DNA of 35,598 nucleotides from Planctomycetes bacterium GWF2_41_51 (lineage in GTDB: Bacteria > Planctomycetota > Phycisphaerae > Sedimentisphaerales > UBA12454), in contig MHXZ01000042.1 in NCBI GenBank assembly GCA_001825665.1, forward strand, positions 1 to 35,598, given 5' to 3'. The position numbers and the translations under genes were made by a program. The notes beneath the pieces are model-generated. The model ran no database searches. It was not told where the DNA came from and saw only the letters and a program-made list of their open reading frames with translations. This document shows positions 1-35,598 of the stretch, piece by piece (the stretch's first letter is position 1; every line of letters starts with the position of its first letter).

Positions 1-600
1 GCTTAATGCGTAATTTTTGAGCATAATCTTGATTTTGCCGTCATTTGGCGGCCTGTACAGGAAATTCGGGCTTCTGCCGTATAAAATCCTGTCGGCGCCT
101 TCGGTAATTACGCCATCGAAGATTCCCATCGAATCGAGTTCGGCGGCCAAATCATTGCTATATATTAGTTCGGTATTGCGAAAAACTCTCGGCCTTTGGC
201 CAAAAAGTGTTTCGATAGTATCCATATGCTTGAAAATCTGGTCGCGGAATTCTCCGCGGGAATACAAAAAGCTCAAACTATGATAATAGGTTTCTGCGAT
301 GAACTCAACGCATCCTGTCCGTGCCAGCGCATCGAAAGTGCTCATTACTTCCGGCGCATATTCGGCCAGTTGTTCGAGTAAAACTCCTGTGATGCTGTAT
401 GCCACTTTAAATTTGCCATCGTGTTTCCGAATTAAATCGAGGATTACCCGATTTGCGGGGAGATAACATTTGTTTGCGACCTTTTGACAGATTGCTTTGT
501 TCTTGAAATCGTCAAAATATCGGTGATCCTGGTCAAAAACAGTATAATGTCTTAGCCTGAAAGGCTGATGGACTTGAAAATAAAAACATACTGATGGCAT
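1..600 (-). CDS. GH57 glycoside hydrolase (alpha-amylase-like), N-terminal part, cut by left edge
   Basis: I translated this region by hand; it is open to the left edge and gives about 200 residues. It starts MPSVCFYFQVHQPFRLR, the first conserved GH57 block, with the HQP motif that lines the active site. A second block, CVEFIAETYYHSL, begins near residue 99. Further on come RNTELIY and EGADRIL, both typical of GH57 alpha-amylase or 4-alpha-glucanotransferase relatives. The catalytic Glu and Asp would lie beyond the edge. The ATG sits 43 bases downstream of the glycosyltransferase stop, so the two are probably co-transcribed. Known family role: hydrolysis or transfer of alpha-1,4-glucans in the cytoplasm. 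Substrate and exact activity cannot be told from the fragment. Confidence 0.85.
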   Translation of the reverse strand, partial: MPSVCFYFQVHQPFRLRHYTVFDQDHRYFDDFKNKAICQKVANKCYLPANRVILDLIRKHDGKFKVAYSITGVLLEQLAEYAPEVMSTFDALARTGCVEFIAETYYHSLSFLYSRGEFRDQIFKHMDTIETLFGQRPRVFRNTELIYSNDLAAELDSMGIFDGVITEGADRILYGRSPNFLYRPPNDGKIKIMLKNYALS

Positions 601-643
601 ATATCAATCCCTTGATTTAATTTTTCTTCCTTCAGACCTGTTG

Positions 644-1951
644 TCAGACGCAGAGCGCCTGTTCAACAACCTGCAAATATACTTGTCTGCATTTTTCAGC
701 AGCGTCTTCCCATCGCAGCTTCCTGACTTCGAAATTTCCGTGTTCTTTCAGGGTCATCTGCAAAGGCGGGTATTTTAATACCGCGACAATTTTATTAGCT
801 ATTTCTTCCACATCCCAGAAATCCGCTTTCAGGACGTGCGTTAATACTTCCGAAACGCCGCTTTGCTTGCTAATCAGCACCGGCACATCGTTATTGAGCG
901 CCTCCAGCGGTGCAATTCCAAACGGCTCCGAAACGCTCGGCATTACGTAAAGGTCGGCTCTTTCATAGACTTTGCGTACATCTTCGCCGCGTAAAAAGCC
1001 CGTGAACAAAACTTTACTGCCTATACCAAGCTGTGCCGCAAGCTCAATCGTTCTTTTCATCATATCGCCTGAGCCTGCCATCACGAACCGGACATTATCC
1101 ATAACCTCGAGCACTTTTTTAGCTGCGCCCAGGAAATATTCCGGTCCCTTCTGCATTGTTATTCTGCCCAGGAACAGAACGATTTTCTCGTCTCTGCTTA
1201 TACCTATTTTGCCAAGGCCGAATCCATTACCGTTCTTTTCGATACCATTATATACCACTTCCACTTTATCGCCCGATATTCCGTACCGCGATAAAATGAT
1301 GTTTTTTGTAAGATAGCTTACCGCGATAATCTTATCGGCAGCGTGCATTCCCGCTCGCTCTAAATTATAAATCATCTGATTGACATGTTCACCGCTGCGG
1401 TCGAATTCCGTCGAATGAACATGAATAACCAATGGTTTGCCGCTGACAGCCGCTACCGCTATGCCCGCCGAGTATGTCATCCAGTCGTGTGCGTGTATAA
1501 CATCGAAACTATCCTGCATCGCAAGTTTCACCGCAGCAGCCGCATATCTGTGAACTTCCGCGTACATATCGCCGGCATAATGACCATTATCCTGTAAATG
1601 TTCATCGTTTACAATACCAGTCATCCTTTGCTGTTTGGTGCGGATTAGTTCTTCAATTTCAGTCTGGTAACTGCTTTCGGTTTCGTATGGTTTTAAAGGT
1701 GAATCAATGGTTTTGATTTTTATATTTTTGATTTCATCTGTTTCCCATTCCATCTGATATTCGCCTTTTATATCGCCGGGCGTTCGCAGAGTGATATGGG
1801 TGGACGGATTGGGGGTACGTATCATTCTCGGAAGAACGAACGTAATTTCGAGACCCTGCTTGCTCATTGCTTTAGTTAAACCGTAGCAAGCCGTGCCTAA
1901 ACCGCCGCTGATAAATGGCGGGAACTCCCATCCTAACATAAAAACTTTCAA
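644..1951 (-). CDS. GT4/GT5-type glycosyltransferase, probable glycogen or alpha-glucan synthase
   Basis: 435 residues with a GT-B fold. The N-terminus MKVFMLGWEFPPFISGGLG carries the glycine-rich donor/acceptor loop. The middle has DVIHAHDWMTYSAG, and the C-terminal Rossmann domain has KIVLFLGRITMQKGPEYF and the EPFGIAPLEAL retaining-transferase E-x7-E motif. The start is TTG: the homolog-like MKV(L/F)M opening is kept, and GGAG lies about 11 bases upstream; the internal ATG at codon 5 would trim this strand. The gene precedes a GH57 gene by 43 bases. This pairing is common in bacteria that store or remodel alpha-glucan, so glycogen synthesis or modification is the best inference. The nucleotide-sugar donor is not determinable here. 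Confidence 0.82.
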   Translation of the reverse strand: MKVFMLGWEFPPFISGGLGTACYGLTKAMSKQGLEITFVLPRMIRTPNPSTHITLRTPGDIKGEYQMEWETDEIKNIKIKTIDSPLKPYETESSYQTEIEELIRTKQQRMTGIVNDEHLQDNGHYAGDMYAEVHRYAAAAVKLAMQDSFDVIHAHDWMTYSAGIAVAAVSGKPLVIHVHSTEFDRSGEHVNQMIYNLERAGMHAADKIIAVSYLTKNIILSRYGISGDKVEVVYNGIEKNGNGFGLGKIGISRDEKIVLFLGRITMQKGPEYFLGAAKKVLEVMDNVRFVMAGSGDMMKRTIELAAQLGIGSKVLFTGFLRGEDVRKVYERADLYVMPSVSEPFGIAPLEALNNDVPVLISKQSGVSEVLTHVLKADFWDVEEIANKIVAVLKYPPLQMTLKEHGNFEVRKLRWEDAAEKCRQVYLQVVEQALCV

Positions 1952-2234
1952 GACCTTTATGTCTCCAAAAAAAAATCCCTTTGTTGTTCCCGCATAAACG
2001 GGAATCTGTTTATCGATTTGGATACTATTGGCATACTTTTGTTAAAAATTTTACTTAATAGTATAATCGGTTTTTTTAAGGCTTATACTTAACTAAATTG
2101 TCCCATAAAATCAATTTTCAGTATCGGCAGCCCTGTTTTTATTCAGTTATCGGACTTTCACAGGGTATAAATATAAAAAAGACGCAAGGAGTATAAAAAA
2201 AGGAGATAAAGGAAAATTCTGATTAAGTGGGGTT
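1952..2234. other. Intergenic region upstream of the glycosyltransferase gene
   Basis: No credible gene. A small palindrome, TTCCCG-CATAAA-CGGGAA, lies at 1987-2004 inside a sequence resembling the widespread 'TTCCCGC..GCGGGAATC' dispersed repeat. It would fall in the 5' leader of the minus-strand glycosyltransferase. The rest is A+T-rich and presumably holds that gene's promoter, which I cannot place with confidence. Confidence 0.4.
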
Positions 2235-2279
2235 AAAAAAAAACCGACCTCTATCAGTTTTGCCAATAGAGGCCGGTTT
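2235..2279 (-). terminator. Rho-independent terminator of the histone gene
   Basis: The arms aaaccgacctctat (2241-2254) and atagaggccggttt (2266-2279) pair over about 14 bases with one mismatch position and an 11-base loop. On the minus strand the stem is followed by an unbroken run of nine U at 2235-2243. This fits termination of transcripts coming from the histone gene. Confidence 0.85.
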
Positions 2280-2297
2280 CGTTGTTTTGTCCTGCAA

Positions 2298-2373
2298 CAC
2301 CCTTGAGGGTGGAAACTGCCGCGATTGAAGCCGGGCTATCTTATTGGTAGCCCACCGGCAATCGCGACCAGTT
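2298..2373 (-). ncRNA. Structured 3' untranslated RNA between histone stop codon and terminator
   Basis: Read on the minus strand, a long imperfect hairpin begins three bases after the histone stop codon. AACTG (2369-2373) pairs with CAGTT (2314-2318), CGCGATTG with CAATCGCG, and GGGCTA with TAGCCC, with small internal loops and a roughly nine-base apical loop. It is followed by a second small hairpin CACCC-TTGA-GGGTG at 2298-2311 and then by the terminator. Three hairpins in a row is far more structure than termination needs. It could be a 3'-end-derived small RNA, a stability element or a protein-binding site. I do not recognise it as any named RNA family; it lacks tRNA features. Confidence 0.5.
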
Positions 2374-2376
2374 CGA

Positions 2377-2571
2377 TTACAGGTCCTGCGGCTTCAGTGT
2401 GCTGCGTCTGTTAGCCTTTGTTCTTTCGCAAGCGCCGTCAAGTATGCAATAAATTTTATTGCTTAATGCGCCAAGAGCATCAGCAGATGTCATCATCTTT
2501 TTGCTCTTTACATACGCTTTGACTTTGCTTGCAACAATCAAAGACTCTTTTCCAGCTTTTTTCTTTGCCAT
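2377..2571 (-). CDS. Bacterial histone (single histone-fold protein, 64 aa)
   Basis: A 64-residue basic protein. After a lysine-rich start (MAKKKAGKE) come a short helix (about 13-24, ASKVKAYVKSKK), a loop, a long central helix (about 29-54, ending ERTKANRR) and a final STLKPQDL. This order is the helix-strand-helix histone fold. The end matches the archaeal and bacterial histone signature R-x-T-x-x-x-x-D, which forms the second loop and last helix. The length matches the short Bdellovibrio-type bacterial histones rather than the about 140-residue fused DUF1931 type. It would dimerise and bind or coat DNA. GGAGG sits nine bases before the ATG, suggesting strong translation. It has its own terminator and is divergent from the DUF2007 gene. 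The fold is assigned by eye from the pattern. Confidence 0.75.
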   Translation of the reverse strand: MAKKKAGKESLIVASKVKAYVKSKKMMTSADALGALSNKIYCILDGACERTKANRRSTLKPQDL

Positions 2572-2855
2572 GTCAGATATCCTCCATGCAAAATAAACAA
2601 CAACAATTCCTTTTTTATCGGCCCTTTACGACAAGACCGACTTTATAGAGCGTATTTTGAATACTTATAAGACCTTTTGCAACAAAAATTTTCGTAAAAA
2701 GTACAAAATTTTGCATTTATTAGGCCTTTCGCGCTATTTTTTACATTATTCCCCCCCTGTTTTTGGTCGAAAACACCTTCGGAAGCTGTTTTACAGCACA
2801 CTAAGACTTTGTGTGCACAGCGGCTTATGCCTGAAATAAGTAATGGAGTCAGTTT

Positions 2856-3200
2856 ATGAATCCTGATGACAAAACAAATAATGAACAGAAATCGGCTCTG
2901 GAAGATTACGTTACAATAGCCATCGCTGAGGATGTAGACCTTGCGAATGATTATTGTGATATCCTTATAAAGAACCACATCCCGGCCGTTACCGCGACCC
3001 AAAAAAGCTATTCATCGAATATTATCGGGACAGCGGTTATGGTTCCGGATAGTTTTTTCGAACAGGCACAGGAAGTTATTGAATCCCAGCAATGTCTGGA
3101 CAGTTTTCTCGATGACGCCTTCAATGATACCGACAACTGGAACAATGAAAAACCTTCAGACTACGATAATCAGGGAAATAACAGCGATGACAGATTATAA
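2856..3200 (+). CDS. DUF2007-type putative signal-transducing protein
   Basis: 114 residues. The core, from about residue 18 (YVTIAIAEDVDLANDYCDIL) to residue 75 (MVPDSFFEQAQEVIES), has the beta-alpha-beta pattern of DUF2007, the small 'putative prokaryotic signal transducing protein' domain often found in tandem with regulators. The last 35 residues are acidic and low in complexity, rich in Asp and Asn, and probably disordered. GGAG stands about nine bases ahead of the ATG. The stop overlaps or nearly touches the next gene, so the two form an operon. The biochemical role of this family is not established; the assignment is to the domain only. Confidence 0.7.
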   Translation: MNPDDKTNNEQKSALEDYVTIAIAEDVDLANDYCDILIKNHIPAVTATQKSYSSNIIGTAVMVPDSFFEQAQEVIESQQCLDSFLDDAFNDTDNWNNEKPSDYDNQGNNSDDRL

Positions 3201-3225
3201 TTTTACAGATAGCGAGGTAACGAAA

Positions 3226-3576
3226 GTGGAAGAATATAAAACACATTTAGATAACTGTTTTACATCAAGACGACAGGAAGTCGCCGAAAGACGTTCAGAA
3301 TCCAGAAGAACAGAAGAAGACAGAAGAGTTTGCCTCGATAGACGCCGCGGACCGGGAAAAAGACGCTCTGACGAAAGACGATGCGCCGAAGAAGGTCAAA
3401 TGACCGACGAACAGTTCGAGTTCGTTATGGCTGTCGACCAGTATAAAAAACAGAATAATAAACCTTTTCCGAGCTGGACCGAAATTCTCGAAGTCTTAAA
3501 AGCTATCGGCTACCGCAAAGTTGCCGAACCTTGCTCAATAAAGGATTTACAGAATAAGCAGCAATCGGAAAATTAA
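3226..3576 (+). CDS. Small arginine-rich protein, unknown function
   Basis: 116 residues if begun at the GTG at 3226, which has GAGGT seven bases upstream. The longer frame back to an ATG at 3187 would overlap the previous gene by 14 bases and has a poorer ribosome site. Residues about 14-51 form a strongly basic, arginine-doublet repeat (RRQEVAERRSESRR, EEDRR, DRRRGPGKRRSDERR), probably a charged helix able to bind nucleic acid or acidic protein. The last 60 residues (from MTDEQFEFVMAVDQYKKQNN) are a mixed-charge globular region containing FPSWTEILEVLKAIGYRKV, which resembles a small winged or helical domain. I do not recognise the family. Coupling to the DUF2007 gene hints at a shared task, perhaps partner or regulator. 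Confidence 0.65.
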   Translation: MEEYKTHLDNCFTSRRQEVAERRSESRRTEEDRRVCLDRRRGPGKRRSDERRCAEEGQMTDEQFEFVMAVDQYKKQNNKPFPSWTEILEVLKAIGYRKVAEPCSIKDLQNKQQSEN

Positions 3577-3643
3577 GTAATGGCCGAATGCCATTGCCGT
3601 AGTGCGAAAACGTGGTGTTAGATTTTAAGCTTTAATTTTTAAG

Positions 3644-4498
3644 CTATCGCAGATGATGCTTCCTGTCCATCAACAGGATAGACTTTTGGAAAAGAGCCGG
3701 GCTTAATTTCTCCTTCAGGATTTTCTTGGCTTCCACAATATATGTTCTCTGGCTTAAGTGCGTGATGATAACATATTGATTATTCAGTTCGTTGAGCATC
3801 TTTATAAAATCATCGATATGCATGTGGTCGCCGGCCAAGGCTCTGTCGGTGTGTTCATCAGCGACAAAAGTGCATTCGGCAATCAGAAACTTGCTATTGG
3901 CGATAAAATCATATTTTGAGAAATTCATATAACTCGTATCGCCAAGGTATGTCGCTATCGGCGTCTCGACAGGGTAATCAATTGCAATATTCTTTTTCTT
4001 TAGAGCGACAATTTCATGGCTTGCCAGTCCTAAGTATTCTTCTTTGAGTTTTTTCTTTGTTTCAATTACTGTAAATCCAAGCGAACCTTTGCTGTGCTTT
4101 GTCGCGAACGCACGTACAAAAAGGTTAGGTTTAATGAAATATTCGTCTCCATCCTTCATCGCGACGAAATTTGCAGGTATCCTGTTACCGTCGAGTTTTC
4201 CCCACGATTTTATGATTTCATCGACTTGCGTAAGGATATTTTCAGAAGCCAATACCGTTCCGGGTTTTTGTCCGCAGAATTTCCTGTGGGAAAGATAATA
4301 CGCGATTCCTGCCGCGTGATCCATGTGCCCGTGAGTAAGCAGTACGTTGTTTATACTTATAAGCTGGTCAGGCGCCTTGCCGATATCGAAACATATATCG
4401 AGCTGCGGAACAGCAACAACGGTTTCCTCGCCCGCTACAGAGTAGCCGACAATGTCATAATCATCTATTTTTATTCTTGCAAGATTGTGGCTTGGCAT
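3644..4498 (-). CDS. Metallo-beta-lactamase-fold hydrolase, RNase Z-like
   Basis: 284 residues of MBL fold. The metal-binding motif THGHMDH is at residues 55-61, followed by a kinked ATKHSKGSLGFTV block (the RNase Z 'HxxxS.G' region), LGDTSY with the bridging aspartate, ECTF, and a late ITHLSQR histidine. These follow the order seen in tRNase Z/ElaC, though the protein is a little short and its N-terminus (VAGEETVVAVPQLDICFDIG) is the diverged type seen in plant-like and cyanobacterial relatives. The likely role is tRNA 3'-trailer cleavage or another phosphodiester hydrolysis. It sits 37 bases after a small membrane gene at the end of the rnr operon. The specific substrate remains an inference. 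Confidence 0.75.
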   Translation of the reverse strand: MPSHNLARIKIDDYDIVGYSVAGEETVVAVPQLDICFDIGKAPDQLISINNVLLTHGHMDHAAGIAYYLSHRKFCGQKPGTVLASENILTQVDEIIKSWGKLDGNRIPANFVAMKDGDEYFIKPNLFVRAFATKHSKGSLGFTVIETKKKLKEEYLGLASHEIVALKKKNIAIDYPVETPIATYLGDTSYMNFSKYDFIANSKFLIAECTFVADEHTDRALAGDHMHIDDFIKMLNELNNQYVIITHLSQRTYIVEAKKILKEKLSPALFQKSILLMDRKHHLR

Positions 4499-4535
4499 AA
4501 CAGGATTCTATCACAAATTTGCTTTTTTTCCAGTT

Positions 4536-4766
4536 CTAAAAAATCACGGACAGAAATAACAAAATCATCCCCATAACCACTCCCCCGAAAGTAATCTGCG
4601 ATAATTTATTATAGCGAGCCAAATCGGGACTGCTGTCTTCGAATTCCCAATATATATCGTCTATTTCGGAATCCTGTTTCGGCTTTAGTTTAAGTTTTAC
4701 AAATATATAAGCACAAGCCGAAACAAGGAAAACCAAACTTCCGGCTAATAATAAAAATATTTTCAT
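4536..4766 (-). CDS. Small two-helix membrane protein, unknown function
   Basis: 76 residues with a hydrophobic segment at about 2-24 (IFLLLAGSLVFLVSACAYIF), a charged, acidic middle (EIDDIYWEFEDSSPDLARYNKL) and a second segment at about 57-76 ending at the C-terminus. Its ATG overlaps the alkaline phosphatase stop as ATGA, which indicates translational coupling. I recognise no family. A role in membrane anchoring or as a partner of the upstream gene product is possible but unproven. Confidence 0.65.
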   Translation of the reverse strand: MKIFLLLAGSLVFLVSACAYIFVKLKLKPKQDSEIDDIYWEFEDSSPDLARYNKLSQITFGGVVMGMILLFLSVIF

Positions 4767-6076
4767 TTGGATACGGTTTTTCTTGCTTCAAGAATACTGA
4801 AAATTGTTTTTGGAATATCAGTATTATCTATATAGTTTCCGTAAACAGGGTCTTTGCCTTTTATGTGAGTCGTCAAATTTTTTGAACCCTGCCCTTTTGC
4901 ATAAAGAAATACAGGTGCGTTAGTATGACCGCCGCTATGCCATTCGAAACTCGGCATTTTACCTTTGCCGTTATTAACGACCGCTTTTTTCTTCGGGCCT
5001 GTTAAATATCCGGTCTGATGGTCTGCCGTTATAATCAAAAGAGTATCGTTCCAATTGCTTTTTGTTTCAACCCAATTGATGACTGCATCTGCTGCGCTGT
5101 AAAAATCCATCATTTCCTCAATCATCCGTGTTCTCTCATTACCGTGTGATGCCCAGTCAACCGCCCCCGCCTCTATCATCACGAAAAATCCGTCCGGGTC
5201 ATCATCAAGCACATTCAGAGCCGCCAATGACATTTCTGACAGGTTCGGAACATTTTCATTTAACGGCACATCGAATGGGACGCGAGATTTTCCGCTGCGT
5301 TTTTGCTGCAATGTTTCTGCGGTCTCCGGTACTCCGCAAACTCTTTTTGGTGTCGGCCCTTCCATAAGGCTAACAAATTCCTGTTTGCTTTGTATCAAAG
5401 TCCATTTATCCGGGGTTCCATCATCGTCAGCGTCAGCACCTGCCGCATCTGCCGCCAGAGGACTCCACATCTGCATCCATTTTTTCTCAGGCGATGAAAG
5501 TTTATTGCCATTATTGTCGTACAAAGGATTTCCGCAGCCGAATATTACTTCCAGTGCGCTTTCGTTTATCATTTTTTCTGCGATCTCCACATAATCATTC
5601 CGCGAATCATCATGAACAGAAAATCCCGCCGGTGTGGCATGATAATACGGCACAGTAGTTACAACTCCGGTTGCCATTCCGAGTTTTTCGCATTTTTCTA
5701 TAACGTTTTCAATCTTTTTGTCTTTGTGGTCTACCCCGATTGAACCTCTATTTGTTTTAATCCCTGTCGCAAGCGCCGTTGACGCCGCCGCGCTGTCGGT
5801 ATAACCATCTTTCACATAGCCGAAATCTTTAACTGCTTTTTTGGAATCGTATGAACTGCCGTACGGAAAAGTCGTTACCGATAGCTGAACAGGAAATTTT
5901 TCAAACTTCTGCGCACTTTTTTTACCGCTGCTGTAGTAATTCGCCGCCTGAATGTGATTTCTTCCGCCGCCGTCAACTATTATCATTATTATATTTTTAG
6001 GATTTTGGGAAGTTGCCGCTGCTGCAAATGAAGTTATTAGAATAACCATCAAGGTTGAATATTTTATAGCTTTCAT
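4763..6076 (-). CDS. Alkaline phosphatase, PhoA family, exported
   Basis: 437 residues. The N-terminus (MKAIKYSTLMVILITSFAAA) is a signal peptide. The first metal aspartate is in IIVDGGGRN (Asp35). The nucleophile serine is Ser95 in TDSAAASTALATG, the classical PhoA site. EAGAVDWASHGN and ADHQTGY supply later metal ligands, and WHSGGHTNAPV carries the final zinc histidine. This is the full set for a phosphomonoesterase acting outside the cytoplasm. An insert around 205-225 (AAGADADDDGTPDKW) is a calcium-binding-like acidic loop. Its ATG overlaps the rnr stop as ATGA and its stop overlaps the next start, so it is translationally coupled on both sides. Export from the middle of an RNase operon is unusual. 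Confidence 0.9.
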   Translation of the reverse strand: MKAIKYSTLMVILITSFAAAATSQNPKNIIMIIVDGGGRNHIQAANYYSSGKKSAQKFEKFPVQLSVTTFPYGSSYDSKKAVKDFGYVKDGYTDSAAASTALATGIKTNRGSIGVDHKDKKIENVIEKCEKLGMATGVVTTVPYYHATPAGFSVHDDSRNDYVEIAEKMINESALEVIFGCGNPLYDNNGNKLSSPEKKWMQMWSPLAADAAGADADDDGTPDKWTLIQSKQEFVSLMEGPTPKRVCGVPETAETLQQKRSGKSRVPFDVPLNENVPNLSEMSLAALNVLDDDPDGFFVMIEAGAVDWASHGNERTRMIEEMMDFYSAADAVINWVETKSNWNDTLLIITADHQTGYLTGPKKKAVVNNGKGKMPSFEWHSGGHTNAPVFLYAKGQGSKNLTTHIKGKDPVYGNYIDNTDIPKTIFSILEARKTVSK

Positions 6077-8277
6077 TTTTTCCTTTTTTTGGATTTTTCT
6101 TTCTTTATCTTTTTCCCTTTTATTCGTTCTTTTTTATGTTCACGTTTATGCTCTCGTTTTTCGTTCTCTTGTTCGACAGGCACAACATTTAACTGCCTTG
6201 CGGACATATTTACCGATGCGATTCGAACTGTTATCGGCATACCTATATGATATGTCTTGCCGTTTCTCTGCCCATAAACGCATTGTGCTCGATGGTCATA
6301 AATATAATTATCTTTGCCGATTAAATTGATTGGTATAAGGCCCTCGATGCCGAACTTGTTGCATTGCACAAATATTCCGAAATTCGCCAATCCTGATACA
6401 ACCCCCTCCATTGTCTCACCGAGCCGTTTTTGAAGAAGCTGCAAAATCAAAACCGCCTTAAGATCTTCTTCCGCGTCATCTGCTTTTTCTTCAGTGAAAT
6501 TCAAATGCCTGCCTGTTTCAATAAGCTCTTCGTGCGACGGCACATTATTGAAATCTTCTTTATTGATATACATATCGAAAAGTCTGTGAACAAGCAAATC
6601 CGCGTATCTGCGAATTGGGCTGGTAAAATGACAATAATGCCGTGACGCCAGCGCGTAATGACCGATATTCAGCGGAGAATATTCCGCCTTCGATAGCGAA
6701 CGCAAAATATAAATATTGACGGCATACGCGCGAGGCTTGCCTTTTACAGCATCAAGGATTTTTTGCAAATCGAACCTGTCGGGGTTTCTCGGAGCAGTTA
6801 CGCCGAACATCTTCAGCATCTCACCAAGCTTTTTTACACTCAGAGAATCCGGGTCCGGATGAATTCTCCGCATAAACGGCACCTTAGCGCTGTGAAGCAT
6901 CCTCGCCACCGCTTCGTTCGCCTCGACCATAAACATTTCGATTATCGTATGAGGATAGCTCGCATCAGCAGGATGAGCATCAATTACCTGACCGGCTTTG
7001 TCGAACACCAGATCTGTATCAGGCAAATCAAGGTGAAGCATTCCTTCATATCTTCGACGTGCTTCGATAGTCTTGGCCAGCTTTTCCATATCGCGCAGCA
7101 GAGCGATGACTTCCTGGGGCCGGTCTGTTTTTCCGCCTTTAATAATTTCATCAGCTTCCGTATATGTCAGTCGGGCTTTGGAATGAATAATGCTGTTCGC
7201 GAATTCTTCCCTGAGCACCTTTCCTGAATTATCGTAAGTTATAAATGCCGATTTCGTCAGCCGTTTCTGCGCCGGCTGTAAACTGCAAACGCCGTTGCTC
7301 AAAGTCTCCGGCAGCATCGGCAGTACAAGCCCCGGCAAATAAACGCTGTTGCCTCTTTTCCCCGCCTCGCTATCGAGCGCCAAATCCGGCCTGACAAACG
7401 TACTTACATCGGCGATATGCACACCGAGCGTAAAAGTCCCATCCCGATTTTTATCTATGCTTATTGCGTCATCGAAATCTTTCGCGTCCGGCGGGTCGAT
7501 GGTTACGATTATTTTTTCCGACAAATCGAGCCTTTTGGAATAATCGCCCATTTCAAAATCTCTCGCCGCCCGCCCCGCTTCATCGAGGCATTCGGGTTTG
7601 AATTCCTGCCGAAGTGCAAATCTTCTTATCACCGCGTCTATTTCAGTTTTATATTTGCCGATTTTCCCCAATACCTCGATTAACACTCCGCGTGCGAATT
7701 CGTTCTTCGTCTGAAAACTGATAATTTCGACTACCGCCTTATCGTCAGGCTGCGCGTTCTTCGCAGTTACATCGTCGATTTGAATCAGCTCAGTAAATTT
7801 CCCGTCCGGCAAAAGAAAATAGAAATCCTTCTTTTTTATTATTGTGCCGACGAACCGATTGTTTGCCCTCTGAACTATTTCGATAATCTTCCCGCTGTAC
7901 CGTTCTTCCTTGCCGCGTTTTTCTTCTTTTGTAACCGTAGCGACAACGGTATCGCCTGTCATTGCGTTTTTCTTATAATCTTCCGGTATGAACACATCGC
8001 CGTGCGAATTAGCGTCTCTTGGAGTTACGAACCCAAATCCTTTCGTTGTACCGCGAAACGTACCGTAAATTTTTGCGCCCGGCGGCGGCAGCGATACGAA
8101 ATTTTTCGACCCGATAACCACAAGCCCGTCTTTCCTAAGCTGCTCAAATGCGTCCTGGAAAGTTTCCATATCATCTTTTTTCAGACCCAGGCTTTCCGCA
8201 AGGTCGGCTGCCTTAACAGGCTTGTATTCCCTGTGCCTCAAATGAGTCAGTATTTTCTTTTTAAGTACGTCAACCAT
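6073..8277 (-). CDS. rnr: Ribonuclease R (3'-5' exoribonuclease)
   Basis: 734 residues, close to the usual RNase R length. An N-terminal winged-helix region (about 1-60) leads to a cold-shock block (YGTFRGTTKGFGFVTP, near 72-87), a second cold-shock domain, and the RNB catalytic domain with the hallmark IDPPDAKDFDDAIS, whose aspartates bind the catalytic metal. An S1 domain (GVVSGLANFGIFVQ) follows, then a very lysine-rich tail of about 25 residues, as in other RNase R enzymes. It degrades structured RNA to mononucleotides. GAGGA precedes the ATG by five bases. It is 83 bases downstream of rpsT, across a terminator, so part of its expression is probably read-through or from its own promoter. 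Confidence 0.95.
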   Translation of the reverse strand: MVDVLKKKILTHLRHREYKPVKAADLAESLGLKKDDMETFQDAFEQLRKDGLVVIGSKNFVSLPPPGAKIYGTFRGTTKGFGFVTPRDANSHGDVFIPEDYKKNAMTGDTVVATVTKEEKRGKEERYSGKIIEIVQRANNRFVGTIIKKKDFYFLLPDGKFTELIQIDDVTAKNAQPDDKAVVEIISFQTKNEFARGVLIEVLGKIGKYKTEIDAVIRRFALRQEFKPECLDEAGRAARDFEMGDYSKRLDLSEKIIVTIDPPDAKDFDDAISIDKNRDGTFTLGVHIADVSTFVRPDLALDSEAGKRGNSVYLPGLVLPMLPETLSNGVCSLQPAQKRLTKSAFITYDNSGKVLREEFANSIIHSKARLTYTEADEIIKGGKTDRPQEVIALLRDMEKLAKTIEARRRYEGMLHLDLPDTDLVFDKAGQVIDAHPADASYPHTIIEMFMVEANEAVARMLHSAKVPFMRRIHPDPDSLSVKKLGEMLKMFGVTAPRNPDRFDLQKILDAVKGKPRAYAVNIYILRSLSKAEYSPLNIGHYALASRHYCHFTSPIRRYADLLVHRLFDMYINKEDFNNVPSHEELIETGRHLNFTEEKADDAEEDLKAVLILQLLQKRLGETMEGVVSGLANFGIFVQCNKFGIEGLIPINLIGKDNYIYDHRAQCVYGQRNGKTYHIGMPITVRIASVNMSARQLNVVPVEQENEKREHKREHKKERIKGKKIKKEKSKKRKK

Positions 8278-8292
8278 ATTTCCTCTTTAAAT

Positions 8293-8337
8293 AAAAAAAC
8301 AGCGCTACACCAATTCCGTCACTGGTACAACGCTGTT
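8293..8337 (-). terminator. Terminator-like hairpin between rpsT and rnr
   Basis: aacagcg (8298-8304) pairs with cgctgtt (8331-8337), with an inner accagt-like stem in the loop. On the minus strand the stem is followed by a U run (8293-8299). It would terminate or attenuate rpsT transcripts before rnr. Confidence 0.75.
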
Positions 8338-8360
8338 AGCATTTTTGCTTGGCAATTAAA

Positions 8361-8627
8361 TCAACCTTTGAGTTTATTGATTTTTTTCGCGAGACGCGAT
8401 TTCAATCTTGCCGCTCTGTTTTTATGTATTGTCTTTGCAGCAGCGATTTTATCGAGTTTCTTTACTACGCTTTTATATTGTTCTGCTGACGCTTTTTTAT
8501 CGCCGCTTGTGATTGCTGTATTGACAGCTTTAAGCTCTGTCTTGAGACCTGTTTTTCTTGCGCGGTTAATGGTGCGCCTTTTTGCGTTCTGCCTTACTCT
8601 TTTTTTGGCTGATAATGAATGTGCCAT
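8361..8627 (-). CDS. rpsT: 30S ribosomal protein S20
   Basis: 88 residues, highly basic, beginning MAHSLSAKKRVRQNAKRR and containing TIHKNRAARLKSRLAKKI near the end. Both are diagnostic S20 blocks. S20 binds 16S rRNA early in small-subunit assembly. AGGAG lies six bases before the ATG. It is 43 bases downstream of the TPR gene and is followed by a terminator-like hairpin. Confidence 0.97.
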   Translation of the reverse strand: MAHSLSAKKRVRQNAKRRTINRARKTGLKTELKAVNTAITSGDKKASAEQYKSVVKKLDKIAAAKTIHKNRAARLKSRLAKKINKLKG

Positions 8628-8670
8628 CTTTACTCCTGAAAAAATTGTTTCAATTTATTAACTTTTATTT

Positions 8671-10086
8671 TTACTCACTTTTTCTTAGCCTGTGAACTCT
8701 TGCCTTGACATCCTTGTACGAAAAATCAATCTGGGCTATACGCCTGTACAATTCCAGTGCCGTTTCCATATTGCCCTGCTGTTCGTACGCCCGGGCCAGA
8801 TTATACCGCAATTCCTTTGCGATGTCATTGTCTTTTATTTCATAACTTTCGACCGCCTCTTTAAGGGTATCGACGGCATCATTGAACCACCCCTTCACAA
8901 AAAAGCACAACCCGATTTTGTTCATCGCGTTAATTTTGTTTTTTGGGTCTTTCCTGGCCGCCTGCATAAAAGGAATTGCATCGTCAAACCGCTGATTTCT
9001 CATAAGCCGCAGCCCATATTCGTATTTCAGCCGCAAATCAGTCGGGTAATTTTCCATGCAAAGCCGATAATGCTCAAGTTCCGCCGCAAGCAGCTCTTTG
9101 GTCTTTGGAACAAGCAATTCTTTAATCTCCAGACCCGCCGAGCCGCTCTCAATCTTTTCTTTTATTTGCCTGACCTGCCGCCGAAGCTTCCGCAGTCCCA
9201 TTTCACCGGCTCGTTTTTTATACGTGAAATCCTTCGATTGCCCGTACGCCTTTTCAAGCATCGTTATCGCTTCGTCATCGGCCGCGTCCGTTTGCAAATC
9301 GCCCAGAGCATCGGTCAGTTTGAAAAGATTATGCTGATTTTTGTTCGCTTCGTAAATCTTCCGCGAATCATCCACCGCCTGCTGCCTGACATCGACGCTT
9401 TTTACAATTCCCTGCTGCGCCTGCAATTTTTCCTGCGATTCCCTGTCCTGAATCGAATCCCTGAAATCCCCCTGCTGGTCATACTTGCCCTTTTGCATCG
9501 TAAGCCTGGCAGAAAGATTCTTGTACTCACCCGCAAGTACCCCGTCCTCTGGTTTTAATTTTAATGCATAACCGCAGGCACTGACCGCTTTGGAATATTC
9601 TTCCAGCGTCGAATACGCATCTTTCAAAAGAAACAGCGTCGCAATCGACGGCTTATCAGTTGACCTCTGCGACTCAAAAATCGTGTCCGCAATCCATAGT
9701 GCAGTCTTTTTAAATCCGCCCGCAAGAGCCGCATCAAGCATCTGCTCGGCATAAATCAGATTCTCCGGATCTTTCGCCAGCAAATACTCGGCGTTCAGCA
9801 TATTTTCCATCGGCGTCTTGCCGCGAGAATGCTTCATCTTATCCATCATCGATGGTTTTTTGCCGCCTTTGCCCTGACGAACCAGCGAATTATAACGCAG
9901 CGGTTTGTGCCCATCCTCTACCGCTTCGGGCGCACGCTGTAATCCCTCGATAAACATATCGATTGCGTAATCGAAATTGTCAGTCGAGGCCACCTCTTCG
10001 GCTCTGATGAAAAAAGGTTTGCCCTTGCTAAGCCCTTCAATCTCTTCGCTGGTACTTTTATTATTATTTGTCGCCGGTACTGCCAT
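8671..10086 (-). CDS. Tetratricopeptide-repeat protein
   Basis: 471 residues from the ATG at 10086 (MAVPATNNNKSTSEEIEG); the open frame runs 24 codons further upstream, but that part looks untranslated. The N-terminal third has a helical region with a basic GGKKPSMMDKMKHSRGKTP linker at about residues 74-92. TPR-type helices follow (AIDMFIEGLQRAPEAVE, AVSACGYALKLKPEDG), then a charged coiled segment about 205-330. A clear C-terminal TPR set includes DDAIPFMQAARKDPKN, DAVDTLKEAVESYE and ETALELYRRIAQIDFSYKDV. There is no signal peptide or membrane helix, so it is cytoplasmic. It heads the rpsT-rnr run. TPR proteins act as protein-binding scaffolds; the partner is not evident. Confidence 0.85.
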   Translation of the reverse strand: MAVPATNNNKSTSEEIEGLSKGKPFFIRAEEVASTDNFDYAIDMFIEGLQRAPEAVEDGHKPLRYNSLVRQGKGGKKPSMMDKMKHSRGKTPMENMLNAEYLLAKDPENLIYAEQMLDAALAGGFKKTALWIADTIFESQRSTDKPSIATLFLLKDAYSTLEEYSKAVSACGYALKLKPEDGVLAGEYKNLSARLTMQKGKYDQQGDFRDSIQDRESQEKLQAQQGIVKSVDVRQQAVDDSRKIYEANKNQHNLFKLTDALGDLQTDAADDEAITMLEKAYGQSKDFTYKKRAGEMGLRKLRRQVRQIKEKIESGSAGLEIKELLVPKTKELLAAELEHYRLCMENYPTDLRLKYEYGLRLMRNQRFDDAIPFMQAARKDPKNKINAMNKIGLCFFVKGWFNDAVDTLKEAVESYEIKDNDIAKELRYNLARAYEQQGNMETALELYRRIAQIDFSYKDVKARVHRLRKSE

Positions 10087-10295
10087 ATTTATATATCGTT
10101 CTTTTGTGGTTATGTTCTTTCGATAATTAAAATCGCAAAAATTACTCCATAAACACACCTTCGCGAATTTATTATATTATAACAACTTACGTGCCTTGTC
10201 AATCCCGCACTATTTATACGTCTATAAAACATTTGTATTCTGGTCTGCAAAGGTTATAATCTATCTACAAACTTGATTGCATATTGAGGCCTGAA

Positions 10296-11234
10296 ATGAT
10301 AAACCAAAAAATCATAAAAATTTTGCTGCCTCTTGTCATACTATTTGTCTCAGCTTCTGTTCAGGCAAAAATCATCCTTTATTCAGCCCCATGGTGCGGT
10401 TTTTGTGTCAAAATGGAGGAATATCTTAAATCGAACAATATCAGATTCGTTAAAATAGACATCGATAAAGTCAGATCCGCCAAACAGGAAGTTGTAACAA
10501 AATCCAAACAGGCCGGCATTCCGGTCCTCGATTGGAACGGCGAAATTATAGTAGGTTTCGGCAACACCGAGAAAAAAGAAATAGACCGTCTCGCCGCAGG
10601 CGGTACCCCTATCCAAGGCAGATTCATCCCGAAAATGGTTGTCGAAAGCAATCAGCCTCTCCCGAACATCCCTTCCCTGACGTTAAACGACCGGTTTACA
10701 TCAATAAAAAACATCGCTGAAACTATGAGAATTGCCGCCGCCGACTCTTGTTCCGTAAATATCGTCGAAAAATTCTATTCTGCCCAGATTGCCAAGCTAA
10801 CTTACGAACATTGTTTTACCCCGCTTTTCCAAATCGAATGTAAAAAATTATTAATGCCCGATTCGCCCGATGAACTAATCGTTACCTGCCAGCACCTCGC
10901 CGCCGCAAAATACAGCCAGGCCGTTAAAGAGTTCCGCGATTGTCGTTTAAAAAATGTTCGTGCTTCTGTCGCAGTTCAAAACGCCTTGAAAGCGATCATC
11001 GCTTCCGATGCAGCCGACCCCAATTTTAACCAGCAGGCTGAATATCTGAAAATCTGGTCCTGCGCTGCGATAGATTATGTCTCCGGAAACAGGCTCCAGC
11101 CCGACCCTTCCGCGAACATATCAAGAGATGGCGAAACTGCGCAAACAGCCGCACAACTTCTTGAGAAAATTTCCTGTGAAATGCAAAACCCAAAGCTCCC
11201 CGAAGACCCCAATGCCGTCACCGCTTCAAATTAA
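10296..11234 (+). CDS. Exported glutaredoxin/thioredoxin-like protein with cysteine-rich tail
   Basis: 312 residues. The ATG at 10296 has GAGG six bases upstream, and the frame extended to a TTG at 10284 adds nothing useful. A signal peptide (MINQKIIKILLPLVILFVSA) leads directly into a glutaredoxin domain: IILYSAPWCGFCVKMEEYL, with the C-G-F-C redox pair at Cys34 and Cys37 and GIPVLDW as the cis-proline loop. From about residue 105 the protein has no recognised family; it is helical and holds seven further cysteines (for example DSCSVN, EHCFTP, IECKKL, VTCQHL). A thiol-disulfide role in the periplasm is likely. It converges with a response-regulator gene with an eight-base gap. Confidence 0.75.
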   Translation: MINQKIIKILLPLVILFVSASVQAKIILYSAPWCGFCVKMEEYLKSNNIRFVKIDIDKVRSAKQEVVTKSKQAGIPVLDWNGEIIVGFGNTEKKEIDRLAAGGTPIQGRFIPKMVVESNQPLPNIPSLTLNDRFTSIKNIAETMRIAAADSCSVNIVEKFYSAQIAKLTYEHCFTPLFQIECKKLLMPDSPDELIVTCQHLAAAKYSQAVKEFRDCRLKNVRASVAVQNALKAIIASDAADPNFNQQAEYLKIWSCAAIDYVSGNRLQPDPSANISRDGETAQTAAQLLEKISCEMQNPKLPEDPNAVTASN

Positions 11235-11242
11235 TCTCTCAC

Positions 11243-11794
11243 TTAAGCCGATGCCGGTTGGTTTTTCCAGTCACACATACGCATTTTTCGCGTTGCTATC
11301 AGTTCTTTAAGAAATAAAATATCGGCAGAATTCGGCTCATTGCCGGTAACCCATTGTTCGAAAAACTGCATCAGCATTTCCCGTTCGCCAAAAAGCTCAT
11401 AATACTCCAATGCCTGCCTGATTGTCATTTTAAGTTCTTCCGTATTCCAGGGCTTTGGAATAAACCGGTATATTTCACCTTTATTCACTGCCTGCAGCAG
11501 CATATCTATTTCAGAAAACCCGGACAGCACCATCCTTATTATATGAGGCCTCCGCTCTTTAACCATCTTAAGAAGTTCAAGCCCGCACATCTCCGGCATT
11601 CTCATATCCGTAACCAATACATGAACATCCTGCTCGTTGACAATATTAAGCGCCTCCATACCGCTGACCGCGAAAAGTTTATTATACGGCTCATCCGCCA
11701 AAGCGCGTTTCAGCGATGAAAGAACCTTTTCCTCATCGTCAACAAACAATACCGTTCTGCCGTCCACAAATATCGATTTTTCTTTATCCATCAC
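11243..11794 (-). CDS. Response regulator with single receiver domain and short tail
   Basis: 183 residues. Residues about 14-130 are a CheY-like receiver: the acidic pair in TVLFVDDEEKVL, the phosphoacceptor aspartate in VLVTDMRMPEM, the switch serine in MVLSGFSEID, and the lysine in FIPKPWNTEEL. The PKPW ending is typical of receivers from RpfG/HD-GYP-type regulators. The remaining 50 residues (GEREMLMQFFEQWVTGN...) contain no DNA-binding or enzyme domain. It therefore probably acts by protein contact. No histidine kinase gene is adjacent. The start could be Met1 or Met2. Confidence 0.85.
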   Translation of the reverse strand: MMDKEKSIFVDGRTVLFVDDEEKVLSSLKRALADEPYNKLFAVSGMEALNIVNEQDVHVLVTDMRMPEMCGLELLKMVKERRPHIIRMVLSGFSEIDMLLQAVNKGEIYRFIPKPWNTEELKMTIRQALEYYELFGEREMLMQFFEQWVTGNEPNSADILFLKELIATRKMRMCDWKNQPASA

Positions 11795-11986
11795 TAATCT
11801 CCAATTGCCTCAAGGACCTATAAAATTTGCGGTCTTTCCATCCGTCACATAATTTTCCCTCTCTTTTTTAAAGTATATAATCCATTTGCTTATTCAGCAA
11901 ATTTCTGAATGTTAAAATGGCGTTTTCTCCTGCTTCCCTGATGTCCTGAAAAGTAGATTTTCCCTTATTTCTTTTTTTCCGCTCGC

Positions 11987-12010
11987 TATAATGATGTCGA
12001 TTAATTAGGA
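11987..12010 (+). promoter_or_regulatory. -10 element and ribosome site ahead of yccF
   Basis: TATAAT at 11987-11992 is an exact -10 hexamer 24 bases before the yccF start. AGGA at 12007-12010 is the ribosome binding site, six bases before the ATG. No good -35 hexamer is obvious. Confidence 0.4.
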
Positions 12011-12016
12011 CAGATT

Positions 12017-12466
12017 ATGGCACTTATTTTTAATTTGTTGTGGTTTATTTTGGGCGGCGGATTCTTTGCATGCCTGTTTTGGCTTCTTTGCGGTCTGCTT
12101 TTATGTATAACAGTGATTGGCATTCCCTTCGGCATCGCGGCATTTCGCATCGCAAGTTTCGCAGCCTTCCCGTTCGGCAAAGAGTTGATAGACGCCCGCA
12201 AAATCGGCGAAATAAGAATTCCAACTACCGGTCTGGCGAATTTTCTGTGGATAATCCTCGCGGGTCTTTGGCTCGCGATTGGTCATGTCTTGGCGGCAAT
12301 AGCATTATTTGTTACGATAATTGGAATTCCATTCGCTCTTGCGCATATCAAACTTGCTCAGGTTTCGTTCGCGCCTCTCGGCAAAAGAATCGTCTCAAAA
12401 GATGTTTCAAAAGCCGCAAATCTCCGTGCCGCAAACGACAACCTCGATAAGCGTTTTAAAAAATAG
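12017..12466 (+). CDS. yccF: YccF/DUF307 family membrane protein
   Basis: 149 residues with two copies of the YccF half: ILGGGFFACLFWLLCGLLLC followed by ITVIGIPFGIAAFRIASFAAFPFGK, and in the second half LAAIALFVTIIGIPFALAHIKLAQVSFAPLGK. The repeated 'IGIPFxxAxxKLAxxxxxPFGK' signature is typical. The C-terminus is basic and cytoplasmic. About four membrane segments are expected. The family's role is poorly known. It is divergent from the response regulator and convergent with the LOG gene. Confidence 0.88.
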   Translation: MALIFNLLWFILGGGFFACLFWLLCGLLLCITVIGIPFGIAAFRIASFAAFPFGKELIDARKIGEIRIPTTGLANFLWIILAGLWLAIGHVLAAIALFVTIIGIPFALAHIKLAQVSFAPLGKRIVSKDVSKAANLRAANDNLDKRFKK

Positions 12467-12503
12467 CACTTCTTCTATTTAAGATGAATTAATATATTTG
12501 AGT

Positions 12504-13256
12504 TTATCTTTTCCATCGCTTGTAGCAATTAAAGTCCGGGTGAAAAGCACTATTATGATTTTTTTTCAGGCCGGCCGGTTCCTGGATGCCTCTTTGCTTG
12601 CCGGACTTCTGAAAATCAATAATAATGTCCGCCGCTTCCTGCGGGTCGTCGCAGACTGAAAAAACATTCATATCCTTTTTAGTAACATAACCATGTTTTG
12701 TCATCATTACTTTTTTCATCCAGTTGACAAGACCTGACCAGTAATCACTGTCCATAAGAATTACAGGAAAAACCGCCTGTTTGAAAGTTTGAATCAGAAC
12801 AAGCGCCTCTGAAAATTCATCGAGTGTGCCGAAACCGCCCGGCATGGCAATGAAACCATTAGCATATTTTAAGAACATCACTTTCCTGCAAAAAAAATAT
12901 CTGAAATGCAAATTCAGGTTTTGATATTTGTTCGGCGCCTGTTCGTGCGGCAAATCGATATTGAGGCCGATGCTTTTGCCTCCGACTTTTGCTGCGCCTT
13001 TATTGGCGGCTTCCATAATTCCGCCGCCTCCGCCGCTGATTATCGCAAATCCCGCTTTAGCTAAAATCGTCGCGGTTTTTTCTGTGAGCTTATAATACTT
13101 GTCAGTTTTCTTCGCCACTGCCGAGCCGAAGATTGAAACTGCCGGGCCGATTGTCGCAAGTTCTTCGAAACCTTCGACGAACTCCGCCATTATTCTGAAT
13201 ACCCGCCATGTTTCTTCTGCTGAAACGCCGAATCTTGCTATTTTATCATCGTTCAT
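12504..13256 (-). CDS. LOG-family (TIGR00730) nucleotide-binding protein, cytokinin riboside phosphoribohydrolase-like
   Basis: 250 residues of Rossmann fold. VSIFGSAVAKKTDKYY (near 41) is the first strand and loop; ISGGGGGIMEAANKGA is the glycine-rich phosphate loop; and FIAMPGGFGTLDEFSEAL contains the PGGxGTxxE motif that defines LOG proteins, formerly mislabelled lysine decarboxylases. Some members hydrolyse nucleoside 5'-monophosphates to base and ribose phosphate. It starts 15 bases after nth, the last gene of the ftsH-dsbD-nth run. The exact substrate is not inferable. Confidence 0.88.
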   Translation of the reverse strand: MNDDKIARFGVSAEETWRVFRIMAEFVEGFEELATIGPAVSIFGSAVAKKTDKYYKLTEKTATILAKAGFAIISGGGGGIMEAANKGAAKVGGKSIGLNIDLPHEQAPNKYQNLNLHFRYFFCRKVMFLKYANGFIAMPGGFGTLDEFSEALVLIQTFKQAVFPVILMDSDYWSGLVNWMKKVMMTKHGYVTKKDMNVFSVCDDPQEAADIIIDFQKSGKQRGIQEPAGLKKNHNSAFHPDFNCYKRWKR

Positions 13257-13271
13257 TAATGATTCCTTTTC

Positions 13272-13958
13272 TTACCATAGTTTTGGATTGTTTGCTGCGG
13301 GACAATGTTTTGCGATTGGACATATTTCACATTTCGGTTTTCTCGCCTGGCAAATGCTTCTGCCGTGAAAAACGAGCAGATGGCTGAAATGAGTCCAGTT
13401 TTTTTGAGGCACAATTTCCATCAAATCGAATTCGAGCTTCACCGGGTCACTATTGACAGAAAGCTGTAATCTTCTGCTCAATCTTATTACGTGTGTATCG
13501 CAGACGATACCGGGAATTCCGTAAGCATTGCCGAGCACCACGTTGGCAGTTTTTCTTCCGACACCGTTAAGCGTCAGCAGGTCTTTCATATTATCAGGAA
13601 CCTTGCCGCCGAAATTATCGATTATTTTTTGACATGCGGTTTTTATATTTATTGCTTTGTTCTTATAAAAGCCGGTGCTTTTTATGTCCTGCTCGATCTG
13701 TTCAATTGGAGCCTCGACCCAGTCTTTCGCTGATTTATATTTTTTGAATAAAGTTTTCGTAACGATATTTACGCGTACATCGGTGCATTGCGCCGCCATA
13801 ATCGTCGCGATAAGAAGTTCAAGGGCATTGGTGTGGTCGAGCGAAGTTCGCGCATCGGGATAAGTTTTTTTCAAAATCGGCCAAATCGCCTTGACTCGCT
13901 GCTGAGCGATTGATTTATCGACCTTAAAATTACTTTTTTCATTCTTGTTTTTCGACAT
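13272..13958 (-). CDS. nth: Endonuclease III (DNA glycosylase/AP lyase)
   Basis: 228 residues. The helix-hairpin-helix LLTLNGVGRKTANVVLGNA holds the catalytic lysine, and VCDTHVIRLSRRL holds the catalytic aspartate. The C-terminal iron-sulfur loop is C-x6-C-x2-C-x5-C (CQARKPKCEICPIAKHC), a [4Fe-4S] cluster. It removes oxidised pyrimidines in base-excision repair. Its start overlaps the end of dsbD by about 20 bases, so it is probably coupled. A lysine-rich N-terminal tail of about 15 residues lies within the overlap, leaving the exact start uncertain. Confidence 0.95.
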   Translation of the reverse strand: MSKNKNEKSNFKVDKSIAQQRVKAIWPILKKTYPDARTSLDHTNALELLIATIMAAQCTDVRVNIVTKTLFKKYKSAKDWVEAPIEQIEQDIKSTGFYKNKAINIKTACQKIIDNFGGKVPDNMKDLLTLNGVGRKTANVVLGNAYGIPGIVCDTHVIRLSRRLQLSVNSDPVKLEFDLMEIVPQKNWTHFSHLLVFHGRSICQARKPKCEICPIAKHCPAANNPKLW

Positions 13959-15693
13959 CGTCCAGGCTTTTCAAAGTTGTTATCAGCTCATTTTTAATCA
14001 GATTGCCCGCCAATGCAATCGGCTTATCTTTGTCCGGCAGAAGCAGAATAGTAACAGGTACTGCCGGCTGTTTGTAAATTTCTTTCAGCGCGATTGTCGC
14101 CGGATAATCGTAAGCCGTCGTATCAGCTTTAATTGCAAGCACGCCTTTTTGTTTTATCAAGTCAGCAACTTCTTTAGTTGAATAAACTGTTTTTTCGAGA
14201 ATCTTACAGGATATGCACCAATCTGCCGTAAAATCTATCAGTACCGGCTGATTATTTTCCTTCGCTGATGAAATTAATTCCTCATTATAAGGCTGCCAAT
14301 CTATCAATCCTTTTTGCGGAGGAGTTAAAAGCAAAAACGCAAACAGAACTGCCAGCAGAACAGCGACAAACCTGATTGCCCATTTTTTTTGCTGAGGCGT
14401 ATCATAGCTGACGCAAACTCCCCACAGCCAAACGCATACCGACAGCACGACTGCGTAATAAAGAATACCTATAACTTTATCGGCCGGTACAGCTTCAAGC
14501 AGTTTAACTGCTATTGCCAGCAGAATAAAACCGGTCGCGTGTTTGAAAAGCTCCATCCATCTCCCCGGCTTCGGAATTTTTACAAGCAGGTTCGGCGCCA
14601 TTGTAAGAATTACATAAGGAGCCGCCATACCGACACCGATGAGAAGAATTGTTACAGTCGCAAGCACCATCGGCTGAGTCTGTGCCCAGGCGAGAACAAA
14701 TGTCAGAATTGCGAAACTGCACGGTGTACTCAAAACTGCCGCAAGAAAACCCATTCCGATAGAACCAGTAAAGCCGCCTTTTGACTTGCCGCTGCTGACA
14801 GATGCCGGAATCCCCAACGAAAATAAACCGAACATATACAGTGCAAGCACAACCATCAATAGCGCCATACCCGTAACGAAAGCGGGATTTCTGAACTGGT
14901 CGCCCCATTGAAAGACAAGACCGAATCCGAGTTTTAGAACAATATTGAAAACTGCAAGTGCGGCAAAAAATAAAATGATGCCGAGCGCGAATGCAAGGCC
15001 GAGCGCAAAACTTTTCGCTTTGCCTTTTTCAGCCTGACTGACAAGACGCATTACTATAATCGGTAAAATCGGCCATACGCAAGGCATAACATTCAAAAGT
15101 AAACCGGCCAATATTGCTAACGGAAGCGCTATTAAACCCGATGCCGCCATTGCCGGTGTTTCGATTTTTGTTTCAATTAACTGGGGAACATTGAAGGCTG
15201 GTATGTCCATTTGAGCATCAGATGAAATCTCAATTGTTTTTGAAAGCTGGTAACTTGCTTTCCTGCACAACTGGTCATTGCACGCAACGCCTTCTACAGC
15301 AACATTGATGTCTGTAGTAGTACTATTTATATCTGAAGTAAACGGAACAAAAACGCTGAAATTTCCGCTGTAAACTTCCAGCTTTTGATTTGTAACCTTA
15401 TCGAAATACGGCTGTGCTTTTGGAAATATCGGTTCGCCGAATAGAAGTCCCTGCCCTTGTACGTTTACTTTCAGACTCATCTCAGGAGTAGATTTTTCTG
15501 ACGCGTAAAAATGCCAGTTTTCCGCAGGTTCGATTCTGATTTCAATTGCGCTGGCAGAATCAGGAGTTACTTGTGAATGCTGAAGGAAAAGTTTAACTGC
15601 TGCAAGATCATCGCCGGCACTATCTGATGCACAGACCAATGACACTGAAAATAACAACGCAGTAATTGACAGTAACAATAATCTGCTGTTCAT
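13939..15693 (-). CDS. dsbD: Thiol:disulfide interchange protein DsbD-type
   Basis: 584 residues, the usual three-part DsbD plan. A signal peptide (MNSRLLLLSITALLFSVSLV) precedes an N-terminal beta domain with CNDQLC, the reductant-receiving pair. A multi-helix membrane domain follows, with VMPCVWPILP and STPCSFAILTF each carrying one electron-relay cysteine. The C-terminal thioredoxin domain has DWCISCKILEKT. It passes electrons from cytoplasmic thioredoxin to periplasmic thiol proteins. It lies 27 bases downstream of ftsH and overlaps nth. The exported glutaredoxin-like protein at 10296-11234 is a possible partner, by inference only. Confidence 0.93.
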   Translation of the reverse strand: MNSRLLLLSITALLFSVSLVCASDSAGDDLAAVKLFLQHSQVTPDSASAIEIRIEPAENWHFYASEKSTPEMSLKVNVQGQGLLFGEPIFPKAQPYFDKVTNQKLEVYSGNFSVFVPFTSDINSTTTDINVAVEGVACNDQLCRKASYQLSKTIEISSDAQMDIPAFNVPQLIETKIETPAMAASGLIALPLAILAGLLLNVMPCVWPILPIIVMRLVSQAEKGKAKSFALGLAFALGIILFFAALAVFNIVLKLGFGLVFQWGDQFRNPAFVTGMALLMVVLALYMFGLFSLGIPASVSSGKSKGGFTGSIGMGFLAAVLSTPCSFAILTFVLAWAQTQPMVLATVTILLIGVGMAAPYVILTMAPNLLVKIPKPGRWMELFKHATGFILLAIAVKLLEAVPADKVIGILYYAVVLSVCVWLWGVCVSYDTPQQKKWAIRFVAVLLAVLFAFLLLTPPQKGLIDWQPYNEELISSAKENNQPVLIDFTADWCISCKILEKTVYSTKEVADLIKQKGVLAIKADTTAYDYPATIALKEIYKQPAVPVTILLLPDKDKPIALAGNLIKNELITTLKSLDDVEKQE

Positions 15694-15720
15694 TCAATAA
15701 TCCATAAGGAATTTTTTTGA

Positions 15721-17712
15721 CTATTTATTATCGCCGCTTGTATCGGTGCTTTTATTTTCCGGAGTTTCAGTCGGTATCGGCGGCGGAGTTGACTGCTTTT
15801 CCTGTTCCGCTTTGAGCAAATCACCAACCGTCGGTTTGCTTAATGTGCCGCCTTCGAGAATAATTTTCACTTCCGCAGCGTCAAGCGTTTCATATTTCAG
15901 CAGCGCATCTGCTATCATCTGCAATTTTTCGCGATTATTCTCAATGATTTCCTTTGCGCCGTTATAAGTCTCATCAATCAGCTTTTTGATTTCAGCGTCG
16001 ATAACTTCCGCTGTTTTCTGTGAATGTTCCTGTCCGGACATTCCAAAATATTCCTGCTGTTTAGCGCTGAAATCTATAGGCCCTAAAGTCTGACTCATTC
16101 CCCAGACCTGAACCATTTCCCTGGCAAGCGATGTCGCGGTTTGGATATCCGCCTGAGCGCCGCTGGAAATATCGTCGCAGAAAAATTCTTCCGCTATGCG
16201 CCCACCAAAACATACCTGAAGTATCGCCAGACAATACTTCCTGGTATAATGTGTTCTGTCTTTTTCAGGCAATGAAAAAGTAGCTCCGCCGTAAGGTCCT
16301 CGCGGAATAATACTGACTTTATGCAGCGGGTCGGCATCTTTCAGCATCGACTGAACAAGCGTATGACCGGCTTCATGGTAAGCAGTCAGTTTTTTATCGA
16401 CCTGGTCGATTGCCCTGCTGCGTTTCTTTCTGCCCCAGCGAACTTTGTCGCGGGCTTCTTCAAGGTCTTCCATCTCGACGAAATCTTTATTATCCATCGT
16501 CGCCGCAATTGCAGCTTCGTTGATTATCGCTTCGAGGTCGGCACCGCTGAACATCGGAGTTCCGCGTGCGATTCTTTCAAGGTCAACATCAGGCCCCATC
16601 TTTACTTTTTTCGAATGAATCTTCAGAATAGCCGTTCTGCCTTTTACATCGGGCAGCGGCACGAATACCTGCCTGTCGAATCTGCCCGGCCGAGTCAGCG
16701 CTGAATCGAGAATATCGCCTCGATTGGTCGCCGCCATAACGATAACCTGGTCGTTGGTATCGAAACCGTCCATTTCGACAAGAATTGCATTTAAAGTTTG
16801 TTCTCTTTCATCGTGCCCGCCGCTGACGAAACCCGGTCCGCGTTTTTTGCCGATTGCGTCAATTTCATCGAGGAATATGATACAGGGCGAGTTTTCTTTC
16901 GCACTTTGAAATAAATCGCGAACTCTCGAAGCACCGACGCCTACGAACATTTCAACAAAATCACTGCCGGATATACTGAAAAACGGAACGTTCGCCTGAC
17001 CTGCTATCGCTTTTGCAAGCAGGGTCTTGCCGCAGCCCGGAGGGCCGACAAGAAGTACGCCGCGGGGAATTCTTCCGCCGATTTTCTGGAACTTTTTCGG
17101 ATGTTTGAGAAATTCTATAATTTCAGCAACTTCTTCCTTGGCTTCATCAATACCGGCAACATCGTTGAAAGTTACTTTCATTTGCTCTTTGCCGTGCATT
17201 TTGTGTTTGCTTCTTCCGAAACTCATCAGCATTCCGCCCGGCCCGCTTCGAGCATTGCGAACGAAAACAAAATAAAAGAAGCCTATCATTATCGCAAGAG
17301 GCACAATCCAGCTCAGCAGCGGCATAAGCCATTGAGGCTTGGCAAAAGACCATTTGACCGGTTGAGGCGATGCTTCAACTCTATCGATTAGTTTTTCAAG
17401 CAAATCAGGACGATACCCTACAGTGAATGTCTTGGATGCTTTCGGCTGGCGAGAAGTTATGCCGGATTCGTTGAATTTGCCGATTATTACATTATCACCA
17501 ATCTCAAGACTTTCTATCTTGCCTTCAGACAGGTATTTCTGAAATTCATCGTTAGTTATCGTATCGCTCTGCTTTACATTTTGCAGAAGTGACACTATGG
17601 CGATGGCGGCCAGTATGAACAAAAGCCATTGAAAAGGCTTGTTTTTCTGACGGGCAGCCGCAAGGTTTTGAGGTAGTGTTGGTTTTGTACTTTGTTTTTT
17701 CTTTTCATTCAT
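15721..17712 (-). CDS. ftsH: ATP-dependent zinc metalloprotease FtsH
   Basis: 663 residues from the ATG at 17712 (MNEKKKQSTKPTLPQ). The frame continues 41 codons upstream, but this extra sequence is not FtsH-like. Two membrane helices (about 28-45 and 124-145) flank the periplasmic part. The AAA domain has Walker A GPPGCGKT, Walker B IIFLDEID and the second region of homology ending RPGRFDR. The protease zinc site is HEAGH. The C-terminus is proline- and threonine-rich. FtsH degrades misfolded membrane proteins and regulatory proteins. It is followed 27 bases later by dsbD. Its leader contains a notable set of inverted repeats. Confidence 0.96.
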   Translation of the reverse strand: MNEKKKQSTKPTLPQNLAAARQKNKPFQWLLFILAAIAIVSLLQNVKQSDTITNDEFQKYLSEGKIESLEIGDNVIIGKFNESGITSRQPKASKTFTVGYRPDLLEKLIDRVEASPQPVKWSFAKPQWLMPLLSWIVPLAIMIGFFYFVFVRNARSGPGGMLMSFGRSKHKMHGKEQMKVTFNDVAGIDEAKEEVAEIIEFLKHPKKFQKIGGRIPRGVLLVGPPGCGKTLLAKAIAGQANVPFFSISGSDFVEMFVGVGASRVRDLFQSAKENSPCIIFLDEIDAIGKKRGPGFVSGGHDEREQTLNAILVEMDGFDTNDQVIVMAATNRGDILDSALTRPGRFDRQVFVPLPDVKGRTAILKIHSKKVKMGPDVDLERIARGTPMFSGADLEAIINEAAIAATMDNKDFVEMEDLEEARDKVRWGRKKRSRAIDQVDKKLTAYHEAGHTLVQSMLKDADPLHKVSIIPRGPYGGATFSLPEKDRTHYTRKYCLAILQVCFGGRIAEEFFCDDISSGAQADIQTATSLAREMVQVWGMSQTLGPIDFSAKQQEYFGMSGQEHSQKTAEVIDAEIKKLIDETYNGAKEIIENNREKLQMIADALLKYETLDAAEVKIILEGGTLSKPTVGDLLKAEQEKQSTPPPIPTETPENKSTDTSGDNK

Positions 17713-17842
17713 TTTTTTAATCGCAAATATGGAGTTGTATTGTTTTTTACTTAATCCTACATTATATACGAACAATCTGGTGCTGCAAACAACGATTTTA
17801 AGGTGTTTTTTAAAATAATCGGGTTTTTCTTCCAAATTCTTA

Positions 17843-17939
17843 AATCAAATACATTGTTTAGCACAGAAGAATTACCCTGTCTTGTACGACAAGAACCGCA
17901 AATAGTTTTTCGTACAAGTAAATCAATGTGTCTTTGATT
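17843..17939 (-). promoter_or_regulatory. Nested inverted repeats in the ftsH upstream region
   Basis: Outer arms: AATCAAA (17843-17849) with TTTGATT (17933-17939), and ACATTG (17851-17856) with CAATGT (17924-17929). Inner arms: CTTGTACGA (17881-17889) with TCGTACAAG (17910-17918), a perfect nine-base match. They can fold as one long hairpin in RNA, or be an operator in DNA. There is no U-run, so a simple terminator of the sigma-54 activator gene is unlikely. Confidence 0.45.
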
Positions 17940-17957
17940 ACAAATTTGACTAAATGA

Positions 17958-18947
17958 TTAAGAATCAGTGTTTTCAGGGAGTGAGATATTGTATTTTCCC
18001 AATAGGCGGTTGAGTTTTCGTCTTTCAAGGCCCAGGATTTTTGCCGCGGCCATTTTCCTGCCGCCCGATGCGTTCAATGCCTGCAAAATCACGTTTCTTT
18101 GCGCTTCATCCAGCGTCGGCAGACGATGCTGACCTCTTTCAACAGGCACAGCAACAAGAATTTCCGTGGGGAGAGACGCAGCCTTTATCATTTCGGAATT
18201 TGTCAAAACGTACGCTCTTTCCATTACATTGGCAAGCTCACGCACATTGCCCGGCCACGAGTAATTTACAAGGAGTTTCTTAACCTCATCGCTTAAAAAC
18301 TTATAAGGCTCATTGTATAATTCCGATTGCCGCGTAAGAAAATATTCAGCAAGCACCAAAATATCTTCCGGCCGTTCACGCAATGGCGGTACATAAACAG
18401 TAACAACATTAATACGATAATACAAATCCGCCCGAAATTTGTTTTCATTTACCATCTGCTTCAAATCGCGGTTTGTTGCGCAAAGCACTCGTACATCTAT
18501 AGGATATGATTTCACCGAACCTAAAGGCGTAACTCTGGATTCCTGCAGGACGCGAAGAAGTTTGGCCTGCAAATCGAGCGGGATTTCACTTATTTCATCG
18601 AGGAAAATCGTTCCGCTGTTGGCAGCTCTGAAAAAACCGAGCGTTTCACTGACTGCGCCGGTAAACGCGCCTTTGACATGACCAAATAACTGACTTTCAA
18701 ATAACTGGCCGGTTAAAGTTGTGCAGTCAACCGGCACAAAAACTTTGTCCGCCCTGTCGCTGCAATTATGAATTCTGCGCGCAACCATTTCCTTGCCGGC
18801 CCCAGTCTCGCCGCTGATAATCATCGAGCATTGTCTGGATGCGACGGCATTAATCGTTTCGAGAATGGACGCGAACGCAGGGGATGCGCCTTCAACGAAC
18901 TGTTGGCGCATAGGTTGAATATGCGGGTCTCTTATCGCATCACCCAT
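17958..18947 (-). CDS. Sigma-54-dependent activator, PspF-like (no receiver domain)
   Basis: 329 residues. The AAA+ domain carries Walker A SGETGAGKE, the sigma-54 contact loop GHVKGAFTGA (GAFTGA intact), Walker B GTIFLDEISEI, and arginine-finger-region NVVTVYVPPLRERPEDI. The last 50 residues form a Fis-type helix-turn-helix (RKMAAAKILGLERRKLNRLL). The N-terminus is only about 15 residues, so there is no receiver, GAF or PAS sensor, as in PspF. Control must come from a separate protein or from expression level. No psp or other obvious target gene is beside it, and no sigma-54 promoter is evident. It lies upstream of ftsH, in the same direction. Confidence 0.9.
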   Translation of the reverse strand: MGDAIRDPHIQPMRQQFVEGASPAFASILETINAVASRQCSMIISGETGAGKEMVARRIHNCSDRADKVFVPVDCTTLTGQLFESQLFGHVKGAFTGAVSETLGFFRAANSGTIFLDEISEIPLDLQAKLLRVLQESRVTPLGSVKSYPIDVRVLCATNRDLKQMVNENKFRADLYYRINVVTVYVPPLRERPEDILVLAEYFLTRQSELYNEPYKFLSDEVKKLLVNYSWPGNVRELANVMERAYVLTNSEMIKAASLPTEILVAVPVERGQHRLPTLDEAQRNVILQALNASGGRKMAAAKILGLERRKLNRLLGKYNISLPENTDS

Positions 18948-19356
18948 TGCAGATTCGCTCCATCGCGTAAATTGTCCTTTTTGCCCTTATCACAATACGC
19001 GCAGAAAAAATCCAATGTTAGTTTTCACAGCGTATTTAGAATTCACTGTTCGATACGCTATGTTCGGTCTTACGGGGAGCTTGGGGGTTTAAAATCTTCT
19101 GTCCGTCCTCCCAAACTCCATTTACATCTTTCATATTCTACTTCGTCCTATAATGTAAATCAAGGTAAAAATGGTATTTTGGGAAAAATATAAAAACCTA
19201 ACCAGCCAGAAAACATCTATATTATAGGACTAATTCCAAATCTAATATAACTTGTTTATTTTCAGTGTCTTAGCTATTGCACAATATCACAGCAAATACG
19301 TACATTAATTGAAAAGTTGGAGAAAAAGAGAAGGTTTCGAAGGTAAAAAAATTGGC
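18948..19356. other. Intergenic region between sigma-54 activator and rnf operon
   Basis: No credible gene. It should hold the promoter of the divergent sigma-54 activator. An inverted repeat AGCGTAT (19029-19035) and ATACGCT (19053-19059), 17 bases apart, is a possible operator near that promoter. Nothing else is recognised. Confidence 0.4.
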
Positions 19357-19404
19357 TTGCATAATGTACCAGTTTAATTTATAAGGATAACTTATTTTTA
19401 AGTT
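19357..19404 (+). promoter_or_regulatory. Candidate rnf operon promoter and leader palindrome
   Basis: TTGCAT (19357-19362) and TATAAG (19380-19385) are separated by exactly 17 bases, a plausible sigma-70 promoter 31 bases before the first gene. Just downstream, AACTTA-TTTT-TAAGTT (19389-19404) is a perfect six-base palindrome that would lie at or near the transcription start, where a repressor could bind. It does not match the FNR consensus. Confidence 0.45.
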
Positions 19405-19415
19405 CAGGCACGGTT

Positions 19416-19694
19416 ATGGACCAGCAGCAATGTCAAAGTTGCAGTATGAAAGACCATTGCAGCCAGGTTTATAAAACTCTTGGCGAGTCGAAGATTCCCA
19501 ATGTCCTGACCAAAGTAATTCTGGCCTTTCTCTTGCCGCTGATTCTTTTCATTCTTACTATTGTCGCGGCTGAAAGACTTTTAACAGAAAAGCTGATAAA
19601 TGAAGCAGCAATTAACTTGATCTCCTTTGCCGCGGCCGCGGCAGTTATTTTTTTATATCTTATTATTTTGAAAATATGGAGAAGAAACAATTAG
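19416..19694 (+). CDS. Small cysteine-cluster membrane protein, RseC-like remnant heading the rnf operon
   Basis: 92 residues. The N-terminus has cysteines at 6, 9 and 15 (CQSCSMKDHC), like the C-x2-C-x5-C cluster of RseC/RsxC-associated proteins. Two membrane helices follow at about 33-52 and 65-86, and the end is basic (KIWRRNN). RseC, which is often first in Rnf loci and belongs to the SoxR-reducing system, has an extra N-terminal beta domain of about 60 residues that is absent here. The stop is 13 bases before the TTG of rnfC, so it is in the operon. A role in Rnf assembly or in cluster delivery is an inference from position and pattern. Confidence 0.65.
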   Translation: MDQQQCQSCSMKDHCSQVYKTLGESKIPNVLTKVILAFLLPLILFILTIVAAERLLTEKLINEAAINLISFAAAAAVIFLYLIILKIWRRNN

Positions 19695-19707
19695 ACCTTT
19701 AGGAAAA

Positions 19708-21048
19708 TTGACATTCAAAGGCGGAGTTCATCCGCCTGACCGTAAAGAATTAAGTGCTCAACGCGCGATACAAACCGTTGCAGTTCCCAAACAGCTTTCC
19801 ATAATGCTCAGTCAGCATATTGGAGCTATCTGTAAACCGCTGGTTAATAAAAAAGATACCGTTACAGCGGGACAGGTCATTGGCAATGCTGACGCCTTCG
19901 TTTCGGCTCCGGTTCATTCGCCTGTTAATGGAACGGTAAAAGATATCGCTCTTTGTTCACATCCGGTTCTCGGTAGAGCAGAAGCTATTATAATAGAATC
20001 CAATGCAGACAATCAGCCCAAACACCCCTGTCCGAATAATTTCGATGTAGATTTCGACCCCACTTATTATTCTCCTGACCAGATATTCGAAGCTGTGCGG
20101 AAAGCGGGTATCGTGGGCATGGGCGGCGCGGGGTTCCCCACAAGCGTAAAAATAAAGGCTAATCCGCAATCTCCGATAACCGACATTATCATCAATGCCT
20201 GTGAATGCGAACCCTTCATTACGTGCGATTATCGTTTAATGCTCGAGTGGACTATACAGATTCTTGCCGGCATCGCTTTAATCAGCAGAGCCTTAAATTG
20301 CAAAAACATATATATAGGTATCGAGGACAACAAGCCTGATGCCGTCGCGACATTCAAAAAAGCGGTTGAATCAATACCTTTCGCCAATGGCATGAATGTT
20401 GTCGCGGTAAAAACAAAATATCCGCAGGGCGGCGAAAGACAGCTTATTAAATCTATCCTCAATAAAGATGTGCCCACCAGCGGAATTCCGCCGATGATTG
20501 GAGTACTCGTCAGCAATGTCGCCACATGTGCGGCAATCGCCGAAGCTGTTGTTCTCAATAATCCGCTTACATATCGGCCGGTGACGGTTTCAGGTCGCGG
20601 TGTAAAAAATCCCGGCAATTTTTACGCACCTGTCGGAATGGCAGCGGGTGAACTTATCGAACTTGCGGGCGGATTAACAGAGGACGCTGTTAAAGTAATA
20701 ATGGGCGGACCTATGATGGGTTTCGCTATCGCTGATTTGTCAACCCCTTTAACGAAAACCTCGGGCGCAATAACCGTACTTACACCAAAAGATTTCCCAA
20801 AACGAAAAGAAACGCCCTGCATCAGATGCGGAAGATGTGTTGCCGCCTGTCCGGTAAATATCAATCCGACAAAAATTGCCCATGCTGTCAAAAACAATAT
20901 GCTCGATGTGGCTAAACAATATTATATGTCGGCCTGTATCGAATGCGGCTGCTGCAGTTACAGTTGCCCGGCTGATATAGAATTGACAGGCTACATCAAA
21001 ACAGGAAAGATTCTTGTTGCCAGAGCCAAAAAATTGATGCCCGCTTAG
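19708..21048 (+). CDS. rnfC: Rnf electron-transport complex subunit C
   Basis: 446 residues from a TTG start (MTFKGGVHPPDRKEL). The N-terminal lipoyl-like domain (KQLSIMLSQHIGAICKPLV) is followed by the Complex1-51K-like flavin region, with GIVGMGGAGFPTSVKI and the CECEPFITCDYRLM segment. The C-terminal half holds two [4Fe-4S] motifs, CIRCGRCVAACP and CIECGCCSYSCP. RnfC is the NADH-side subunit that accepts electrons in the NAD:ferredoxin oxidoreductase. No ATG or GTG is available in frame downstream of an upstream in-frame stop at 19669; an ATT at 19690, with GGAG eight bases ahead, is an alternative start. Confidence 0.94.
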   Translation: MTFKGGVHPPDRKELSAQRAIQTVAVPKQLSIMLSQHIGAICKPLVNKKDTVTAGQVIGNADAFVSAPVHSPVNGTVKDIALCSHPVLGRAEAIIIESNADNQPKHPCPNNFDVDFDPTYYSPDQIFEAVRKAGIVGMGGAGFPTSVKIKANPQSPITDIIINACECEPFITCDYRLMLEWTIQILAGIALISRALNCKNIYIGIEDNKPDAVATFKKAVESIPFANGMNVVAVKTKYPQGGERQLIKSILNKDVPTSGIPPMIGVLVSNVATCAAIAEAVVLNNPLTYRPVTVSGRGVKNPGNFYAPVGMAAGELIELAGGLTEDAVKVIMGGPMMGFAIADLSTPLTKTSGAITVLTPKDFPKRKETPCIRCGRCVAACPVNINPTKIAHAVKNNMLDVAKQYYMSACIECGCCSYSCPADIELTGYIKTGKILVARAKKLMPA

Positions 21049-21069
21049 GAATAAGAAAAGGATTTTGAA

Positions 21070-22098
21070 ATGTCGCAAAATTTATTCGTTTCACATTCGC
21101 CGCATATCCGAAAACATCACTCGACGCAGAGTATAATGCTCGATGTTATCATCGGCCTTGTTCCTGCAATCGCGGCGTCACTGATTTTCTTCAGAACACG
21201 GGCGGCAATTGTTTTAGCAAGCTGCATCATCTCCTGTGTAATTTTTGAAGCTCTTTGTAATCTTTTCAGGAAAAAACCAAATTCACTCGGCGATTTAAGC
21301 GCGGTCGTTACAGGCATCATCCTTGCGTTTTCATTGCCTCCGAGCATTCCTTTCTGGGTGTGCATTATCGGTTCAGGTTTCGCGATAATCATCGGCAAAA
21401 TGGTTTTCGGCGGTCTTGGCGCAAATATTTTCAATCCCGCAATGGCAGGCAGATGTTTTCTGACAGCCTGTTTCGGCGGAATGATGGTTTCGTGGACAGT
21501 GCCGGCCCTTATCGACCCGCAGATGCCCAAAGTCGGCGAAGTTTCAACCGCGCCGGCCGCTTTAACTCAGGCTACACCGCTTGGCTTAATAAAGGAAGCA
21601 CTAAAAAATAAAACCGCACCGCAGGATGAGAAAATTGCAGAAATCAAAGGCATATTCAAAAATATGTTAATCGGTTCCACCGCAGGATGTCTTGGCGAAA
21701 CAAGCGCACTTGCTCTGCTGCTTGGCGGAATATATTTGTTAATCAAAAGAACAATCGACTGGATTATTCCGACAGCGGTTCTTGCGACAGCTTTTATTTG
21801 TGCTCTGATTGCAGTTGAACTTGATCCGCATCATTATGTCAGTCCATTGATACACCTCGCAAGCGGCGCTCTTATATTCGGCGCGTTCTTTATCGCCACT
21901 GACCCCGTTACCGCGCCTTTAACAAAAAAAGGTATGTGGATTTTCGGCGCAGGCGTCGGAGCTATGACAATGCTTATCAGGCTCGTCGGCGAATATCCGG
22001 AAGGCTTTATGTTTGCCGTGCTTTTGATGAACTCCATCAGCCCGCTTATCGACCGATTCACAAAACTTACGCCGGCAGGAGGAAAACCAAATGCTTAA
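21070..22098 (+). CDS. rnfD: Rnf electron-transport complex subunit D
   Basis: 342 residues, membrane-embedded, with about eight to ten helices. The N-terminus (SPHIRKHHSTQSIMLDVIIG) is typical. The GLGANIFNPAMAGR motif is diagnostic. The flavinylation site is LTQATPLG, with Thr169 as the expected covalent FMN acceptor. In the NqrB-type consensus the residue before Ala is Gly, and an Asp stands three residues before the first Thr or Ser; here these are Gln and Ala. ATDPVTAPLTKKG near the end is another family block. It couples electron flow to Na+ or H+ movement with the other subunits. It overlaps rnfG by eight bases. Confidence 0.93.
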   Translation: MSQNLFVSHSPHIRKHHSTQSIMLDVIIGLVPAIAASLIFFRTRAAIVLASCIISCVIFEALCNLFRKKPNSLGDLSAVVTGIILAFSLPPSIPFWVCIIGSGFAIIIGKMVFGGLGANIFNPAMAGRCFLTACFGGMMVSWTVPALIDPQMPKVGEVSTAPAALTQATPLGLIKEALKNKTAPQDEKIAEIKGIFKNMLIGSTAGCLGETSALALLLGGIYLLIKRTIDWIIPTAVLATAFICALIAVELDPHHYVSPLIHLASGALIFGAFFIATDPVTAPLTKKGMWIFGAGVGAMTMLIRLVGEYPEGFMFAVLLMNSISPLIDRFTKLTPAGGKPNA

Positions 22099-22699
22099 AG
22101 TTATTATAGATTATATCGAAAAAAGCTGGCTCCTGATTGTTTCGGCTTTTGTTTTTGGTCTGCTGCTTGCGTTCACTAATTCCGCCTGGCAGGGACGAAT
22201 AGAACAAAACAAAACAGGCAAGCTCAACAATCTTATGAGCGCCCTCATCGCCGATGCTAATTTCAATCTCGTTCTGCCTCAGGCACAAGTAAATCTCGGC
22301 AAAGGCAAAATGGCAAAAACCGATGTTTATCAGGCCTCTTCAGACGGCCAATCGGCGGGCTTTTGCTTCAAAGCGGAAGGAACGGGTTTCGCCGACAAAA
22401 TCGAACTGGTTATCGCTGTAGATTCCTCTTTTGAAAAAGTTCTGGGTTACAGCGTGCTTTCAAGTAATGAAACACCCGGCTTCGGTGACCAAATTATAAA
22501 TGACTTTTTCAGAATGCAATTTATCGGCGCTCCTGTCGCTCAATTGAATCTCGAGAAAAAAGGTGATGATAAAAATATAGACCAGGAAATTATCGCTATC
22601 AGCGGCGCAACTGTCAGCAGCAACGCCGTGGTTAATATTTTCAATAATTATCTCCAGCAGGTAAAAGAACTGCTCAAACAAAAAGGAATTGTTCAATAA
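22091..22699 (+). CDS. rnfG: Rnf electron-transport complex subunit G
   Basis: 202 residues: one N-terminal membrane helix (about 12-30, SWLLIVSAFVFGLLLAF) and an extracytoplasmic FMN-binding domain. SSNETPGFGDQI and the flavinylation motif ISGATVSSNAVV (Thr174 the expected covalent FMN site) are both present. A tail of lysines ends the protein. It overlaps rnfD by eight bases and rnfE by the single A of TAATG, so the cluster is tightly coupled. Confidence 0.94.
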   Translation: MLKVIIDYIEKSWLLIVSAFVFGLLLAFTNSAWQGRIEQNKTGKLNNLMSALIADANFNLVLPQAQVNLGKGKMAKTDVYQASSDGQSAGFCFKAEGTGFADKIELVIAVDSSFEKVLGYSVLSSNETPGFGDQIINDFFRMQFIGAPVAQLNLEKKGDDKNIDQEIIAISGATVSSNAVVNIFNNYLQQVKELLKQKGIVQ

Positions 22700-23307
22700 T
22701 GGCAGCAAACACGATGACAGTAAAAGGCGCTCTTGTCGGCGGGTTATGGACGGAAATCCCCGTTCTGCGGCTCATCCTCGGTATGTGCCCGACACTCGCG
22801 GTTACAGCCGCCGTCAAACCGGCACTGACAATGGGACTCAGCGTTTTGTTCGTTCTCTTCTGCAGCAATATAGTTGTCAGTCTTATGAGAAACCTGCTCA
22901 AGCCGCACCTGAGAATCCTGATGTTCACATTAACAATCGCGACATTCGTTACTATCGCCGATTTATTTCTGCGTGCTTTTATGCCGCAAATGAGCGAAGT
23001 GCTCGGCCCGTATGTTCCGCTTATTATCGTAAACTGCATCATCATTGCCCGCGCCGAAGCATGTGCGAGCAAAAACGGAATGCTCGTAAGCGCCGTCGAT
23101 GCAATCAGTATGGGAATAGGTTTTACTATTGTTCTCTGCTTTCTTGCTTCAATCCGTGAAGTGCTTGCGACCGGAACAATTTTCGATATTCCTGTTATGT
23201 GGAAAAGTTTTGCACCATGGGCGGCAATGAGACTGCCGGTCGGTGCGTTTATTACGCTTGGCCTTATGCTCGGCACTGTTAATCTGTTATCTGGTAAAAA
23301 ATCCTGA
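22699..23307 (+). CDS. rnfE: Rnf electron-transport complex subunit E
   Basis: 202 residues, six membrane helices. NqrD/RnfE family blocks are LRLILGMCPTLAVTAAVKPAL and YVPLIIVNCIIIARAEACAS. The cysteines in these two blocks correspond to those that bind the membrane [2Fe-2S] cluster shared with RnfA. The start is in the TAATG overlap with rnfG. Confidence 0.94.
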   Translation: MAANTMTVKGALVGGLWTEIPVLRLILGMCPTLAVTAAVKPALTMGLSVLFVLFCSNIVVSLMRNLLKPHLRILMFTLTIATFVTIADLFLRAFMPQMSEVLGPYVPLIIVNCIIIARAEACASKNGMLVSAVDAISMGIGFTIVLCFLASIREVLATGTIFDIPVMWKSFAPWAAMRLPVGAFITLGLMLGTVNLLSGKKS

Positions 23308-23317
23308 AAGATTTGAT

Positions 23318-23908
23318 ATGGATAAAGTTACTGTATTATTGTTGGCTTTTACATCAATAGTTGTAATCAATAATCTTGTATTGACAAAATTTCTCGGAAT
23401 CTGTCCATACCTTGGCGTCTCCGGCAGAATCGATATGGCTTTCGGTATGGGCCTGGCGGTAACTTTTGTCATTACACTTGCCGGTGTTTTAACATGGCTG
23501 ATTGACCACCTTATTTTAGTGCCGCAGGGTTTGGAAATTACCCGTTATGTCTGCTACATCCTTGTTATTGCCGGCGCCGTTCAGCTCGTGGAAATGTATC
23601 TGCGAAAATTCTTCCCGCCTCTCTACGAAAGTTTCGGCATATTTCTGCCCCTGATTACCACAAACTGCGCAATATTAGGCCTTTGTCTTTTCCTGAACGT
23701 ATGGGAAATAGATAATTTTGCACAGGCCGCCGTTCTCAGCTTCGGTGCTGGAATCGGCTTTACGCTTGCGATTTGCATTATGGCTGGAATTCGTGAACAG
23801 CTTAATTTTTCGGATGTACCGCCCGCCTTAAAAGGCGCACCGATTACTTTGATTACCGCAGGTTTGCTGACTATGGCGTTTATGGGTTTTGCAGGAATGA
23901 TTAAATAA
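23318..23908 (+). CDS. rnfA: Rnf electron-transport complex subunit A
   Basis: 196 residues from the ATG at 23318 (MDKVTVLLLAFTSIVVINN). The frame continues 25 codons upstream into the rnfE gene, but that extension is not family-like. NNLVLTKFLGICPYLGVS and ITTNCAILGLCLFLNV are the two cysteine blocks that pair with RnfE. Six helices are expected. It is 10 bases downstream of rnfE. A 190-base gap with a dispersed-type repeat separates it from rnfB. Confidence 0.94.
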   Translation: MDKVTVLLLAFTSIVVINNLVLTKFLGICPYLGVSGRIDMAFGMGLAVTFVITLAGVLTWLIDHLILVPQGLEITRYVCYILVIAGAVQLVEMYLRKFFPPLYESFGIFLPLITTNCAILGLCLFLNVWEIDNFAQAAVLSFGAGIGFTLAICIMAGIREQLNFSDVPPALKGAPITLITAGLLTMAFMGFAGMIK

Positions 23909-23946
23909 CTTGAAATAGTATCGGCCGTAAGCCGAATCCGCAATCA

Positions 23947-24026
23947 TGTCATTTCGACCGAAATGACCCCGTAAGGGGGAATGGAGCGTTGAAGTGAAGC
24001 GGAAACCCCCTTGGGGGGAGAAATCT
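23947..24026 (+). repeat. Palindromic dispersed-type repeat between rnfA and rnfB
   Basis: It begins with TGTCATTTCGACCGAAATGAC, in which GTCATTTCG pairs with CGAAATGAC around a two-base loop. It continues with a CCCC-GTAA-GGGG stem, the string GAGCGTTGAAGTGAAGCGG, a CCCCC-TT-GGGGGG stem and the ending GAGAAATCT. This arrangement matches the 'TGTCATTTCGACCGAAG...GGAGAAATCT' extragenic elements that I know from many unrelated bacterial genomes. Only one copy lies in the window. In the transcript it would be a strong double hairpin. Confidence 0.6.
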
Positions 24027-24098
24027 ATTTAACAATTATCTGCGAAGCAGAGTCCTTGGTTTGGATTGATATTTGATTTTTAATATTCAGGAAATAGT

Positions 24099-24938
24099 AT
24101 GATTTTAGCTGATATAATTACACTTTGGAATAATTCATGGCCGGCTGGATTAACTATGCTCGTGCTCGGTGTTGGATTTTCTATCGTTCTTTTGATTGCC
24201 AACAAAAAACTGCACGTCGAAGTTGACCCTACCATCGACCGCATTTATAACGCATTGCCTCGAATCGATTGCGGCACGTGTGGCTTCGCGGGCTGCGCTT
24301 CGTATGCAAAAGCAGTTACCGCCGACCCTCTGCTTCTCGGCCGATGTGCTCCGGGCGGCTCAGCATGCTCTCAAATGATAGCTCAAATTCTTAATCTGCA
24401 GGTAAGTGGCGGCGGAGCACCAAGAAGACCCGTCGTTTTCTGCAGAGCACATAAAGATGACAGAACATATTTCGGTGATTATTCCGGCATATCAACCTGC
24501 ACTGCGGCTAATGCAATGGCAAACGTTCAGGCCTGCAAATTCGGCTGCCTTGGTTTCGGCGATTGCAAATCTTCTTGTAAATTCAGCTCAATCCAAATAA
24601 TAGATGGATTGGCAACTATCGATTACAGCAAATGCACCGGCTGCGGCGCCTGCGCAAAGGCCTGCCCCAGAGGACTAATTGAAATGATGCCGTTTACTCA
24701 CGATGTTATGATGACCGTTGCCTGCAAAAGCCAGGAATCAGGAAAAGACACTCGTGCATTCTGCAAAGTAGGCTGCATCGCCTGCAAATTATGCACAAAG
24801 CAGACAGATGCCTTTGCAATGACGGGAAATCTCGCGAGATTGGATTTTGAAAGATACCAGCCCGGCGAACCTTTTGAAACTGCTATGAAAAAATGCCCGA
24901 CCGGCGTGATTGTCTACCGCGGCAAAGAACAAAAATAA
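24099..24938 (+). CDS. rnfB: Rnf electron-transport complex subunit B
   Basis: 279 residues: one membrane helix (about 14-35), an ArnB-type N-terminal cluster motif (DCGTCGFAGCASYAKAV, with GRCAPGG), a linker with further cysteines, then ferredoxin-type motifs. The first is CTGCGACAKACP (Cys179-189). The second has Cys226, Cys229 and Cys232 (GCIACKLC) and the distant Cys266 (KKCPTG), but Thr236 stands where the fourth cysteine would be, and the next C-x2-C-x2-C is replaced by ERYQPGEPFETAM. RnfB passes electrons to or from ferredoxin. It is the last gene, 190 bases after rnfA. A possible loss of one cluster is described under findings. Confidence 0.93.
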   Translation: MILADIITLWNNSWPAGLTMLVLGVGFSIVLLIANKKLHVEVDPTIDRIYNALPRIDCGTCGFAGCASYAKAVTADPLLLGRCAPGGSACSQMIAQILNLQVSGGGAPRRPVVFCRAHKDDRTYFGDYSGISTCTAANAMANVQACKFGCLGFGDCKSSCKFSSIQIIDGLATIDYSKCTGCGACAKACPRGLIEMMPFTHDVMMTVACKSQESGKDTRAFCKVGCIACKLCTKQTDAFAMTGNLARLDFERYQPGEPFETAMKKCPTGVIVYRGKEQK

Positions 24939-24945
24939 TAGCAAT

Positions 24946-24976
24946 AAAAAACCCTGACATATGTCAGGGTTTTTTT
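24946..24976. terminator. Bidirectional terminator after rnfB
   Basis: aaaaaaccctgacat and atgtcagggttttttt form a perfect palindromic stem (24952-24969 core) with A and T runs on both sides. It can stop the rnf operon on the plus strand and the convergent lipoprotein gene on the minus strand. Confidence 0.92.
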
Positions 24977-25020
24977 ATCCAAAGTTTTACACTTTAAATT
25001 TTAACTTTTTCGTTTAGTCT

Positions 25021-25731
25021 CTACTTCAATTCATCATCAGGCTGGCCGGCGATCTTCTTCTGTTTTTCAAGTTTCTTCAGATCTTTCGGAGCTTTCCTGG
25101 GAATCTCTACTTGAACGCCGAGTTTACCTAATTGCCCTGCTACTTCCGGCTGATAAGGATTAAGCTCGAACGCTCTTCTCAGATAAACTTCCGCATTGGC
25201 ATTGTCCTGTTTGAGAAGATAAAAATAACCAAGCTGCTTGTTTATAACAACTGAGTTTGGTGCAAGTCTGTGTGCCTGCATAAAACTTGTTAATGCATAT
25301 TCATCCAAACCTCTGTCCTGAAATGCCCTGCCGAGAAGCAGAGAATTTTTCGCACTTACACTTGCCTGCCCGATATACATATCCGCGATAACATCGCTTC
25401 TCTGTTTATCAGCTTTGTCCACCAGAAGTTTGACGATGGACGCCTGAGATTCATGATGAGCCGGGTCGAATGCGATGGCCTTGTTATATTCCCATTCAGC
25501 TTTATCCCACAAACCTTCACGGTGATAGAGTCTGCCCAGTTCATAATGCGCTTTTGCGTTTTCGTACTTCCGGTCTATTTGCTTCAGCAGTTGTTGCTTT
25601 TGACGGTCAGACTGACTGGTAAGTTCCTTATCATTGATTTTTTCTCCAGTCGCTGATTTCTGCTTGCCGTTACAGCCGCCCAGAATTGCGCAAATTGCCG
25701 CTATCATGAGAATCTTGAAAATCATTTTCAT
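25021..25731 (-). CDS. Tetratricopeptide-repeat lipoprotein
   Basis: 236 residues. The N-terminus ends in the lipobox ILGGC (Cys20). After a disordered, charged stretch, TPR helices appear: YENAKAHYELGRLYHREGLW, DKAEWEYNKAIAFDPAHHES, and AEVYLRRAFELNPYQPEVA near the end. It has a basic tail. Probably anchored in the outer or inner membrane on the periplasmic side, where TPR repeats bind a partner; this resembles PilF-like pilotins, but nothing else of a pilus system is near. The start pairs with a ribosome site GAGAG; a second in-frame Met follows. Confidence 0.85.
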   Translation of the reverse strand: MKMIFKILMIAAICAILGGCNGKQKSATGEKINDKELTSQSDRQKQQLLKQIDRKYENAKAHYELGRLYHREGLWDKAEWEYNKAIAFDPAHHESQASIVKLLVDKADKQRSDVIADMYIGQASVSAKNSLLLGRAFQDRGLDEYALTSFMQAHRLAPNSVVINKQLGYFYLLKQDNANAEVYLRRAFELNPYQPEVAGQLGKLGVQVEIPRKAPKDLKKLEKQKKIAGQPDDELK

Positions 25732-25844
25732 CTCTCAATCCTTTCACTTTTGCCTATTGACAATAAGTGTAACATATACCTTTATGATGTCAATCAACAA
25801 CAGAATTTTTTAATCCATTCGGTTGTTGCATTAATAATTGTATT

Positions 25845-28292
<2,448 letters not shown>

Positions 28293-28318
28293 TTATTTTT
28301 ATTACCTTAAAATATAAT

Positions 28319-28684
28319 CTATTTTGCTATTAATTTTATTTCTCTTATGTGCGAAGAAGGATATTCCGTTTGCAGCGTTCTCAATATTTCGCCGGTCATA
28401 TTCCGCAAATGAAACATATACGGCCCCGGCTTCACTTTTATCTTCAATACTCCTGCTTTTATCGATTCAGGGCTGCAATGCTGCATTATTTCCTCACCGA
28501 TAATCTGGCCGAGAACACTCAATACGGTTGAATTCTTCCGGGTGTTTTTAGTAACCCTGCTCAGCCAGCTGCACATATCCTGACCTATCGGCTTCTGCTC
28601 CGCAGGCCTGCCCGCCAGTATTTTTTTATTCACCTGTTCAAGTACAAAATTTTCCACAGCAAGCCGCCTGCTATCCACTAACAC
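28319..28684 (-). CDS. DUF721/DciA-like protein
   Basis: 121 residues. The C-terminal half (residues about 58-121, VLGQIIGEEIMQHCSPESIK, GVLKIKVKPGPYMFHLRNM, ILRTLQTEYPSSHIREIKL) matches the DUF721 pattern, a fold shared with the DciA replicative-helicase loader. Genes of this family lie typically between recF and gyrB. Here it starts ten bases after dnaN. Two GTG codons are possible starts; the first is used here. A role in loading or handling DnaB at the fork is an inference from family and place. Confidence 0.75.
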   Translation of the reverse strand: MLVDSRRLAVENFVLEQVNKKILAGRPAEQKPIGQDMCSWLSRVTKNTRKNSTVLSVLGQIIGEEIMQHCSPESIKAGVLKIKVKPGPYMFHLRNMTGEILRTLQTEYPSSHIREIKLIAK

Positions 28685-28694
28685 CTATCAACTG

Positions 28695-29801
28695 CTATGA
28701 CAAGCTTACCGGCATAACGATATAAACATAGTTCATTCCGCTCTTTATCAATCCCGGCCGGTCTGACTGACCAAGCTGCAATTCGAACGAATCTTCGCGT
28801 ATCACTCTCAGCACATCCACAAGAAACTGCGGATTAAAACCGATTTCCATCGGCTCGCCTTTATAATCGACTTCCATCCCGATTTCAGCGTCGCCCATTT
28901 CCGGCGCCCTGCTTGTAAATACCAGCGTTTTCTTGCCCAAAGCCAGCTTAACACCCTTCGAATCTTCATTCGTCAAAAGCGCCGCTCGCTTCACCGCGCT
29001 CAATGTCGCCGCGGTATTTAACTGAACTTTATTTTTATAATCGGCCGGTATTATATCTTCATATTTCGGGAAAGTGCCTTCGACAAGATTAGAACTTATC
29101 ACAACTTTTCCGCATGAGAATATCGCTTTGCTGTCGGCAAATCTTACCGCGATTTTGTCCTTTTCACCCGCCCCGACTTTATCTAAAAGTGCCATTGCTT
29201 TTGCCGGCACGATATATTTTTCGCCTTCTATTTTTTTGTCCGCTTCTGCGTTAAGGGTCAGTTTATATTTCGCAAGCCTCCGGCCGTCAGTACCGACCAA
29301 TGTCAGTTTCTTGCCCGATGGCTCCCACAAAATGCCGCTTAAAGCATAACGTGTATTTTCCTTCGCCGTCGCGAAAAGACAATGCTCCAGCCCTTCCTGC
29401 AATTTCATAAGGTCTGCTTCGAGTTGGGCGTTGCCGTCAAAACCCGGCACCTGCGGATACTGCTCCGGCTGATGACCGTAAATTGTAAAGTGGCTGTCGC
29501 TGCCTTTGATTTTGCATGTCGCCTCGGCCACTTCCATCACCAGAACTTCATCGACGCTTTCGCGAACGATCGCCGCAAGTCTTTCGGCCGGCACAACCGC
29601 CTGACCTTCCTGCTCGACCTCCGCCTGTGAAATTAGGCAAGTTATCCCCATCTCAAAATCTGTCGCACTAATGCAAACCTTCTCTTTGTCCGCCTGAATC
29701 TTCAATCCCTGTAAAATCGGCTTCGTTGTCCGTGCCGGTACTACCGTGGTTACAAGACCTAATGCTTCCGAAAGAGCCGACCTGTTAAACTTTACTTTCA
29801 T
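28695..29801 (-). CDS. dnaN: DNA polymerase III beta sliding clamp
   Basis: 368 residues. MKVKFNRSALSEALGLVTTV, PILQGLKIQADKEKV, and the ending GMNYVYIVMPVSLS are characteristic of the beta clamp and lie in its first and third domains. It encircles DNA and tethers polymerase III. The gene is followed by the DUF721 gene and gyrB. dnaA is not in the window and recF is not downstream. Confidence 0.95.
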   Translation of the reverse strand: MKVKFNRSALSEALGLVTTVVPARTTKPILQGLKIQADKEKVCISATDFEMGITCLISQAEVEQEGQAVVPAERLAAIVRESVDEVLVMEVAEATCKIKGSDSHFTIYGHQPEQYPQVPGFDGNAQLEADLMKLQEGLEHCLFATAKENTRYALSGILWEPSGKKLTLVGTDGRRLAKYKLTLNAEADKKIEGEKYIVPAKAMALLDKVGAGEKDKIAVRFADSKAIFSCGKVVISSNLVEGTFPKYEDIIPADYKNKVQLNTAATLSAVKRAALLTNEDSKGVKLALGKKTLVFTSRAPEMGDAEIGMEVDYKGEPMEIGFNPQFLVDVLRVIREDSFELQLGQSDRPGLIKSGMNYVYIVMPVSLS

Positions 29802-30363
29802 TGTCCTTACCTCTATAAAAATTTTGTCTTTTCATCCTGAATTATAGTCTGGTATTTTACACCAAAAATCCTGATTAAGCAAAAAGTTTTATAATATATT
29901 CCACATATCCCTTACAGCATTCTCAAGGCTTCCCCTATATTACTTCTAATATAATATATTAAACTATTATCAGTAGTAATATAAGGGGTGAAAATGTGAG
30001 CAAATAACAGAAGATTATGCGTAAGGCTCTGTAGTTTATGAAGTTATATAAGACATTGCCGCAAATACTCCTGTAGATAAGCTGTGAGATAGTCTGTTGC
30101 CAATCGCAGGTTGTAACATTAAGTTCAGACAAACCCCTGATAATACTGAAAACGCTAACGGACACATTTCAAAACTCACAGGTTATACACATGGTTATCA
30201 CAGGGAAAAATTAACAAAATTTTTATGAAAATTAATTTATTTTTGGCGCCGCCGAGCAAATATCTCTTTAACGTTTAATATTTAGTCGTTATAATTCGCC
30301 AAATTAACATAGTCATTTCAAAATGGAAAAAGTTCTAATTAGTTATATGGATATGAGGTATTT
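29802..30363. other. Intergenic region upstream of dnaN; possible origin region
   Basis: No credible gene in 562 bases between divergent dnaN and mltA. It is A+T-rich. An inverted repeat, CCCCTATATTACT (29932-29944) and AGTAATATAAGGGG (29975-29988), flanks an AT-rich core. Further right, two tandem 12-base units, ggttatacacat and ggttatcacagg (30181-30204), contain one exact DnaA box variant TTATACACA (30183-30191) and a poorer second. Another weak box, TATTCCACA, is near 29897. A clear box cluster is missing, so the origin call is tentative. The dnaN promoter must also be here. Confidence 0.3.
29932..29988. repeat. 13-base inverted repeat flanking AT-rich core
   Basis: CCCCTATATTACT and AGTAATATAAGGGG are complementary apart from one extra T in the right arm. 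The 30-base core is made only of A and T-rich steps such as ctaatataatatatta. It could be a binding site, an unwinding element or a hairpin. Confidence 0.6.
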
Positions 30364-31554
30364 ATGAAACGGATTTTACTCGTCGCTGAACTTGTATTGA
30401 TAGCATTTTTCTCCGCCAGTTGCCAAAAAGCAAAACAAATCGAACCGGTCAAAAGCGAAACGAATTACGACCGTCCTCTTCCGCCCGGCCAGCTCGCCCT
30501 TCGCAAGATAACCAATCCCGCCGACATCCCCGATTTCACATTTGCCTGCTACGACCTTGTGAACCTTAAATCGGCAATCGACAAAAGTTTAAACTTTTTG
30601 AAAAAACCATCGAGCAGCAGGTTTTATCCTTATGGAGATATCACTCGCGACCACGCAATTGCAAGCTTGGAATCCTTTAAGGAATTGCTAAGCACCGGCC
30701 TCTTCGGCGAAAGACTCAATCAGGCCATTCGTGAAAAATTCGATGTCTATATCTCCGTCGGCTGCGATGACCGTGGAACCGTGTTGTTTACAGGTTACTA
30801 TACCCCGATTTTCGACGGCTCAATGACGCAAACAGAACGTTTCAAATATCCGCTTTACAAAATGCCGCAGGACCTCGTCAAAGGTCAGAACGGTGAAATT
30901 CTCGGCAGAAAAACAGGCGGCGGTACTCAGCCTTATCCGACAAGGGAAGAAATTGAAAACTCAAATATGCTTGCAGGAACGGAACTTATCTGGCTCGGCG
31001 ACCCATTCGAAGTGTACATCGCGCACGTTCAGGGTTCCGCAAAAATCAGATTACCCGACGGTTCGTTGACCGGCGTCGGTTACACCGCAAGCAACGGACA
31101 GGAATACAAAAGCGTTTCAAAGGCAATGCTCGAACAGGGAAAAATGGGCGGCCAGAAACTTAGCCTTGCCGCTATGATAGAATATTTCAAGCAGCATCCC
31201 GAAGAAGTAAAAGATTACACGAGAATGAATCCTCGTTTCGTTTTCTTCCAAATCGAAAAAGGCGAACCTCGCGGAAGCCTCAACGAAGAAGTAACGCCAT
31301 ACAGAAGTATTGCGACAGACAAAACTATTTTCCCGCCCGCATGTCTGACATATTTAGCTACAGTGCTTCCTGTTGACAGAGGCGGAGTAATTTCTGATAA
31401 ACCATATACAGGCTTCGCGCTCGACCAGGACACCGGCGGTGCAATCCGCGCTCCCGGCCGATGTGATGTCTATATGGGCCAGGGCGACAAAGCCGGAAGC
31501 CTCGCAGGCAGAACTTATCAGGAAGGTAAACTGTATTATCTGTTTTTAAAGTAA
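30364..31554 (+). CDS. mltA: Murein lytic transglycosylase A, lipoprotein
   Basis: 396 residues. The N-terminus ends in a lipobox (FFSASC, Cys20), so it is a membrane-bound lipoprotein. The beta-barrel domain has VLFTGYYTPIFDGS (the MltA 'GYYEP' block), YPTREEIE and WLGDPFEVYIAHVQGSA. The 3D domain at the end has ALDQDTGGAIRAPGR with the catalytic aspartate (DTGGA block), followed by DVYMGQGDKAG. It cleaves peptidoglycan to 1,6-anhydro-muropeptides, consistent with a planctomycete cell wall. GAGG lies before the ATG. It is followed by a terminator. Confidence 0.93.
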   Translation: MKRILLVAELVLIAFFSASCQKAKQIEPVKSETNYDRPLPPGQLALRKITNPADIPDFTFACYDLVNLKSAIDKSLNFLKKPSSSRFYPYGDITRDHAIASLESFKELLSTGLFGERLNQAIREKFDVYISVGCDDRGTVLFTGYYTPIFDGSMTQTERFKYPLYKMPQDLVKGQNGEILGRKTGGGTQPYPTREEIENSNMLAGTELIWLGDPFEVYIAHVQGSAKIRLPDGSLTGVGYTASNGQEYKSVSKAMLEQGKMGGQKLSLAAMIEYFKQHPEEVKDYTRMNPRFVFFQIEKGEPRGSLNEEVTPYRSIATDKTIFPPACLTYLATVLPVDRGGVISDKPYTGFALDQDTGGAIRAPGRCDVYMGQGDKAGSLAGRTYQEGKLYYLFLK

Positions 31555-31584
31555 TTGGTTAAATATCAAAATAAAATTGGTTAG

Positions 31585-31612
31585 CCCCCGGACCCGTGCC
31601 GGGGGTTTTTAT
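31585..31612 (+). terminator. Terminator after mltA
   Basis: CCCCCGG pairs with CCGGGGG around acccgtg (31585-31605), followed by TTTTT. It ends the mltA transcript and lies just before the convergent multidomain gene's end. Confidence 0.9.
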
Positions 31613-31638
31613 TGCGCAGCAATAAATTCGATTCGTTT

Positions 31639-34600
31639 TTATTTTATTTTTTCCAGAAGCTCGCCCAATCTTTTCCCGTCAATACCCGCTTCAATAATTT
31701 TTCCATCCGGTCCTATTACCACGGCGTTTATTCCATATTGATATCTATAATTTTCAAAAATCGGATTATCATATCGGATATATGCTTGTTTCCAGTTGCA
31801 CGAATTTTCCCTTAAGTATTTTGCGGAAATTTCTTGATATGACTTTATAGATTTTCCACTGATGCCGATGAATTCAATTGTATTAGCACCGGCATATTTT
31901 TTATATGTCTCAAAAATATCATTAATTTTAGTTTCACTGTCAGAGTTGCTTAAAGTAAATAAGGCATCCCAAAATACAAGGACAACAATTTTTCCCTGCA
32001 AATCAGAAAGTTTTATTATTCCCGCGTTTGTCTCAATTGTAAAATCGGAAGCATTGCTGTCAGTCTGCAATAATTGTTTGCCGGAAACAATTTGCATCGG
32101 CATTTGGCCTGTATCCAGAGGCAGGTCGATATTTGATATATCAATCGGTGGCATAGTAAATTCAACTTTGCCGATAACCTGGTTCTCCACGTTAGGCGCG
32201 CCGTATCTTCCCTTTTTCTCATTAATCATTATTCTTAAAGTATAACTTCCTTCTTCAACGTCTTCAGCCCTGAAACTGCCGTCAGAATTAACAATGACAC
32301 CTCCTCTTTGACTAGATTCGCTGATTTGTGGATGGCTCTTCTGCATCGCCGCCTTAATTTTCGCGCTGTATGCTTTGCCTTCTTCGCTCTGTGACCAGTT
32401 TTGATACCATTCAATGCACTGTTTGGCGGTTAAACTGTCAAAATTTGCGGGAATAGGCATTTCGCCAACCTGGCTGTAAATAGTTTCCATTACAGCCAAA
32501 GGGTTTTCACTTTGTTTCCGCTGCAGATGGGCATATATCCATAACGTTTTTGTAAATAATTCATCCGCAGGCCAGATAATTTTGCCTGTTACTGCTCTGC
32601 CGGTGCCCCCTAAAACAATTTCGACAGTCTCGCCGGAAACAACTTCAATATGCTGCGATACTGTACCGGTGTTTTGTGAATCGTCGTCGGACTTCATTAT
32701 CCGCGAAATCTGATTGCGCCCGGGAGCAATCTTGTCCATCACGAATTGACCCTGCTGATCTGTAACAGCACGGTTCATGCAATTATAATAAATTCCATCA
32801 CGGCTGTCATAGTTTTGTGAATAGGATGCTATAATTTCCTCATTAGCGGCAGGTTTTGAACCGACATAAACAACACCTTCAACCCTGCCCCATTTTTCAA
32901 GGTATATATTTGGATCTAACGCAAACTCATTATTGTTCACATCCGCATAACCTTCTTCGCTTACAGCAACAAGTTTGAATTTGTCATTACAGTCCGGCAA
33001 AGAAAATCTCCCCTGCAAATCGGTTATTGATTTATCTATGTCCTGTCGGTGTCTCTGTTTGCCGTTTTCAAGATTCAGGTATCGATCTTTCTTTACTAAA
33101 TAAACTTGTACTCCTTCTGCTGCCTTACCGTCAGGATTATAAACAACGCCCCTTAGTTTTGTTGCATCTTCTGTTTTGCTTAAAATAAAATCATATTTTA
33201 CTCTTCCTTCATTGGTATCGAAAGTCCGGGATACAGTCTGCCTGCCGTCAGGTAAATCCAGCCTTAAAGTGTATGCATAGGCAGGTGATGTAAGCGGCAT
33301 TTCGTATGTTCCGTCTTTAATGTTTCGCTGCCAGTGAGAACCGTTTTGCCAAATAAGCCTTTCGCCTGAATTCCATATCGTTCCCGCAGTTATTTTGCCT
33401 TCCATAATCAATCCATTTGTATCGTCGAGCACATTCCCAAAAACAACAAGCTGGGGTGATAAAATAATTTCATATTCCTTTTCAGATGGGCTTAATACTT
33501 TATTTTGACCCATATAATTTTTTGCATGAAAACCGAATTTTACTTCATCCGAAGGCGCATCGTTCCAGACAAATCTGCCGTCATTATCAGTATTGCCGTT
33601 CCAATCAAGTCCATCGCATCTCCATTCATCTGTACGAACCGATGCTTTGACAATCGGGTTGCCGTTTACATCGACAATACGTCCGCGAATTGTATTGCCC
33701 GGCAGAAGAATAAAATTCTCCTCCTGCGCACTTTCCTTAACGTTTAACTCTTTAAGGTCAGGCGCGTAATTTTTTGCGGCAACTTTTAAAATATTGAATC
33801 CTTTTTTAGCGTTAGGAAATTCGTAATATCCTGCGGCATCGGTCATTGTTTTTAGATTGTCGCTGCTGTAACGCCCCTCGCCGATAGAGACGCTCACGTC
33901 TTTTATAGGCCTGTTTGCACTATCTAAAATATAACCATAAACCGCTGCGCCTTTTTTCAGGACTGATACGAATTCTTTTTTTCGTAGCTGCGAAATTATC
34001 GTCTCTGACTGGCTTGTCCATGTTTGATAATGGGCATAATTTTTATGTTTTATTTTTATGCCGATTTGACTGTACTCATGCAGCACTGCCGGCACCAGAT
34101 CACATTGCCATTTGCCGTTTATATCTGTGTTAATTGTAAAATCATTGATCCGCTGCACGGGATTTATTTCGTCTTCATCATTTACATAATAATCGATAGT
34201 CACTTTTGCGTCCTGCACCGGCAAATTCTGCTCATCGGTTACAAGGCCGCCGATAATTGTAGCGCGCTCAAGGAAAAACTCCAATTCCTTTGGAACCGTT
34301 CTTTGATATTGTTTGCCCCAGTAACCCGACATCGGCACAAAACCTTCTTTTTCAATATAAATACTGAAATAATCTTTTGATTTATTCTTGTCGAGTGTAA
34401 CTTTGCAGTATCCGTTTGCATCTGTAGTAATTATTTTTTTCTTGTCTGTCGAACCTGTAACTCTTACATCTTTGAGTGGCTCTTCTGTTTTGTTATCAGC
34501 AACGTAAATTTCCATAAACGGCCAATTGTTCGGGTCGTTCGGATCTTTTGGAACATTTACAGCCGCGGCTTTTGCTGCGTTTAATTTTTTTTCTTCTTTG

Positions 34601-34728
34601 ATTGCTGTGGAGTTCTCACTTTTGATTTGAGTGCATAAGAAAAGTGAAATGATTATTAATACAATTACCGTCGGCTTACGAAAATATTTAGCGGGATGTT
34701 CTTTAATAATAGAATTTGCTGTTGCCAT
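31639..34728 (-). CDS. Large exported protein with repeated carboxypeptidase-regulatory-like domains and a cysteine-less redoxin-like C-terminus
   Basis: 1029 residues from the ATG at 34728, which has AAGGAG six bases upstream; the TTG five codons earlier lies in that ribosome site. A hydrophobic N-terminal segment (TVIVLIIISLFLCTQIKS) is a signal peptide or anchor. About seven Ig-like 'carboxypeptidase regulatory' repeats follow, each opening with a pattern such as IIGGLVTDEQNLPVQDAKV, VYGYILDSANRPIKDVSV, IRGRIVDVNGNPIVKASV or LRGVVYNPDGKAAEGVQV. The last 130 residues resemble AhpC/TSA-TlpA (IIKLSDLQGKIVVLVFWDAL, NTIEFIGISGKSIKSY, YGINAVVIGPDGKI). Where TlpA has W-C-x-x-C, this has FWDALFTLSNSD, without cysteine. 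Probably a periplasmic scaffold or binding protein; function unknown. Confidence 0.85.
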   Translation of the reverse strand: MATANSIIKEHPAKYFRKPTVIVLIIISLFLCTQIKSENSTAIKEEKKLNAAKAAAVNVPKDPNDPNNWPFMEIYVADNKTEEPLKDVRVTGSTDKKKIITTDANGYCKVTLDKNKSKDYFSIYIEKEGFVPMSGYWGKQYQRTVPKELEFFLERATIIGGLVTDEQNLPVQDAKVTIDYYVNDEDEINPVQRINDFTINTDINGKWQCDLVPAVLHEYSQIGIKIKHKNYAHYQTWTSQSETIISQLRKKEFVSVLKKGAAVYGYILDSANRPIKDVSVSIGEGRYSSDNLKTMTDAAGYYEFPNAKKGFNILKVAAKNYAPDLKELNVKESAQEENFILLPGNTIRGRIVDVNGNPIVKASVRTDEWRCDGLDWNGNTDNDGRFVWNDAPSDEVKFGFHAKNYMGQNKVLSPSEKEYEIILSPQLVVFGNVLDDTNGLIMEGKITAGTIWNSGERLIWQNGSHWQRNIKDGTYEMPLTSPAYAYTLRLDLPDGRQTVSRTFDTNEGRVKYDFILSKTEDATKLRGVVYNPDGKAAEGVQVYLVKKDRYLNLENGKQRHRQDIDKSITDLQGRFSLPDCNDKFKLVAVSEEGYADVNNNEFALDPNIYLEKWGRVEGVVYVGSKPAANEEIIASYSQNYDSRDGIYYNCMNRAVTDQQGQFVMDKIAPGRNQISRIMKSDDDSQNTGTVSQHIEVVSGETVEIVLGGTGRAVTGKIIWPADELFTKTLWIYAHLQRKQSENPLAVMETIYSQVGEMPIPANFDSLTAKQCIEWYQNWSQSEEGKAYSAKIKAAMQKSHPQISESSQRGGVIVNSDGSFRAEDVEEGSYTLRIMINEKKGRYGAPNVENQVIGKVEFTMPPIDISNIDLPLDTGQMPMQIVSGKQLLQTDSNASDFTIETNAGIIKLSDLQGKIVVLVFWDALFTLSNSDSETKINDIFETYKKYAGANTIEFIGISGKSIKSYQEISAKYLRENSCNWKQAYIRYDNPIFENYRYQYGINAVVIGPDGKIIEAGIDGKRLGELLEKIK

Positions 34729-34743
34729 ATCAATCTCCTTCAA

Positions 34744-35319
34744 CAGAATTTCAAAAATTATTTCATGACTTGTTATATCCCTTTATTGTTATAGATTATA
34801 TCCTCAATTTTAAAATTTACACTTAAAAAAATCCTTGCCGAAAACCTGCCCTCGCGCACGCGGGGTGCTGAAATTTATTATTTCCTTTTTTCCGTTTCTC
34901 CTTTAAAAAAAATTTACTAAATATTTTTTGTGTCTTTGTGCCTTGGTGGCTCAATACGCCTCTGCGCAATCTGCGTCAAAAAATTGCCGATTTGCGTCAA
35001 TAGTAGTATATTGTCTCCCCTGAACCACTACAAATAACGTTGCATTTTGATATACTTTTCTCACCATTTTTATTAAAATTCCGTGCAAATCCGCGCAAAT
35101 CCGTGGTTATTTTTCGATTTTCAGCAAATTCGCTATAAGTAATTTATAAACAAAAACTTATCGTTTCAAAATCGTTCATAACTCCTTATTTTACGTACAT
35201 TGTGCCTGCAAGCTGGTTTTGAACGTAAACACTGGACTTACATCAAAAATGATTTTCAAAAACCCTCATTTTCAGCCCAATAATAAGGTATAAAACTTGC
35301 GCATTTTAGCGAGCACGTC
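34744..35319. other. Gene-poor region with degenerate repeats
   Basis: No credible gene. At 34931-34976 the string 'tgtctttgtgccttggtggc' and 'tctgcgcaatctgcgt' occurs, and at 35081-35106 tandem 10-base units ccgtgcaaat and ccgcgcaaat then ccgtggtt. Both phrases resemble dispersed non-coding repeats that I know from other bacterial genomes. The rest is A+T-rich and featureless. It presumably holds the promoter of the large exported protein gene. Confidence 0.4.
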
Positions 35320-35598
35320 TTATGTCGGCGGATTCTCCAATTTTAAATTTTCAATATTAACTTTTAAATTCTTTATCCACTCTCCTGCCGGTTTGCTGCG
35401 ATATAGAAAATATGTAACGATAGAAAATCTCTCGAGCGCATCTTCATCCCCCGCCTCTGGCAGTTCTTCTAAACGCTTGTTTACGATGGACTTAACGACA
35501 TCAGGATTATCCCACAAAAAATCTCCCGCATCGATTATTTGAAAAATATTTATAACAAAAACAGCAAAACTTTGTTTCCGCTTTTTTGAGCCTTGCTC
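35320..35598 (-). CDS. C-terminal part of an unrecognised protein, cut by right edge
   Basis: The minus-strand frame is open to the right edge and ends with the stop at 35320, giving 92 residues. The first 27 (EQGSKKRKQSFAVFVINIFQ...) continue without a stop into WDNPDVVKSIVNKRLEELPEAG and FLYRSKPAGEWIKNLK, so the TTG at 35517 is probably not a real start. I recognise no family. The last dozen residues (NIENLKLENPPT) lie in low-complexity A+T-rich sequence. The gene is real only if the frame continues beyond the window, which cannot be seen here. Confidence 0.4.
   Translation of the reverse strand, partial: EQGSKKRKQSFAVFVINIFQIIDAGDFLWDNPDVVKSIVNKRLEELPEAGDEDALERFSIVTYFLYRSKPAGEWIKNLKVNIENLKLENPPT

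Follow-up and report, generated by a model that had tools for sequence, protein, structure and literature searches.

An FtF-type histone gene conserved in a planctomycete order and the possible control of its mRNA leader by CsrA

The histone locus and its surroundings

The window analyzed here is a 35,598-nt stretch of Planctomycetes bacterium GWF2_41_51 (contig MHXZ01000042.1, positions 1 to 35,598), in which we followed up a short minus-strand gene and the signals around it. An earlier note on this DNA had described the gene as encoding a basic bacterial histone of 64 residues, equipped with a GGAGG ribosome site and a dedicated terminator. We found all of these elements in place: the ORF starts with ATG and encodes 64 residues (MAKKKAGKESLIVASKVKAYVKSKKMMTSADALGALSNKIYCILDGACERTKANRRSTLKPQDL) with 15 K+R vs 5 D+E, the GGAGG is located at 2585-2581 (minus strand), 9 nt 5' of the ATG, and an 18-pair hairpin followed by T's occupies 2280-2240 (minus strand). 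The features of the locus are the following:

2240-2280, minus strand: intrinsic terminator whose stem of 18 pairs closes a 5-nt loop and is followed by a T run; it lies between the histone gene and the next gene
2377-2571, minus strand: histone gene, 64 aa, very probably of the FtF-type alpha3 bacterial kind by sequence, profile and predicted fold
2572-2580, minus strand: spacer of 9 nt between the ribosome site and the ATG
2581-2588, minus strand: CATGGAGG, holding the GGAGG Shine-Dalgarno (2585-2581) within the conserved (A/G)CANGGAGG; candidate CsrA site
2608-2612, minus strand: AAGGA, an ANGGA motif 25 nt away from the GGA at the ribosome site; candidate CsrA site, the upstream one of the two
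2617-2641, minus strand: leader hairpin GUCGGUCUU-GUCGUAA-AGGGCCGAU, close to where the mRNA is predicted to start
2654-2659, minus strand: predicted -10 element CAAAAT; family members keep it at this position, with 17-nt spacing
2677-2682, minus strand: predicted -35 element TTGCAA, with a conserved T-rich tract before it (ATTTTTTTGTTGCAAA in much of the order)
2702-2715, no strand assigned: TACAAAATTTTGCA, a near-palindrome that reads TGCAAAATTTTGCA in many relatives and lies upstream of the predicted promoter

The histone gene stands alone, with a co-oriented gene for a GT4/starch-synthase-like (GlgA-like) protein on one side (644-1951) and, on the other, a divergent gene pair (2856-3200 and about 3223-3576) for which no Pfam match was obtained. 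Synteny with the GT4 gene is kept at 71 of 80 loci, and the terminator retains its position in most family members. The divergent neighbors are also conserved in the order, the second one with an Arg/Glu-rich region (RRSESRRTEEDRR...). Histone genes lacking the usual neighbors, and thus not syntenic with the window, occur at loci L083, L084, L089, L097 and L024; the genome of the latter (G036) has two histone matches, and the DNA directly upstream of L024 resembles the end of a cold-shock protein gene. Between its stop codon and the terminator, the window gene carries a strong extra hairpin (2310-2375, minus strand; CGCGATTG...CAATCGCG). We considered it as a regulatory 3' UTR element and rejected it in this role, as among 12 sequences compared it is present only in the window and the close relative L005, and it looks like a recent insertion. 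The Rfam scan of the window yielded no match.

Upstream of the gene, most of 86 distinct stretches share one layout: a T-rich tract is followed by TTGCAA, which about 17 nt separate from a hexamer resembling CAAAAT or, in other families, TGTAAT. This layout is promoter-like; the predicted histone promoter was too weak to be detected in a generic promoter scan of the window. The near-palindrome at 2702-2715, which lies in the divergent intergenic region, is a possible binding site for a regulator or another protein.

Predicted fold and class of the histone

The closing signature R-x-T-x-x-x-x-D named in the earlier note is formed by residues R56-S57-T58-L59-K60-P61-Q62-D63 (R56-D63 clamp). The AlphaFold2 monomer model (mean pLDDT 78.5) displays the expected order of three histone helices, i.e., helix 1 (11-23), helix 2 (30-53) and a short helix 3 (61-63), preceded by a basic N-terminal tail (residues 1-8) that is disordered. 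The model comprises a single fold with a shortened helix 2 and a helix 3 truncated to about one turn, as is typical of FtF alpha3 histones. Scans of the protein against Pfam, NCBIfam and PHROGs gave no match. Yet, the ORF is not a chance one, since it is encoded in 55 of 59 related genomes and its dN is far below dS (median dN/dS 0.12, 991 pairs).

A phmmer search of the protein against all PDB chains matched only four sequences, all of them prokaryotic histones: HLp of Leptospira perolatii (9qt0; E 2.4e-17), HBb (two sequences; 8e-4) and HTkC (0.021). The profile built from 81 relatives gave the same ranking (HLp 1e-26, HBb 1.5e-11, HTkC 1.9e-7), its best matches being prokaryotic histones and not an unrelated family. 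When the monomer model was set against solved structures, including the archaeal and Bdellovibrio ones suggested in the earlier note, a histone fold was recovered, with HLp as the top hit of both Foldseek (54% identity, TM 0.72) and VIA-align (Z 6.9, 2.1 A, 56 residues), followed by HTkC (Z 6.5) and HBb, and with eukaryotic histones at Z of about 5. The top seven matches are exactly the known alpha3 histones, all above the eukaryotic ones. Their Z-scores of 6-7 are moderate, which is no surprise for so short a chain (64 residues) whose tail is disordered. By sequence and predicted fold, the nearest solved relative is HLp and not HBb.

FtF histones are described as defined by a face-to-face tetramer (a torus-shaped homotetramer) and are tied to an arginine and an asparagine at the end of helix 2 together with R-x-T-x-x-x-x-D, while the bacterial dimer histones are presented as devoid of the R and N of the dimer-dimer interface (PMC11390915). 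For HLp, R49, N53 and R55 are given as tetramer contacts, and A13, S14, K15, K17, K21, T27, T56 and T57 as DNA contacts (PMC12701072). In the phmmer alignment, HLp R49/N53/R55/D62 correspond to R50/N54/R56/D63 of the window histone and the DNA contacts to A14, S15, K16, K18, K22, T28, S57 and T58. No variation was seen among 87 distinct homologue cores at L11, V13, S15, K16, D45, R50, N54, R56, T58 and D63, and A14, S15, K16, K18, K22, T28 and T58, which match DNA-contact positions of HLp, are nearly invariant. The earlier note was therefore right in recognizing a short bacterial histone, as sequence, profile and fold agree, but the Bdellovibrio dimer, with which it drew a parallel, is not the best comparison: because R50, N54, R56, T58 and D63 are invariant in the 87 homologues, the Leptospira tetramer replaces that dimer as the parallel.

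In favor of a dimer histone of the HBb kind, which would bend DNA as a dimer, fold and length are alike, HBb comes second by sequence and profile, and RxTxxxxD is common to both; we regard it as highly improbable, as HLp is far closer in sequence, and R50 and N54, reported as absent from bacterial dimers (PMC11390915), are present and invariant, whereas HBb has S and D at these positions in the phmmer alignment. The PDB title of HLp ("DUF1931 domain-containing protein") and the weak PF09123 matches of some family members (best E 0.001) could hint at a histone-fold protein with no part in organizing DNA, e.g., a relative of the DUF1931-type pseudodimers or a protein-protein adaptor. This is very unlikely, as the window protein is a singlet of 64 residues with one fold instead of two fused ones and no PF09123 match, the positions described as DNA contacts in HLp (PMC12701072) are nearly invariant here, and the N-terminal tails are Lys-rich. 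We are highly confident that the gene encodes an FtF-class DNA-organizing histone. Histones of this class have already been published for Planctomycetota, and the window protein adds to them. The class residues and the 54% identity to HLp point to a homotetramer, and by analogy with HLp, described as an FtF tetramer that wraps about 60 bp of DNA (PMC12701072), the window histone probably wraps a similar length.

Distribution and coexistence with HU

Among genomes of good quality from the Sedimentisphaerales-like order of Planctomycetota, to which the close relatives belong, 40 of 41 possess the histone gene, and close genomes nearly always have it in one copy. The named relatives carrying it are Planctomycetota, Phycisphaerae, Sedimentisphaerales and Anaerohalosphaeraceae MAGs. 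In a class-wide sample it was detected in 41 of 198 genomes, 31 of which are from the window's order, and in a phylum-wide sample in 124 of 294. Two candidates for a second histone in the window genome (L002 and L003) are weak and their frames are broken by stops, and they were read as chance. HU is likewise found in 40 of the 41 good genomes of the order, with three HU-family matches in the window genome; since this genome also encodes HU, the histone is not its sole candidate nucleoid protein. The coexistence of histone and HU distinguishes this lineage from Leptospira as portrayed in PMC12701072. The suggestion that the histone may be an abundant chromosomal protein agrees with its near-universality, purifying selection, conserved promoter-like arrangement and strong ribosome site.

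The N-terminal tails that precede the fold differ in length, the shortest having a few residues and the longest about 35, rich in Lys and Ala. Several relatives (L025, L028, L030, L097 and others) have tails of 25-35 residues with KKAAPA- or KKVA-type repeats that are H1-like, while throughout the window's own family the tail is short. Planctomycete-type histones were also noticed on contigs titled Kuenenia, Actinomycetes, Nitrospira or Deltaproteobacteria (L094, L092, L093, L087, L082). The proteins of L094 and L092 are also encoded, in identical form, by members (L026, L140) of the window's order or class; some of these titles or bins are therefore probably wrong.

Architecture of the mRNA leader

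Downstream of the predicted promoter, the leader is about 75 nt long and combines a hairpin with two GGA sites, a conserved organization that appears to be unreported; no second copy of it was found elsewhere in the window genome. In the window, the AAGGA at 2612-2608 lies 3' of the hairpin and not in its loop. In one subgroup of leaders (f7), a GGA is located between the hairpin arms. In another (f6), ANGGA is replaced upstream by TATNGGAAC, and a 4-8-pair hairpin lies 1-5 nt 5' of a fixed TTATNGGAAC in each of the 14 leaders; the stem sequences are largely different, and shuffles give 5.2 of 14. The f7 loop-GGA hairpins exceed shuffles in stability by a modest margin only (mean z -1.2). RNAalifold returned no useful consensus structure for plain MAFFT alignments of two leader subgroups, probably due to differing loop lengths, and an anchored stem test was applied in its place.

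The ribosome-site consensus of 80 leaders is (A/G)CANGGAGG, with C (65) or T (15) at -3, A (79) at -2 and an invariant GGA, this invariance being selected, as the leaders were picked by GGA at the ribosome site. The base directly before the GGA (-1) varies (T 58, G 9, C 7, A 6). Of the window's family, which counts 11 members, 10 have the upstream ANGGA at a distance of 22-25 nt to the second site, and the family member L014 has no upstream GGA. For f7, the upstream ANGGA was located in loops, 36-44 nt away, by a search that looked for A.GGA first and is selective to that extent; in an unselected leader alignment, GGA forms near-invariant columns.

We compared the histone leaders of the order with 276 control genes from the same contigs, for which a GGA-type ribosome site was likewise required. 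At that site, 80% of the histone leaders vs 8% of controls have CANGGA; a further-upstream ANGGA is found in 65% vs 20%, and both together in 55% vs 0.7%, the percentages being uncorrected for phylogeny, with related species as non-independent samples. The exact CATGGAGG occurs in none of 26 control genes with GGAGG sites and, before an ATG, 8 times in the 4.8-Mb genome. The 16S 3' tail of this genome (GGATCACCTCCTTTC) would pair with AAAGGAGG and not with CATGGAGG, leaving the CA(T) before GGAGG unpaired. At 19 readable loci outside the order, histone genes mostly have other sites, e.g., AAGGAGG, GGGAGGTGA or GGGAGGTG, and no such leader. We also considered an upstream mini-ORF (ATGGAGG..., read in many leaders as M-E-x-x-stop) and rejected it, as it does not stay in one frame with respect to the histone and is without a stop in many copies.

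Possible control by CsrA

The published CsrA motifs are ANGGAN and RUACARGGAUGU, and leaders repressed by CsrA, such as those of glgC and hag, carry a GGA over the ribosome site and another one upstream near a hairpin (PMC7652899). In the window leader, an ANGGA-type GGA overlaps the Shine-Dalgarno (CATGGAGG, 2588-2581). Of the order's 41 good genomes, 40 have a csrA gene. Two copies are encoded in the window genome (G000 C42:95775-95933 and C61:24465-24608), one of them on the histone's own contig at a distance of about 93 kb, and the genome's CsrA retains the RNA-binding residues L4 and R44 (PF02599, E 1.9e-24). We propose repression by CsrA because the leader has two ANGGA sites with a free second base in a design similar to the published ones, and because csrA occurs in 40 of 41 genomes.

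In the overall model, two histone chains would form a head-to-tail histone dimer, and a pair of such dimers would meet face to face, with R50, N54 and R56 as the contacts, to give a ring-like tetramer. The tetramer would bind DNA without sequence specificity, probably wrapping about 60 bp as HLp does, and would share with HU the role of an architectural DNA protein, one that the whole order has conserved. The strong-looking predicted promoter would yield an mRNA that carries the histone gene alone behind a leader of about 75 nucleotides, on which a CsrA dimer might bridge the upstream ANGGA and the (A/G)CANGGAGG over the ribosome-binding sequence and so block initiation, until CsrA is titrated away.

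The leader may, alternatively, be unrelated to CsrA and belong to a constitutively and highly expressed FtF histone gene, with the 5' hairpin guarding the mRNA from decay and ACANGGAGG acting as a lineage-specific strong ribosome site. Hairpins at the 5' end and strong Shine-Dalgarno sequences are common on highly expressed mRNAs, and the f6 hairpins, found at a fixed place in 14 of 14 leaders vs 5.2 expected, with largely different sequences, fit a purely structural role. Yet, a generic strong Shine-Dalgarno leaves the conserved CA before a variable base unexplained, as well as the conserved leader GGA with its variable neighbor; moreover, CATGGAGG is absent from all 26 GGAGG controls, and most of the readable histone genes outside the order have other sites, e.g., AAGGAGG or GGGAGGTGA. 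We consider this explanation a serious possibility, although one short of probable. Repression of histone translation by CsrA is in our opinion the best reading of these sequences, and we deem it about evenly poised between true and false. The broader claim, that a DNA-wrapping histone is repressed by CsrA throughout a planctomycete order, coupling chromatin supply post-transcriptionally to carbon status, falls marginally short of an even prospect. The statement as a whole, i.e., an FtF tetramer acting as nucleoid histone beside HU with its supply under CsrA control, might equally well hold or fail.

A literature search of limited extent retrieved no relevant report in which CsrA is connected to histones of bacteria, to nucleoid proteins or to planctomycetes. 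Known bacterial histones are few, and regulation of their synthesis seems unaddressed in those parts of the published work available to us. An order-wide core histone beside HU marks a lineage where both architectural systems coexist, unlike in Leptospira as published. If the leader is indeed controlled by CsrA, the Csr system would be linked to chromatin dosage and histone supply tied to carbon metabolism. For specialists, the interest lies in the conserved leader.

Comparison with known systems

The window histone resembles HLp (9qt0, 9qt1, 9qt2; PMC12701072) in fold and length, with 54% identity over 56 aligned columns, and has in common with it, as far as the HLp contacts are described, the equivalents of R50/N54/R56/D63 and most DNA-contact residues. 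It differs in its genomic setting: Leptospira is reported to be without HU, with hlp often near smc (PMC12701072), whereas the window genome has HU and its histone gene sits between the GT4/GlgA-like gene and a divergent gene pair. HBb (Bd0055; 8cmp, 8fvx, 9ezz, 9f0e) has the same alpha3 fold, short third helix and RxTxxxxD loop, but shows 33-39% identity in fold alignments, is devoid of R50 and N54, and acts as a DNA-bending dimer. HTkC of Thermococcus kodakarensis (9f2c) belongs to the FtF tetramer class and is similar in fold (Z 6.5), yet it is archaeal and only about 31% identical, and tails are generally absent from archaeal FtF histones. As for the leader, those of E. coli glgC and B. 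subtilis hag likewise contain at least two GGA sites, one of them over the ribosome site, and in glgC, as in the f7 subgroup, the other GGA lies between the hairpin arms. Unlike in glgC and hag, CsrA would here act on the mRNA of a chromatin protein, and the window's family has its upstream site beside the hairpin and not inside the loop, where the second GGA of CsrA-repressed leaders typically lies.
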